Assembly (NCBI GenBank): GCA_026989655.1
Contig: JALSIX010000091.1
Coordinates: forward strand, 1 to 59,372
Direction of reading: 5' to 3'
Length of the DNA stretch: 59,372 nucleotides
Source of the DNA: Caldilineaceae bacterium
GTDB taxonomy: Bacteria; Chloroflexota; Anaerolineae; Caldilineales; Caldilineaceae
Shown: piece by piece, positions 1-59,372 of the stretch
Layout: every line of letters starts with the position of its first letter
How positions within the stretch are numbered: position 1 is the first letter of the stretch
The notes under the pieces: generated by a model
Database searches by the model: none
What the model was told of the DNA's origin: nothing
What the model saw: the letters and a program-made list of their open reading frames with translations, nothing else
Translations under genes and position numbers: made by a program

Positions 1-1
1 G

Positions 2-259
2 GAGGGAATGGAGCTCGCGGTCCTCATGGAGCGCCTTCCCGAGGCGGACGCCCGTCGTCTGGCGGCCCGGACCCAGGAGCTCCATCGCCGCGCGGAGGAG
101 GTGTCCGCGGTGCAGCGGGTCAATGCCCAGATGATCCAGACCAACATCCAACTGGCCGCGGCCTTGACCCGCCAACGGGTGGATCCGGCCACCCACTACC
201 TCACCCATGGGGCCGGCCCCGACGGCCCGGCCATCGGACAGCTCGACCGGCACATCTGA
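2..259 (+). CDS. flgN: Flagellar export chaperone FlgN, C-terminal part (5' end outside window)
   Basis: The frame is open from the window edge and ends with TGA at 257-259, leaving about 85 residues. They are helical and rich in Arg, Gln and Ala, with the pattern of Asn, Leu and Gln residues (N..M.Q.N..L) typical of the end of FlgN. FlgN is usually 140-160 residues, so the upstream half is missing; the ATG at 8 has no properly spaced ribosome site and is probably internal. FlgN is the cytoplasmic chaperone for the hook-filament junction proteins FlgK and FlgL, and it lies directly upstream of both here, which is the main support. Identification from the fragment alone would be weak. Confidence 0.6.
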   Translation, partial: EGMELAVLMERLPEADARRLAARTQELHRRAEEVSAVQRVNAQMIQTNIQLAAALTRQRVDPATHYLTHGAGPDGPAIGQLDRHI

Positions 260-286
260 CGTTCGAGGTTCCCTGACGTTTGAGGT
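256..286 (+). repeat. Tandem 14-bp repeat carrying the flgK ribosome site
   Basis: The 14-mers at 256-269 and 273-286 differ at one base and have a 17-bp period. The first covers the flgN stop codon and the second supplies the GAGG that precedes the flgK ATG at 292. A small local duplication of the Shine-Dalgarno segment is the simplest reading. Confidence 0.6.
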
Positions 287-291
287 CTCCC

Positions 292-1680
292 ATGAGCGGC
301 ATCTTTCGCACCCTGCAGATCGGCATCAGCGCGTTGATGGCCAACCAGCGGGCCATTGATGTGGTGGGCCAGAACATCGCGAACATCAACACCCCCGACT
401 ACCAGCGGCGCCGGGTGAGCTTCCGCGAGCTGAGCGGCCCCAGTGGGGTCATCAACCCCCCCGTGTTGGGCAACGGGGTCTACGCGGCAGGGGTGGAGCG
501 GCTGACCACCCCCTTCGTGGATGCCCAGCTCCGGCGCCAGCGGAGCATCCACGCCTACTACCAGGAGCGGAGCGACCTCCTGGGCGATGTGGAGGCCATC
601 CTGAACGAGCCCAGCGAGACCGGCATCGCGGCCAGCCTGGATGCCTTCTGGCAGGCCTGGCAGGACCTGACGGTCTCCCCGGCCGAGATGCCCGTGCGCA
701 TGGCCGTGGTCCAGGCCGGCAGCCGCCTGGCCTCCACCCTCCGGGAGAGCGCCCGCTTCCTGGGCGACATGCAGGCGAACCTGGACACCCAGATCGCGGC
801 CAAGGTGGGCCAGATCAACGACCTGGCCCGGGAGATCGCGGAGCTGAACCGCCAGATCGCCCAGGCCAATGCCCAGGCCGGAGGTCGCAGCGGCGCGCTT
901 CCCCTGGAGCAACGCCGGGATGAGCTCCTCTTCCAGCTCTCCGAGCTGGTGAACTTCAGCGTCTCCTTCGACGAGAGCGGGATCGCCCGCCTCAGCATCG
1001 GGAACTTCGCCCTGGTGGACGACGGAGGCGCTCGGGCCATTGTGCTCAACGACCAGCGCCGCCCGGAATGGGAGACCCTGGCCACAGAGGTCCGGGTGAG
1101 CAGCGGCGAGCTGGCCGCCCTGCTGGAGATGCGGGACACCACCCTGACCGGCTACCTGGAGCGGCTGGACCAGTTGGCCGGGTATCTGGCCGACAACGTG
1201 AACCAGCTCCATCGCCAGGGCTACGGCCTGGACGGGGCCACCGATCTGGACTTCTTCCTGGGCAACGATGCCAGCACCCTGGACGTCAACCCCGTGTTGT
1301 TCCAGTCGCCCGCCAGCGTGGCCACCGCGGCCCAGGGCAACAGCGCAGGGGACATCGACATCGCCTCCCAGATCGCGGAGCTGGCCAACCGACCGGTCAT
1401 CGGGACGCCGCCCACCACCACCATCAACGCGTTCTACCGTTCCCTCATCGCGGACCTGGGCATGGAGAGCCGGCATGTCCAGGCCAGCACCGACCAGGCC
1501 CAACTGGTCATCAACCACCTGGAGGACCGACGTCAGGCCATCTCCGGCGTCTCCATGGACGAGGAGATCACCTATCTGGTGAACTACGAGAAGGCCTTCC
1601 AGGCCAGCGCCCGGATCATCAACGTGGTGGACGAGATGTTGGACACCATCATCAACCGCATGGGCCTGGTGGGACGCTAG
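292..1680 (+). CDS. flgK: Flagellar hook-associated protein 1 FlgK
   Basis: This 462-residue protein forms the junction between hook and filament outside the cell, after export by the flagellar type III apparatus. The N-terminus carries the rod/hook/filament signature (ALMANQRAIDVVGQNIANINT), and the C-terminus ends in the matching helix with EEITYLVNYEKAFQASARIINVVDEM. The ATG at 292 is chosen over a TTG at 280 because GAGG lies 6 bases upstream and the protein then begins MSGIFRTLQIG, as FlgK proteins normally do. It sits between flgN and flgL in the standard order. The length is in the usual range, with a modest central domain. Confidence 0.96.
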   Translation: MSGIFRTLQIGISALMANQRAIDVVGQNIANINTPDYQRRRVSFRELSGPSGVINPPVLGNGVYAAGVERLTTPFVDAQLRRQRSIHAYYQERSDLLGDVEAILNEPSETGIAASLDAFWQAWQDLTVSPAEMPVRMAVVQAGSRLASTLRESARFLGDMQANLDTQIAAKVGQINDLAREIAELNRQIAQANAQAGGRSGALPLEQRRDELLFQLSELVNFSVSFDESGIARLSIGNFALVDDGGARAIVLNDQRRPEWETLATEVRVSSGELAALLEMRDTTLTGYLERLDQLAGYLADNVNQLHRQGYGLDGATDLDFFLGNDASTLDVNPVLFQSPASVATAAQGNSAGDIDIASQIAELANRPVIGTPPTTTINAFYRSLIADLGMESRHVQASTDQAQLVINHLEDRRQAISGVSMDEEITYLVNYEKAFQASARIINVVDEMLDTIINRMGLVGR

Positions 1681-1782
1681 AACGGGGTCGATGACGGTGT
1701 AGCCGTGTCCTGACACCCCTGACACCGACCCAGGCCTCCTCGGCCGTCTGAACGGCCGGGATGCCCACGAGGAGAAGGAGAG

Positions 1783-2670
1783 ATGCGCGTCACGGATCGC
1801 ATGATCGTCAACCATACCGTAGACCAGCTGGGACGAGGACGAAGCCGCCTGGGCCAGCTCCAGGTGCAGGTGGCCACGGGCCGACGCCTGTTGCGCCCGT
1901 CGGACGATCCCGCGGACGTGGAGCGGGCCCTGGCCCTGACCAGCGAGCTGCGCACGGTGGAGAACCAGGTGGAGAACCTGAACACCACCCGGGACTGGCT
2001 GAGCACCACCGACCAGGCCCTGGCCCGCTTCCGGGACCTGATGATCACCGCCCGGAACCTGGCCCTGCGGGCAGCCAACGAGACCAACAGCCCGAACGAG
2101 CTGGCCGGAATGGCCGGCCAGGCCGGGGAGATGCTGGAGAACGCCCTGGCCGTGGCCAACGCCCGGATGGGCGACTACTATGTGTTCAGCGGCCAGAAGA
2201 TCGACGTGAAGCCCTTCACCCGGGATGGAGATACCGTGGTCTACAACGGCGACAACCAGGTGATCGAGCACATGGTGGAGATCGGCCAGACCATGCCCAT
2301 CAACATCACCGGGGTGGAGGGGCGCAACGGAGGCATCCTCAACGCCCTGAACGAGCTCAACCTCCTGCGGGAGGCCCTGGCCGACGGCAACCGGGCCGGG
2401 ATCCAGCGTTTCCTGGAACGCACCCAGGAGATCGACGAGGACCTGGCCGCCGCCCAGAGCACCGTGGGGGCCCGGCTCCAGCGTATCGACACCTCCATGG
2501 AGCGTCTCCAGAGGCGGGCTGTGGAGCTGAAGAGCATGATCAGCCGCCTGGTGGACGCCAATCTGGCCGAGACGATCAGCGAGATGACCGCCGAGCAGCG
2601 GGCCTACCAGATGACCCTGGCCGCCTCGGGCCGGATGTTGCCTCGAAGCCTGCTGGACTACCTCCGCTGA
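1783..2670 (+). CDS. flgL: Flagellar hook-associated protein 3 FlgL
   Basis: FlgL is the second junction protein, placed between FlgK and the flagellin filament. The 295 residues start MRVTDRMIVNHTVDQL and contain the flagellin-like N-terminal helix pair (VATGRRLLRPSDDPADVERAL) and a C-terminal helix ending SGRMLPRSLLDYLR. The middle holds the conserved YYVFSG segment. A strong AGGAGAAGGAG ribosome site precedes the ATG. It follows flgK by about 100 bases with no terminator between, so the two are likely co-transcribed. Transcription probably stops at the hairpin at 2818-2854. Confidence 0.95.
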   Translation: MRVTDRMIVNHTVDQLGRGRSRLGQLQVQVATGRRLLRPSDDPADVERALALTSELRTVENQVENLNTTRDWLSTTDQALARFRDLMITARNLALRAANETNSPNELAGMAGQAGEMLENALAVANARMGDYYVFSGQKIDVKPFTRDGDTVVYNGDNQVIEHMVEIGQTMPINITGVEGRNGGILNALNELNLLREALADGNRAGIQRFLERTQEIDEDLAAAQSTVGARLQRIDTSMERLQRRAVELKSMISRLVDANLAETISEMTAEQRAYQMTLAASGRMLPRSLLDYLR

Positions 2671-3046
2671 GATCCCCCAGCCCCTCCATAGGGGAGGGAG
2701 GCCGTACTCGCCTCCTGTCTCCCCCATCTCGACAAGGACCTCGGGAGGAGCTCCGACCCTCCTCTCGGGGACCCTGGCCCCCCGTGGACCTGATCTTCCC
2801 TCCGGGACGCGCAGCCGCCTGGGGCCCACCCAGCCCACTCTGGTGGGCCCCAGGCGTGGGGGGTCCTTTCCGGAGAACCGTGCAGGATCGTCGGCAGACT
2901 GGAGGGAAAGAGGGGGGTGCAGAGCCCCACAACCGTGAAACATGACCCGCATCCCGGCGTCGGGGGAGACGGGAAAGCCGGGCCGAGGAATTCCCGGGAA
3001 CGTGCCCCGGAGATATGCCCGGCGAGAGGTGTCCCCCGCCAGGGTT
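2671..3046. other. Gap between convergent flgL and sortase genes
   Basis: No convincing gene on either strand. The only clear element is the perfect hairpin at 2818-2854. The remainder is GC-rich filler with C/T-rich stretches. Confidence 0.6.
2818..2854. terminator. Bidirectional hairpin between flgL and the sortase gene
   Basis: The arms 2818-2830 and 2842-2854 are perfectly complementary over 13 bp with an 11-base loop. The hairpin lies between two convergent transcription units, so it can end both. There is no long T-run; a short CCTTTCC follows on the plus side. Confidence 0.7.
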
Positions 3047-3898
3047 TTATCCAGGATGGCGGGAGGCGGCCTCCTGGCCCTGGGCCTGTTCGGTACTCCG
3101 CACCGGCTTGGCGATCACGATCACCCGATAGGTGTTGTCGTCCTCGGGCCAGCAGCTCACCAGGGTGATCCGTTCGTCGATGGTGGGCAGGATCCAGGTG
3201 GCGTTCTGGATCCGCTGTTCCAGGGAGACGTCGGCCTCCCGCAGGAGGAACCGGTCCACCACCACGTAGTCGTAGCGGAGCCCCTTCGCGTAGATGTGGA
3301 CCAGGTCGCCGGGCTCCACCTTGTAGAGGTAGCGGAACACCGCGCCCTCGATGTTGTTGTGGCCGGAGATCACGGTGTTTCCCGGCTGGCCCAACAGCGC
3401 GCTCCCTTCGTGGTATCCGGCCGCGTAGGAGGCTGTGTCCCACTCCTCGAACCATTGGGTGCCGATCCGGCTTGGACTGGACATCACCGGGACCACGGGG
3501 GTGTCGATCCCTACCGAGGGGATCACGATCCGCTCCGGCCGACCGAGGGGGATGGGGATCGGCGTGGGCGTGGGAAACGGGGCCAGGGTCTCGTGGACCG
3601 AGGGCGGCCGGGCAGCCCCACGGCCCTCGCGGGGTGTCGGCGTGGCCGTGGCCCTGGCCGTGGGCTCCGGGGTCGGGGAGGGGCGATGGCCGTCGTTCTG
3701 GCCGGTCGGGTGGGCTGTGGGGGTGAAGTAGGTGTTGACGGCCCGGGTCTGGGCCGCCACCCGGTTGGAGCGGATCCGGATCTGGATGACCGTCTTGTCG
3801 CTCCCGGCCTCCAGGTTGCAGCCGGCCAGCATCCACGCCACCAGGAGCCCGAGCAGCGCAGGCCACGCGGCTCGGGGCAGACGTTTGAAGGGCTGCAT
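3047..3898 (-). CDS. Lipoprotein-anchored sortase (class D/E-like)
   Basis: Sortases are cell-surface cysteine transpeptidases that cleave a sorting motif and link proteins to the wall or to one another. This 283-residue protein has a lipobox signal (LLGLLVAWMLAGC), so it would be lipid-anchored rather than held by a membrane helix. A Pro/Thr-rich spacer (about residues 60-110) precedes the catalytic domain. The triad is visible: His180 in SGHNN, Cys249 in LVSCWP, and Arg258 in NTYRV. It lies 134 bases downstream of fliD on the same strand and may share its transcript. No protein in the window shows an obvious C-terminal sorting signal, so its substrate is unknown. Confidence 0.88.
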   Translation of the reverse strand: MQPFKRLPRAAWPALLGLLVAWMLAGCNLEAGSDKTVIQIRIRSNRVAAQTRAVNTYFTPTAHPTGQNDGHRPSPTPEPTARATATPTPREGRGAARPPSVHETLAPFPTPTPIPIPLGRPERIVIPSVGIDTPVVPVMSSPSRIGTQWFEEWDTASYAAGYHEGSALLGQPGNTVISGHNNIEGAVFRYLYKVEPGDLVHIYAKGLRYDYVVVDRFLLREADVSLEQRIQNATWILPTIDERITLVSCWPEDDNTYRVIVIAKPVRSTEQAQGQEAASRHPG

Positions 3899-4032
3899 GG
3901 GTTTTTCGCCTTTTTCGCTGGTTTTGGAAGGGGGGCCATGGGGCCCTACGGTTTCACGGCTTTGGCCTTCCGGGCACGTGGAAGGCCCGGTGCACCCGAT
4001 GTTGTCGAGGTCGACGGTTCAGGGCCACCACC

Positions 4033-5430
4033 TCATGCGGTGACGCCGCCGAAGCCGAAGAGGGTCAGGGTCATGTAGCGCCCCTGGTCGTTGTAGGCCG
4101 AGATGGCCGCGAACTGTCGGGCGATCTGGAGCCGCAACAGCTCTTCCCGGCGTTCCAGGGCCCTCTCCAGTCGGTCGACCCGGTTGCCCTGGTCCTCCAG
4201 GGCATCGTTGGCCGCGTCCACCATCTTGTCCACCAGGGTCTCGGTGCCGTCGGCGTAGGGCTTCAGCAGGTTCGACACGTTCTGGATGACCGTGTTGAAC
4301 AGATCGGCCACGTTGTTGTAGTCGGCGGCCAGGGCGTTGTTCAGGTCCCCGGTGTCCAGGGTCACCTGGAGCTCCTCGTTCAGCTCCAGGCCCACCTGGT
4401 CCAGTCGGGTGTAGGTGGAGCCGGCCGGCGCGCTGTTCCAGGTGGCGAAGAGCGTCTGGATCAGGTTTCGGCGCAGATCTCGGAGCTGGGTGTCGTTGGC
4501 CAATGTTCCTCGGGTATAGGTGCCGTCGCCGTTGCTCTTGACCTCGGTCTTCGTGGTGAGCCAGGAGAGGAAGTCGTTCAGCTTGGCCATGAAATCGTTC
4601 ACCCGGGCCTGGATCGCGCCGGTGTCTGCCTGGATGGTGAGGGTGGTGGTCCCGGTTCCGGCCAGATCCAGGGTGACGCCGTCGATGACGTCGTCCAGTC
4701 CGGTGTTGCTGCTGCGGGTGATGTCGATGCCGTTGATGTTGAACTGGGCATCCTGGGCGGCCTGGAGCACGTTGACGAACGCGCCGGTGCCGTCCAGCAC
4801 TCCCAGGCTCTGCAGCACCGTGCCGGTGTCGTCGCTGGCCGTGATCTGGTTGGCCGTGCCGGTGGCGTTGGCCTCCAGCACCAGGTAGTTGTCGATGATG
4901 GTGGCCGTGACCCGGTCCGACTCGGTGATGGTGCCCGCGTCCACCGCGGCGTCCATGGCCGCCTGGATCGCGTCCCGGATGTCGTTCAGGGAGTCTGTCG
5001 CGGACACGGTCACCTGGACTCCGTTCAGGCGGAAGGTCCCGCTCAGGTTCAGGGCCGCGGTGGCGCTCGTCTGCTGGGCCCCTCGGACCCGATGGGCCTG
5101 GGCCAGGTTGTTCACCGTGATGGTGTAGGTGGCGTCGGCCGCGGCCGAGGTGGCCCTTGCGCTCAGGATGTCGGTGTCGCCGCTGGAGGCCGCCTTCTGG
5201 TCGAAGACGAAGTCCTCTCCCTGCAGCAGCGGTTCCAGTGCGTCGTAGAGGGCACCGATCTTCGCGTCCAGGTCCTGGTAGACCGCGACCCGGATCTCCA
5301 GGGTGTCCTGGCGCTCCCGGGCCCGTTCCAGGATGGCCTGCTGGGGGGCCAGGGAGGCGGTGACCAGGGCCTCGAAGTACTCGTTGGTCAGGCCGGCTGC
5401 TCCTCGAAAGGCCGTGGAGATGTTGTTCAT
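4033..5430 (-). CDS. fliD: Flagellar filament cap protein FliD (HAP2)
   Basis: FliD caps the growing filament and promotes insertion of flagellin subunits. The 465 residues begin MNNISTAFRGAAGLTNEYFEALV and carry the HAP2 N-terminal domain with its long helix (about 30-70). A Thr/Ala/Asp-rich beta domain follows. The C-terminal helices hold the usual segment DRLERALERREELLRLQIARQF and end ISAYNDQGRYMTLTLFGFGG. The ATG at 5430 is preceded by GAGAGGAAC, whereas the longer open frame upstream has no ribosome site. fliS lies 72 bases upstream on the same strand, the standard fliS-fliD pairing although the order is reversed relative to many genomes. Confidence 0.95.
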   Translation of the reverse strand: MNNISTAFRGAAGLTNEYFEALVTASLAPQQAILERARERQDTLEIRVAVYQDLDAKIGALYDALEPLLQGEDFVFDQKAASSGDTDILSARATSAAADATYTITVNNLAQAHRVRGAQQTSATAALNLSGTFRLNGVQVTVSATDSLNDIRDAIQAAMDAAVDAGTITESDRVTATIIDNYLVLEANATGTANQITASDDTGTVLQSLGVLDGTGAFVNVLQAAQDAQFNINGIDITRSSNTGLDDVIDGVTLDLAGTGTTTLTIQADTGAIQARVNDFMAKLNDFLSWLTTKTEVKSNGDGTYTRGTLANDTQLRDLRRNLIQTLFATWNSAPAGSTYTRLDQVGLELNEELQVTLDTGDLNNALAADYNNVADLFNTVIQNVSNLLKPYADGTETLVDKMVDAANDALEDQGNRVDRLERALERREELLRLQIARQFAAISAYNDQGRYMTLTLFGFGGVTA

Positions 5431-5502
5431 GGTTCCTCTCCTCGTGCTCCGTGTTCCGCGTCTCCCCTGTCGTCCTCCCGGCATCCGGATCGCCCACGGG
5501 GC

Positions 5503-5853
5503 TCAGGCGGCGTACTCCACCGGGGCCGGCTCCGGCTGCAGCACCTGTTCCCGGACCGCGGACCAGGTGTTCCTCAGCTCCTGGAGCAGGGTGGCCACAT
5601 GGTCGAAGTGCCCCCGACGGGCCTGGTCGGCCATGTAGAGGTAGAGGCTGAGCAGGTCCGCGGCGAGCTGGCCGCCCTCCTCGTGGTTCAGGGCTGAACG
5701 GAGCTCCTTGAGCGCGGCCGTGACCTTCTCCAGGTTCCGTTCCCGGCATCCCGCGATGGCGTAGTCGTAGGTCATGACCAACAACTGGAGCGGGTCCGTG
5801 GTCATCACCTGGGTTTGACGATACTGCTGGTTGGCTCGAACGGCACTGTACAT
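5503..5853 (-). CDS. fliS: Flagellin export chaperone FliS
   Basis: FliS binds the C-terminal disordered part of flagellin in the cytoplasm and prevents premature polymerisation before export. The 116-residue all-helical sequence begins MYSAVRANQQYRQTQVMTTDP and contains the family hallmark LLVMTYDYAIAGC. A GAGGGGACA ribosome site precedes the ATG. It is the first gene of the fliS-fliD(-sortase) unit. An exact match to the sigma-28 -10 element lies about 100 bases upstream, which would fit late-class flagellar expression. Confidence 0.95.
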   Translation of the reverse strand: MYSAVRANQQYRQTQVMTTDPLQLLVMTYDYAIAGCRERNLEKVTAALKELRSALNHEEGGQLAADLLSLYLYMADQARRGHFDHVATLLQELRNTWSAVREQVLQPEPAPVEYAA

Positions 5854-5953
5854 GGCTTGTCCCCTCGGTCGTTGGTGAGCGAGACCCGTGATGGGATGCG
5901 GTTCGTCCGGTCCGGGCGGATCGCGGGGCCGCGAAGGGTGCGATCCTCTATGG

Positions 5954-5961
5954 TTATCGGC
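5954..5961 (-). promoter_or_regulatory. Possible sigma-28 (FliA-type) -10 element for fliS
   Basis: Read on the minus strand this is GCCGATAA, identical to the enterobacterial FliA -10 consensus, and it lies about 100 bases upstream of the fliS start. No good TAAA -35 element is seen at the expected 15-base distance (the bases there are TCAG), so this is only half a promoter. Confidence 0.35.
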
Positions 5962-6047
5962 CCGTAGGCGGGATCGCTGAAGAGTACCCCGGCATTACTT
6001 CCTAGCCCAGAGGGGTTACCCGTCCGTTACACAACTCTTAGCCTGCC

Positions 6048-6080
6048 TTGACAAGGGGCCGAGGGGGTACCCTCTACACT
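6048..6080 (+). promoter_or_regulatory. Possible promoter of the glycosylation operon
   Basis: TTGACA at 6048-6053 is a perfect -35 hexamer just upstream of the methyltransferase gene. The candidate -10 elements are badly spaced: TACCCT at 14 bases and TACACT at 21 bases. The -35 is clear but the promoter as a whole is uncertain. Confidence 0.3.
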
Positions 6081-6123
6081 GGAGGGCGGAACCCACGGCT
6101 CGGTCCACCCAGGAGAGATCGCC

Positions 6124-7311
6124 ATGCTGCCGTCGGCGCAAAAGCCATCCACCTTCGGTATCGACGGGCGCCGCCAGGAGGAGACCCTTCTCTCCTTCCG
6201 CTACCTGGACGACGGGATGCCCGCCGGCGAGCTGACGCCGCTGCAGAAACGCTTCGCGCGCCAGGTGGCCCACAAGCTGAGCACGGGGCAGTATGCCCTG
6301 GAGCACGTGCCCTGCGCCGTGTGTGGCGGGCAGGAGCTGTCCCTGTTGGCCGCGAAGGACCGGTACGGCCTCCCGGTCTCCACCCAGATCTGTCGCACCT
6401 GTGGCCTGATCCAGACCAACCCCCGGATGGACCAGGCCGCGTACCAGGAGTTCTACAACCAGGAGTACCGCCCCCTGTACGAGGGCGCGCTCCAGCCCAC
6501 CCCCAGGGCCCTGGAGCTCCAGTACGCCCGGGGCCGGGCCCTGCGGGACTACGTCCGGCGCTTCCTCCTCCGGCCACCGGAGCAGACCTGGATCCTGGAG
6601 GTGGGCTGTGGGGCCGGCGGGGTCATCCAGGCCTTTCGGGAGGTGGGCTTCCAGGTCCAGGGCATCGACCTGGGGGCCGACTACGTGGAGTACGGCCGGT
6701 CACACTGGGGCCTGGACCTTCGGGTGGCCACGGTCCACGATGTGGAGCCCGAGCCGAGACCTCATATCGTCCTGTACTCCCACGTCGCCGAGCACCTCTT
6801 GGACATCCGAGCCGAATTCCGCCGGGTACGCCGCCTCCTCGCGCCGGACGGCCTCCTGGTGGTGGAGACCCCGGGGCTCTACCACCTCCCTGTGGTCTAC
6901 CAGGGCGATTTCCTGCGCTATCTCCAGAACGCCCACACCTACACCTTCTCCCTGCGCACGCTGCGCAACATCCTGGAGCCCTTGGGCTTTCAGCTCCTGT
7001 CCGGCACCGAGATGGTCCGGGCCGTATTTGTCCCGGTGGATGTGCCCTCCGGAAGCGGCTTCACCAGCGACTACGCCCGGGCCCGGGCGTTCCTGCAGGA
7101 GATGGAACTCCAGCATCTCCTGGTCGAGGGATGGCGTCGCCTGGTCGCCTCTCCCATGGAGGCCGCCCAGTATCTCGCCCGGGTGACCGAGGCCTTTCCC
7201 CGGTCCTATCTGGCCCACCATCTCCTGGCCCTGGCCCTGGAACGGGCCGATCGGCGCAAGAGAGCCCGCCAGATCCGGGCTCGAGCCCGCCGGCTCATCC
7301 CGGCCCGTTGA
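6124..7311 (+). CDS. SAM-dependent methyltransferase with N-terminal zinc-binding motif
   Basis: This 395-residue protein has two CxxC pairs (Cys64/Cys67 and Cys90/Cys93) that could form a small zinc site. A class I methyltransferase fold follows, with glycine motif ILEVGCGAGG (157-166) and the motif II region around HIVLYSHVAEHLLDI. The C-terminus is Arg-rich and helical. This arrangement is known from sugar and glycan methyltransferases found in polysaccharide and flagellar glycosylation clusters. It is the first gene of a tight unit with neuA and neuB, so methylation of the flagellar glycan or its nucleotide-sugar precursor is a reasonable inference. The acceptor is unknown. Confidence 0.8.
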   Translation: MLPSAQKPSTFGIDGRRQEETLLSFRYLDDGMPAGELTPLQKRFARQVAHKLSTGQYALEHVPCAVCGGQELSLLAAKDRYGLPVSTQICRTCGLIQTNPRMDQAAYQEFYNQEYRPLYEGALQPTPRALELQYARGRALRDYVRRFLLRPPEQTWILEVGCGAGGVIQAFREVGFQVQGIDLGADYVEYGRSHWGLDLRVATVHDVEPEPRPHIVLYSHVAEHLLDIRAEFRRVRRLLAPDGLLVVETPGLYHLPVVYQGDFLRYLQNAHTYTFSLRTLRNILEPLGFQLLSGTEMVRAVFVPVDVPSGSGFTSDYARARAFLQEMELQHLLVEGWRRLVASPMEAAQYLARVTEAFPRSYLAHHLLALALERADRRKRARQIRARARRLIPAR

Positions 7312-7334
7312 ACCATCCAAGGAGGTCCAATCCC

Positions 7335-8081
7335 GTGGACGTGTTGGCCGTCATCCCCGCCCGAGGTGGGTCCAAGGGCATTCCCCGCAAGAACCTCCAG
7401 CGCCTGGACGGAATGCCGTTGGTGGCCCACAGCATCCGGGCCGCCCGGGCGGCCCGTCACCCCAGCCGGGTCGTCGTCTCCACCGACGATCCGGAGATCG
7501 CCTCTGTGGCTCGGGAGGCCGGCGCGGAGGTGATCCCCCGGCCCGAGGCCCTGAGCGGCGATACCGCCTCCTCCGAGGCCGCGCTGCTCCACGTGCTGGA
7601 CGTGCTGGGGGAGCAGGAGGGCTACCGGCCGGAGCTGCTGGTCTTTCTCCAGTGCACCGCGCCCCTGACCCTGCCCCAGGACATCGACGCCACCGTGGAC
7701 ACCCTTCTGGCCCAGGGAGCCGACAGCGCCCTGGCTGTGGTTCCCTTCCACCATTTTCTCTGGCAGGAGGCCGGCCCGGGCCGGGCCGTGGGCATCAACC
7801 ACGATCCCCGGGTGCGCCTGCCCCGGCAGCAGCAGCCACCCCAGTACCTGGAGACCGGGGCCGTCTACGTGATGCGGGCCGATGGCTTCCGACGTGCCCG
7901 CCATCGCTTCTTCGGGCGCATCGCCCTCCACGTCATGCCCCGAGAGCGCGCCCACGAGATCGACGAACCGGTGGACCTGGCCATCGCGGAGGCCATGCTC
8001 CGCTTCCAGCGCCGGCGGCCGCCCGGAAACGGCCGCCTCTCCATGCCGGAGGCCATGGCCGGCCGCCCGGAAACGGCTTGA
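7335..8081 (+). CDS. neuA: CMP-nonulosonate (acylneuraminate-type) cytidylyltransferase
   Basis: It activates a nine-carbon sialic-like acid (legionaminic, pseudaminic or neuraminic type) with CTP to give the CMP-sugar donor. The N-terminal nucleotide-binding signature AVIPARGGSKGIPRKNL is complete. The family segments VVSTDDPEIA, FLQCTAPLT and the C-terminal HEIDEPVDLAIAEA are present. The start is a GTG at 7335 with AAGGAGGTCC ending 6 bases upstream; the longer open frame before it overlaps the methyltransferase gene in another frame and is not coding. The 248-residue length is typical of NeuA/LegF/PseF. It is followed at once by the matching synthase. Confidence 0.93.
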   Translation: MDVLAVIPARGGSKGIPRKNLQRLDGMPLVAHSIRAARAARHPSRVVVSTDDPEIASVAREAGAEVIPRPEALSGDTASSEAALLHVLDVLGEQEGYRPELLVFLQCTAPLTLPQDIDATVDTLLAQGADSALAVVPFHHFLWQEAGPGRAVGINHDPRVRLPRQQQPPQYLETGAVYVMRADGFRRARHRFFGRIALHVMPRERAHEIDEPVDLAIAEAMLRFQRRRPPGNGRLSMPEAMAGRPETA

Positions 8082-8147
8082 ACCCAGCGCCTTGGACGAA
8101 GGAAGGTGGGACCGGCTCGCAAGGTGGAACGCGATCGCAAGGAAAGG

Positions 8148-9083
8148 ATGGAGAACATGGGCAAGACCGTCACCCTGGGCCCCTCCACCGTGGGGGAAGG
8201 CCACCCGGTGTACATCATCGCGGAGATCGGGATCAACCACAACGGCGACCTGGCCATCGCCAAACAGCTCATCGACGCCGCGGTGGTGGCCGGGTGCGAC
8301 GCGGTGAAGTTCCAGAAGCGCACCCCAGAGAAGTGTGTGCCGCCCCAGCAGCGGGACGTCATGCGGGAGACCCCCTGGGGGCCCATGACCTACCTGGACT
8401 ACCGCCATCGGGTGGAGTTCGGCGCCGAGGAGTACGCGGAGATCGACCGCTACTGCCGGGAGCGGGGCATCACCTGGTTTGCCTCGGTGTGGGACGAGGA
8501 GTCGGTGGACTTCCTGGAGGCCTTCGATCCGGTCTGCTACAAGATCCCCTCCGCAGCCCTCACCGATCGGGCCCTCCTCCACCGGGTGAAGGCCACGGGC
8601 CGCCCGGTGATCCTGTCCACCGGCATGTCCACCCTGGAGGAGATCCAGGACGCGGTGGCCTGCCTGGGCACGGAGGACCTCCTCCTCATGCACACCACCA
8701 GCACCTATCCCTGCAAGCCCGAGGAGCTGAACCTGCGGGTGATCGCCACCCTCCAGGCCCATTTCGACTGCCCTGTGGGCTACTCGGGCCACGAGGTGGG
8801 CCTGCAGACCACCTACGCGGCCGTGGCCCTGGGGGCCCGCGCAGTGGAACGACACATCACCCTGGACCGGGCCATGTGGGGCAGCGACCAGGCGGCCTCG
8901 GTGGAGCCCTGGGGCCTCATGCGCCTGGTACGGGACATCCGGATCGTCGAGAAGGCCCTGGGCGATGGCGTGAAGCGGGTCTATGAATCCGAGCTGGCGG
9001 CCCGGGCCCGGCTTCGGCGGGCCCACCCGGCCCCCATCCCCGCGGATGGCCGTCCACGAGCAGGCCTGGTGGCCGCGGACTGA
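8148..9083 (+). CDS. neuB: N-acetylneuraminate/legionaminate-type synthase (NeuB family), barrel only
   Basis: NeuB enzymes condense phosphoenolpyruvate with an N-acyl hexosamine to form a nonulosonic acid. Recognisable segments are YIIAEIGINHNGD, AVKFQKRTPEKCV, the ILSTGMST strand and GYSGHEVG. The protein is about 311 residues and ends shortly after GDGVKRVYESE, so the C-terminal antifreeze-like (SAF) domain of full-length NeuB (about 340-350 residues) is missing. The start could be 8148 (AAGGAAAGG upstream) or 8157. It lies in the methyltransferase-neuA-neuB-maf unit. Which nonulosonate is made cannot be told; the precursor-forming enzymes are not in this window. Confidence 0.9.
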   Translation: MENMGKTVTLGPSTVGEGHPVYIIAEIGINHNGDLAIAKQLIDAAVVAGCDAVKFQKRTPEKCVPPQQRDVMRETPWGPMTYLDYRHRVEFGAEEYAEIDRYCRERGITWFASVWDEESVDFLEAFDPVCYKIPSAALTDRALLHRVKATGRPVILSTGMSTLEEIQDAVACLGTEDLLLMHTTSTYPCKPEELNLRVIATLQAHFDCPVGYSGHEVGLQTTYAAVALGARAVERHITLDRAMWGSDQAASVEPWGLMRLVRDIRIVEKALGDGVKRVYESELAARARLRRAHPAPIPADGRPRAGLVAAD

Positions 9084-9110
9084 GGCCTGCCACACGGGAG
9101 AGACCACACC

Positions 9111-9749
9111 ATGCAGATCTACCTGGACGACCGGATGATCCTCGACACCGACCGGGAGCCCGACCCCGGGCTCTCGGACGCGTCCGGGCTGTTGGCCCTG
9201 ATCGCCCACCTCCAGGCCCAGCTCCAGGCCCAGGGGCGCGTCCTCTGTGGCCTGGAGGTGGACCGTCGCCCCCTCCAGGGCGATTGGGTCCAGGCCCTGG
9301 AGACCCTGCCCGTGGCCCAGGTGTCCACGGTCCACCTCCGCAGCACCGAGATCCGGGCGTTCCTCTCCCGGACCGTGGCCGAGGCCCAGACCTTCCTGGA
9401 ACATCTGGCCCAGGACCTGGTGCGCCTGGCCCAGGCCCTGCGCCGGGGAGAGGACGAGCGCGCGTTCCAGGACCTGCCCCAGGCGGTGGAAGGGCTCCAG
9501 GCCTACGTGACCCTGCTCCAGAGCCTGGTCCAGCAGAGGGCGTTGCCCCTCCAGGAGACCCATCGCCGCGCGGAGAGGCTGGCCACCACCCTGGCCGGCT
9601 GCCTCCAGGCCTGGCAGGACCAGGACTATGTGCTCCTGGCCGACGGTCTCCTCCACCGGCTGGCTCCCGAGGTCCAAGGCCAGCGGAGCTGGCTGGAGGA
9701 GGCCGAACGGATCCTCGCGGAGAACCCGCCTGGGGAGGTGTACCCATGA
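9111..9749 (+). CDS. Unknown helical protein paired with a Maf-type transferase
   Basis: I do not recognise this 212-residue protein. It begins MQIYLDDRMILDTD, has no signal peptide or membrane helix, and is dominated by Leu/Gln/Arg-rich helices from about residue 80 onward (for example FLEHLAQDLVRLAQALRRGEDERAF). Its stop codon overlaps the ATG of the next gene in an ATGA arrangement, so the two are translationally coupled. This suggests a cytoplasmic partner of the Maf protein, perhaps a scaffold or chaperone for flagellin during glycosylation. That role is inferred only from position. Confidence 0.75.
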   Translation: MQIYLDDRMILDTDREPDPGLSDASGLLALIAHLQAQLQAQGRVLCGLEVDRRPLQGDWVQALETLPVAQVSTVHLRSTEIRAFLSRTVAEAQTFLEHLAQDLVRLAQALRRGEDERAFQDLPQAVEGLQAYVTLLQSLVQQRALPLQETHRRAERLATTLAGCLQAWQDQDYVLLADGLLHRLAPEVQGQRSWLEEAERILAENPPGEVYP

Positions 9750-11683
9750 GCCGCCACCGCCGTACCGAGATGCCCGAAGTCGTCCGGGCCAACCTCCGGG
9801 CCCTGCGCCGACGGGCCCGGGGACAGGCCCGGGCCACCGTCTCCGAGCTGGTCCAGTCGGTGGCGCCCCACGTCCAGGTGCGGACCGGCACCCAGGCCCT
9901 TCCCACCCTGGCCGTGCAGGTGGACGGCACCGCGCGCCACCTGCACAGCACGGTGGACCCGGTGGACGAGGCCCGGACCTGGGCCGACCACATGGCGGAA
10001 AGCCAGCCGGACTGGCAGATCGGCCTGGTGTTGGGCTTTGGCCTGGGCTACCATGTGGAGGAGCTGATCCGCCGCTATCCGGACCGGATCCTCCTGGTGG
10101 CCGAGCCGGATCCGGCCGTGTTCCAGGCCGCCCTGACCGCTCGCAACCTGGAGGGCCTGTTGGGGCACGCCAACCTGATGCTCCACGCGGGGAACGACCC
10201 CATCCAGGCCGCGGGCGTGCTCTTCCAGACCCTGCGCTCCCGGATACGGGGCCGGTCCCTGGCCGTCCTGGCCTGGCCCCCTACCCATCGCCTCTGGCCC
10301 GACTACTGGGCCACCTTGCAACAGGAGATGTGGTCCCAGGCCAACGCGGACACGGTGAACCTGGCCACCTACCGTTCCCTGGCCTACCTGTGGCTCCACA
10401 ACATCTTCGCCAACCTGCCCACCAGCGTGGCCGATCCCGGTGTCGGCAGCCTCTTCGGCCGCTTCGCGGGCTACCCGGCCATCCTGGTCTCCGCGGGACC
10501 CTCTCTGGACCGCAACGTGGAGGAGCTGCGGAGGGCCCAGGGCCGGGCCCTGATCGTGGCCGTTCTCCAGGCCGTCCGGACCCTCCAGCGCCACGGCATT
10601 GTCCCCGACCTGATCGTCTCCTTCGACCCCAAGGAGGCCAACTACGCCAAACACTTCGCGGGTCTGGACACCCAGGAGATGTTCCTGGTCTACGCGGAGA
10701 TGCTGGTGCCCCGGATCCTGGCCGAGCACCCCGGCCCCCGCTTCGTCATGGGGCTGGACATCCACCCCCTGCCCCGCTGGATCCACGAGCATCTGGGCGT
10801 GGATAAGGGCACTGTGCGGAGCGGCCCCTCTGTGGCCAACGCGGCCTTCGACCTCCTCCTGCGCCTGGAGTGCGATCCCATCATCCTGGTGGGCCAGGAC
10901 CTGGCCTTCACCGGAAACCGGACCCACGCGACGGATGTGGGCGGCGGGGGCGCCATCAGCCCAGAGCTGTTGGCCCGGGTGGAGCAGAACCCCGGGGAGT
11001 ACACCTGGGTGGAGGACATCCACGGCCAGCGGCTCCTGACCAACCGGGCCATGCTGGGCATGAAGGCCTGGTTCGAGGAGACCCTGGATGTGTTGGGGGG
11101 GCGGCACCGGGTGATCGACGCCACCGAGGGCGGCGCGTACATCCGGGGCACCCAGGTCCAGAGCCTGGCCCAGGCCCTGGACCAACACTGCCCAGAGCCC
11201 TTCCAACCCCGGCAGATGCTGGACGTCGTCCACGGGGAGGAAAGCGGTCGCCTCCAGGAGATGGACCTGGCCGGTTCCCTGGGCCGGCTCTGGGGCGACC
11301 TGGACCGGGAGCTGGACGAGGTCCAGCGCCTGGCCCTGGAGGCCGGCAAGGTCCTGCGGGGGCTCGACCGGGCCCTGGAGGCCCAGGAGCTGAGCCAGCG
11401 GAAGTTCGAGCGCTTCTACCGCCGGATCCGAGGGCTGGACCGCTCCATGAGCCGTCTGGAGATGGCCAACCAGGTGCTCCCGGTGGCCATCCGCCACCAG
11501 GTGGACGCGGTGAACCGGCTGGCCCAGGAGTTCCTGAGCGAGTCCGAGCTGGCAGCCCGAGCCCGTTACTTCATCGAGATCTACACGGGGCTGTTCCACG
11601 CGGCGGGCGAGGCCGCGGCCACCATCCAGGGGATGTTGGCCGACTTGGGGTACATCTCCTCGTCGGACGGGACCGGAGCCTGA
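9746..11683 (+). CDS. Maf-type motility accessory factor (DUF115), putative flagellin nonulosonate transferase
   Basis: The 645-residue protein has the Maf/DUF115 core: a region with GLGYHVEELIRRYPDRILLVAEPDPAVF (about 95-130) followed by the DUF115 block. That block includes YPAILVSAGPSLDRN, IVAVLQAVRTLQRHGIVPDLIVSFDP and IILVGQDLAFTGNRTHA. Maf proteins are cytoplasmic glycosyltransferases that transfer CMP-activated pseudaminic or legionaminic acid to flagellin before export. The start overlaps the upstream stop (ATGA at 9746-9749). Together with neuA and neuB directly upstream and fliC directly downstream, this strongly suggests flagellin glycosylation. A hairpin at 11728 ends the unit. 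Confidence 0.88.
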   Translation: MSRHRRTEMPEVVRANLRALRRRARGQARATVSELVQSVAPHVQVRTGTQALPTLAVQVDGTARHLHSTVDPVDEARTWADHMAESQPDWQIGLVLGFGLGYHVEELIRRYPDRILLVAEPDPAVFQAALTARNLEGLLGHANLMLHAGNDPIQAAGVLFQTLRSRIRGRSLAVLAWPPTHRLWPDYWATLQQEMWSQANADTVNLATYRSLAYLWLHNIFANLPTSVADPGVGSLFGRFAGYPAILVSAGPSLDRNVEELRRAQGRALIVAVLQAVRTLQRHGIVPDLIVSFDPKEANYAKHFAGLDTQEMFLVYAEMLVPRILAEHPGPRFVMGLDIHPLPRWIHEHLGVDKGTVRSGPSVANAAFDLLLRLECDPIILVGQDLAFTGNRTHATDVGGGGAISPELLARVEQNPGEYTWVEDIHGQRLLTNRAMLGMKAWFEETLDVLGGRHRVIDATEGGAYIRGTQVQSLAQALDQHCPEPFQPRQMLDVVHGEESGRLQEMDLAGSLGRLWGDLDRELDEVQRLALEAGKVLRGLDRALEAQELSQRKFERFYRRIRGLDRSMSRLEMANQVLPVAIRHQVDAVNRLAQEFLSESELAARARYFIEIYTGLFHAAGEAAATIQGMLADLGYISSSDGTGA

Positions 11684-11727
11684 GCGCAGGAACCCGGATG
11701 GCCGGACTCCTGTTGCCAAAAGGACAG

Positions 11728-11760
11728 AGGGGCCTCGCGGCCGCGCCGCGGGGCCCCTTT
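11728..11760 (+). terminator. Terminator of the glycosylation operon
   Basis: The arms 11728-11740 and 11746-11758 pair over 13 bp with one G-U pair and a 5-base loop, followed by a short TTT. It lies 45 bases after the Maf stop codon. Confidence 0.75.
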
Positions 11761-11874
11761 CGCGTGGACCCAGGCTCCCCCCATCCGTCTGGGGGGGCCA
11801 GGGACACAGCCACAGGGGTGCGGAGGACGTTGGACCCGAGGGCGCCTTCTGCCCGGGCTTCGATCCCCGGGGAC

Positions 11875-11909
11875 AAAAAACCGGTGGGGGACCTCCTTGT
11901 CCCCCACCG
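11875..11909 (-). terminator. Rho-independent terminator of fliC
   Basis: On the minus strand an 11-bp perfect stem (11909-11899 with 11892-11882) and a 6-base loop are followed by a run of six T residues (11880-11875). This is a textbook terminator placed 69 bases after the flagellin stop codon. Confidence 0.92.
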
Positions 11910-11977
11910 AGCGAAGGGATATCGGGTATCGAACCGAAGCGAGCCTGCTTGGGCGTGGCCCGTATCCTCGGATCCGA

Positions 11978-13225
11978 TTACCGGAACAGGGAGAGCAGGG
12001 CCTGGGGCGCCTGGTTGGCCTGGGCCAACATGGCGGTGGCCGTCTGCTGCAGGATCTGGAACTTGGTGGCCTCCAACTGGCTCATGGCCATGTCCGCGTT
12101 CATGATCCGGTTGAACGCGGCCTCCGTGTTCACCTGGGCCTCGGCCAGGGTCTCCTCCTTGAAGCTCAGACGGCTGGCCAGGGCCCCCAGGGATTGCAGG
12201 CGCTCGGAGACCGTGTCGATGGCGTCGTCCAGGGTCTGCATGGCGGACTCCGCGTTGATCGCGTTGGAGACGTCGCCGTTCCAGTCGCCGCCGCGGGTGT
12301 AGGTGAAGTTGAACTTGCCCACGTCCCCGGCATCGGGCGTGGTGAAGTCGTCCAGGTCGATGGTGATCTGGACGCCGTTGCCCAGGTTCACGGCCACGCC
12401 GGCCGCGGTCACGTTCACCGTCTTGGACATCAGGAGCACACCGCCGGAGTAGAAGCCGATCTGGGTGCCGCTCTTGGTGAAGAGCTTGACCGTGCTGCCG
12501 CCGCCCGTGGAGCTGCCCAGGGTGACCTCCACGTAGTAGTCGCCGGTGGCCAGTTCCACGCCGGTGACCGCGGTGGAGACGAAGGCGGAGTTCACCGCGC
12601 CCGCGGTGGCGGTGCTGGTGGCACCGGTGGACTGGATCAGGTTCAGGGAGCCCTTGGTCACGCTGGCCGCGGAGGCCCCGATGCCCAGGGACTTCGCGTC
12701 CACCGCGCCGAACTTGCCCGCGCTGAGGATGGTGGTCTCGCCGGCCTCGGCGCCGGTCTGGAAGTAGAGCTTGTTGTTGGTGAAGCCGGCCAGACCGTCC
12801 AGGAGCTTCTGCCCGTTCCAGGTGGTCTGGTCGACGATGTCGTTGATCTCCTTGGTGTACTCCACCAGCTGCTGCTGGATCGCGCTGCGCTCGCTGGCGC
12901 CCAGGGTGTCGCTGGCCGCCTGCTCCGCCTTGTTGCGCATCTCGATGAGGATGTCCTGGATCTTGGTGAGGCCGGCCTCCGCAACGCTCATGAGGTTCCG
13001 GGCATCGCCGATGTTGTCCAGGGCCACCTTCAGGTTCTCGTTGCGCTGGCGGAAGGTGGTGGCGATGGTGAGGCCCGCCGGGTCATCGCCCGCGCTGTTG
13101 ATGCGTCGGCCCGTGGCCAGACGGAGCTGGTAGATGCCCAGCTTGGTGTTCACCCGGTTCAGGCTGTTCAGGGCGTTCAGGGCGCCGATGTTGCTGTTGA
13201 TTCGAGTGAAATCTGCGACGGCCAT
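11978..13225 (-). CDS. fliC: Flagellin, filament subunit
   Basis: The protein has 415 residues. The N-terminal D0/D1 region (INSNIGALNALNSLNRVNTKLG, LATGRRINSAGDDPAGLTIA) and the C-terminal D1/D0 region (AESAMQTLDDAIDTVSERLQ, IMNADMAMSQLEATKFQILQQ, ending LLSLFR) are fully conserved. The middle, about residues 150-320, is Thr/Ser/Gly/Ala-rich with many surface Ser and Thr that could carry O-glycans. AAAGGAGTG precedes the ATG. It is a single gene with its own terminator. The upstream region (13226-13752) is unusually long. Glycosylation is inferred from the adjacent neuA-neuB-maf unit. Confidence 0.97.
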   Translation of the reverse strand: MAVADFTRINSNIGALNALNSLNRVNTKLGIYQLRLATGRRINSAGDDPAGLTIATTFRQRNENLKVALDNIGDARNLMSVAEAGLTKIQDILIEMRNKAEQAASDTLGASERSAIQQQLVEYTKEINDIVDQTTWNGQKLLDGLAGFTNNKLYFQTGAEAGETTILSAGKFGAVDAKSLGIGASAASVTKGSLNLIQSTGATSTATAGAVNSAFVSTAVTGVELATGDYYVEVTLGSSTGGGSTVKLFTKSGTQIGFYSGGVLLMSKTVNVTAAGVAVNLGNGVQITIDLDDFTTPDAGDVGKFNFTYTRGGDWNGDVSNAINAESAMQTLDDAIDTVSERLQSLGALASRLSFKEETLAEAQVNTEAAFNRIMNADMAMSQLEATKFQILQQTATAMLAQANQAPQALLSLFR

Positions 13226-13752
13226 GGTTCACTCCTTTGCTTTGCTCGTGAGGTTCTTTGGGATCTTTTCGTGGAAGGTCTTGAAAGGTGAGCCTGGATG
13301 GATGTCGACGGACTTCTGTGTGAAAGGACGGTTGGACGGCTATCTGGACCCAACGGCCCAGCAATCACGGGGACGCATCCACGGCGGATGCATCCGAACG
13401 AGAGCGGCACGGCTGCGGGACGATACGGACATGGATTCGGACGGTCTCACACCTCCTTGGAGAGCACTCCCCAGACGGCGCTGGCCTCACACATGGTCTC
13501 GGCTCCCGGGCCAGGTGCCCGTGGACCGCTACCATTTCCCCTATCGGAGGGTGTGCTGCCAGGGTGCATAGTACTTCGGATAGGGGCTTTTGCGTAGGCC
13601 AAAACCAGTTCTTCTGCAGGGCTACGGAACGGTGCAGCCGGGATTACGGAGCGTTTATGGCCGGGTTATCCGAGCGAGTGGGGCCCATCCCTATAATGGC
13701 CACAGAGCATCGACCGCGACGGCTCGTCCCAGGAGGATAGCGAGAGGTGGTC
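13226..13752. other. Long divergent non-coding region between fliC and the glycosidase-like gene
   Basis: About 520 bases without a credible gene. It contains a TATAAT at 13692-13697 (plus), a small hairpin at 13375-13391, and an inverted repeat of 8 bp at 13538-13545/13579-13586. I could not find a convincing sigma-28 or sigma-54 promoter for fliC, although one must lie here. Confidence 0.6.
13692..13697 (+). promoter_or_regulatory. Possible -10 element of the basal-body operon
   Basis: An exact TATAAT lies about 55 bases upstream of the first gene of the long flagellar operon. No recognisable -35 hexamer is found at 16-18 bases, so an activator or a different sigma factor may be needed. 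Confidence 0.4.
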
Positions 13753-15102
13753 ATGGTTTCCCCGGTACAAAACCTGCCCAGCCCCGAGGCGACGGCCTCG
13801 ACGGGCCCTGATGCCCAAGGGACCTCAGAGGCCTCCATCCCTCTGGAGTTCGCCCAGGTCCTGGCTGCCACGGTTCGGCAACAGGCCCAACAGGCCCTGC
13901 TGAGGGTGGGAGGCCTCCAGCCCTTCCAGCAGATGGGCTTCCTGCAGGCTCCCCTGACCTACGGGATCCCCCGTTTCCTGGTGCGGCGCTGGCAGCCCCT
14001 CTCGGCTCGGGAAGGCCCCCTGGAGGCCGCGTCGTCATCGCCTTCGGCCCCGGCCCCTGTGGCCCAGGGGCCGGGCCAGCAGCCGGACGCGGCCCCCCTG
14101 TCCAGGGGAGAGGGGCCGGGAGGCGAGGCCATGGTCCCGTCTCCTGGGCTCGGCCCGCTGGAACGCGCGCCCGGTCCGGTGCCGGTGGAGGGACCCCAGG
14201 GCGTGCGTCCCCTGCCCCTGGACGCGTTCCCCCGTCCACCGGGTGACAACGGCCGGGGGATCCACTGGATCCCCACACCCCGCCAGTCCCGGGAGGTGAT
14301 CGACAAGTACATCCGGGAGATCGAGCAGATGGGCGTCAAATGGGTGACCTTTCTGAACGACGGCACCCAGATCGGGGACAACGACTACCTGGTGGAGCAG
14401 TTGGTCCGCCGGGGCATCGAGCCCATCATGCGGGTCTACACGGACGGGGGCGCGCCCATCCAGGGCGATCTGGAGGCTCTGGTGCGCCATTACCGGGCCA
14501 AAGGGGTGCGCTACTTCCAGCTCTACAACGAGCCCAACCTGCGCATCGAGAACCAGGGCCAGCCTCCGGATCCGGTGCGCTACGTGGACAAATGGCTGCC
14601 GGCCGCGCGCACGGTGATAGCGGCCGGTGGGTTTCCGGGCTTTGGCTCCCTGAGCCCCACGCCGGGCCTGGCTCCCGGCGCCGCACCCGGCGACATGGAC
14701 GATCTGGCCTTCCTGCGGCAGGCGGTGCAGGAGATCCGACGCCGGGGCGCGGAGGACGTGCTGGCCCGTAGCTGGCTCAGCGTCCACAACTACGGGGCCG
14801 AGTTCCTCCGGATCCGGGAGTACGACCGGGTCCTCCGGGAGGAGCTGGGCTGGAGCATGCCCCAGATCGGCACCGAGGCCGGCATCTACCCCGGCGAGAA
14901 CCTGTCCGAGGAGGCCGCAGCCCGCATCGTGGCCGATGCCTATCGCTATCTCCCCCAACGGGAGCCCTACTACTTCGCGTATACCTACTGGATCGTCGCC
15001 AATGAGACCGGGCTGGGGCCCGCGGATCCGGCCTGGGACCACCAGGCCCTCTTCCGTCCCGACGGCTCCACCAGCCCCCTGGTCGCCATCCTGAAGGGTT
15101 GA
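13753..15102 (+). CDS. Clan-A glycoside-hydrolase-like TIM-barrel protein at the head of the flagellar operon
   Basis: This protein has 449 residues. Residues 1-155 are low-complexity (Pro/Ala/Gly) with one helical patch (FAQVLAATVRQQAQQAL). From about 165 a TIM barrel begins with DNGRGIHWIP. Candidate catalytic acids are Glu260 in YNEPN (acid/base, end of strand 4) and Glu375 in GTEAG (nucleophile, strand 7), the layout of clan GH-A retaining glycosidases. There is no signal peptide, so export might use the flagellar type III route; this is inference. flgC follows 38 bases later, in the slot normally filled by flgB. ATG 13753 is used; GTG 13747, 10 bases after AGGAGG, is an alternative. The substrate is unknown. 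Confidence 0.8.
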   Translation: MVSPVQNLPSPEATASTGPDAQGTSEASIPLEFAQVLAATVRQQAQQALLRVGGLQPFQQMGFLQAPLTYGIPRFLVRRWQPLSAREGPLEAASSSPSAPAPVAQGPGQQPDAAPLSRGEGPGGEAMVPSPGLGPLERAPGPVPVEGPQGVRPLPLDAFPRPPGDNGRGIHWIPTPRQSREVIDKYIREIEQMGVKWVTFLNDGTQIGDNDYLVEQLVRRGIEPIMRVYTDGGAPIQGDLEALVRHYRAKGVRYFQLYNEPNLRIENQGQPPDPVRYVDKWLPAARTVIAAGGFPGFGSLSPTPGLAPGAAPGDMDDLAFLRQAVQEIRRRGAEDVLARSWLSVHNYGAEFLRIREYDRVLREELGWSMPQIGTEAGIYPGENLSEEAAARIVADAYRYLPQREPYYFAYTYWIVANETGLGPADPAWDHQALFRPDGSTSPLVAILKG

Positions 15103-15140
15103 GCAGCACCCGTGAGGTCGAACCGTGGAGGTGGACAGCC

Positions 15141-15599
15141 ATGAGCCTCTATCGAGCGTTGCGCATCAGCGCCTCGGCCCTGACGGCCGAACGTCTGCGC
15201 ATGGACGTGATCAGCAACAACATCGCGAACAGCCAGACCACCCGCACCGCCCAGGGGGGACCCTACCGTCGGAAGGTGGTGGTCTTCGCCCCCCAGGACG
15301 GCCGCCGTGCGCCGGTCTTCTTCGTGCCTCCCTTCCGTCGGTCCGGGGATCCGGCCGAGCTGCAGGGGCTGGCCGGTGTGCGGGTCCAGGCCATCCAGGA
15401 GGTGGAGGAGGAGCCCATCCGGGTGTACGAGCCCTCCCACCCGGACGCGGACGAGGACGGCTATGTGGAGTACCCCAACGTGGACATCACCACCGAGATC
15501 GTGGACCTGATGGCGGCCAGCCGGGCCTACCAGGCCAACGTGACGGTGATCCAGACGGCCAAGACCACGGCCCAGGCCGCTCTGGACATCGGCCGCTAG
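15141..15599 (+). CDS. flgC: Flagellar proximal rod protein FlgC
   Basis: FlgC is a proximal rod subunit of the basal body. The 152 residues start MSLYRALRISASALTAERLRMDVISNNIANSQT and end with the rod-protein C-terminal helix (EIVDLMAASRAYQANVTVIQTAK). The segment EPSHPDADEDGYVEYPNV is diagnostic for FlgC. GGAGGTGG lies 6 bases before the ATG. The gene is followed by fliE and fliF as usual. Its normal partner flgB is not immediately upstream but is found after the transglycosylase gene, about 6.4 kb away. Confidence 0.95.
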   Translation: MSLYRALRISASALTAERLRMDVISNNIANSQTTRTAQGGPYRRKVVVFAPQDGRRAPVFFVPPFRRSGDPAELQGLAGVRVQAIQEVEEEPIRVYEPSHPDADEDGYVEYPNVDITTEIVDLMAASRAYQANVTVIQTAKTTAQAALDIGR

Positions 15600-15671
15600 C
15601 TTCGGCCGCCGTGCCCGGTCCCAGGATCGCAGCAGCCCCCTTGAGCGGGGTGTCGAGACAGGAGGAGAGCC

Positions 15672-15986
15672 ATGAGCATCGATCCCACCCGGTGGATCCA
15701 GGGCGTGGAGCAGTTCGGGGAGATGGACCGGGCCCTGGGGCGGCCTGTCGGCGCGAGCCAGGTGGCCCAGGACATGGCCTACTTCATCGGCCAGGCCATC
15801 GAACGCCTGGACGCCAGCCAGAAGGCCGCGGACCAGGGCATCGTGCGCCTGGTGGCCGGGGAGCCGGTGGACCTCCACCAGGTCATGCTCCAGACCGAGG
15901 AGGCCCTGGTGAACCTGAACCTGGCCCTCCAGATCCGCAACAAGATCATCCAGGCCTACCAGGAGATCCAGCGCATGCAGCTGTAG
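15672..15986 (+). CDS. fliE: Flagellar hook-basal body complex protein FliE
   Basis: FliE joins the MS ring to the rod and is one of the first proteins exported. The small helical protein (104 residues) carries the family's C-terminal pattern: DLHQVMLQTEEALVNLNLALQIRNKIIQAYQEIQRMQL. AGGAGGAGAG precedes the ATG. Its position between flgC and fliF is the conserved order. Confidence 0.94.
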   Translation: MSIDPTRWIQGVEQFGEMDRALGRPVGASQVAQDMAYFIGQAIERLDASQKAADQGIVRLVAGEPVDLHQVMLQTEEALVNLNLALQIRNKIIQAYQEIQRMQL

Positions 15987-16072
15987 GCCGTCCTCCCTCC
16001 TGGAAGATGGGCCCGTCGGACATCCCTGTGGCGTCGACGCCACAGGCCAAGCCCACAAGGTGACCTTCGGCC

Positions 16073-17695
16073 ATGGACGCCATCCGTACCCGAGCGCAGG
16101 AGATCTGGAGCCAACTGGCCCCTTGGCAGCGGATCGCCAGCCTGGCCATCCTGGTGGCCGGCGTGGCCCTGTTGGGGGTCGTCGCCCTCTGGCTCCAGGA
16201 GCCCAGCTATGCCGTCCTCTATCGGGACCTGAGCGACAAGGACGCCGCGGCCATCACCGCGGTGCTGGAGCAGCAGAACATCCCCTACCGGCTGGGCGAA
16301 GGAGGGACCCTCATCCAGATCCCCGCGGACCAGATCGCCCAGGTCCGGCTCCAGCTCGCGGCCCAGAACCTGCCTCGGGACGGCTTCGGCTACGAACTGT
16401 TCGACGGCAGCGCGTTCGAGAAGCTGGGGATGACGGAGTTCATGCAGCGGGTGAACTACCAGCGGGCTCTGGAGGGCGAGCTGGCCCGCACCATCAAGAG
16501 CATCGAGGGGGTCCAGGATGCCCGGGTGCACATTGTGCTGCCCGAGGAACGCCTCTTCATGGAGCAGCAGCAGGATCCCAAGGCCTCGGTGGTGTTGGAG
16601 CTGGCGCCGGCCATGCAGTTGACCCCGGACCAGGTGGAGGCTGTGCGCAACCTGGTGGCCAACAGCGTGGAGGGCATGGAGCCGGCCAACGTGGCCGTGG
16701 TGGATGTGGAGGGCCGGGTCTACGAGCCGCCCACCACCGGGGAACTGGCCCTGGCCACCCTGACCAGTGCCCAGATCCAGGTCCAGCGCGCCGTGGAGAT
16801 GCAGAAGCAGCGGGATCTCCAGGCCATGCTGGACCAGACCCTGGGGCCGGGCAAGGCCATCGTGCGGGTCACCGTGGAGATGGACTGGGACCAGGTCGAA
16901 TCCCAGGTGGAGCTGGTGGCCCCCGCCGGCGAGGTGGGAAGCGTCCTCAAGGAGAGCCGCCGGGAGGAGGTCCGCTGGGAGGGGACCGGGGGACAGGCTG
17001 TGGGCGGGACCCCGGGGGTGGATGCCAACGCTCCCGCGGATGTGCCCTCCTACCAGGCTGGCGACGAGGTCGGGGGCACCTACGAACAGACCGTCGACCA
17101 ACAGGTCTTCGAGGTCTCCCGGGAGCGGACCGTCCGCCAGCGTCAGCCGGGCACGGTGAAGCGGATCTCCGTGGCCGTGTGGGTGGACGACGTGCTGCCC
17201 GAGGAACAGCTGGAGGCCGTCCAGTCCCTGGTGGAGGCCGCGGTGGGCATCGACCCAGAACGGGGCGACGCGGTCCAGATCCAGCGCATCCCCTTCAACG
17301 AGGACTTCTACGCCCAGCAGTTGGCCGCGTTCGACCAGGCCCGGAGGCAGGAGCTCTACCTGCGGGTGGGCATGATCGCGGCCGCCCTCCTGGGCCTGGG
17401 GCTGATCCTCTTCTTCCTGCGGCGGATGTTCAACGACATCCAGCGGCGGATGATGCCCTACGTGGTGGAGCCCGAGCCCCCGGCCCTCCACGGCAACGGG
17501 CCCCTGCCCAGCCTGCAACAACAGGCCGCGGCCGCCTATGGCGCCGCGGACCAGGCCCTGCCCGGCGGCTCCGGGGAGATGGAGCTGCCCAGCCCCGACG
17601 ATCCCGAGCTGCGCCTGAAGGCCGTGGCCCGCCACAACCCCGATGTGGTGGCCTCGGTGCTCCAGAGCTGGATGGAGCAAGGCCAGGCGTTCTGA
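16073..17695 (+). CDS. fliF: Flagellar MS-ring protein FliF
   Basis: FliF forms the membrane ring that nucleates the basal body. The 540 residues have an N-terminal membrane helix (about 20-42, IASLAILVAGVALLGVVAL), the YscJ/FliF ring-building domains with YAVLYRDLSDKDAAAI, and a second helix near 430-450 (VGMIAAALLGLGLILFFL). The cytoplasmic tail ends NPDVVASVLQSWMEQG, the FliG-binding motif. fliG begins 15 bases after the stop. The length is typical. The ribosome site (AAGGTG about 10 bases before the ATG) is weaker than in neighbouring genes. Confidence 0.97.
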   Translation: MDAIRTRAQEIWSQLAPWQRIASLAILVAGVALLGVVALWLQEPSYAVLYRDLSDKDAAAITAVLEQQNIPYRLGEGGTLIQIPADQIAQVRLQLAAQNLPRDGFGYELFDGSAFEKLGMTEFMQRVNYQRALEGELARTIKSIEGVQDARVHIVLPEERLFMEQQQDPKASVVLELAPAMQLTPDQVEAVRNLVANSVEGMEPANVAVVDVEGRVYEPPTTGELALATLTSAQIQVQRAVEMQKQRDLQAMLDQTLGPGKAIVRVTVEMDWDQVESQVELVAPAGEVGSVLKESRREEVRWEGTGGQAVGGTPGVDANAPADVPSYQAGDEVGGTYEQTVDQQVFEVSRERTVRQRQPGTVKRISVAVWVDDVLPEEQLEAVQSLVEAAVGIDPERGDAVQIQRIPFNEDFYAQQLAAFDQARRQELYLRVGMIAAALLGLGLILFFLRRMFNDIQRRMMPYVVEPEPPALHGNGPLPSLQQQAAAAYGAADQALPGGSGEMELPSPDDPELRLKAVARHNPDVVASVLQSWMEQGQAF

Positions 17696-17710
17696 CCAGG
17701 AGAGGGACCC

Positions 17711-18739
17711 ATGCCCGTCACGACCACACTGGCCCCGCCCACCGAGATGGAGGAACAGGTGGCCATCGCCCTGGTGGTGCTGGGAGACCACCTCTCGGCC
17801 GAGGTGTTGCGCCACATGCCCACCAGCCAGGTGGAGCGGATCACCTTTGTCATCTCCTCCCTGAAGCGGATCCCGCCCAGCAAACGGCAGGAGGTGGCCG
17901 AGCGCCTGCTCCAGGAGGTGGAGGCCCAGCGGGCCTCGGCCTTCGGTGGCCTGGAGTTCGCCCGCAAGATCCTCATCAAGGCCGTGGGCCTGGAACGGGC
18001 CGAGGAGCTCCTCAGCCAGGTGGCCCAGCGGAACTCCGAGCGCCCCTTCGATTTCCTGGCCGATGTGGACCCCAGCCAGTTGGCCCGCTTTCTCCAGGAG
18101 GAGCATCCCCAGACAGTGGCCCTGATCCTGGCCCACCTGCCCCCGGTCCTGGCCGCCCGGGTCTTCGTCAACCTCCCGGAATCCCAACGGGCCGAGGTGG
18201 TGAACCGCATCGGCATGATGGACCGGATCTCCCCGGACGTGGTGAAGACCGTGGAATCCGGCCTCCAGGCCAAGCTCTCCATGGTCCTGCCCCGAGAACG
18301 CCAGGGAGACCGGGTGGGAGGTGTGGAGTTCCTGGTCCAGCTCCTCAACCAGGTGGATCGCTCCGCGGAGAAGGCCATCATGGCCCAGCTCCAGGAGATC
18401 AACCCGGAGCTGGCCGAACAGGTCCAGGCCCAGATGTTCGTCTTCGAGGACCTGGTGTTGCTGGACAACCGCAGTCTGGAGCTGGTGCTCCGGGAGGTGG
18501 ACAAGAAGGACCTGCTGCTGGCCCTGCGGGGGGCTCCCGAGGAGGTGCGGGAGGTGATCTTCCGCAACATGTCCAAGCGGGCGGCCCAGATGATGCAGGA
18601 GGACCTGGCGGTCATGGGGCCGGTGCGGTTGCGGACGGTGGAGGAGGCCCAGAAGAAGATCGTCAAGGTGGTGCGCCAGTTGGAGCAGGAGGAGAAGATC
18701 GTCATCTCCCGGGGCAACGCCGAGGACGTGTTGGTGTAG
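17711..18739 (+). CDS. fliG: Flagellar motor switch protein FliG
   Basis: FliG is the rotor protein that contacts the stator and the MS ring. The 342 residues show the middle-domain EHPQT motif (about 131-135), AARVFVNLPE, and the C-terminal torque helix region MFVFEDLVLLDNRSLELVLREVD with its charged residues, followed by KRAAQMMQEDL. AGGAGAGG precedes the ATG. It is tightly packed between fliF (15 bases) and fliH (3 bases). Confidence 0.97.
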   Translation: MPVTTTLAPPTEMEEQVAIALVVLGDHLSAEVLRHMPTSQVERITFVISSLKRIPPSKRQEVAERLLQEVEAQRASAFGGLEFARKILIKAVGLERAEELLSQVAQRNSERPFDFLADVDPSQLARFLQEEHPQTVALILAHLPPVLAARVFVNLPESQRAEVVNRIGMMDRISPDVVKTVESGLQAKLSMVLPRERQGDRVGGVEFLVQLLNQVDRSAEKAIMAQLQEINPELAEQVQAQMFVFEDLVLLDNRSLELVLREVDKKDLLLALRGAPEEVREVIFRNMSKRAAQMMQEDLAVMGPVRLRTVEEAQKKIVKVVRQLEQEEKIVISRGNAEDVLV

Positions 18740-18742
18740 GCC

Positions 18743-19507
18743 ATGGCACGGCTGATCCGCAACTACCGCCCCGGCTCCCAGGTGGTGGTGGCCGAGCGCC
18801 CCGGGCTCCACGGCAACCGTTGGGTGGCCGAACCCATCGAACGGGCCCAGGCCCTTCTCCAGGCCGCGCACCAGGAGGCGGACGCCCTGCGCCAGGAGGC
18901 CCAGGCCATGTTGGAGGCGGCCCGCCAGGAGGCCGAGCAGATCCGGGCCGCGGCCGAGGCCCAGGCCGACACCATCCGGGCCACCGCGGAGGCCCAGGGA
19001 TACCAGGACGGCTACCAACGGGGCCTGGCCGACGGTCGGGCCGAGGCCCAGGCCCTCCTGTCCCAGGAGACCGCCCGGCTCCAGGCCCTGTTGGACGCGG
19101 TGCAGGCCCAGCGGGCCCAGCTCATGCAGAACGTGCGGCAGGAGGTGCTGGCCCTGGTGGTGGCGGCCTGCGAGCGGATCGTGGGGCAACTGGCCCAGAG
19201 CCATCGCCCCCTCATCGTCCACACGGTGACCAAGGCCCTGGACGCCCTGACCGTGGAGGGGCCCTTCACCGTGCGCCTGCACCCCGAGGATCGGGCCTTC
19301 CTGGCGGCCCACTGGCAGGCCAACCAGGAGGGCCGGGAGTCCCCCTGGCACCTGGTGGAGGACCCCCAGGTGGAGCCCGGTGGATGCATTGTCCAGTGCG
19401 GTCCGGCCACCGCAGACGCCCGCCTGAGCACCCAGCTCCGGCTCCTGGCCTGGGCCCTGGACCTGGAGGACTACCGCCCTGCTCAGGAGGCGCCCGAGGA
19501 TGCCTGA
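18743..19507 (+). CDS. fliH: Flagellar assembly protein FliH
   Basis: FliH binds and regulates the export ATPase FliI and links it to the export gate. The 254 residues have a long Ala/Glu/Gln-rich helix (about 30-130) containing GYQDGYQRGLADGRAEAQ, and a C-terminal domain ending in the signature VEPGGCIVQCGPATADARLSTQL. The gene starts 3 bases after fliG and its last 8 bases overlap fliI, consistent with translational coupling. Confidence 0.92.
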   Translation: MARLIRNYRPGSQVVVAERPGLHGNRWVAEPIERAQALLQAAHQEADALRQEAQAMLEAARQEAEQIRAAAEAQADTIRATAEAQGYQDGYQRGLADGRAEAQALLSQETARLQALLDAVQAQRAQLMQNVRQEVLALVVAACERIVGQLAQSHRPLIVHTVTKALDALTVEGPFTVRLHPEDRAFLAAHWQANQEGRESPWHLVEDPQVEPGGCIVQCGPATADARLSTQLRLLAWALDLEDYRPAQEAPEDA

Positions 19508-20867
19508 GCCGACGGACGCCTGGGCCCTGGACCTGAGCGCCTACCACAGCCGGTTGGCGGAGCTCCACACGGTGGAGCCCCGGGGCCGGATCGCCCAGGT
19601 CATCGGCCTGACCATCGAGGTGGAAGGGCTGGCCCCTCGGCTGGGCGAGCTGTGTTGGATCGCCGGCGACGGCGGCCGGGTGGCCGCGGAGGTGGTGGGA
19701 TTTCGCACCGGATACACCCTGCTCATGCCCCTGGGCGAGATGGAGGGCGTGCGGCCGGGCAGCCCGGTGACCGCGACCCGACGTCGCTTCCGGGCCCCGG
19801 TGGGGAGGGGCCTGTTGGGCCGGGTGCTGGACGGGCTGGGGCGGCCCCTGGACGGGAAGGGCCCCCTGCTGGTGGACGACTGGGTGCCCATCCGCAACCA
19901 CGCCCCCCACCCCCTGCGGCGGCGCCCCATCCGCGAGCCCATCTGCACGGGGATCCGGGCCATCGACGGGCTGATCACCGTGGGCAAGGGGCAGCGCATC
20001 GGCATCTTCGCGGGCAGCGGCGTGGGCAAGAGCAGCCTCCTGGGCATGATCGCGCGCAACACCCAGGCGGACGTGAACGTCATCGCGCTCATCGGCGAGC
20101 GGGGACGAGAGGTCCGGGACTTCATCGAACAGAGCCTGGGACCCGAGGGCATGGCCCGCACGGTGCTGGTGGTGAGCACCAGCAACGAGGCCCCCCTGGT
20201 TCGGATCAAGGCCGCATGGGTGGCCACCGCCATCGCCGAGCACTTCCGGGACGTCCAGGGGCTGGACGTGACCTTCCTGATGGACAGCGTGACCCGGTTC
20301 GCCATGGCCCAGCGGGAGGTGGGCCTGGCCGTGGGGGAACCACCGGCCATGAAGGCCTACCCCCCCAGTGTCTTCACCCTGCTCCCCCGGCTGATGGAAC
20401 GGACCGGGGCCAGCCATCGGGGTACCATCACGGCCTTCTACACGGTGTTGGTGGAGGGAGACGACTTCAACGAGCCCATCTCCGATGCCGTCCGCAGCAT
20501 CCTGGACGGCCACATGATGCTCAGCCGGGAGCTGGCTGCCCAGAACCACTACCCAGCCATCGACGTGCTCCACAGCGCCAGCCGGCTCATGGCCCAGTTG
20601 GTCTCCCCGGCCCACCTGGAGGCGGCCGGTCGCCTCCGAGAGGCCCTGGCCACCTACCAGGAAGTGCGGGACCTGATCCACATCGGGGCCTATGTGCCGG
20701 GCAGCAACCCGGAGGTGGACCAGGCTATTCGGGTCTTCGAGGAGGCGAAGGCCTTCCTGCGCCAGCCATCCGACCAGGCCACGCCCTTGGCCGAGACCGA
20801 GGCCTGGCTCCAGCGATTGGTTCGACCGGCCGAGGGGGACGAAGATGCCCAGGTCCAGGCAGCCTAG
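19500..20867 (+). CDS. fliI: Flagellum-specific export ATPase FliI
   Basis: FliI energises the flagellar type III export apparatus. This 455-residue F1-beta-like ATPase has a Walker A motif GSGVGKSS (Lys177), the segment ALIGERGREVRDFIE, and the Walker B region VTFLMDSVTRFAMAQREVGLAVGEPP. The C-terminal sequence SAHLEAA-like region and GAYVPGSNPEVDQAI fit FliI/YscN rather than ATP synthase. The start ATG overlaps the end of fliH, with AGGAGG inside the fliH coding sequence as the ribosome site. Confidence 0.97.
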   Translation: MPEPTDAWALDLSAYHSRLAELHTVEPRGRIAQVIGLTIEVEGLAPRLGELCWIAGDGGRVAAEVVGFRTGYTLLMPLGEMEGVRPGSPVTATRRRFRAPVGRGLLGRVLDGLGRPLDGKGPLLVDDWVPIRNHAPHPLRRRPIREPICTGIRAIDGLITVGKGQRIGIFAGSGVGKSSLLGMIARNTQADVNVIALIGERGREVRDFIEQSLGPEGMARTVLVVSTSNEAPLVRIKAAWVATAIAEHFRDVQGLDVTFLMDSVTRFAMAQREVGLAVGEPPAMKAYPPSVFTLLPRLMERTGASHRGTITAFYTVLVEGDDFNEPISDAVRSILDGHMMLSRELAAQNHYPAIDVLHSASRLMAQLVSPAHLEAAGRLREALATYQEVRDLIHIGAYVPGSNPEVDQAIRVFEEAKAFLRQPSDQATPLAETEAWLQRLVRPAEGDEDAQVQAA

Positions 20868-20888
20868 GGCTCCTAGGGGAGGAGAGCC

Positions 20889-21341
20889 ATGGCCTTCCGC
20901 TTCCGCTTTCAGTCCGTTCTGAACCACCGCAAACGGCTGGTGGAGGAGCGGCAGATGGCCCTGGCCCGGGCCCAGCAGCGCCTCCTGCAGCTCCGCCAGG
21001 AGATCCGAGAACTGCAGGAGCGGCGGGAGGCCCTGGCCGCGCGGATCCAGGCCGAGCTGGAGGGTACTCTCCAGGTGGCCTCGCTCCAGGTCGGCTACAC
21101 CTATCTGGAGCGGCTGGATGCCCGACTGCGGGAGCTGGAACAGGCCCTGGAGGCCGCGCAGCGCTCCGTGGAGGAGCAGCGACATGCCCTGGAGGAGGCC
21201 CTGAAGCGACGCAAGACCCTGGAGAAACTGCGGGAGAAAGACCGACGTGCCTTTGTGGAGGAGCTGGAGCGACGGGAACGCCTGGTCCTGGACGACCTGG
21301 GTGTGGCCCGCTACCGGCGCCTTCGTCTCCCATCGAGGTGA
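20889..21341 (+). CDS. fliJ: Flagellar export protein FliJ
   Basis: FliJ is a coiled-coil stalk protein that couples FliI to the export gate. The 150 residues start MAFRFRFQSVLNHRKRLVEER, a hallmark of the family, and are almost entirely coiled coil rich in Gln, Glu, Arg and Leu. AGGGGAGGAG precedes the ATG. It lies directly after fliI and 6 bases before the transglycosylase gene. Confidence 0.93.
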   Translation: MAFRFRFQSVLNHRKRLVEERQMALARAQQRLLQLRQEIRELQERREALAARIQAELEGTLQVASLQVGYTYLERLDARLRELEQALEAAQRSVEEQRHALEEALKRRKTLEKLREKDRRAFVEELERRERLVLDDLGVARYRRLRLPSR

Positions 21342-21347
21342 GAGATC

Positions 21348-21914
21348 ATGGACTTCTGGCTCGCGGACCCTGCCCTCATGGGGCGCATCTACATGTGGCT
21401 CTTCTCCGATCTCCGCACGGCCCTGCTCCAACGGCTGTGGGGTTCGCTGCAGGAGCGCCCGCCGTCCACGGTGTCGGGCCGAAGCCCGTCCAGGCCCCCG
21501 GGGCTCGCCCAGACGCCCACGGCCTTCGACGACCTGATCCAGGAGGCCGCGGCCCGTTACCAGGTGGATCCGGATCTGGTGAAGGCGGTCATCCGGGCCG
21601 AGTCGAACTTCGATCCCACCGCGGTGAGCCATGCGGGCGCCAAGGGCCTCATGCAGCTCATGGACGCCACCGCGGCCCAGCTCGGGGTGGAGGACAGCTT
21701 CGACCCGGCCCAGAACATCGATGGCGGGGTCCGCTACCTGGCCATGCAGTTGCGCCGTTTCGGCGACGTGCGCCTGGCCCTGGCCGCGTACAACGCCGGC
21801 CCGGCCGCGGTGATGCAACATCAGGGCATCCCGCCCTACGCGGAGACCCAGACCTATGTGCGTCGGGTGTTGGACTACTACGCATCCGGCTCCATGGTGG
21901 ACACCCGGGCCTAG
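21348..21914 (+). CDS. Lytic transglycosylase (SLT/GH23) without signal peptide
   Basis: This 188-residue protein has a compact SLT domain (about 62-180). The catalytic Glu is in IRAESNFDPTAVSHAGAKGLMQ, followed by the family motifs ALAAYNAGP and YVRRVLDYY. Such enzymes cut the glycan strand of peptidoglycan. The first 55 residues contain no cleavable signal (MDFWLADPALMGRIYMWLF...). As the gene sits between fliJ and flgB inside the flagellar operon, it probably does the job of FlgJ, opening the wall for the rod after export through the flagellar apparatus. Domain identity is firm; the export route is inference. Confidence 0.9.
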   Translation: MDFWLADPALMGRIYMWLFSDLRTALLQRLWGSLQERPPSTVSGRSPSRPPGLAQTPTAFDDLIQEAAARYQVDPDLVKAVIRAESNFDPTAVSHAGAKGLMQLMDATAAQLGVEDSFDPAQNIDGGVRYLAMQLRRFGDVRLALAAYNAGPAAVMQHQGIPPYAETQTYVRRVLDYYASGSMVDTRA

Positions 21915-21985
21915 CCCGACTCCTCCATGGCGCTCTTCCGTGCCTTCGTGCTGTCTGAAGCGAGTATCGCCCAGGAGTGCAAGCC

Positions 21986-22408
21986 ATGAGCGTCGCCCGT
22001 GATTTCACCTTGGCCGTGTTGGCCAACGGCCTGGACGCCCTTTCGGCCCGGCAGACGGCCATCGCCCAGAACATCGCCAACGTGGAGACCCCGAACTACA
22101 AGGCCGTGGACGTGGCCTTCGAGCGGGCCCTGCGCCAGGCCTTGGAGGAGACCCGACGTCGAGGCCGGGGGCTCCCTGCCCAAGGGGTCGGTCGGGTGTT
22201 CCAGGAAGAGGCTGCCCGGCTGGCGTCTGTCCGGCCCGTGGCCTTTCGGCGCACCCAGACCACCCTGCGTCGGGACGGCAACAACGTGGATATCGAGGTG
22301 GAGATGGCCTACCTGGCGGAGACAGCTCTTCGGTTCCGGGCCCTCAGCACGCTGGCCAGCAAGAAGCTGGCCATGTTGCGCCTGGTGGCCCAGGAGAGCC
22401 GTTTCTAG
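21986..22408 (+). CDS. flgB: Flagellar proximal rod protein FlgB
   Basis: FlgB is a proximal rod subunit. The 140-residue protein contains the N-terminal rod motif VLANGLDALSARQTAIAQNIANVETPNYKA and the FlgB-specific segment TTLRRDGNNVDIEVEMAYLAETALRFRALST. CAGGAG lies 8 bases before the ATG at 21986; the GTG at 21977 is not needed. Its location after fliJ and the transglycosylase rather than before flgC is unusual. Confidence 0.94.
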   Translation: MSVARDFTLAVLANGLDALSARQTAIAQNIANVETPNYKAVDVAFERALRQALEETRRRGRGLPAQGVGRVFQEEAARLASVRPVAFRRTQTTLRRDGNNVDIEVEMAYLAETALRFRALSTLASKKLAMLRLVAQESRF

Positions 22409-22551
22409 CTCCTCCGTGTGCTGTCTCCAGCCGGTTCGCATGGCTCCGTGCGGAGGCGCGGACCGGGCCAGAGGCCCCGAGCACGCCGCCGGCCATCTTC
22501 TGCCCGACCCGATCCGTGTGATCCGTGGAGTGCGCAGTGAAAGGAGAGGAT

Positions 22552-23733
22552 ATGAGCGTACACCCGAGCATCGTGCAGCAAGGAGGACCGCCTGTGCCGG
22601 GATGGGACCGGATGTCGAACTCGCCCCTCCAGCCCGGCACCGAGACGGCCTTCGCCGCGGCCATGGAGGCCTGGCTGGCCCTGCTTCAACCCCTCTCGGG
22701 GCCCCCGATCGTCGGGAGCGGGGTGGGTTCGGGTCAGAGCCCGGGGGAAGCGGTCGGGGTGGAGATCCCATCGGCCCGGCTCTCGTTCCAGGGATGGGCG
22801 GCGGAGGGGCCGGTGGGCCCCTGGCCCACTTCCCCAGGTCTACCCGGAGAGGCTGGAGAGGCCGGTCCCGGGCGCTCGGTCTCCGATCCCGCGGCCGTGC
22901 TCCTGCCCCCTACCGGAGGAGCCCAGCCTGTGGACGCGTCCATTCCAGAGGGGGAACGGTTGTCCTGGCAGGCGACTGTCCCCTATCCGGGGTCGGCAAA
23001 CCCGCCGCCGAGTCCAGGGGAAGGGGAGGCCGCCCCCCGTCTGCCCCAGATGGCCCCGGTGCATCCCCGGACCGAGCCGACAGTCGAACCCGGGGAGCTC
23101 CTGCGGCCGGGCTCCGGCGCCGAACCGGCTGCGGTTCCTCCGGGAAACGCGGCCGTCGCTGCCGACGCGGCGACCACGGCTTCAGCCCCCCCTGGAGAGA
23201 GCCCCCACGGGACCTCCTCGCCGGCCAGCCAGATCGCGGAGCGGGTGCAGACCCTCCTGGAGCGGGGAGAGCGGCAGGCCACCCTGCGGCTGAACCCTCC
23301 GGAACTGGGCCGGGTACACATCCGCCTGGAGCTCCAGGACGGCCGGCTGCATCTGGCCATCCGGACGGAGCACCTGGAGACAGGACGGCTCATCGACCAA
23401 CGGCTGACAGAGCTGCGCCAAGGGCTGGAGGGGCGAGGACTCCACCTGGGGGACGTCCGGGTGCAGGCCGAATCGCTCAACGGCCTGGGGGAAGCCCCTC
23501 GGGGGCTCCTCCGCTCTGTGCCCATGGACCTGGGCGGGGAGATGGCCCGACAGGGCCAGCCCTCCCCCGAGGCCTTCGGGGCCATGGCCGACGGCGGCTC
23601 CCCGGGGCGTTCCCCTGCCGGTTCGGCCTACCAGGCGCCGCCGGAGGAACCGGAGGAGGGTGTGGACGTCCAGAGGACCCCGGGGACGCCGACCGTCCTT
23701 TCGGGGCGGCGAGGGATCGATACCTACGCGTGA
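22552..23733 (+). CDS. fliK: Flagellar hook-length control protein FliK
   Basis: FliK measures hook length and switches export specificity to late substrates. The 393-residue protein has a long disordered Pro/Gly/Ala/Glu-rich N-terminal part (about 1-225). The conserved C-terminal hook domain follows (RQATLRLNPPELGRVHIRLE, LHLAIRTEHLETGRLIDQRL). A Pro-rich tail comes last. AAAGGAGAGG precedes the ATG at 22552. Its position directly before flgD and flgE is the classical order. Confidence 0.9.
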   Translation: MSVHPSIVQQGGPPVPGWDRMSNSPLQPGTETAFAAAMEAWLALLQPLSGPPIVGSGVGSGQSPGEAVGVEIPSARLSFQGWAAEGPVGPWPTSPGLPGEAGEAGPGRSVSDPAAVLLPPTGGAQPVDASIPEGERLSWQATVPYPGSANPPPSPGEGEAAPRLPQMAPVHPRTEPTVEPGELLRPGSGAEPAAVPPGNAAVAADAATTASAPPGESPHGTSSPASQIAERVQTLLERGERQATLRLNPPELGRVHIRLELQDGRLHLAIRTEHLETGRLIDQRLTELRQGLEGRGLHLGDVRVQAESLNGLGEAPRGLLRSVPMDLGGEMARQGQPSPEAFGAMADGGSPGRSPAGSAYQAPPEEPEEGVDVQRTPGTPTVLSGRRGIDTYA

Positions 23734-23759
23734 GGAGACACGCCGAACAGGAGGTGGTG

Positions 23760-24161
23760 ATGGATGTGAGCCCGGTGTCCGCCGGGAGCGGGGATATCGC
23801 CCGCTCCACCCAGCCCCGGAACGACCGGGGCCTGGACAAGGACAGTTTCATGCAGCTGCTGTTGCTCCAGCTCCGTTCCCAGGATCCCATGAACCCCATG
23901 GACAGCGCGGCCATGTTCAGCCAGATGGCCCAGCTTTCCATGTTGGAACAGCTCTGGGCCATCCGAGAGCTGCTGGACCAGCAGGCCACCGAGCGACAGA
24001 TCGGCCAGAGCGCGCTGCTCATCGGTCGCTACGTGGAGGCCTCCACCCCGGAGGGCTCTGTGAGCGGTCTGGTGGATCGGGTGGCCCTGGGCTCCGATGG
24101 GATCCGCCTGGCCATCGGGGATGTGGAGGTGGCCCTGGAGCAGATCCGAAGTGTCCGATAG
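23760..24161 (+). CDS. flgD: Flagellar hook assembly (scaffold) protein FlgD, short form
   Basis: FlgD caps the growing hook and directs FlgE addition. The protein has 133 residues with the hallmark DSFMQLLLLQLRSQDPMNPMD and FSQMAQLSMLEQ. A small tail (EGSVSGLVDRVALGSDGIRLAIG) corresponds to the start of the Tudor-like domain; the additional Ig-like domain of long enterobacterial forms is absent, as in other short FlgD proteins. The ATG at 23760 is 5 bases after GGAGG. It lies between fliK and flgE. Confidence 0.94.
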   Translation: MDVSPVSAGSGDIARSTQPRNDRGLDKDSFMQLLLLQLRSQDPMNPMDSAAMFSQMAQLSMLEQLWAIRELLDQQATERQIGQSALLIGRYVEASTPEGSVSGLVDRVALGSDGIRLAIGDVEVALEQIRSVR

Positions 24162-24212
24162 CCCCCGGTGCGGCGCCTGTGAACGTGTGGTTTCTGTAAG
24201 GAGGAGAAGGCC

Positions 24213-25448
24213 ATGTCGAGCATTCTGACGGCAGCGTCGGCCCTGCGCAACCACCAGAGTTACATGGACGTGGTGGCCAACAACATCGCCAACATGAACA
24301 CCATCGGTTTCAAGTCCAGCCGGCTGATCTTCGCGGACCTGTTGAGCCGCACCCTGAGCCCAGGGGCCGGCCCCGCGGAGAACAACGGCGGCATCAATCC
24401 CCGACAGATCGGCCTGGGGGTGACCCTGGGCAGCATCACCACCCTCATGACCCAGGGGATCCTCCAGAACACAGGACGGCCCCAGGACCTGGCCATCACC
24501 GGCGCGGGTTTCTTCGTCTACCACGACGGCTTCCAGCCTATCTACAGCCGGGACGGTGCCCTGGGCGTGGATGCCCAGGGGTACCTGGTGAGCCTGAACA
24601 CCGGGCTCCGGATCCAGGGCTGGGAGGCCGCAGAGGACGGCACGGTGAACACGGCAGAGCCCCTGGGCGGGATCCAGATCCCCATTGGGGCCCCCATGGC
24701 CGCGGTGGCCACCACGGTCATCCAGATGGCCGGCAACCTGAACGCCAGCACCCCCGACGGCGAGTCCATCGCGACCACAGCCCAGTTCTACGACAGCCTG
24801 GGCGCCCTCCACACCTTCACCCTCACCTTCACCAAGAGCGGGGCCAACGCGTGGAGCGTGAGCCTGGATACCGACGACGCCACGGTGAACCTGGGTGCCC
24901 CCCAGCCGGCCACGGTCCGCTTCGACGAGAACGGACAGTTGGTGGACCCCCCGGATGGACAGATCACCTTTGCCGGCACCCTCACCAACGGCGCCGCGGA
25001 CGTGAACATCACCCTGGAGATCGGCAAGATAGGCCAGTTGGAGTCCTCCGGCATGGACAACCTCTACGTGGTGGACCAGAACGGTCGGGCCGCAGGCCAG
25101 ATGATGGACTTCAGCATCAACGAGACCGGCGAGATCGTGGCGGTCTACACCAATGGCCTTCGCCGGGTTCTGGGTCAGCTGGCCCTGGCCGAGTTCGCCA
25201 ACCCCTCGGGCCTGACCAAGTCGGGCCAGAACGGCTATCTCCAGAGTGCCAACTCCGGCGACCCCCAGATCGTCACCGCGGACGGCAGCCGGAATGTCAT
25301 CTCCGCGGGCTTCCTGGAGATGAGCAACGTGGACCTGACCCTGGAGTTCAGCGAGATGATCCGGGCACAGCGGGGTTTCCAGGCCAACAGCCGGGTGGTG
25401 ACCACCAGCGATGCCATGATCGAGGAGCTGGTCAACCTGGTCCGGTGA
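24213..25448 (+). CDS. flgE: Flagellar hook protein FlgE
   Basis: FlgE polymerises into the hook. The 411-residue sequence begins MSSILTAASALRNHQSYMDV and has the motif VVANNIANMNTIGFKSSR. Central hook domains follow (ITGAGFFVYHDG, YSRDGALGVDAQGYLV, AQFYDSLGALHTFTLTF). The C-terminal segment is MSNVDLTLEFSEMIRAQRGFQANSRVVTTSDAMIEELVNLVR. GGAGGAGAAGG precedes the ATG. It is the last clear structural gene of the operon; a GC-rich hairpin follows. Confidence 0.97.
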   Translation: MSSILTAASALRNHQSYMDVVANNIANMNTIGFKSSRLIFADLLSRTLSPGAGPAENNGGINPRQIGLGVTLGSITTLMTQGILQNTGRPQDLAITGAGFFVYHDGFQPIYSRDGALGVDAQGYLVSLNTGLRIQGWEAAEDGTVNTAEPLGGIQIPIGAPMAAVATTVIQMAGNLNASTPDGESIATTAQFYDSLGALHTFTLTFTKSGANAWSVSLDTDDATVNLGAPQPATVRFDENGQLVDPPDGQITFAGTLTNGAADVNITLEIGKIGQLESSGMDNLYVVDQNGRAAGQMMDFSINETGEIVAVYTNGLRRVLGQLALAEFANPSGLTKSGQNGYLQSANSGDPQIVTADGSRNVISAGFLEMSNVDLTLEFSEMIRAQRGFQANSRVVTTSDAMIEELVNLVR

Positions 25449-25458
25449 TCTCCGGAGT

Positions 25459-25499
25459 GGGGGTGGCCGGGCCCATGGAGAGCCCGCCCGGCCGCCCCC
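25459..25499 (+). terminator. Hairpin after flgE
   Basis: The arms 25459-25472 and 25486-25499 pair over 14 bp with one G-U pair and a 13-base loop. No T-run follows, so termination may be partial. Confidence 0.5.
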
Positions 25500-25665
25500 G
25501 TTCCCTCCCGCCATCTCCGTGACGCCTGTAACGCCCCTGTAACCATCCGCTCTTACGCAACCCCTACCCCACGACAACAGACCCGAGCTGTGGCGTCCGC
25601 GATACTGGACGCGGTCGGCCATGTCGGATCTCTTCTGCCGCGCATCTCTGTCCATCGAGCGGACC

Positions 25666-28600
25666 ATGCAGACACCCTTGCTTTCCAGACGGCATCCAAG
25701 AACCCGAGGGGCCTGGCTGCCCTGGCGATCCGGCCTTCGGGGCATGGTGGGCCTGCTGGTCCTGGTCCTCCTGGCCTGGCTGCCCCGAGCCCTCCTGGCC
25801 GCGGACCCGGCCTGGCAGCCGCAGCCCCTGGATGCATACCCTCGCCCGGTGGACGACAACGGACGGGGCATCCACTGGGCACCTGTGCTGGTGGCCCAGC
25901 CCCCGGAGCTCGTGGATCGCTACCTGGCAGAGGTGGCGGCCATGGAGATGCGCTGGCTGGCGGTGATGCAGCCGGACCAGCCGGCCCTGGAACATGCCTA
26001 TCTGCTGCAGCAGGCCATCGGCCAGGGGATGGAGCCTGTCCTCCGGGTCTACCGGCCCTTCAACGACGCCTACCGCTACCTGGATGCCCTGGTGGCGGCC
26101 GGCCAGGCCGTGGGCGTCCGCTACTATGAGCTCTACAGCAACCCCAATGTGGCCGGTATGGTCGGCGGGTGGCGCCCGGGCCAGGCGGTGGACCCCGAAG
26201 GGCTCGCCCAGCTCTGGGCCGAGGCGGCCCGCACGGTCCGCGCGGCCGGGGGGTTCCCGGGCCTGCCCTCCCTCTCGCCCACCGGCACCGTGGACGACCG
26301 GGTCTTCCTGCGGCGCTTCCTGCAGGCCCTTCGGGCCCAGGGGAACCTGGACGCGCTGGACCGCGCCTGGCTCCCCGTCCAGGCCTATATGGGCAACCGC
26401 GCCCTGGACGATCCAGAGGGCTTCCAGCGTTTCCGGGCCTACCACCGGATCCTCCAGGAGGAGATCGGCCACCCCCTGCCCCTCATCGCGACGGAGGGCG
26501 GGGCCCTGTTGGGCGATCGGAGCCGCCCCGAGCTCCCCCCGATCACGCCCCAGACCATGGCCCAGCGGACCGTGGACGCGTTTCGCTTCATGCGGGATCG
26601 GGCGCCGGACTACTTCTTCGCCTTCATGCCGTGGGTTCTGGCTGTCCAGGCCGCGGGGGGCTACGGCCCGGCCTGGGAGCGCCAGGCCTGGTTCCCGGCC
26701 GAAGGGGATCCCCTGCCGGTGGTGGAGGCCGTCAAGGCCCTGGCCCAAGGGGAGAGGGACGGACCGACAGCCCCCTCTCCGGAGGAGCGCCCCCCGGAAG
26801 GGCCCGGACCGGCCCTCCAATACGCGGAACAGGTGCCCGAAGCCCCCTGGTTCCAGTCCGCGGAGGAGGACGGCCGTCGTCCGCTTCCAGGCGGGACACC
26901 GACACCCTCCCAGACCCAGGGGGCGGCCGGCTCCTCCGGGGAGCCCGGCGAGCCCGCCGTGGTCCCGGTCCAGGTGATCGCCCAGCCCGAACGGATCCTC
27001 TCCACCGGGCCGGTGACGGTGACCGAGGGGACGGTGGTGTTGCCCACCTACGACTTCCAGGCCGCCCTGGTCCCCACCCGGCCCGGCGATCCCATCTACC
27101 CAGCACCCCGGCTGGACCACAGCCGAGTGGGCCCCCCGGAGCCCCGGACCTATCGGGCCATCTTCCTGGAGAACGACTTCCTCCGCCTGACCCTCCTGCC
27201 TGAGCTGGGGGGACGGATCTACCGCTGGCAGGACAAACAGACCGGGCGGGATATCCTCTACACCAATCCCGTGGTGAAGCCCACCCGATGGGGCATCCGG
27301 GGGTGGTGGCTGGCCGTGGGCGGCATGGAGTGGGCCTTCCCTCTGCCCGACCACGGCCTGGTGGAGTACCGACCCTGGACCGCGGAGGTGGTGGCCGAGC
27401 CCCGCTCCGCGGGGGTGACCCTGCGCTACCGGGGCCCCCAGGACGTGGAGGTGGCCGTTCGGGTGGGCCTGAGCGCGGACCAGCGCTTCTTCGCCGTCAC
27501 CACAGAGCTGCGCAACCGGGGGGTGGATCCGGCCCGGATCCACTACTGGCTCAATGCCATGCTGGCGCCGGACAACACGGTGGCTCCGGAGAGTCGGCTG
27601 CTGTGGCCGGCCGACGCGCTCCGGGTCCATGACGTGGCCGATGGACCGGGCCTGGCCCCGGGCCGGGTTCTGGCCTGGCCCCGAGACGCCGGCCGAGATC
27701 TCTCGGTGTTGGCCCAGTGGCCGGGACAGATGAGCGGTTTCGCCCCCGACGGCGTCCGCCGGGGGGCCATGGGCCTGGCCGACCCCAGAGACGAGCTCGC
27801 GATCGTCCGGGTTTTCCCCCCTGAACAGGCTCCCGGGGTGAAGATCTTCTACGGGCCTGGGCTGGATCCGTCCCTGTGGACAGATGGCCAGGGAGGCCGG
27901 TACCTGGAGCTGTGGGGTGGGCCGGGCCTGGACTTCACCTCCCCTCGGGTGTTGGCGCCGGGCCAGTCCCTCCGCTGGAGCGAGCAGTGGTACACCGTAC
28001 CCGGCCTGGGCCCCTTTGTGGCGGCCAACGCCCAGGCCGCGCTGGCCCTGCATGCCAGGGGCGAGCGGACGGAGCTGCGGCTGGCTCCGGTGGGGCGGGC
28101 CGCGAGCGGCGACCGGCGACTGCGGATCCAGGTGGATGGCCAGACGATCTACGACGGCCCGGTGACCCTGGGGCTCCATCAGGTCACCCGGCTGGAGGTG
28201 GGAGCGCCCTTGGCAGGCGGTCGTTGGATCGTCCAGTTGATGGACGCCCAGGGGCGGGTGCTCCTGGCCTACGACAGCCGGCCGTCGACCCCTGGGGAGT
28301 CGGAGGAGTTGCCGGTGGAATGGGATGCTCGCCTGGACGATCTGGGCATCCGGATCGTGCGGGCCCGGGTCCGGAAAGGCCAGACCTACTGGCGTGTGGT
28401 CCGGGCCGAGTTCCAGGATCCCCAGGAGGGCGGCGGCCGCCATCACATCTTCATCGAGGTGTTGGACGAGGATGGCCGACGGATCGTGGGCCAGGAGGTC
28501 CAGGTCTCCTGGCCCGACGGCAGCGCGACGGTGGTCACCGAGGACAAGCCCCCTCCGGAGTACGCGGCCAACTTCCCCATGTACGGCGACCTGGGGGGCT

Positions 28601-28707
28601 ACAGCGTGCGCCTTCCGGGCCCGAGCGACATGGTGACCGGCTTGGGGCTGCCGGGGGGGCGGATCCATGTGGTCTATCGGCTGGTCTTCCAGCGGACGGT
28701 GAAGTGA
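25666..28707 (+). CDS. Secreted TIM-barrel paralogue of the 13753 protein fused to a DUF5107-like region
   Basis: About 1013 residues. A basic N-terminus and hydrophobic stretch (GMVGLLVLVLLAWLPRALLA) form a signal peptide. A TIM barrel follows (about 50-370), clearly related to the protein at 13753: both open with PLDA-[FY]-PRP, then DNGRGIHW. Here the acid/base position reads YSNPN (Asn159), while the nucleophile-like Glu277 in ATEGG remains, so ordinary retaining catalysis is doubtful. A Pro-rich linker leads to a region with FLENDFLRLTLLPELGGRIYRW and WAFPLPDHGLVEY, typical of DUF5107/mutarotase-like sugar-binding domains. The start is uncertain (25621 is also possible); no good ribosome site is seen. 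Confidence 0.78.
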   Translation: MQTPLLSRRHPRTRGAWLPWRSGLRGMVGLLVLVLLAWLPRALLAADPAWQPQPLDAYPRPVDDNGRGIHWAPVLVAQPPELVDRYLAEVAAMEMRWLAVMQPDQPALEHAYLLQQAIGQGMEPVLRVYRPFNDAYRYLDALVAAGQAVGVRYYELYSNPNVAGMVGGWRPGQAVDPEGLAQLWAEAARTVRAAGGFPGLPSLSPTGTVDDRVFLRRFLQALRAQGNLDALDRAWLPVQAYMGNRALDDPEGFQRFRAYHRILQEEIGHPLPLIATEGGALLGDRSRPELPPITPQTMAQRTVDAFRFMRDRAPDYFFAFMPWVLAVQAAGGYGPAWERQAWFPAEGDPLPVVEAVKALAQGERDGPTAPSPEERPPEGPGPALQYAEQVPEAPWFQSAEEDGRRPLPGGTPTPSQTQGAAGSSGEPGEPAVVPVQVIAQPERILSTGPVTVTEGTVVLPTYDFQAALVPTRPGDPIYPAPRLDHSRVGPPEPRTYRAIFLENDFLRLTLLPELGGRIYRWQDKQTGRDILYTNPVVKPTRWGIRGWWLAVGGMEWAFPLPDHGLVEYRPWTAEVVAEPRSAGVTLRYRGPQDVEVAVRVGLSADQRFFAVTTELRNRGVDPARIHYWLNAMLAPDNTVAPESRLLWPADALRVHDVADGPGLAPGRVLAWPRDAGRDLSVLAQWPGQMSGFAPDGVRRGAMGLADPRDELAIVRVFPPEQAPGVKIFYGPGLDPSLWTDGQGGRYLELWGGPGLDFTSPRVLAPGQSLRWSEQWYTVPGLGPFVAANAQAALALHARGERTELRLAPVGRAASGDRRLRIQVDGQTIYDGPVTLGLHQVTRLEVGAPLAGGRWIVQLMDAQGRVLLAYDSRPSTPGESEELPVEWDARLDDLGIRIVRARVRKGQTYWRVVRAEFQDPQEGGGRHHIFIEVLDEDGRRIVGQEVQVSWPDGSATVVTEDKPPPEYAANFPMYGDLGGYSVRLPGPSDMVTGLGLPGGRIHVVYRLVFQRTVK

Positions 28708-28802
28708 GGCAGGCTGTGGATCGAGCGGATGGGACAGGTGGAGGGCCTGGCCGCAGGGGTTCCCGGGCCCTCCACAGCGCTGGTTGGACGGAGGCAATGC
28801 CC

Positions 28803-31100
28803 ATGATGCGGTGGAGATCCCCACGTCGACTGTGGAGCTGGATAGGGGTGTGGAGCGTGGTGCTGGCCCTGGGCCTCGGCCCCGTGCAGGCCCTGGCCGC
28901 GCCCGCACCCCCCTACGCGGTGGTGCGGGTACCCCGGCTGAACATCCGGGCGGCTCCCAGCATCCAGGCTCCGGTGGTGGGCCAGGTGCAGGAGGGCGAG
29001 CGGGTGACGGTCCTGGGCCGGAACGGCGAGGGCACCTGGCTGCGGGTGGAGTCCGCCGGGGGGATCGGCGGCTGGGTCTACGCGGAGCTCACCCAGCCCA
29101 GCGTGCCCATGGCCGCGTTGGCGCTCTACCAGGGAAGCCCAGCCGCGTCGGCCTCCCTACCGGCGGACCTGGCCTCGGACCCCAAGGCGCGCCAGCCTGG
29201 GGCCTCCAAGGAGGCCGCCCGCGCCTCCGCATCCCAGGACGCCCCGTCGGCCCGCCAGCCGGCCCCCAACCCGGATCCCCGGCCTGTGGGTCCCAACCCA
29301 GAGGGGATGGCCCTCCAGACAGCCGCCACCGCCACGGTGCTCCAGCCCCTGTGTCGGCCGAATCGGCTGCGGACCGTGACCCTGGCCGGTCGGCCCCGGG
29401 CCCTGGCCACTCTGGACAACCGCCTCTACGTGGCCCTGGCCGAGGTGAGCAGCCTGATGATGGTGGACACCGCTCGGGACATGCTGCTGGGGACCAGCCG
29501 TACCACGGCCGAGGAGGTGATCGCTGTGGCCGCGGCCGACCGCTCCATCTACGTGGCCGACGGCCCGGGGAAGCGCCTGGTGGTCACCACCACCCAGGGA
29601 GCGGTGAAGGCCACCATCCGCCTGCCCGGCCCGCCCGGGTCCCTGGCCGTGGAAGGGGACCGGGCCTTCGTCCTCCACCCGGAGATGGGCGCGGTGAGCG
29701 TGGTGGACGTCCGCACCCAACAGGTGTTGGCCACGGTGAGCGTGGGCGCGGATCCCCGGCAGATCGCGGTGATCAGCGGACGGGCCTTCATCGCCCACAA
29801 CGCGGGGTTTCTCAGCGTGGTGGATGCCCAGGGCCAGCGGCAGGAGCAGCTCCTGATCCCGGTGAACGACGTGGTGGGCATGGCCGCGGATCCCCAGGAA
29901 GGGGTGCTCTACATCGCGGGCGGAGCCGACCAGAAGGTAGTGGCCGTGGATGTGGCCACCTGGACCCTGGTGAACAGCTGGACGCTGGACACCCTGCCCA
30001 GCAGCCTGGCCTTCAACCCGGCCACAGGCCACCTCTTCGTGTTGGACAGCACCGGCCAGTTCCTGACCGTGCTGAGCAGCGTCCAGGCGGATCGGGCTGC
30101 CCAGGTCCAGGTCCAGGAGCGGCCGGTGGAGGACCCGGGCAACAGCCTGGCGGTGGTCCAGAGCAAGATCTACATCATGAACCCCGCGGACAGCCGGTTG
30201 GCCGTCTGGCTGGACCGGACATGCCCGGGGGAGACCCCCCGGCGCACCACGGCCACCCTGATCACCTACAGCAGCCGCACCGACCTGACGCCCCGCCGGG
30301 TGGAGGCCCGGATCGGCATCCTGTGGCCCCATGGGGGCGCCGCGCCGGACCAGGCCAGCTACGCCAACCTCACCGCGGTGCTGCTCCGGGAGGACGGAGC
30401 GGTGCCGGCCTGTGCCTGGGAGCCGAAGGTGACCCTGTGGGCCGCGGTGGGGGGCGAGCCGGCCCGCCTGGTGGCCCAGGGCCAGCGGCGGATGGTGACG
30501 GAGAAGGGCGTGACCTTCCCGGTCTACGACTTCAACGACGTGGACATCCGGGTGACCCGAGAACGGAACCTTCCCATCCACTTCACGGTCCGGGTGGAAG
30601 GGGTGGAGACGGTCCAGAACGTGTGGACCCACTCCGCGACGGGCCGGTATCTGCCCACGGTTCGGCCGGAGCTGGAGGGGATCATCCAGCGCTACGACGG
30701 CCCCCTGGATGTCCGCCTGTGGGTGGAGGAGACGCCCCGGGGGCGGGAGATCGTGGCCCTGTTGCTGAAGGCCGAGACCCTGCTGGCCCTGGCCCCCAGT
30801 TCCTCCGGGCCCGTGCCCCAGCTCCGCTGGGCGGTGGACAACGGCGTCACCGAGCCGGAGCTCATCGTGGGCCAATCCGAGGTGCGCCGGGAAGGGGGCC
30901 TGATCTTCGCGGTGTGGCGTTTCCCCGGCCTGGACCCGGATGAGCTGCTCCGAGGCCATGCCCAGGCCCGTTTCTGGGTGGAGATCCCCGGAGTGGAGGT
31001 CTACAGCAGCGTGTTGGCCTGGGGGCGAGACATCCGTACCCTGGGGGCCCGGCTTCCGGTCCCGGCCGTGGGCTGTGCCGAGGAGATCGCGAGCCGATGA
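28803..31100 (+). CDS. Secreted SH3b and beta-propeller protein
   Basis: This 765-residue protein has a signal peptide (WIGVWSVVLALGLGPVQALA). A bacterial SH3 domain follows at about 37-100 (RVPRLNIRAAPSIQAPVVGQV), often used for wall or peptide binding. After an Ala/Ser/Pro linker comes a YVTN-like beta-propeller (about 180-440) with repeated blades such as NRLYVALAEVSSLMMVDT and GAVSVVDVRTQQVLATVSVG. A C-terminal beta-rich region follows. GGAGG lies 8 bases before the ATG at 28803. It follows the TIM-barrel/DUF5107 gene by 95 bases with no terminator and probably shares its transcript. The function is unknown; an envelope-associated binding role is inferred. Confidence 0.75.
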   Translation: MMRWRSPRRLWSWIGVWSVVLALGLGPVQALAAPAPPYAVVRVPRLNIRAAPSIQAPVVGQVQEGERVTVLGRNGEGTWLRVESAGGIGGWVYAELTQPSVPMAALALYQGSPAASASLPADLASDPKARQPGASKEAARASASQDAPSARQPAPNPDPRPVGPNPEGMALQTAATATVLQPLCRPNRLRTVTLAGRPRALATLDNRLYVALAEVSSLMMVDTARDMLLGTSRTTAEEVIAVAAADRSIYVADGPGKRLVVTTTQGAVKATIRLPGPPGSLAVEGDRAFVLHPEMGAVSVVDVRTQQVLATVSVGADPRQIAVISGRAFIAHNAGFLSVVDAQGQRQEQLLIPVNDVVGMAADPQEGVLYIAGGADQKVVAVDVATWTLVNSWTLDTLPSSLAFNPATGHLFVLDSTGQFLTVLSSVQADRAAQVQVQERPVEDPGNSLAVVQSKIYIMNPADSRLAVWLDRTCPGETPRRTTATLITYSSRTDLTPRRVEARIGILWPHGGAAPDQASYANLTAVLLREDGAVPACAWEPKVTLWAAVGGEPARLVAQGQRRMVTEKGVTFPVYDFNDVDIRVTRERNLPIHFTVRVEGVETVQNVWTHSATGRYLPTVRPELEGIIQRYDGPLDVRLWVEETPRGREIVALLLKAETLLALAPSSSGPVPQLRWAVDNGVTEPELIVGQSEVRREGGLIFAVWRFPGLDPDELLRGHAQARFWVEIPGVEVYSSVLAWGRDIRTLGARLPVPAVGCAEEIASR

Positions 31101-31131
31101 GGTGGCCGGAAGGCCGGGGCCGGCGCTCCGC

Positions 31132-31161
31132 GGGGGCGAGGACCGGGAGGTCCTCGCCCCC
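31132..31161. terminator. Perfect bidirectional terminator hairpin
   Basis: The arms 31132-31144 and 31149-31161 are perfectly complementary over 13 bp around a GGGA tetraloop. It lies between convergent genes ending at 31100 and 31169 and probably ends both transcripts. Confidence 0.8.
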
Positions 31162-31168
31162 TGCGCGC

Positions 31169-32059
31169 TCACCCCTTCAGCCCCGCGTAGCTGATGCCTT
31201 CGATGAAGTAGCGCTGGAAGAAGAGGAAGATCAGGGCCATGGGCAGGGTGGTGAGCATGGATCCGGCCAGGATGGCATTCCACTGGAGGTTCTGGCCGAT
31301 GCCACCCCGGAGGAAGGCCAGGCCCAGGGGCAGGGTGTAGAGGTCCTGGTTTGTGCTGATCACGATCAGGGGGCCCATGAAGTCGTTCCAGCTGCCCTGG
31401 AAGCTGAAGATGGTCAGAGCGATGACCGCAGGGCGGGTGAGGGGCAGGACCACGTTCCAGTAGATCTGGAAGCGGCTGGCCCCGTCCATGAAGGCGGCCT
31501 CCTCCAGCTCCACAGGAATGGACTCGAAGAACTGTTTCATGAGGAAGATGCCGAAGGAGGTCACCAGGCCCGGGACGATGAGCCCTTGGTAGGTGTCGAT
31601 CATGCCCAGGAGCTTGAAGAGGATGAAGCGGGGGATGAGGAGCACGATGCCCGGGATCATCATGGTGCCCAGGATGGCCAGGAAGAGGGCTTCTCGGCCG
31701 GGAAAGGGTACCCGGGAGAGGGCGTACCCGGCCAGGCTGGCCAGGATCACGTTGCCCAGGGTGATGCACACGGCCACGAACGCGGAGTTGAAGAGCCAGC
31801 GGTCCACGTTCAGGCCCACCATGCGTCGGTAGCCTTCCAGGGTCCACTGGTCGGGCAGGAGCTTCACCGGGTTGGCCGCGATCTCCGGCAGGGGCTTGAA
31901 GCTGGTGGTCACGGCCAGGGTGAAGGGGTAGAAGAAGGCCAGGGCCAGGCCGAACAGGATGGCGTAGGACAGGACCAGGCGGGTACGGTCCCATAGGACG
32001 GTGCTCAGGGGGCGGCTGCGGCCCCGGGGCGGCGCGTGGGAGATGGTCACGGTGGGCAT
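31169..32059 (-). CDS. Carbohydrate ABC transporter permease, MalG type
   Basis: The 296-residue inner-membrane protein has six predicted helices (first: [23 protein letters not shown]) and the EAA loop [26 protein letters not shown], which contacts the ATPase. It ends [13 protein letters not shown], as MalG/LacG-like permeases do. It is the last gene of the LacI-GH65-transport operon, 10 bases after its partner permease. No ATPase gene is present, so a shared MsmK/MalK-type ATPase encoded elsewhere is expected. The sugar is unknown, but an alpha-linked disaccharide is suggested by the GH65 gene. Confidence 0.92.
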
Positions 32060-32069
32060 CCTCCTGGGA

Positions 32070-33104
32070 TCAGCCCTCCCGGGCCTCGGTGATGCGTCGT
32101 TGGAGCATGGTCAGCAGGAAGATGATGGCGAAGAGCAGCACGGCGGTGGCCAGCCCCAGGCCCATCTCGCTGTTGCGGAAACCGTTCCGGTAGACGATGT
32201 AGGCCATGGTGAGGGTGGTCTTGGCCGGGCCCCCGGAGGTCATCACGTAGATCTGGTCGAAGACCTGGTAGGTGCCGATGAGGCCCAGGGTGATGACGAA
32301 GAACAGGGTGGGCCGCAGGAGGGGCAGGGTGATCTTCCAGAAGATCTGCCAGTTGTTCGCGCCGTCGATCTGCGCGGCCTCGTACACGAAGCTGGGGATG
32401 TCCTGCAGCGCGGCCAGGAAGATGACCATCATGGTGCCGGTGGTGGTCCAGCTGTTCTGGAGCATGATGGCCGTCAGCGCGACGCTGGGGCCGCTGATCC
32501 AGTCCCACAGGGTCAGGCCGGCCACCTTGGCCCGCAGGAACTCCGGGCCCGTGCGCAGGGTGATGCCCAGGGGTTCCAGCAGGATGTGGAAGAGGCCTCG
32601 GGCATCGGCCAGCCAGGCGATGGGTTCCCAGCGGCCGAAGGTGATGACCTCCAACACGTAGTTCACCAGCCCGCTCTTCTGGTAGAGGAAGAGGAAGATG
32701 AGGCTGATGGCGATGGAGGAGGTGATGGAGGGAAAGTAGTAGGCCGTCCGGAAGAAGTCCTTGAAGCGCAGTCCTCGCTGGTTGACGATCACGGCCAGGA
32801 CCAGGGCCGCGCCGGTCTGGAGAGGTACCACGCCCAGGGCGAAGTAGGTGGTGTTCTTCAGGGCCTTGAAGAAGTCCTGCTGTTTGATGCCCCCGGACAG
32901 GAGCAGGTCGTAGTAGTTGCGGAGTCCGATGAGGCGGGCCTCGGTGGGCGGGCTGATCCCGTTCCAGTCTGTGAAGCTGTAGTAGGCCGCGAACAGAATG
33001 GGGACGACCAGGAAGATACCCAGGATCGCCAGGGCCGGGGCCACGAAGAGCCAGCCGGCGATGGCGTCCTGGCGGGCCTGGCCGCGGATGCCGGTGGTCG
33101 CCAT
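32070..33104 (-). CDS. Carbohydrate ABC transporter permease, MalF type
   Basis: This 344-residue permease has a first helix [26 protein letters not shown] and the EAA loop [26 protein letters not shown]. The ATG at 33104 gives the usual start MATTGIRGQ, and AGGAG is 7 bases upstream; the longer reading frame upstream lacks a ribosome site. It pairs with the MalG-type gene downstream and follows the solute-binding lipoprotein gene. The periplasmic loops between helices are longer than in the MalG partner, as is normal for the MalF type. Confidence 0.92.
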
Positions 33105-33201
33105 GGAGTTGCTCCTGTCCAGCAGGGCCCCTGGGCCCGACGCCCGGGCCGGGCCCAGGGGCATGCTTCAGCTCGTTGTCAACGGAGAGGTCACCGGGAC
33201 C

Positions 33202-34527
33202 TCACTGGCCCTTGCGCTCCCGCCAGCGGGCCAGGATCTCGTTGCCCACGGCCTCGGCCTCGGCCAGGACATCCTCGGGCAGCTTGGTTCCGGCCATGGC
33301 CTCCTGCAGGCCCGAGTTGATGGTGTCCATCACGTCGCTGAAGCCCGGGACGAACTGCCACTTGTGGGCGTACTCCGCGCCGTTCAGGAAGGGCTCCAGC
33401 GCGGGGAACTTCTCCAGCCAGCCCTCCCGGAGGCTGCGGCGGGTGGGCATGGCCAGGCCCAGGTCGGTCCACATCTGCATGCCCTCGGGGCCGGTGAGGA
33501 AGTTCACCAGGCGGAAGCTCTCCTCCTTGTACATGCCGGCCGCGGGGACGCCGTAGCACACGGTGAAGGCCATGGTGGCCTGGCCTCCGGGGCCGCTGGG
33601 CAGCTCGGTCACCCCCCAGTTCAGGTCCGGGAACTGGTCCTGCAGGTAGGGGTTGATCCAGTTGCCCTCGATGGCCATGGCGGCCCGGCCCTTGCCGAAG
33701 GCCTCGCCGTTCCAGCCGCTGTCCAGGTCCGAGGGCTGGGCCGCGTAGCCGTCCAGCACCAGGCCCACGTAGAACTCCATGGCCTCCAGGGCCTCGGGGC
33801 TGTTGATGGTCATCTGGGTGTAGCCCTCGTCGGTGACGCTGCCCCCGGCCTGGTAGAGGAACGCGATCCAGCGGGCGAAGTCCGCGCTGAGGACGATGCC
33901 GTAGACGCCGTTGTCCGGATCGGTCAGGGCCTCGGCCGCGGCCCGCAGGTCATCCCAGGTCCAATCGGGGGTGGGGTAGTCCAGCCCGGCTGCGTCGAAC
34001 AGGTCCTTGTTGTACTCCAGGGCCAGGGTGCTGAAGTCCTTGGGGGGGCACCAGAAGGTCCCATCCCAGGTGAAGGCGTTGCGCAGGCTCGGGTAGAAGT
34101 CGTCGGGGTCCAGGGCCTGGGGCTCGTAGGGCTCCAGCGCGCCGGCCTCCACCAGGTCGGGCAGCCGGAAGCTGTCGATGTAGAAGACGTCCGGTGGGCT
34201 GCCGCCGGCCAGGCTGGCCTGGAGCTTCTCATCGTAGCTGGGCACCAGGTTCAGGGTCACCTGGATGTCCGGGTTCTGCTCGTTGAAGACGTCCACCACC
34301 TGTTGGAGCCGGGTGTTCTCCGCCTCGGAGCTGGCCCATCCCATGAGGGTGAGTTCCACCACCTGGGCCTCCTCCTCGGGGGCCATCTCCTCCGCGGGGG
34401 CCGCCTCCTGGGCCGGTGCGGCCTCCTCTGCGGGGGCCTGGGGAGCGGCCGGCACCGCGCACGCGGCCAACACCATCGCGAGCACGGTGAGGGCTGCGAG
34501 CAACGTCCAAAGGGTTCGGTGACGCAT
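33202..34527 (-). CDS. Sugar ABC transporter solute-binding lipoprotein
   Basis: This 441-residue protein has a lipobox signal ([10 protein letters not shown]) and then an Ala/Pro/Glu-rich acidic spacer of about 35 residues that holds the binding domain away from the membrane. The type 1 solute-binding fold follows ([60 protein letters not shown]), family SBP_bac_1. AAGGAGG precedes the ATG at 34527. It lies between the GH65 fusion gene and the two permeases and should capture the sugar imported for phosphorolysis. Confidence 0.93.
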
Positions 34528-34640
34528 GGCTGTGCCTCCTTCTCGGTGTAGGGATGAATGGATGGTTTGAAGGGCTCGTTCCCGGCGATATGGCTTTTTC
34601 GGTGGGAAAGCGCCTGGCCGGGGCGCGTCTCCCCCGGGGC

Positions 34641-37520
<2,880 letters not shown>

Positions 37521-37643
37521 GGCTTCCAGGTCAAGGCGGTGCACGGATGGCTGACGGCGATGGCGGGGTGCCCCCGGACCATGGGCCGTCCTCCCTGCGC
37601 CGAGGGCTGTGGGGTCCCCACGGCCCCGGGCGAGGACCCTCTC

Positions 37644-38693
37644 TCAGCTTTCCCCGGGCTTCACCGAGGACGCGCGCACGATGAGCCGAGGCTCCAGGAG
37701 CACCTCCCTCTCCTCGGGTGTCTCCCCGCGTAGCAGGGCGATGAGCATCTCCACGATGCGCTGGCCGGCCTCCCACACGGGCTGACGCACGGAAGTCAGG
37801 GGGGGCATCAGGTGTTGGATGCCTGGGGTGTCGTCGAAGCCGGTGACACCGAACTCTGCGCCCAGCCGCAGCCCTGCATCCCGGGCGGCCTGCATCGCGC
37901 CGATGGCCAGCAGGTCCGAGACCGCGGCCACCGCGGTGGGGCGTCGGCCCTGGGGCAGGGCCAACAGCTCCTGGGTCAGCCGGCGACCGTCTGTCACCCG
38001 GTGTTCGCCCACCCGGATCCACTCTGGGTCCACCGGCAGGCCGGCCTGGGCCATGGCCTCCAGATAGCCGTTGCGCCGGGCACTCCCCTGGCGGGAGGAG
38101 GGGGGCCAGCCCAGGAAGGCGATGCGTCGGTGGCCCTGTTCGACCAGGTGGTGCACCGCGGCCCGGAGCCCGGCCCGGCCGTCCACGTCCACGTAGGGGA
38201 AGCGGAGATCGGGGCCGGAACGGCCGAAGGCCACGAAGGGCACCTCTGCGTCCAGCAGGTACCGGATGCGGGGATCGTCGTAGTTGGTGGTGCTCAGGAT
38301 GAACCCGTCCACCCGGTTGGTCTCCACCAGTCGGCCGTAGGAGTCCGCCGGATCCTGGTCCGGCTCGGTGGGGAAGAGGAGGATGTGGTAGCCGGCCTCC
38401 TCCGCGGCCCGGACCGCGCTGGACAGGAACTTGTCCAGGATGGGGTTGGTCTGGTCCGGTGAGATGGGATACCAGGAGTAGCCGATCAGGTGGGTGGCCC
38501 GTTTGCGCAGGCTGCGGGCGGTGACGTTGGGGCGGTAGCCCAGACGGCGGGCCGCCTCCCAGATCCGCTGGGCGGTCTCCGGCGCGACGCTCCCCTGGCC
38601 GTTCAACACCTTGGAGACCGTCTGGTAGCTGACCCCGGCGGCTGCGGCCACGTCCTTGATGGTGACGCGTCGTCGACGTTGACCTCGATGCAT
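37644..38693 (-). CDS. LacI-family transcriptional repressor of the GH65/ABC operon
   Basis: About 349 residues. The N-terminal helix-turn-helix and hinge are clear: [23 protein letters not shown], then [22 protein letters not shown]. The periplasmic-binding-like effector domain follows ([42 protein letters not shown]) and ends with the dimer interface [25 protein letters not shown]-like segment. It is the first gene of the operon and is transcribed from a consensus promoter overlapping a double palindrome, so autoregulation is likely. The ATG at 38693 gives the usual short lead before the HTH; its ribosome site is poor. Confidence 0.93.
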
Positions 38694-38748
38694 GGCCACG
38701 GCGAGGAATTCCGTCCGTCTGGCAGGTGGTTCCCGTCGGGAGAGGCGG

Positions 38749-38774
38749 GGCGAACGTTCGCCCGAACGTTCGCC
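38749..38774. promoter_or_regulatory. Double LacI-type operator
   Basis: Two copies of the palindrome CGAACGTTCG (38751-38760 and 38763-38772) lie 12 bp apart. With flanking bases they form a 26-bp symmetrical element (12-bp arms, CC centre). Central CG palindromes are typical of LacI-family sites. It covers about -3 to +22 of the lacI transcript predicted from the adjacent promoter. Confidence 0.75.
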
Positions 38775-38777
38775 TTC

Positions 38778-38806
38778 AGTGTACGACGGCCAGGGGCCGA
38801 TGTCAA
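38778..38806 (-). promoter_or_regulatory. Sigma-70 promoter of the lacI-GH65-ABC operon
   Basis: On the minus strand TTGACA (38806-38801) is followed after exactly 17 bases by TACACT (38783-38778). The expected start of transcription, near 38771, falls inside the double operator. Confidence 0.85.
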
Positions 38807-38848
38807 GGGGTGGATCCTTAAAATTTTGCGCCTGGGCGTGGAGATGTT

Positions 38849-38895
38849 CCACCCGGGCAAGGGCCGATGGGAGGGAGGGACCCTTGCCCGGGTGG
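38849..38895 (-). terminator. Perfect inverted repeat downstream of the helicase gene
   Basis: The arms 38849-38863 and 38881-38895 are perfectly complementary over 15 bp with a 17-base loop. The repeat begins 40 bases after the helicase stop codon and lies before the lacI promoter. No direct T-run follows. Termination of helicase transcription is the likeliest role. Confidence 0.6.
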
Positions 38896-38934
38896 GGAGA
38901 GAGCGGGGAAAGCCGGCGCTGGCCGGCGGCCTGT

Positions 38935-40155
38935 CTATCGCCGAACCCGACGAGCGGGAAGGCGGCTCCGGCCCCGGGGACCGCGCCTGTTCCGCCCCCG
39001 GACCGGGCCTCGGCCGGGGCGATGTCCGGGCTGCGGGGGCGCGAAGCCCGCCATCTGGAGGCGTTCCAGGGGCTTGCCCAGCAGCCGTTCGATCTGGTGC
39101 ACCATGCCGAAGTCCGTGGCGGTGACCAGGGTGATGGCCGTGCCGTGGTCACCGGCTCGGCCTGTGCGACCGATGCGGTGGATGTAGGCGTCCACGGTGT
39201 CGGGCATGTCGAAGTTGACCACGTGGGAGATGGCCGTCACGTGGATGCCCCGGGCGGCCACATCCGTGGCCACCAGGAGATCGGTGCGCCCTTGGCGGAA
39301 GGCCTGGATGGCCCGTTGGCGTTGGGACTGGCTCAGGTTGCCCTGGAGTTCGTCGGCCCGATGGCCGGCCCGTGCCAGGTCCTGGGCCAGGTAGTGGGCC
39401 CGACGTTTGGTGCGGGTGAAGATCAGCACGCGGTCGGTGGCGGTCTGCCGGAGCCAGGCCAGCAGCAGGCCGGTCTTGTCCTTGGGCTCCACCGCGTACA
39501 TGGCGTGGGAGACGGTCTGGGCCGGGGCCCTGGCGTCCACCTGGACGGTCACCGGCTCCTGCAGGATCTCGTGGGCCAGGCCACGGATCTCCCGGGGCAT
39601 GGTGGCGGAGAAGAAGAGGGTCTGCCGTTCTCGGGGCAGGCTGTGCAGGATCCGCCGGATGTCGGGCAGGAAGCCCATGTCGCACATGCGGTCTGCCTCG
39701 TCCAACACCACCATCTCCACCCCGGAGAGGCGGATGCTGTGGTCGCCCATCAGGTCGAGCAGGCGTCCCGGACAGGCCACCACCACATCCACGCCTCGGC
39801 GCAGGGCCTTCACCTGGGCATGGCGGCTGACGCCCCCGTACACGGTGGCGCTGCGCAGGCCGGTGTGCCGGCCCAGGAGGCGGAGGCTCTGGTGGATCTG
39901 CTCGGCCAGCTCTCGGGTGGGGGCCAGGATGAGGGCTCGGGGCACGCCCCGTCCTCGGCCGTCCTGGAGGCGTTGGAGGAGGGGCAGGACGAAGGCGGCG
40001 GTCTTGCCGGTGCCGGTCTGGGCCAGGCCCAGGAGGTCCCGGCCTTCCAGGGCCACGGGGATGGCCTGGGCCTGGATGGGGGTGGGCGTCGTGAAGCCGG
40101 CGGCTGCCACGCCCCGCTGGATCCGCGGGTGCAGGGCAAAGCGATCGAAGGTCAT
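38935..40155 (-). CDS. DEAD-box ATP-dependent RNA helicase
   Basis: This 406-residue protein carries all standard motifs in order: the Q motif ([14 protein letters not shown]), Walker [17 protein letters not shown], the DEAD box [11 protein letters not shown], and the C-terminal HRIGRTGR. A short basic Arg/Gly/Pro-rich tail (about 375-406) could bind RNA. AAGGAG precedes the ATG at 40155. It resembles the RhlE/CsdA group of small helicases involved in ribosome assembly or RNA decay, but the exact subgroup cannot be fixed. It appears to be monocistronic. Confidence 0.94.
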
Positions 40156-40368
40156 GGGTGTGCTCCTTGGCAACGTTGGACTGCATTCGAGCCAAGTCGC
40201 ACACTCAGCTCTGATATGCAGAGGGAAAAGGCGGTTCGGGGACCTGCGGCCGGGGCAACAGCTCCTCGGAGAGAACGGGGACACCCGGGCGGGGCCCGGT
40301 GAACCCAGGTTCACCCCTCCAGCATACCCTGGATGGGTGAAAAGCGCAAACGGCGGGGCCTGAGCGGT

Positions 40369-41781
40369 TCAGGGGCCCCCTGGAGGCGGGCCGGCCTTCC
40401 CATGCCCACGTAGGGGCCATAGGGCGACGAGGCTGTGGCTCGCCAGCACACAGAGGAGCGGCATGATGGCCACCCGGAAACGGGGGGCGCCCGCGGGACC
40501 GGCCACTCCGGCCAGATAGAGGACGATGCCCCCGAAGAGCCAGGGCCAGGACGGCCGACGAAGGTGGGCGAGCAGGGTGCGGAGAGCCAGGCCATAGACC
40601 AGGGCCAGATAGGGGACGGTGAAGGCCATGTAGGCCCAGAAGGTTGGAGGAAACGTTTCCAACGCGGTCATCAGGGAACGCCATTGGCTGGGGGCCGTGA
40701 TGAGCATGCCGTAGATCGCCGAAGTGTCTATCTGGGTCTCCCCGGTGAGCACGGTGTTGACGGCAAAGACGCCGGGCAGGAAGACCTTGGCGGTGCCGAG
40801 GAGATGAACCCGGGCGTAGTTCCAGGGCCGCTTGCCGATCTCGTCCAGGGCCAGACGAAGGGCTCGGTCCGCGAACTCCGCCTCGTTCCAGCGAAAGGCG
40901 CCCTGTTCCCGGAGTTGGGCGTCGTACCGTTGCGCGACGGACCAGTGGTCCTCTCCGGTCTCCAGGGCTTTGGCCAGAGCGGCGCCGTAGTAGAGCATGT
41001 TGATGCCGGGAGCCGAGGTGAGGTTGGGGACCCCGAAACGGGCGAGGTTGCGCAGCCGCCAGGGCAGCAACACCATCTGAAACGCGAGGAGGTACAGGAC
41101 CGCATGCCCGACGATCTGTCGGCGGGGTGCCCCCTGGCGGAGTCGGGCCGCAGACCACGCGACGACGAAGAGCAACGGCAGGTACAGGGAGCGGGGGTGC
41201 GTGAGGGTGGCCAGGCCCAGGGCAAGGCCGCTGGCCAGGGCCCATTTCGGTTCCGGTCGCGCCAGCATGACCATGCCCAGGAAGATGGAGCCCGTCAAGA
41301 GCAGGGTGTACTCGGTATCCGACCAGAGGAGAGCGGTGTACAGGATGGAATGAGGGCTCAGGGCCAGGAGGGCCGCGGCCAGAAGTCCGGCCCGGGGAGC
41401 GATGAGCCGGCGGGCCATCAGGTAGACCCCCAGGACGGTGAGGGTTCCCATCAGGGCCTGCAGGAACAGCATGGCGACCGGTTCCCGGTCGAACAGCCTG
41501 TAGACCGCGGCCAGGGTCAGCGGATAGATGGGGGTGCGAAAGTTGTCGGGCCGGTAGGGTGGGGCCGAATCCCTGGAGAAGCCGTGGCCCTGCACCAGGT
41601 TCTGTGCGAGCTGATGGTAGCCAATGGCGTCGGTCTGGAGGTAGCGCTCCGGATAGGGCGCCACATAGGCCACCAACGCGAGTCGGAGGGCCAGGCCGAC
41701 GCCCAGTACCAAGGCCAGCGCCCGGCCGTGAGGCGAGCACAGCTTGGGGCTCCAGAGTCCACCCATGGATAGACGCTGCAT
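40369..41781 (-). CDS. Integral membrane glycosyltransferase of the GT39/ArnT-like family
   Basis: About 470 residues with roughly ten hydrophobic segments. After the first helix (LALVLGVGLALRLALVAYVA) comes the acidic loop YLQTDAIGYHQLAQNLVQGHGFS, and then RTPIYPLTLAAVYRLF. This layout is found in polyprenyl-phosphate-sugar-dependent transferases (dolichyl-phosphate-mannose and ArnT families), where an Asp in the first loop is catalytic. The acceptor could be protein or lipid. The start at 41781 has GGAGG about 10 bases upstream; an in-frame extension to 41889 is less likely. Neighbours give no functional hint. Confidence 0.75.
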   Translation of the reverse strand: MQRLSMGGLWSPKLCSPHGRALALVLGVGLALRLALVAYVAPYPERYLQTDAIGYHQLAQNLVQGHGFSRDSAPPYRPDNFRTPIYPLTLAAVYRLFDREPVAMLFLQALMGTLTVLGVYLMARRLIAPRAGLLAAALLALSPHSILYTALLWSDTEYTLLLTGSIFLGMVMLARPEPKWALASGLALGLATLTHPRSLYLPLLFVVAWSAARLRQGAPRRQIVGHAVLYLLAFQMVLLPWRLRNLARFGVPNLTSAPGINMLYYGAALAKALETGEDHWSVAQRYDAQLREQGAFRWNEAEFADRALRLALDEIGKRPWNYARVHLLGTAKVFLPGVFAVNTVLTGETQIDTSAIYGMLITAPSQWRSLMTALETFPPTFWAYMAFTVPYLALVYGLALRTLLAHLRRPSWPWLFGGIVLYLAGVAGPAGAPRFRVAIMPLLCVLASHSLVALWPLRGHGKAGPPPGGP

Positions 41782-42096
41782 CTCAGGGTGTCCTCCCGGC
41801 TTGGAGGAAGACGACGGAGCTGCGTTGAGAAGCTCCCGTGGAAGGCCTGAATGCCCCGGAGATACCCTCTCGTTCCCGTGGCGGTCCACGGTGTCCCCTG
41901 GGGCGTGGTCCGGGGCGAGGTTCTCCTCATTCTAAATCTCGTCTCCTCGCAAGAGGGCTCCGGCAATCCATGGAATTCCCTCTGCCGCGCCTCGCACGGA
42001 AGCGGGCCTCAATGGCCGTGAGGGCGTTCTTCAATCCGGCGGGGATGGGTCGGACCCAGAGCTCTGTGGTTGTCCCGGTGTGGGAGGGGCAGGGGG
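41782..42096. other. Gap between the lyase-like gene and the membrane transferase gene
   Basis: No credible gene. A minus-strand TAGAAT at 41934-41929 could be a -10 element for the transferase gene but lacks a -35. No strong hairpin is seen after the lyase gene. Confidence 0.5.
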
Positions 42097-43569
42097 TCAC
42101 AGCCGGGATCGCACCGCCTCCTGCCTCAGGGTGTCGCTCCGCTCCAGCCGTTCTCGGGCCTGGGAGAGCCACCCACGGTCTGCCTCCAGCTCCTGGGCCA
42201 GGGCGTCCAGGAGCCGGGCAGTGGCCTCGGGCGCGGCGCCGCCCGGCCCCCGACGGACGGCCACGAAGTGCCAGGGGTCCAGGGCCTGGTGGAACGCAGC
42301 GGCATCCAGGGCCACCTCCTGGCCCAGGACGGCCCGGGCGGCGGCCTGGAGATCTGCCAGGGTGAGGTCCTGGGCCTGCTTGCCCTGGGCCAGGGCGTCG
42401 TGGACCAGGCGGGCCACCACCTGGTGGGCCGCGCGGAAGGGGAGGCCGGCGCTGTGCACCAGGGTGTCCGCGAGCTCGGTGGCTGTGGTGAAGCCCCCGC
42501 CGGCCTGCTGGGCCAGCCGCTCCCGGTCCACCTCCACGGTTTCCAGGACAGCCGTGTAGAGGGCCAGGCTCTCCTCCAGGGCGGCCAGAGCCCCGTGGAC
42601 CGGCGGCAGGATCTCGTCCTCGATGTCCTGGGTATCGCCGTAGGGGATGTTGTGGCACTGGGTCACCACCGTGGCGGCCAGCCCCAGGGCCCGGCTCAGG
42701 CGGGCCCGCAGGTGTTCCAGCGCCACGGGGTTGCGCTTCTGGGGCATGATGGAGCTGATCTGGAGGAAGCTGGGGTGGAGGCGCAGCCCCCCCACCTCCG
42801 CGGTGGCCAGGAAGAGCAGATCCCGGGTCACCCGGCCCAGGTCCACAGCCCAGGCCTGGATCCCGTGGGCCATGGCCAGCAGGTGGTCGCTGGCCGCGAT
42901 GGCGTGGTGGGTGCTGGCCAGGATGCCGTCGAAGCCCAGGAGCTGGGCCAGCCGTTCTCGGTCCAGAGGGAGGCCTGTGCCGGTGAACGCGGCAGCCCCC
43001 AGGGGGGAGAGGTTGACCCGTTGGTACGCGAGCTGGAGGAGGGATTGGTCGTGGCCCAGGGTGCTCAGGACACCGGCCAGGTAGTGGGCCAGGGTGGTGG
43101 GCTGGGCGGGCTGGGTATGGGTGTAGCCCGGCATGAGGGTGTGGAGGTGCTGCCGGGCCAGGGCGAGCAGGGCCGCGCGCAACCGGGCTCCTGCTTCGTA
43201 CAGGTCCAGCAGGTGGTCCCGGAAGTCCAGCCGGGCCAGGGCCTGGCCCAGGTCGTTGCGGCTGCGCGCGAGCTGGAGGTTGCCGCCGAGTTCCGGTCCC
43301 ACCCGTTCGATGATGGCTGCCTCGGTGCGGAAGAAGAGGTCCTCGATGCCGGGGCGATAGTCCAGGGCCTGGGGACCGGCGGCCTGGAGGGCCTGGATGG
43401 CCTGGAGGAGGGCCCGGGCGTTCTCGGGGGAGATGAGGCCCTGTTCAGCCAGGACCAGGGTGTGGGCCTGGTGGCAGGCCCACATGGGCTCCAGCCAGCA
43501 GCGCTGGGCGTCCCCGTATCCGGGCCGGAGCACCGTGCGTTCGTAGACGGGATGGGGGAAGTGGGTCAC
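42097..43569 (-). CDS. Argininosuccinate-lyase-like enzyme of the fumarase/aspartase superfamily
   Basis: The 490-residue protein has the superfamily signature SSIMPQKRNP (with the catalytic-loop Ser) and LARSRNDLGQ and GYTHTQPAQPTT, matching the argininosuccinate lyase branch. These enzymes remove fumarate from an N-succinyl-type substrate. The usual ArgH N-terminus with WGGRF is absent; instead it begins MTHFPHPVYERTVLRPGY. The gene starts 4 bases after a sugar permease gene and is the last of the ROK-regulated operon; no other arginine gene is near. A catabolic lyase acting on another N-substituted aspartate is therefore possible, but a true ArgH cannot be excluded. Confidence 0.8.
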   Translation of the reverse strand: MTHFPHPVYERTVLRPGYGDAQRCWLEPMWACHQAHTLVLAEQGLISPENARALLQAIQALQAAGPQALDYRPGIEDLFFRTEAAIIERVGPELGGNLQLARSRNDLGQALARLDFRDHLLDLYEAGARLRAALLALARQHLHTLMPGYTHTQPAQPTTLAHYLAGVLSTLGHDQSLLQLAYQRVNLSPLGAAAFTGTGLPLDRERLAQLLGFDGILASTHHAIAASDHLLAMAHGIQAWAVDLGRVTRDLLFLATAEVGGLRLHPSFLQISSIMPQKRNPVALEHLRARLSRALGLAATVVTQCHNIPYGDTQDIEDEILPPVHGALAALEESLALYTAVLETVEVDRERLAQQAGGGFTTATELADTLVHSAGLPFRAAHQVVARLVHDALAQGKQAQDLTLADLQAAARAVLGQEVALDAAAFHQALDPWHFVAVRRGPGGAAPEATARLLDALAQELEADRGWLSQARERLERSDTLRQEAVRSRL

Positions 43570-43573
43570 GGCG

Positions 43574-44470
43574 TCAGCCCTTCAGCCCGGTGAGCGCGAT
43601 GCCCTTGATGATCTGGCGCTGGAAGACGAGGAAGACCGTGAGCAGGGGCACGCTGGCCAGGCTGGCCGCGGTCATGATCTTCTCCCACTCGGTGGTGGAC
43701 TCGCCTCGGAAGAAGCTCAGGCCCACGGGCAGGGTGTAGTACTCTCGGCCGCTGGCGATGATCAGGGGCCAGATGTAGGCGTTCCAGTTGCCGATGAAGT
43801 TGAAGATGGCCAGCGCGGCGATGGCCGGCCGCACCAGGGGCAGCGCGATGCTCCACCAGATCCCGAACTCGCTCATGCCGTCGATCCGGGCCGCGTCCAG
43901 CAACTCGTTGGGCACGCCGTCGAAGAACTGGCGCATGAGGAAGATGCCCGCCGCGGTGATCACCCCAGGGAAGGCGATGCCCCAGTACTGGGCCAGTCCC
44001 TGGTGCCAGCCCCACTGGACGCTCATGGTGTACCAGGGGATGATGAGCATCTCGGTGGGAACCATCAGGGTGCCCAGCATGCCGATGAAGATGAGCTCCT
44101 TGCCCGGAAAGCGGAACTTGTTCAGGGTGTAGCCGGCCAGCGCGTCGAAGAAGACCACGCTGGTGGTGCTGATGATGGCCACGATGATGCTGTTCAGGTA
44201 CCAGCGGCCGAAGTTGGCCGTCTGGAGCACCCGCACGTAGTTCTCCAGGGTGGGGTTCTGGGGCAGGAAGGAGAACTGGACCATCTCCGGCGGGGGCTTC
44301 AGGCTGGTCAGCAGCATCCAGATGAAGGGGGTGACCATGGCCACCGCGCCCAGGCTCAGGAGGACGTAGGCCAGGGCGCTGCTCCAGGTGAGGCCGCGGC
44401 CTCGGCCCGGCGCGGAGACCACCCGGTCGGCCAGCTCCAATGTCCGTTCCACCCGCGTCTCCACGGCCAT
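43574..44470 (-). CDS. Carbohydrate ABC transporter permease, MalG type (second system)
   Basis: This 298-residue permease has a first helix YVLLSLGAVAMVTPFIWMLLTSL, the EAA loop LDAARIDGMSEFGIWWSIALPLVRPA and the terminal segment IIKGIALTGLKG. It is encoded 31 bases after the MalF-type gene and 4 bases before the lyase-like gene. Like the other transport cluster in the window, this one has no ATPase gene. Confidence 0.92.
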   Translation of the reverse strand: MAVETRVERTLELADRVVSAPGRGRGLTWSSALAYVLLSLGAVAMVTPFIWMLLTSLKPPPEMVQFSFLPQNPTLENYVRVLQTANFGRWYLNSIIVAIISTTSVVFFDALAGYTLNKFRFPGKELIFIGMLGTLMVPTEMLIIPWYTMSVQWGWHQGLAQYWGIAFPGVITAAGIFLMRQFFDGVPNELLDAARIDGMSEFGIWWSIALPLVRPAIAALAIFNFIGNWNAYIWPLIIASGREYYTLPVGLSFFRGESTTEWEKIMTAASLASVPLLTVFLVFQRQIIKGIALTGLKG

Positions 44471-44501
44471 GATGCGTGCCTCCTGGCGGATCTTCGCCGC
44501 C

Positions 44502-45407
44502 TCAGTACTCCACCCGCTGGGAGAGGAAGCGGAGCTGCACGATGGTGATCAGGAGGATGAGGAGAAAGAGGATCACGGTCAGCGCGGCCGCGAAGCCCAT
44601 GTTGTAGCTGGAGAACCCCTCCCGGTAGACCTCCAGGACCACGGTGGTGGTGCTCTTCAGAGGGCCTCCGGTGCCCTGGGGGCTCATGTTCTGGACCAGG
44701 GCGAACATGCGCAGGTAGGAGATGGTGCCCAGGACGGTCAGGTAGACGATGACCGGGTTCAGCAGGGGCAGGGTGATGTGGCGAAAGAGCTGCCAGGGGG
44801 TGGCACCGTCGATCCGCGCGGCCTCGTAGTACATCTCGGGGATCTGCTGGAGCCCGGCCAGGAAGATGATCACCGCGAAGCCCAGGTTCTGCCACACGGC
44901 CACCGCGGTGATGGACTGGAGGGCCTGTTGCGGGCTCTTGGTGAAGGGCTGGTTGGGCAGGCCCAGGGCCGAGAGGACCTGGTTGATCAGGCCGGTCTGG
45001 GGCTGGTAGAGCCAGTTCCACACGAAGGCCACGGCCACCGCGGAGGTGACGTAGGGCGCGAAATAGGCCACCCGATAGAGGGTGACGAAACGGCGGATGT
45101 GGTTCATCATCAGCGCGATGGCCAGGCCCAGCACCAGTTGGGAGGGCACGCCGTAGACCACGTAGCGGATGGTGTTCCAGAACGCGGCCCGGACCGCGCT
45201 GCGGGGCTTGAACAGCTCCTCCCCGATCTGTCGGTAGTGCTCCAGCCCCACCCAGGGACCGCTGGCCTCGAAGACGTTCCAGTCACGGAAGCTGATGTTG
45301 AAGGCCAGCAGGGTGGGATACCAGCGGATCACCACGAAGAAGAGGACGGGGATGGCCAGGAAGATGTAGGCCCAGAGAACCTGGCGCTGGTGTAGGGTGA
45401 GTCGCAT
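44502..45407 (-). CDS. Carbohydrate ABC transporter permease, MalF type (second system)
   Basis: This 301-residue permease has a first helix VLWAYIFLAIPVLFFVVIRWYPTLLAF and the EAA loop YEAARIDGATPWQLFRHITLPLLNPV. The ATG at 45407 has AGGAGG 6 bases upstream; the open frame further upstream overlaps the end of the solute-binding gene and is not used. It forms the heterodimer partner of the following MalG-type permease. Confidence 0.92.
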   Translation of the reverse strand: MRLTLHQRQVLWAYIFLAIPVLFFVVIRWYPTLLAFNISFRDWNVFEASGPWVGLEHYRQIGEELFKPRSAVRAAFWNTIRYVVYGVPSQLVLGLAIALMMNHIRRFVTLYRVAYFAPYVTSAVAVAFVWNWLYQPQTGLINQVLSALGLPNQPFTKSPQQALQSITAVAVWQNLGFAVIIFLAGLQQIPEMYYEAARIDGATPWQLFRHITLPLLNPVIVYLTVLGTISYLRMFALVQNMSPQGTGGPLKSTTTVVLEVYREGFSSYNMGFAAALTVILFLLILLITIVQLRFLSQRVEY

Positions 45408-45468
45408 GGCATCCTCCTTCCGGGGCTCCCCCCCGCGTGGCGAGAGGAGGAGCCCCGGAACGGGGGCG

Positions 45469-46845
45469 TTACCGATCGCCCCAGAACTCGTCCAGCACAG
45501 CCTGCTCCTCCTCCGCGGCGATCTCCAGGGCTTCATCCGGGTCCATCTCGGCCAGGACCACGTTGTCGAAGGCGTCGATGAGGACCTGGCGCTGCTTGCT
45601 CTCGTCCACGAAGAAGGTCGCGTGCGCGTACTCCAGGCCTCGGGCAAAGGCGCCCAGCTTGGGGTCGGCCAACAGCTCGGGATCGCTGCCGGCTTCGATC
45701 TGCGCGGGCAGCTCACCCACCTCCCGCACCCACAGGGCGCCGGCCTCTGGGCTGGTGATGAACTTCAGGAACTTCACCGCGGCCTCCATGCGCTTGGGAT
45801 CCGCGGCGGCCTTCTTGGTGATGCCGTGGGTCCAGTAGGAGCCGAAGGTGCTCTTGATGCCGTTGTACTCGGGCAGCTCCGCGACGCCGAAGTTCAGGTC
45901 CGGGGCCTTGTTGGCGATGGTGCCCAGCCGGAAGGAACCGTCCACGTGGAAGCAGACCTTGCCGGCCAGGAACGCGTTGGTGCTGCCGTCGAACAGGTCC
46001 TTGTCCCCGGTCTCCAGCTCGGTGCGGAAGGAGACCAGGTAGCGCCAGGCCTCCTTGCCCGCGTCGCTGTTGTACATCACCTGGCGGTAGTCGTCGCTGT
46101 AGGGCTGCCCACCGAACTGCCGGACCAGCACCTCCCGGAACCAGTGGTGGTCCTGGGCCGCGGGCTCCACCACAAAGCCCTGCACCAGGAAGTTGCCCTG
46201 GTCGTCCCGCTGGGTGCACTGGACGGCCATCTCCCGGAGCTCATCCAGGGTTCGGGGCGGCGATTCGGGATCCAGCCCGGCCTGGGCCATCAGGTCCTTG
46301 TTGTAGAAGAGGGCTAAGGTCCGCACCGCGGTGGGCAGGGTCCACAGCTTCCCGTCCCAGATGCTGGCCCGGACCATGGGGCTGAACTGCTCCTCCACCA
46401 TGCGGATGGGGAACTCGTCCTCGGGCAGGGGGACCAGATAGCCCGCGTCGATCCAGGCCACCTGCCAGCCGTAGAAGAGGGTGACCACGTCGGGCCCCAC
46501 GCCGGCCGGGACACTGGCCGCGATCTTGTCCCGGAACTCCGCGTAGGGGATGTCCGCGTTGTGGATCACCCGGATGTTCGGGTTCTCGGCCTGGAACATC
46601 TCGATGAGCTTGTCCATGGCCTTCACCCGGGCCTCGAAGTTGTACTGCCAGTACTCGATCTCGATGACCTCCTCCTCCGCGGCCGGGGCCTCCTCCTCTG
46701 GGGCCGTCTCCTGGGCCGGCGCGGCCTCCTGGGCCTCTGGAGCGGCTTCCTGGCCACCGGGCGCGGCCGGGGCCGGGCACGCGGCCAGGACCAGCGCGGC
46801 CGTCAACAACACGGCGAGAACCATCCACAGACGTCGGTGCAACAT
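45469..46845 (-). CDS. Sugar ABC transporter solute-binding lipoprotein (second system)
   Basis: The 458-residue SBP_bac_1 protein has a lipobox signal (LTAALVLAAC) and an acidic Ala/Pro/Glu/Gln spacer (about 24-60). The binding fold follows (IEIEYWQYNFEARVKAMDKLIEMFQAENPNI, LALFYNKDLMAQAGLD, GKVCFHVDGSFRLG). CAAGGAGG precedes the ATG. It is in the operon with the BadF-type kinase and the amidohydrolase, which suggests an amino sugar or similar derivative as cargo. This is only an inference. Confidence 0.93.
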   Translation of the reverse strand: MLHRRLWMVLAVLLTAALVLAACPAPAAPGGQEAAPEAQEAAPAQETAPEEEAPAAEEEVIEIEYWQYNFEARVKAMDKLIEMFQAENPNIRVIHNADIPYAEFRDKIAASVPAGVGPDVVTLFYGWQVAWIDAGYLVPLPEDEFPIRMVEEQFSPMVRASIWDGKLWTLPTAVRTLALFYNKDLMAQAGLDPESPPRTLDELREMAVQCTQRDDQGNFLVQGFVVEPAAQDHHWFREVLVRQFGGQPYSDDYRQVMYNSDAGKEAWRYLVSFRTELETGDKDLFDGSTNAFLAGKVCFHVDGSFRLGTIANKAPDLNFGVAELPEYNGIKSTFGSYWTHGITKKAAADPKRMEAAVKFLKFITSPEAGALWVREVGELPAQIEAGSDPELLADPKLGAFARGLEYAHATFFVDESKQRQVLIDAFDNVVLAEMDPDEALEIAAEEEQAVLDEFWGDR

Positions 46846-46936
46846 GGCGACCTCCTTGAGTGTGGGCGTGGAACGTGGAACACAGGTGGAAAGGATGCGC
46901 CACCGGAGGGATGCACGGCATCCCCCCGGTGGACCC

Positions 46937-47920
46937 TCAGTCTCCGGCCTCCTTGTGGGGGGGCCGCTCCTCCATCTTCAACAGCCTCCGCGCGTTGCCG
47001 GCAAAGATCATCTGGATGTGCTCCGCGGGCATGTTCAGGTCCAGACAGTCCCGCATCTGGTCCTGGAGATAGCGGAAGGCGAAGCCTCGGGGAAACCAGC
47101 TGGAGTCCGAGCCGAAGAGGATGCGTGTCGGCCCCACCGTCTCGTAGAACTTGCGGAAGAGGTACTTGACGCTCACCTCTCCGGGGACCCAGCGGATCCA
47201 CTGCAGGCTGCCGCTGGTGTCCACGCACACGTTGGGACAGGCCCAACAGAGCTGGAGGGTCTCTCGCTCCCAGGCACAGCCGAAGTGGGGCACCACAAAG
47301 GTCACCTCGGGAAAGGCCTTGGCCACGTTGTGGAGCTTCAGGGGGTTGATGTTCTCGTGCCAGGCGATCCCACCCGCCCCGCCCTGGATGCCGAAGTGGA
47401 TCAGCACCGGGATCTCCAGCTCCGCACATTTCTCCCAGACAGGCCAGATGCGCGGATCCTCGATGGGCTGCTCGATGCTGGGGGCCAGGAGCTTGTAGCC
47501 CCGCAGGCCCAGCTCCCGCACGGCCCGGTCCAGCCGTTCCACCGCGTCGGGCAGGAAGGGGCTGTGGTGGGCGAAGCCGAAGAACCGGCCCGGGTACTGG
47601 GCACAGATCTGGGCCAGATGTTCGTTGCCCCCACCGGTGACGAAGACGATGGCCCGGATGCCGTAGCGCTCCAGCTCCTGGAGCCACCGGCGGGCCTGTT
47701 CCTCGTCCCCGGGGTGGGCCTCTGGGGGCTCTGGCCGGGGGAAACCCCACATCCGTCGCCAGTGTTCCTGGTAGGGGCGGCTCATCTCCCGGATCCGCTG
47801 GGCCCGTTCGGGCCCCACCTGTGCGATGTAGCGCTGGACCGTGTCGCCCATGTCGGGGAACCAGGGGCGATTCGTCGGGAAGTGGGCGTGGAAATCGATG
47901 ACCTCGAAACCCTGGTACAT
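46937..47920 (-). CDS. Amidohydrolase of the COG2159 (ACMSD-like) family
   Basis: This 327-residue TIM-barrel metal-dependent hydrolase has an N-terminal metal motif DFHAHFP, a central HFG (LIHFGIQGG), VVPHFGC as the second metal His strand, and a C-terminal catalytic Asp in ILFGSDSSWFPRGF. The family includes decarboxylases and lactone or amide hydrolases. The ATG at 47920 (MYQGFEVIDFHAH) is preferred over an upstream extension. It lies between the kinase and transporter genes in one operon, so it probably processes the imported compound. The reaction is not known. Confidence 0.85.
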   Translation of the reverse strand: MYQGFEVIDFHAHFPTNRPWFPDMGDTVQRYIAQVGPERAQRIREMSRPYQEHWRRMWGFPRPEPPEAHPGDEEQARRWLQELERYGIRAIVFVTGGGNEHLAQICAQYPGRFFGFAHHSPFLPDAVERLDRAVRELGLRGYKLLAPSIEQPIEDPRIWPVWEKCAELEIPVLIHFGIQGGAGGIAWHENINPLKLHNVAKAFPEVTFVVPHFGCAWERETLQLCWACPNVCVDTSGSLQWIRWVPGEVSVKYLFRKFYETVGPTRILFGSDSSWFPRGFAFRYLQDQMRDCLDLNMPAEHIQMIFAGNARRLLKMEERPPHKEAGD

Positions 47921-47981
47921 GGTGTGTCCGCCTGTGGATGAAAGGGATGGACGGAACGGCTCCACGGGAGCCCGGTGGCGG

Positions 47982-48950
47982 CTATCGAGCCGTCACCCGG
48001 ATCCGGTCCACCGGGACCAGATCCGGCGAGCGGGCCAGGAGGGCCGCGCCCTCGGCCGGCGACATGGCCGGCTGGACCAGGCAGGCGCCGGGCAGGGCCG
48101 CGTGGAGGGCCCGCTCCAATGCGCTGCAGACCTGGGGGGCATGGCCCAGGATGCTGCCCAGGGAGGCCACCCGGGGGCGCCGGGTCCACTGGACCCGGCG
48201 CAGGGCCGCCACCACCGAACGGGCCAGGGCCTGGCCCGCGCCCTCCAGGATCTGGCCGGCCACCGGATCCCCCCTGTGGGCCACCTGGATCACCTCCTGG
48301 GCGAACCGGGTGATGTCCCGATGGGCCTGGACCGGGTCCCGGTTCAGGTGGGCCAGCCATCGGGCCCCGACGCCCTCGGCCGGATGGCCGAAGACCGCCG
48401 CCATCCGTTCGGTCAGCGCGGTCTCTGGCCCTCGGCCGTCCAGGGCCCGCAGGGCCGCCCGCAGTCCTTGGCGCCCAATGTCGAAGCCGCTGCCCTCGTC
48501 GCCCAGCCAGTGTCCCCAGCCGTCGGCGTGGGCGCTGCGCCCCTGGGCGTTCACGGCCAGGGCGATGGCCCCGCTGCCCGAGAGGACCACCCCACCGGGT
48601 CGGCCCTCCAGGGCGCCGGCCCAGGCCGCGACCCCGTCGTTCACGGCCAGCCAGGAACCGGTCAGCCGGCTCCGGCGGGACACCTGGGCCATCATGGCCC
48701 GGATGACCGGCGTGTCCGTCTCGGCGTCCAGCCCGGCCAGGCCGGCCCCCCAGGCCTCCACCTGGCTCGGGCAGATCCGGGCGGCCTCCAGAGCCTGGGC
48801 CAGGGCCTCCATCAGGTTTTCCACGGCCGTCTCCGGGCCCACCACCTGGTAGTTGCTGGGCCCGGCCTGCCCGGCACCCAGGCGCTCCCCTCGGGGATCG
48901 ACGACCACAGCACGGGTCTTGGTTGCGCCGCCATCGATGCCGATGAACAC
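47982..48950 (-). CDS. BadF/BadG-family sugar kinase (N-acetylglucosamine-kinase-like)
   Basis: This 322-residue ASKHA-fold ATPase has the phosphate-1 motif FIGIDGGATKTRAVV at the N-terminus, the adenosine/phosphate-2 region VVLSGSGAIALAVN, and the family segment GWGHWLGDEGSGFDIG. Related proteins phosphorylate GlcNAc, glucosamine or other hexosamines with ATP. The gene starts 15 bases after the ROK regulator stop, so the two are co-transcribed. It points to an amino sugar entering the pathway encoded downstream. Confidence 0.88.
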   Translation of the reverse strand: MFIGIDGGATKTRAVVVDPRGERLGAGQAGPSNYQVVGPETAVENLMEALAQALEAARICPSQVEAWGAGLAGLDAETDTPVIRAMMAQVSRRSRLTGSWLAVNDGVAAWAGALEGRPGGVVLSGSGAIALAVNAQGRSAHADGWGHWLGDEGSGFDIGRQGLRAALRALDGRGPETALTERMAAVFGHPAEGVGARWLAHLNRDPVQAHRDITRFAQEVIQVAHRGDPVAGQILEGAGQALARSVVAALRRVQWTRRPRVASLGSILGHAPQVCSALERALHAALPGACLVQPAMSPAEGAALLARSPDLVPVDRIRVTAR

Positions 48951-48965
48951 GGGGGATCTCTCCGC

Positions 48966-50180
48966 TCAGGGGACCACCAATGGGATGCCGTCGACCCATA
49001 TCTGGGTATTGCGCAACACCAGGGCCGCTGCCCCGATCAGGATGGCCCGATCGCCCAGCTGGGCCGCGTCCAGCTCGGGCATGGAGGGCACCAGCCCCTG
49101 AAGCCGATCGCGCAGGGCGGGCAGGAGCAGATCCGCGGCGTGGACCGCCTGACCCCCCAACAGGATCCGTTCTGGGTTGAGCACCACGGCCAGGGCTGCA
49201 ACGGCCATGGCCAGATGGTCGGCCATCTCCGCCACCAGCCTGGCTGCCAGAGGGTCTCCTTCTCGGGTGGCCTGGAACACCGCCTGGGAGCTCAGGGGAG
49301 CGGCCTGGGCCAGCACACTGGATGCACCGCGCTCCAGCGCTTCCCGGGCCCGGCGCACCAACCCGTGCAGGCCAGCCACCTCCTCCAAGGGGCCATATCC
49401 CTGGTATGTCCGGCCCAAGGCCTCTGGGGTGGGTGGCAGATAGCCCACCTCGCCCGCGGCCTCGCTGGCCCCTCGGTAGACCCGCCCGTCCAACACCAGG
49501 CCGGCCCCCACTCCGGTGCCCACAGCCAGGACCGCCAGGTAGCGGCTCCCGCGGCCCGCCCCCCGCCAGCTCTCCCCCAGGGCCAACAGGTTCACGTCGT
49601 TCTCCACGAAGACCGGCACCGGCCAGCGGGACTCGATCCAGGCCTTCAGGGGCAGATCTCGCCAGCCCAGGCTGGCCGCCCACACCACCGTGCCGGACTC
49701 CCACAGGACGATGGACGGTGCACCGACGCCGATGCCCTGGGGGCGAGGACGCCCCAACCGACAGGGGCGGTCGAGCATCCGGTGGAGGAGATCCTCCAGG
49801 GCGGCCAGGTTGGCCTGGGCGTCCCCGGGCACCGGGTGGGCCTGGAAGGTCTCCACGATCTCGCCGTTGAGGTCGGTCAGGGCCGCCTGCCAGATCTCGC
49901 CGCTCAGGTCCAGGGCGGCGATGCATCCGGCCTGGGCGTTGAAGCGCACCAGCCGGGCCGGGCGCCCTCCCTGGCGCCCGGTGGCCCGGGCGCCTGTCTC
50001 CTGGAGCAGCCCCACCGCCAACAGGGGATCCACCAGACGCCCCACCGTGGAGGGGTTCAACCCCAGCTCTCGGGCGATCTGGGCCCGGCTCAGGGGGCCC
50101 CGATGCCGGAGCAGCCGCAGGATGGCCTCCTGGTTGATGCGACGAGCCGTTCGGGGGTCGCCGGTCGGGTAGGGGATCAT
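48966..50180 (-). CDS. ROK-family transcriptional regulator (NagC/XylR type)
   Basis: About 404 residues. A winged helix-turn-helix (RINQEAILRLLRHRGPLSRAQIARELGLNPSTVGRLV, about 15-60) precedes a ROK sugar-kinase-like domain (IAALDLSGEIWQAALTDLNGEIV, ENDVNLLALGE, AVGTGVGAGLVLDG). The Cys-rich zinc motif CxCGxxGCxE seen in most ROK proteins is absent; the corresponding segment reads GEVGYLPPTPEALG. The ATG at 50180 (GAGG 5 bases upstream) is used. It heads the operon from a strong promoter and presumably responds to the sugar or its phosphate. Confidence 0.9.
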   Translation of the reverse strand: MIPYPTGDPRTARRINQEAILRLLRHRGPLSRAQIARELGLNPSTVGRLVDPLLAVGLLQETGARATGRQGGRPARLVRFNAQAGCIAALDLSGEIWQAALTDLNGEIVETFQAHPVPGDAQANLAALEDLLHRMLDRPCRLGRPRPQGIGVGAPSIVLWESGTVVWAASLGWRDLPLKAWIESRWPVPVFVENDVNLLALGESWRGAGRGSRYLAVLAVGTGVGAGLVLDGRVYRGASEAAGEVGYLPPTPEALGRTYQGYGPLEEVAGLHGLVRRAREALERGASSVLAQAAPLSSQAVFQATREGDPLAARLVAEMADHLAMAVAALAVVLNPERILLGGQAVHAADLLLPALRDRLQGLVPSMPELDAAQLGDRAILIGAAALVLRNTQIWVDGIPLVVP

Positions 50181-50222
50181 CTCCGCCTCGGGTGGCACGG
50201 GACAGGCCTTTTTTGCGAGGTG

Positions 50223-50237
50223 CAACAAACTGGTTGT
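50223..50237. promoter_or_regulatory. Possible operator for the ROK regulator
   Basis: CAAC (50223-50226) and GTTG (50233-50236) form an interrupted palindrome with 6 bases between, overlapped by ACAA (50225-50228) and TTGT (50234-50237). It lies at the predicted transcription start of the ROK operon. It is short and therefore uncertain. Confidence 0.35.
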
Positions 50238-50245
50238 GCCATCCT

Positions 50246-50273
50246 ATTGTATGGATTCCAGGCAGGCTGTCAA
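50246..50273 (-). promoter_or_regulatory. Sigma-70 promoter of the ROK-led operon
   Basis: On the minus strand TTGACA (50273-50268) is followed after 16 bases by TACAAT (50251-50246). Transcription would start near 50239, about 60 bases before the ROK start codon. Confidence 0.82.
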
Positions 50274-50302
50274 GCTGACGAAACCGTAATCTCGGGGCAG
50301 TT

Positions 50303-50331
50303 TTGACGCAGCGGATCGGTGGGCCTATAAT
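50303..50331 (+). promoter_or_regulatory. Sigma-70 promoter of the ECF sigma gene
   Basis: TTGACG (50303-50308), 17 bases, then TATAAT (50326-50331). This is nearly perfect. It sits back-to-back with the ROK operon promoter only 30 bases away. Transcription should start near 50338, leaving a leader of about 170 bases. Confidence 0.88.
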
Positions 50332-50337
50332 GGCAGG

Positions 50338-50511
50338 GCCTCCATCGGGAGTTCCGGCGCAGCGGGGTGGGACATGCCTGCCCATCCCGTCTCGGGGCAG
50401 AGACAGGCGCACCTCTGGCCTGTCCAGGAACTCTCCTTCAAGAGCGGGCAATTTGGCCCAAACCGTACGCCCACGGCGTGCGTCCTGAATAGGGACAGGA
50501 GCGCCTTCGGC
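50338..50511 (+). other. Structured 5' leader of the ECF sigma gene
   Basis: Three stems can form together. An outer stem joins 50347-50355 to 50427-50435 (9 bp, one G-U). It encloses 50378-50383/50395-50400 (6 bp) and 50402-50408/50418-50424 (7 bp). This makes a closed junction within the first 100 bases of the transcript. An in-frame ATG at 50374 lies inside it. No known riboswitch motif was recognised. Confidence 0.4.
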
Positions 50512-51120
50512 ATGAGCACGTCCAGGCCAGAGCCGAGCCTCCAGGACAGCCCTTCGCTCAACGACCGGGAGCTGCTGGCCCGGATCCGCCAGCAGGACAC
50601 GGCTGCCTTCGAGGCCTTCTACGACCGTCATGCCGCCACGGTATACGGTCTCCTGCAGCGGATCGTCCAGGACCGCGGCGTCGCGGACGACCTCCTCCAG
50701 GAGACCTTCTGGCAGGTCTGGGAGAAGGCAGCCCAGTTCACGGCGGCAGGCAGCGGCGCGAGCTGGCTGTACCGGATCGCTCGCAACAAAGCCCTGGATC
50801 ATCTGCGTCGTCGCCAGGCCAGGCCCCAGGCCGCGGAGCCGCCCGAGATCGGGTGGGAGCTCTTCCTGGTCGGCGACGAGGACGTGGAGGAGGCGGTCCA
50901 GCGTTCCTGGGATCGCGAGGCAGTGGTCGCAGCCCTGGCCGGCCTGCCTGCCGAACAGCGGCGCTGCCTGGAACTGGCCTACTTCGAGGGGCTTTCGCAC
51001 CGGGAGATCGCCCAGACGCTGTCCATCCCCCTGGGCACGGTGAAGACCCGCCTGCGCATGGCTCTGGAGAAGCTGGAACGGGCCCTGCGGGCTCAGGGGT
51101 ACCCGGTGGAAGAACACTGA
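50512..51120 (+). CDS. ECF-type RNA polymerase sigma factor
   Basis: This 202-residue protein has sigma region 2 (AFEAFYDRHAATVYGLLQRIVQDRGVADDLLQETFWQVWEKA, about 34-75) and region 4 (LPAEQRRCLELAYFEGLSHREIAQTLSIPLGTVKTRLRMALEKL, about 145-190). It matches SigK/RpoE-like group IV sigma factors. The ATG at 50512 has AGGAG 10 bases upstream and gives a normal length; an in-frame ATG at 50374 would add 46 residues without sigma homology. The anti-sigma gene begins 7 bases after the stop, the usual pairing. Confidence 0.93.
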   Translation: MSTSRPEPSLQDSPSLNDRELLARIRQQDTAAFEAFYDRHAATVYGLLQRIVQDRGVADDLLQETFWQVWEKAAQFTAAGSGASWLYRIARNKALDHLRRRQARPQAAEPPEIGWELFLVGDEDVEEAVQRSWDREAVVAALAGLPAEQRRCLELAYFEGLSHREIAQTLSIPLGTVKTRLRMALEKLERALRAQGYPVEEH

Positions 51121-51127
51121 TCGAACC

Positions 51128-52054
51128 ATGGATGTCGAACCCATGAATGGAACGGAAGGAGCCATCCCGCCGGAGATCGAGGCCCTCCTGCCCGGCTATG
51201 TGTTGGGCGCCCTGGAGCCCGAGGAACAGGCCCAGGTGGAGCAGTACCTCCAGGCGTATCGGGCCCTGGCCCATCGTCTCCAGGCTCTGGCCACCACCGT
51301 GGACGCCCTGGCCCTTTCGGTGGAACCCGTGGCGCCCCCGGCCCACGCGCGGCGGGAACTCCTGGCCCGGGTTCGGGCCTCCAGCACGGCGAGCCCCTCC
51401 AGGGGCGACGATCCGGTCCCCTACACCCCTCCTGCAGAGACCCCGGCCGCCTCTGCCTCTCCCCAGCAGCGCCCAAGGAGGCGTCTCGGCCTTTCCCCAG
51501 GGGTGTGGTCGGGGGCGGCCGTCATCTCGGCCGCCGCGGCCCTGGTCCTGGCCCTCCTCTGGTTCCAGGCCCTGGGGCATCTTCGGAACCAGACCCAGCA
51601 GGTGGCCCGTTTGCAGGATCGGTTGGCGGAGGTCCAGGCCACCCTGGCACGCCTGGAGGAGGAGAACACCCGGCTCCGGGCTCGCCTGGACGAGGTGGAG
51701 TCCCGGTGGGCTCGGCTCACCGAGCCCGAGGCATACATCGTGCTCCAGGGCACGGAGGAGGCCCCGAACGCGGAGGGTGTCTTCTACGTCGCGGGGGACA
51801 CGGGCCTGCTGGTCTTCTGGGGCCTGTATCCCCCCCCGCCCGGCAAGACCTACCAGCTCTGGCTTGTCCCGGAGGATGGACCGCCCATCCACGCGGGCTT
51901 CCCCCACGCGGATTCCCAGGGCTACGGGGTGATCCGGGTCCAGGTACCGCCGGACCTGAAGGCGAAGTTGGGCCGGGTGGGCATCACGGTGGAGCCGGCC
52001 GGCGGAAGCCCAGGGCCCACGGGACCTCGGGTCCTGGTGGGGTTCTCCGGCTAG
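51128..52054 (+). CDS. RskA-like anti-sigma factor
   Basis: This 308-residue single-pass membrane protein has an N-terminal cytoplasmic domain (ALLPGYVLGALEPEEQAQVEQYLQ, about 15-45) that should bind the sigma factor. The zinc-binding HxxxCxxC motif is absent, as in RskA. A membrane helix at about 128-150 (GAAVISAAAALVLALLWFQAL), a coiled coil (about 155-200) and an extracytoplasmic anti-sigma-K domain (VFWGLYPPPPGKTYQLWLV, VGITVEPAGGSPGPTGPRVLVGF) follow. It lies 7 bases after the sigma gene. Release of the sigma factor probably needs regulated proteolysis. Confidence 0.9.
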   Translation: MDVEPMNGTEGAIPPEIEALLPGYVLGALEPEEQAQVEQYLQAYRALAHRLQALATTVDALALSVEPVAPPAHARRELLARVRASSTASPSRGDDPVPYTPPAETPAASASPQQRPRRRLGLSPGVWSGAAVISAAAALVLALLWFQALGHLRNQTQQVARLQDRLAEVQATLARLEEENTRLRARLDEVESRWARLTEPEAYIVLQGTEEAPNAEGVFYVAGDTGLLVFWGLYPPPPGKTYQLWLVPEDGPPIHAGFPHADSQGYGVIRVQVPPDLKAKLGRVGITVEPAGGSPGPTGPRVLVGFSG

Positions 52055-52160
52055 CCTCCCCACATCGTCGTCGGTCCTCTTCCCCGTTTCCCAGCCCAGG
52101 ACGGGGCCGGGTTCGTCGTCTTTGTCTAGGGGCCCCATCGCTGTGCAGAGGAGCCGCGAT

Positions 52161-53141
52161 GTGAACCCATCCCCTGCTGTGTACCCACCCCCGGAGACCG
52201 TGGCCGCGGCCCGTGCGCTGCGGGAGGCCATCCAGGACAACGTGGCCCAGGTCATCGTGGGCAAGGCCCCGGTGGTGGACCTGCTCCTGGTGGCCCTCCT
52301 GAGCGGCGGCCATGTCCTGTTGGAGGACGTGCCGGGCATCGGCAAGACCACCTTGGCCCGGGCCCTGGCCCGCAGCCTGGACCTGGACTTTGCCCGCATC
52401 CAGTTCACCCCGGATCTCCTGCCGGCGGATGTCACCGGGATCGCGTTCTACAACCAGCAGACCCAGGACTTCGAGTTCCGTCCGGGCCCCCTCTTCAGCC
52501 AGATCCTGTTGGCGGATGAGATCAACCGGGCCACGCCTCGGACCCAGTCTGCGCTGTTGGAGGCCATGCAAGAGGGGCAGGTGACGGTGGACCGGGAGAG
52601 CCACCCTCTGGCCCGCCCCTTTCTCGTGTTGGCCACCCAGAACCCCATCGAGCTGGAGGGCACCTTCCCTCTGCCCGAGGCCCAGCTCGATCGCTTCCTC
52701 ATGGTGGTCCAGATGGGCTATCCCACCCTGGAGGAAGAGGAGGAGATCCTGGTCCGCTACCAGCGACAGGATCCCCTGGCCGCTCTGGCCCCGGTGGCCT
52801 CCGCGGAGACGGTGCTGGCCCTGCAGGAGGGCGTTCGCCACATCCACGTGAACCCGGAAGTGCGCCGCTACCTGGTCCAGGTGGTGCGGGCCACCCGCGA
52901 CCACCCGGCCGCGGAGCTGGGCGCCTCTCCTCGGGGCACCCTGGCCCTCTACCGGGCTGCCCAGGCGCTGGCTGCCCTCCAGGGGCGGGACTTCGTGGTG
53001 CCGAGCGATGTCCAGTTCCTGGCCTCCCATGTGCTGGCACATCGGATCCACATCAGCCCCCAGACCCGGTTGCGAGGTCGCACGCCGAGCCAGGTGGTGG
53101 CCGAGGCCTTGGAACAGGTGCCGGTGCCTGTGGTGGAGTGA
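52161..53141 (+). CDS. MoxR-type AAA+ ATPase
   Basis: This 326-residue ATPase has Walker A DVPGIGKTT, Walker B LLADEINRA, sensor NPIELEGTFPLPEAQLDRF and the arginine-finger/lid region, matching AAA_3 (MoxR). These chaperone-like ATPases work with von Willebrand or DUF58 proteins in metal insertion or envelope complex maturation. The start is a GTG at 52161 with AGAGGAG 7 bases upstream; upstream TTG and GTG codons lack spaced ribosome sites. DUF58 and DUF4129 genes follow immediately, the canonical partners. Confidence 0.93.
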   Translation: MNPSPAVYPPPETVAAARALREAIQDNVAQVIVGKAPVVDLLLVALLSGGHVLLEDVPGIGKTTLARALARSLDLDFARIQFTPDLLPADVTGIAFYNQQTQDFEFRPGPLFSQILLADEINRATPRTQSALLEAMQEGQVTVDRESHPLARPFLVLATQNPIELEGTFPLPEAQLDRFLMVVQMGYPTLEEEEEILVRYQRQDPLAALAPVASAETVLALQEGVRHIHVNPEVRRYLVQVVRATRDHPAAELGASPRGTLALYRAAQALAALQGRDFVVPSDVQFLASHVLAHRIHISPQTRLRGRTPSQVVAEALEQVPVPVVE

Positions 53142-53145
53142 GACC

Positions 53146-54471
53146 ATGGCCCAACGGCCCACCCCTTCGCCGCCGCCATCCCTGCCCGACTCCTCGGGGT
53201 GGGCGTTCCTCTGGCGCCCGGGCCGGCGGCGCTTCATCCTGGAGAACAAGGACACCCAGTTCAACGAGGCCTGGCTGGCTCTGGCCCTGCTGCTGATCGG
53301 GGCCGGGCTCCTCCTCCGGCAAGGGTTCCTCACCGGAGCGGGCCTGGGCCTGGTGGTTCTGGTGGGCGCGGCCTGGCTGTGGAGCTACTGGAGCCTGGCC
53401 GGCCTGGACTACCGGCGCCACTTCCAGGAGCGTCGGGCCTTCGTGGGCGAGCGGATCCGGATCACTCTGGAGGTCCGCAACCGCAAACCCCTGCCGCTCA
53501 CCTGGTTGGCCGTGCGAGATGTCTTCCCGGCCGCCCTGCCCGTCTCCAAGGCCCCGGTGATCCTGAACCAGGCCACCAACCAGGCCGAGTTCCGCACCTT
53601 CTGGATGCCCGGTGCCTTCCAGACCCTCCGTCGGGAGTTCGAGATCCAGTGTGTGGCCCGGGGGTTCCATCGCTTCGGGCCCGCGCGGTTGGAGACCGGC
53701 GACGGCTTCGGGTTCTTCAGCCGGCAGGTGCGCCTGCCCCAGGAGGAGTACCTGATCGTCTACCCCCGTCTCTACCCGGTGGAGGCGCTGGGCCTCCCGG
53801 CCCACAGCCCCTTCGGCTCCCAGCAGGTCGCCAGCCCCCTCTTCGAGGATCCCCTGCGTCCGGCCGGTGTCCGGGAATGGCAGGAGGGCGACAGCCCCCG
53901 GCGAGTGCACTGGAAGGCCACCGCGCGACACCGGCGGCTGCTCAGCCGGGTCTACGAGCCCAGCCGAGAGGTGCAGATCCTGGTGGTGTTGAACGTGGCC
54001 ACCCTGGCCCGGCCCTGGCATGGGTCCATTCCCGAGCTGTTGGAACGGGCGGTGAGCGTGGCCGGCAGCCTGGCCGCCTGGGCCACGGAACGGCGACTGC
54101 CGGTGGGTCTGTTGGCCAACGGCACCCTCCCCGGCAGCGACCGCCCGCTCCGGCTGATGCCCGGCCGGAGCCCACGCCAGCTTGTCCGGATCCTGGAGCT
54201 CCTGGCCGCGGTGACCTCCTTCGCTGCCCAGCCCATCGAACAGCTCCTCCTGCAGGAGGCTCCCCGCCTTCCCTGGGGTACCACTGTGATGGTGGTGACC
54301 GCGGTCACCCACCCCGAGCTTCTGGCCGTGTTGTCGGAGCTGGCCCAGGCAGGGCGCCCGGTGACCCTGTTCACCCTGGCCGAACGGCCGCCCCAGGTGC
54401 CGAGTTCTGGGTTCCAGGTGTACCATCTGCCCCATCGGGTGGCCGACGGGGTGGCTCCGGCCCGGGTGTGA
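53146..54471 (+). CDS. DUF58 family membrane-associated protein
   Basis: This 441-residue protein has two N-terminal hydrophobic segments (about 40-75, WLALALLLIGAGLLL and GLGLVVLVGAAWLWS). A cytoplasmic beta-rich domain follows (FVGERIRITLEVRNRKPLPLTWL), then the DUF58 core VREWQEGDSPRRVHWKATAR, which resembles a von Willebrand A-like fold. It begins 4 bases after the MoxR stop. DUF58 proteins are regular partners of MoxR ATPases; the biochemical role is not established. Confidence 0.9.
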   Translation: MAQRPTPSPPPSLPDSSGWAFLWRPGRRRFILENKDTQFNEAWLALALLLIGAGLLLRQGFLTGAGLGLVVLVGAAWLWSYWSLAGLDYRRHFQERRAFVGERIRITLEVRNRKPLPLTWLAVRDVFPAALPVSKAPVILNQATNQAEFRTFWMPGAFQTLRREFEIQCVARGFHRFGPARLETGDGFGFFSRQVRLPQEEYLIVYPRLYPVEALGLPAHSPFGSQQVASPLFEDPLRPAGVREWQEGDSPRRVHWKATARHRRLLSRVYEPSREVQILVVLNVATLARPWHGSIPELLERAVSVAGSLAAWATERRLPVGLLANGTLPGSDRPLRLMPGRSPRQLVRILELLAAVTSFAAQPIEQLLLQEAPRLPWGTTVMVVTAVTHPELLAVLSELAQAGRPVTLFTLAERPPQVPSSGFQVYHLPHRVADGVAPARV

Positions 54472-54480
54472 GGGGATATC

Positions 54481-55965
54481 ATGTTGTTCTCCCCGCGCCA
54501 TCGGCTCCTCTACCTGGCCCTCCTGGGCATGGAGGCCACGGTCCACACGCCCTTTGTGTGGCTGGTAGCCCGGCGCTGGGCCCAGATAGGGGTGCCCCTG
54601 GCCGGGCTCTCCCTGGGGGAGACATGGGCCCTGCTGGCCGGGACCCTGTTGGCCGCGCTCCTGGTGTTGGAGCTCCTGGGCCGGGCCATCCACCACCAGG
54701 GGTTCTATCGCGGGGCTGTGGCGGTGCTGGCCGTGGCCACCGGCCTGGGGGCCGTTCGGATGTGGGTCTACCCCCACGGCGGATCTCGCTGGCTGACGGA
54801 GACCGTGGGGGCCCTCTGGGCCCTGCCCGCGCGGCTGGAGCCGCCGGCCTTCGTCCTGCTGTGGAGCCTGGTGCTGTGGTGGCGGATCGCGGTGCTGAGC
54901 AGTCGGGAGCGGGGTTTCTTCAGCGTTGGCCTGAGCTTCCGCCTGGGCCTGTTGCTCCTCCTGGTGGAGGCCGGAGTGCTTGCCTGGGGGGATTCCACGA
55001 CCACCCAGGCCGGCCTCCAGGTGCTGGCCCTCTACCTCTTCTGGGGGCTGTGGGCGGTGTCCCTGGCCCGAGCGGACGACAAGGCCGCGGATGCGCCGGG
55101 GAGCGCGGTGGCCCTGCTTTCCTGGGGACGATTGGCCCAGCTCCTGGCCCTGATCGGCCTGACCGTAGGGGCTGTCTATGGGGTGGCTGTCTGGCTGGCC
55201 CCGGCCCGGCTGTGGGCCATCCTCCACAGCCTGGACCCGCTGTGGGCCCTGTTGGGGTGGGGGCTGAGCTGGGTGCTCTACGGGCTCGCGTTCGCCCTGG
55301 CCCAGGTGGTCCGGGGAGTGGCCTTCCTCCTGGCCCCCTTGGTCCAGGAGTTCGATCTGGCCGAACTTCTGGCTCGGATGGATGCCCTCTTCCCTCGGGA
55401 GGAGCTGGCCGAGGAGGGCGCCGGGGCCACGGCCCCAGCCGGACCCTACGCCCGGTGGGCATGGATCCTCCTGCGGTTGGGCTTCCTCGGGCTCCTCCTG
55501 GCGGCCCTGGTGGGCGGGATCCTCCTCTTCCTGGCCCGAGCTCGGGACGAGGCCCATGCGATCCGGACGGACGAGGAGGTTGGGCCGGCCCGGTTCGCGC
55601 CCGAGGAACCCCTGTCGCGGCTGCGTTCCTGGCTGGAGCGCCGGCTCCGGGCCATGGCCCGCCTCGGCGGAGGTCCTGGACTCCTGTCCCCGATCTCCGT
55701 AGAGCACATCTACGCCAACCTATGTCGGATGGCCCGGGGCCGGGGACACCCCCGACGCCCCTGGCAGCCGCCGGATGGCTATCTTCCGGAGCTGTGTCGG
55801 GCTTTCCCCGGCCACGAGGAGGCCCTGGTCCGCATCACCCAGGCCTACATGCAGGTCCACTACGGCGACCGCCCCCTGGATCCAGAGACCCTGGCCCAGG
55901 TCCGTCGCGACTACGACCTGCTCTGTCAGGGCCTCTTCTCGGCCGGCGGAGGCTCGACAAGCTGA
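54481..55965 (+). CDS. Polytopic membrane protein with C-terminal DUF4129 domain
   Basis: About 494 residues with roughly eight to nine hydrophobic helices spread over 1-360. A cytoplasmic C-terminal domain (about 410-490) contains SVEHIYANLCRMARGRGHPRRPWQ and the Tyr/His-rich YMQVHYGDRPL, as in DUF4129 proteins. In many bacteria this domain is fused to a transglutaminase-like domain; no such catalytic domain is visible here. It is the third member of the MoxR-DUF58-DUF4129 module, 9 bases after the DUF58 gene. Confidence 0.82.
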   Translation: MLFSPRHRLLYLALLGMEATVHTPFVWLVARRWAQIGVPLAGLSLGETWALLAGTLLAALLVLELLGRAIHHQGFYRGAVAVLAVATGLGAVRMWVYPHGGSRWLTETVGALWALPARLEPPAFVLLWSLVLWWRIAVLSSRERGFFSVGLSFRLGLLLLLVEAGVLAWGDSTTTQAGLQVLALYLFWGLWAVSLARADDKAADAPGSAVALLSWGRLAQLLALIGLTVGAVYGVAVWLAPARLWAILHSLDPLWALLGWGLSWVLYGLAFALAQVVRGVAFLLAPLVQEFDLAELLARMDALFPREELAEEGAGATAPAGPYARWAWILLRLGFLGLLLAALVGGILLFLARARDEAHAIRTDEEVGPARFAPEEPLSRLRSWLERRLRAMARLGGGPGLLSPISVEHIYANLCRMARGRGHPRRPWQPPDGYLPELCRAFPGHEEALVRITQAYMQVHYGDRPLDPETLAQVRRDYDLLCQGLFSAGGGSTS

Positions 55966-56061
55966 GACAGGACCCTGGGCTGCGCCCGTTGTCCTGCCAC
56001 ACGGCCAGGGCTTGCCGGGCTCGGTCGGCTTCCTGCGGTTTGGGGGACGGTTTTTGCGGAC

Positions 56062-56090
56062 TTGACAGGGGGTGGGAAGTGTGGGATACT
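56062..56090 (+). promoter_or_regulatory. Sigma-70 promoter of the small structured transcript
   Basis: TTGACA (56062-56067), 17 bases, GATACT (56085-56090). The expected start is near 56097. Confidence 0.82.
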
Positions 56091-56193
56091 CGGTCCAACA
56101 TGCCCGCTGGAGCCGGAGGTCGGGTCGCTGCCGACAGCCTTTCCCGGCTCCACCCCGGAAATGCCATCCCAAAAGGAAAGGAGGTGATGCCCT

Positions 56194-56250
56194 ATGGATA
56201 GTCGTCGTATCCAGGGTCCGGTAGCATCACCTCGGAGGTTCCTCCGTTAG
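56194..56250 (+). CDS. 18-residue Arg-rich small protein or leader peptide
   Basis: ATG at 56194 follows GGAGG by 9 bases inside a very long Shine-Dalgarno match. The frame encodes MDSRRIQGPVASPRRFLR, with five Arg in two pairs plus the last residue, then TAG. The coding bases also form the two nested stems of the small transcript, so translation and folding would compete. It may be a regulatory leader peptide. There is no downstream structural gene on this strand, and I know no family it belongs to. Confidence 0.4.
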   Translation: MDSRRIQGPVASPRRFLR

Positions 56251-56271
56251 AGGCTACCGGACCCAACTGTC

Positions 56272-56307
56272 CGAGGACGCCGCAGCTCCACGGCTGCGGC
56301 GTCCTCG
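56272..56307. terminator. Strong hairpin between the small transcript and the SDR gene
   Basis: The arms 56272-56285 and 56294-56307 pair perfectly over 14 bp with an 8-base loop. It ends 3 bases before the stop codon of the minus-strand SDR gene, so it can serve both directions. Confidence 0.75.
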
Positions 56308-56310
56308 CGT

Positions 56311-57072
56311 CTATCCCTGGGCCGTCGAGGCCTGGGGCGCGGCGCTGCGGGCCCGGGCCAGGGCGAAGGCATCGTCCTGGGGTTCGTAGCCCAGGATCTC
56401 CCGGGTGTCGCTGATGTCCAGCCGCTTGTAGCGGTTGTCCGAGAGGCCGTGGAAGATGCCGAACCGGACCGAGTCGGGGGCCTCGATGCTGGCCACCATC
56501 AGGCGCACACAGTCCTCCATGGTGAGGATGATGTCGATGTAGGGGTGTTCCAGGTCGATCATCTCCGAATCCCGGGGCTGGACCGCGCCGAAACGCAGGC
56601 AGTGGACCGAGACCCCTCGGCGGTCCGCGTAGAGGCGGGCCAGGGCCTCTCCCCAACACTTGGTGGCCCCGTAGAGGTTGATGGGGCGAACCGGCATCCC
56701 CGTGTGGACCTGGACGTCCTTCGGATAGCCGAAGACCGCGTTGATGCTGCTGGCGTAGACGATGCGGCGCACCCCGGCCTGGGCCGCGGCCTCGAAGACG
56801 TTGTAGGTGCCGATGATGTTGGCCGGCAACAGCCGCTCCCAGGGCGCGTACATGCTGGGGTCTGCTGCCAGATGGATGACCGTGTCCATGCCCTGGCACA
56901 GGGGCTGGACGGCCTCGGGATCGCTGATGTCCGCGGGGATGAAGGGGTGCCCGAAGGTGTCCTTGGGTTCCTGGCGGTCGGTCAAGGTGAAGGCATAGCG
57001 CTCCGCGGTGGAGGCCAGGAAGAACTGACCGATGCGGCCAGCCGCTCCGGTGAGCAGGACCTTGCGTTTCAT
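56311..57072 (-). CDS. NAD-dependent epimerase/dehydratase family protein, uronate-dehydrogenase-like
   Basis: This 253-residue extended short-chain dehydrogenase has a Rossmann motif TGAAGRIGQ near the N-terminus, the acidic NAD-selecting strand end TLTDRQ, the active-site Ser in YASSINAVFGY, and YGATK (Tyr and Lys of YxxxK). The short length and the segment HLAADPSMYAPWERLLPANIIGTYNVFEAA resemble uronate dehydrogenases, which oxidise galacturonate or glucuronate to aldaric acid lactones. It is divergent from a sugar-acid dehydratase gene, consistent with a shared oxidative sugar pathway. Substrate assignment is inference. Confidence 0.82.
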   Translation of the reverse strand: MKRKVLLTGAAGRIGQFFLASTAERYAFTLTDRQEPKDTFGHPFIPADISDPEAVQPLCQGMDTVIHLAADPSMYAPWERLLPANIIGTYNVFEAAAQAGVRRIVYASSINAVFGYPKDVQVHTGMPVRPINLYGATKCWGEALARLYADRRGVSVHCLRFGAVQPRDSEMIDLEHPYIDIILTMEDCVRLMVASIEAPDSVRFGIFHGLSDNRYKRLDISDTREILGYEPQDDAFALARARSAAPQASTAQG

Positions 57073-57440
57073 GGGGACATACCTCCTGGTGTGCGGGCAG
57101 GTCGGTCTCAGAGGCGCTCCCCGATCATAGCCTGGACCGGCTCCGGGGTCAAAGTGTTGCCGAGGCAGGGGATAGAACGCGCCTCACCGGTCGGCTGTTC
57201 CCGTGCCCCTCTGTTCGAGGTCCCGCGACGCGCCCCAGCATTCGGCCCCGGGGAAGGCCTGGCACCGTATCCGGAGGCTGGACGGGGCAGGCTGTGGTAT
57301 GATCGGAGTGCTGTCCCGATTCCCCCGTGGAGAGGGCCGTCGAGGGTGCCAGTCCTCCGGCGTCCGGGCCAACAGCAGGCGCTCACCGGCCGATCCGCGG
57401 TCAGGTCGGCCCTCTCGCTCCACGCTCTTGGAGGTCTGCC
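57073..57440. other. Divergent regulatory region between the SDR and dehydratase genes
   Basis: 368 bases with no credible gene. It holds the minus-strand promoter at 57124-57152 and a plus-strand TATGAT at 57298-57303 that may be a -10 for the dehydratase, although no good -35 is seen before it. No clear palindromic operator was found. Confidence 0.5.
57124..57152 (-). promoter_or_regulatory. Sigma-70 promoter of the SDR gene
   Basis: On the minus strand TTGACC (57152-57147) is followed after exactly 17 bases by TATGAT (57129-57124). The start would be near 57117, about 45 bases before the ATG. Confidence 0.8.
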
Positions 57441-59372
57441 ATGTCCGATCCCGTCGGTTTCATCCCCATCGACAGCCCGGATCCTGCCACCTACCGGGTG
57501 ATCACCCGGGCGCCAGGCCCTGCAGGGCGGCTTCCCCTGGACCCCGACCTGCTGCGCCACGCGCCCAGCGGCGATCTCTTCGGGTGGAGCCAAGACGTGG
57601 GAATGGGGTGGGATCCTCGTCGGCTGCGGCGGAAGGCGTTCCTGATCCTGAGCACCCTGGGCGGCGTCCGCCAGGAGGACGGGACCCCGGTGGCCCTGGG
57701 CTACCACATCGGCCACTGGGAGGTGGGGTTGCTCGTGCGGGCGGCTGCGGAGGCCTTCACCGAGCTGGACACCGTCCCCTTCGCGGGCCACGTCACGGAT
57801 CCCTGCGATGGCCGCACCCAGGGCACGCCCGGCATGATGGATTCCCTGCCCTACCGCAACGACGCGGCCTTGGTCCTGCGGCGGCTGATCCGCTCTCTGC
57901 CCACTCGGCAGGGGGTCATGGGGGTGGCTACCTGTGACAAGGGGCTCCCGGCCATGTTGATGGCCCTGGCCGCGCAGCGTCACCTGCCCGTGATCCTGGT
58001 GCCCGGCGGGGTCACCTTGCCGCCCGAGGCCGGTGAGGACGCGGGCAAGGTCCAGACCATCGGTGCCCGTTTCGCCCACGGGGAGATCACGGTGGAGGAG
58101 GCCGCGGAGCTGGGCTGTCGAGCCTGTGCCACGCCGGGGGGCGGGTGCCAGTTCCTGGGCACCGCGGCCACGTCCCAGGTGGTGGCCGAGGCCCTGGGCC
58201 TCACCCTGGTCCACGCGGCCCTGGCCCCTTCAGGCCAGCCCATCTGGCTGGAGATGGCCCGGCGCTCGGCCCAGGCCCTGGTGGCTCTGGAGGCCCAAGG
58301 CCTCACAGCCCAGGCCATCCTGACCCCGGAGGCCCTCCACAACGCCATGGTGGTTCACGCGGCCTTTGGCGGCAGCACCAATCTGCTCCTCCACCTGCCC
58401 GCGGTGGCCCACGCCGCGGGGCTGCCCCGTCCCACCGTGGAGGACTGGCACCGGGTCAATCGGGCGGTGCCCCGCCTGGTGGACGTGCTGCCCAACGGGC
58501 CGGTGGGCCATCCCACGGTGCGGGTCTTCCTGGCCGGTGGCGTGCCCGAGGTGATGTGCCATCTGCGGGATCTGGGCCTGCTCCACCTGGATGTCTGGAC
58601 GGTCCACGGGGCTCGGCTGGGCGATCTGCTGGAGGCCTGGGAGCGGAGCGAGCGCCGTCGTCGCCTCCGGGAGCGGCTCTTCCAGCAGGATCGGGTGGAT
58701 CCCGATGAGGTGATCTTCTCGCCGGCCCGCGCCCGCGACCGGGGCCTGACCAGCACGGTGACCTTTCCCCGGGGCAACCTGGCGCCTGAGGGCTCGGTGA
58801 TCAAGAGCACGGCCCTCGCCCCGGAGCTCTTGGGTCCGGACGGTGTCTACCGCAAGGAGGGGCCGGCCCGTGTGTTCACCAGCGAGCGGGAGGCCATTGC
58901 CGCGGTGAAGGGCAACCATCCCCGGCCCATCCGACCCGGGGACGTGATCGTGCTCATGGGGCGCGGACCGCTGGGCTGTGGGATGGAGGAGACCTATCAG
59001 CTCACCTCTGCGCTCCGCTACCTGCCCTGGGGCGGCCAGGTGGCCCTGGTGACCGATGCCCGCTTCAGCGGGGTGAGCACAGGGCCCTGTATCGGCCACG
59101 TGGGCCCCGAGGCCTTGGCCGGCGGCCCTATCGGTCGAGTTCGGGAAGGAGATCGCATCCGGATCTGGGTGGACACGGTGAAGTTGGAGGGTTCCGTGGA
59201 CCTGGTGGGCCATGGCGGTCGGCGCTACAGTGCCGAGGAGGGCGCCCGGGTCCTGGCCCATCGGGAACCCCATCCGGATCTCCGGCCGGATCCGGGCCTG
59301 CCGGACGACACCCGGCTGTGGGCGGCTCTCCAGGCGGTGAGCGGCGGCACCTGGGGCGGCTGTGTCTACGAC
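57441..59372 (+). CDS. IlvD/Edd-family sugar-acid dehydratase, YjhG/YagF-like (3' end outside window)
   Basis: The frame runs 644 codons from an ATG (GGAGG 6 bases upstream) to the window edge without a stop. Three Cys expected to hold an iron-sulfur cluster are visible: Cys122 in [10 protein letters not shown], Cys165 in [10 protein letters not shown] and Cys236 in TPGGGC. The C-terminal part has [19 protein letters not shown] and [22 protein letters not shown]. YjhG-type enzymes (about 655 residues) dehydrate D-xylonate and related aldonates to 2-keto-3-deoxy acids. The divergent dehydrogenase fits oxidation of a sugar to its acid. The exact aldonate is not determined. Confidence 0.92.

Follow-up and report, generated by a model that had tools for sequence, protein, structure and literature searches.

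Analysis of a window of 59,372 nucleotides from contig JALSIX010000091.1 of a Caldilineaceae bacterium revealed an RNA unit that is best explained, from sequence comparisons and predicted folds, as a one-copy stand-alone gene in which a frame of 18 codons is combined with a folded switch that would cover and uncover its own Shine-Dalgarno (SD) sequence. Probably, this gene gives rise to a translated micro-ORF transcript in which the SD, an internal anti-SD and a stem (P1) form a three-way switch. The features of the unit are given in Table 1. The consensus promoter, the 12-base site complementary to 16S rRNA, its pairing partner, the perfect 12-bp stem with an inner stem and the two-part 5' stem, all described in an earlier note on this DNA, were found again. 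A terminator stem is present as well, comprising 15 bp instead of the 14 bp reported there, and its U-tract is poor in the window.

Table 1. Features of the RNA unit, with positions in the window.
Feature	Position	Strand	Basis
Promoter: TTGACA, 17-nt spacer, GATACT	56062-56067, 56085-56090	+	Sequence
5' leader hairpin, two-part	about 56104-56158	+	Fold; relatives compared
Leader motif GCCATCC (family consensus GCYATCY)	56163-56169	+	Aligned leaders
SD: AAAGGAGGTGAT (56177-56188) and GC (56189-56190)	56177-56190	+	Complements 16S tail and internal anti-SD
Micro-ORF, 18 codons, MDSRRIQGPVASPRRFLR, stop TAG	56194-56250	+	ORF reading
P1 5' arm, GGGTCCGGTAGC	56214-56225	+	Fold; covariation
Anti-SD, GCATCACCTC (contains ATCACCTC, 56226-56233)	56224-56233	+	Pairing with SD
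P2, small inner stem within the P1 loop; stop codon just 3'	56233-56246	+	Fold; covariation
P1 3' arm, GCTACCGGACCC, competing with SD for the anti-SD region	56253-56264	+	Fold; covariation
Terminator hairpin, 15-bp stem, weak U-tract	about 56272-56307	+	Fold

In the window, transcription would start at about position 56097. Sequences resembling this sigma70-like promoter (TTGAC, 15-19 nt, -10-like) lie upstream of 111 of 127 copies, compared to 0.9 in shuffled sequences, and terminator-like hairpins follow 96 of 121 copies on the 3' side but none of 121 shuffles. The RNA of the window is predicted to fold with a stability of z = -6.8 relative to dinucleotide shuffles. The element is placed between a DUF4129 gene (54481-55965, + strand) and a convergent gene for an NAD-dependent epimerase (56311-57072, - strand) and thus stands alone; the terminator hairpin is common to the element and the epimerase gene, which ends at 56311. 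The full element occurs as a single copy in its own genome. The string AAAGGAGGTGAT is found twice in this genome of 4.09 Mb, the other copy (L210; G000:C113:17103-17114, - strand) reading AAAGGAGGTGATGCGTGATGAGTAATGAGT and lying within ATGAGTA-like repeats without an ORF of note.

Genes next to the element are alike within families and unlike between them, and include, depending on the family, those for a cytochrome P450, an AIR-synthase-like protein, an HNH endonuclease, MgtE or an epimerase; one further neighbour encodes a SecD-like protein, as judged from sequence alone. In about ten loci from several families (L064, L067, L068, L072, L077, L083, L090-L092 and L099) the element is located directly 5' of a same-strand AIR-synthase-like gene. 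As the neighbouring genes differ, the element appears to be autonomous. That it might instead be a leader or attenuator for a downstream gene was rejected on synteny and is extremely improbable: many leader peptides are combined with alternative hairpins and a same-strand gene follows in some families; however, which gene lies downstream depends on the family, and in the window, as in other cases, this gene is convergent. Also, P1 ends at 56264 and the terminator (56272-56307) is separate from it, sharing none of its bases, and because the two do not overlap there is no antiterminator.

In blastn searches, the block 56163-56266 was detected in about 25 of 60 relatives. With shortened calibration of E-values, a covariance model built from 20 copies (R1) matched 196 of the 396 genomes sampled from the Anaerolineae, the class that includes the Caldilineaceae, and 38 of 46 from the latter family, and a broader model (R2) matched 215 of the 396 class genomes, representing 125 of 222 genera, nearly always with one copy per genome. 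These class-wide and almost always single-copy matches argue that the unit is not local noise, and conservation in relatives, the lack of which would have spoken against the earlier note, extends across the class. When one genome per species was scanned with a sequence pattern, all of the 66 named matches were from Chloroflexota, most of them titled Anaerolineae, Anaerolineales or Caldilineaceae; a phage or mobile origin was rejected, since viral contigs contained no exact match to the pattern. Weaker matches with the same layout occur in other classes of the Chloroflexota (families f80, f81 and f124) and likely represent relatives of the element, those near E = 1e-4 beyond the class being provisional. 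Members of f81 (L230-L232) have AAAGGAGGTGATGCC, an ORF MNDSSHCSITEGLL and GCATCAC. In one of them (L231), the element (1993-2076, + strand) points towards a convergent 23S rRNA gene (2427-4101, - strand), the 3' end of which is about 350 bases away; in L230 and L232, little sequence is left beyond the element.

No match was obtained in about half of the class genomes sampled, and this may reflect loss, divergence or assembly gaps. Within the Caldilineaceae, the four sampled genomes of genus g16 (G015, G021, G025 and G029), each at least 94% complete, all lacked a match, which suggests loss. Searches against Rfam 15, judged by the gathering score of each family, returned no match for the window and only sub-threshold matches of chance level for the element, and on 15 related loci they returned nothing over the element and only tRNA and LSU rRNA elsewhere. 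No earlier description of the element was found in open-access papers, and the claim of novelty refers to these papers and to Rfam 15 alone.

According to the earlier note, no downstream gene uses the ribosome site. Clearly, this is not the case, as an ATG five bases 3' of AAAGGAGGTGAT opens the 18-codon ORF, and comparison with relatives establishes its frame: the spacing from start to anti-SD is 27, 30, 33 or 36 nt, always a multiple of three, in 118 of 121 copies. Among the three exceptions, L085 is explained by a misread start and L079 by a one-base shift in a low-completeness genome, and L073 truly uses another frame. The start codon is ATG in 119 of the 121 copies, the stop is TAG, TAA or TGA, and lengths range from 14 to 20 codons (mostly 15-20), so that start, stop and frame are conserved as in an sORF. 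Within the ORF, the anti-SD is read as the codons GCA TCA CCT (Ala-Ser-Pro). Selection on amino acids seems weak, as variability at the three codon positions amounts to 0.28, 0.25 and 0.37, the third being only mildly higher. Outside the structured part, residues are poorly conserved, and L073 as well as the class to which L230-L232 belong read the anti-SD in a different frame; the peptide itself may therefore not be the product.

Codon choice in the micro-ORFs is extreme. Serine is encoded by AGT in 177 of 221 cases, whereas long ORFs from these loci use this codon in 333 of 3887, and the micro-ORFs use TGT for Cys (50/50), CGT for Arg (31/39) and GGT for Gly (11/13). In the window, a run of such NGU codons (AGT, TGT, CGT, GGT) follows the start at 56194-56212, and in most related loci it occupies the same place with varying first letters. 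What is selected seems to be NGU and not the residue, and the codon choice suggests selection at the nucleotide level. The idea that the NGU bias keeps the region of SD and start unstructured was discarded, as recoding left the predicted accessibility unchanged, in what was a weak test given that the folded RNA had been cut inside the terminator.

The encoded peptides are polar and rich in Ser, Asp, Cys, Lys and Arg, which is not the composition of a small, hydrophobic, membrane-active type I toxin. That the product is a bioactive micropeptide, such as a type I-like toxin, with an mRNA that stays closed until it is matured, is in our opinion very unlikely. The single small ORF would suit such a function, and SD occlusion combined with structural switching is a trait of hok-type mRNAs; however, the peptides are not hydrophobic, their residues are poorly conserved, one stable chromosomal copy is kept across the class, and the viral contigs were free of pattern matches.

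Pairing between SD and anti-SD is strongly conserved. All 99 aligned copies have the sequence GGAGGTG[A/G]TG, and SD:anti-SD pairing is kept in 99.7% of their cells. At SD position 8 and its partner, 133 scored copies show A-U (113), G-U (9) or G-C (11) and never A-C, a co-change that is significant by Fisher's test (4e-11) when shared ancestry is ignored. The G-C state is spread over families f1, f5, f22, f36, f53 and f60 and hence several events are likely. The remaining changes in the anti-SD mostly preserve G-U pairs, and family f28, with the anti-SD GGCATCCCTCCTC, can be paired by eye in a bulged register. Comparative sequence evidence thus demonstrates an SD/anti-SD pairing conserved within one RNA, as would be expected for a translational switch.

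The earlier note had regarded the anti-SD as a copy of the 16S rRNA tail. When the SD changes from GGTGATG to GGTGGTG, the anti-SD becomes GCGCTACC or GCGCCGCC and departs from the 16S sequence; also, the invariant G located 3' of GGTGAT pairs with the anti-SD and not with 16S rRNA. The anti-SD thus tracks the SD of the same RNA and not the 16S tail, which weakens the proposal of 16S mimicry. For these comparisons the tail GGATCACCTCCTT, present in relatives, was employed, as the window's own assembly gave no match with the pattern used. We consider it unlikely that the RNA acts as a sensor for free ribosomes or 30S subunits through competition at the SD between 16S rRNA and an anti-SD imitating the 16S tail. 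The nearly equal duplex energies (-20.4 kcal/mol for SD:16S and -19.6 kcal/mol for SD:anti-SD) and a 12-base 16S complement that is one of just two such strings in the genome would be in agreement with a sensor of this kind, whereas the drift of the anti-SD away from the 16S sequence indicates that mimicry is not what is conserved, and no effector is visible.

The same co-change bears on a trans-acting small RNA, in which the C-rich anti-SD, exposed in the P1 loop, would repress other mRNAs through their SDs and the ORF would be secondary. Known small RNAs do use C-rich loops for pairing with SDs of mRNAs, and a stand-alone unit with a terminator has the right form. Such a regulator would nevertheless not require frame maintenance or coevolution of ORF and SD, and its anti-SD would not be expected to change together with its own SD, so that we regard it as rather improbable. 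A Hfq-dependent small RNA was rejected, as none of 21 genomes from this class gave an Hfq match above the cut-off.

For P1 and P2, double changes were found in 16 of 18 pairs among 99 copies and covariation was 0.419, compared to 0.169 after shuffling and to values near 0.1 or below in all slid controls, counts that lean towards the model because the alignment had been fitted to it; an unfitted alignment (A1) gave the same covariation picture. P2 is paired in 73.5% of cells, with double changes in all of its 5 pairs. Comparative evidence thus reveals covariation in P1 and compensation in SD:anti-SD, the two stems whose covariation the earlier note had made decisive. P1 shares the bases GCAU with the anti-SD, GC being contributed by the 5' arm GGGTCCGGTAGC, and therefore both pairings cannot be complete together. 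P1 would in this way be the competing structure that removes the anti-SD.

Folding of RNAs of increasing length is consistent with an exchange between both structures. In nested-only equilibrium predictions, RNAs ending just 3' of the anti-SD form SD:anti-SD with a probability above 0.5 in 99 of 99 copies, and once P1 is complete this is so in 10 of 99, P1 itself exceeding 0.5 in 89 of 99. In the window, the predicted exchange takes place for 3' ends between 56256 and 56260. When 45 nt of leader are included, the complete RNA has its SD mostly paired (unpaired 0.15), with the leader and not with the anti-SD, so that "open" means released from the anti-SD and not necessarily free. A pseudoknot between the P1 loop and the SD is possible. 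The masked and open ribosome sites that the earlier note had envisaged are well supported by the compensatory SD:anti-SD changes and the strong P1 covariation.

A leader motif might contribute to this pairing. GCYATCY is conserved across the class: 91 of 127 copies have it at a distance of 7-11 nt on the 5' side of GGAGG, compared to 0.85 in shuffles, and it could pair weakly with GGAGGU with a bulged A. For 41 of 91 copies the prediction for this pairing exceeds 0.5, and no compensatory change was seen for it in the aligned leaders; pairing in the form YATC:GATG was not supported. The motif may act as a second, weak anti-SD or as a site for a protein. The two-part 5' hairpin is lineage-specific and in other Caldilineaceae is replaced by stems of the AGCTAGGCC/GGCCCAGCC type; in genus g8 it is absent and only about 21 nt separate the -10 from the SD. 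A related motif lies in g8 at about the expected transcription start. Caldilineaceae leaders (L010-L015, L020, L025, L027) often contain AGCTAGGC and GCCCAGCC 5' of the SD, and the window differs from them.

For the translated three-way switch that we favour, the following course may be envisaged. An RNA of about 200 bases would be transcribed from its own promoter up to its own terminator, and an ORF that contains the complement of its own, exceptionally strong SD would be translated into a peptide of some 18 residues. In the nascent RNA, SD would pair with anti-SD and close the ribosome site. Once the 3' arm of P1 is made, P1 would form, take up part of the anti-SD and release the SD. Translating ribosomes would traverse the anti-SD and reach the stop codon at the edge of P1, whereby translation, completeness of the RNA and folding would be coupled, and the output in the cell would presumably be controlled peptide synthesis. 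We also consider it conceivable, if doubtful, that the function resides in the act of translating the micro-ORF and not in the peptide; the element would then be a stand-alone RNA at the level of the phylum that signals translation status or completeness of the RNA; the NGU run would be the part that is read, and P1 and SD:anti-SD the alternative outputs.

Either way, a single-copy gene, too short for ordinary gene calling, is kept across a bacterial class and likely has relatives in other classes of a phylum where regulatory RNA is little known. If the switch is real, it would offer a compact natural example of an ORF that encodes a sequence complementary to the ribosome site in front of it, and a system in which the mutual control of translation and RNA folding can be tested directly, and the question is testable as some of the probable carriers have been cultured.

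Translational attenuators of the ermC/cat type contain a short ORF and a strong SD, and alternative hairpins hide or expose an SD depending on the fold set by the ribosome position. By analogy, short ORF, strong SD and SD-hiding hairpins are alike in the element; however, its hidden SD is that of the short ORF itself, a regulated downstream gene is lacking, and the RNA ends at a terminator. The hok-type mRNAs of type I toxin-antitoxin systems are stand-alone short mRNAs with SD occlusion and an exchange between nascent and finished structures. The element resembles them in being a short mRNA with an occluded SD and exchanging structures, whereas its peptide is polar, with 14-20 residues, and the predicted order is the opposite, the nascent RNA being closed and the complete RNA released. 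Candidate uORF and sORF motifs such as ilvB-II and fthC (PMC11109978, PMC10272879), and the uORF motif uORFC-6-1 (PMC8632094) have an in-frame start and stop conserved within a covarying RNA structure. Chloroflexus, Anaerolinea and Caldilinea are unmentioned in the main texts of PMC11109978 and PMC10272879. The uORF motifs precede one conserved gene, in contrast to the element, which fits the sORF category defined in PMC11109978 for motifs with no consistent downstream gene.
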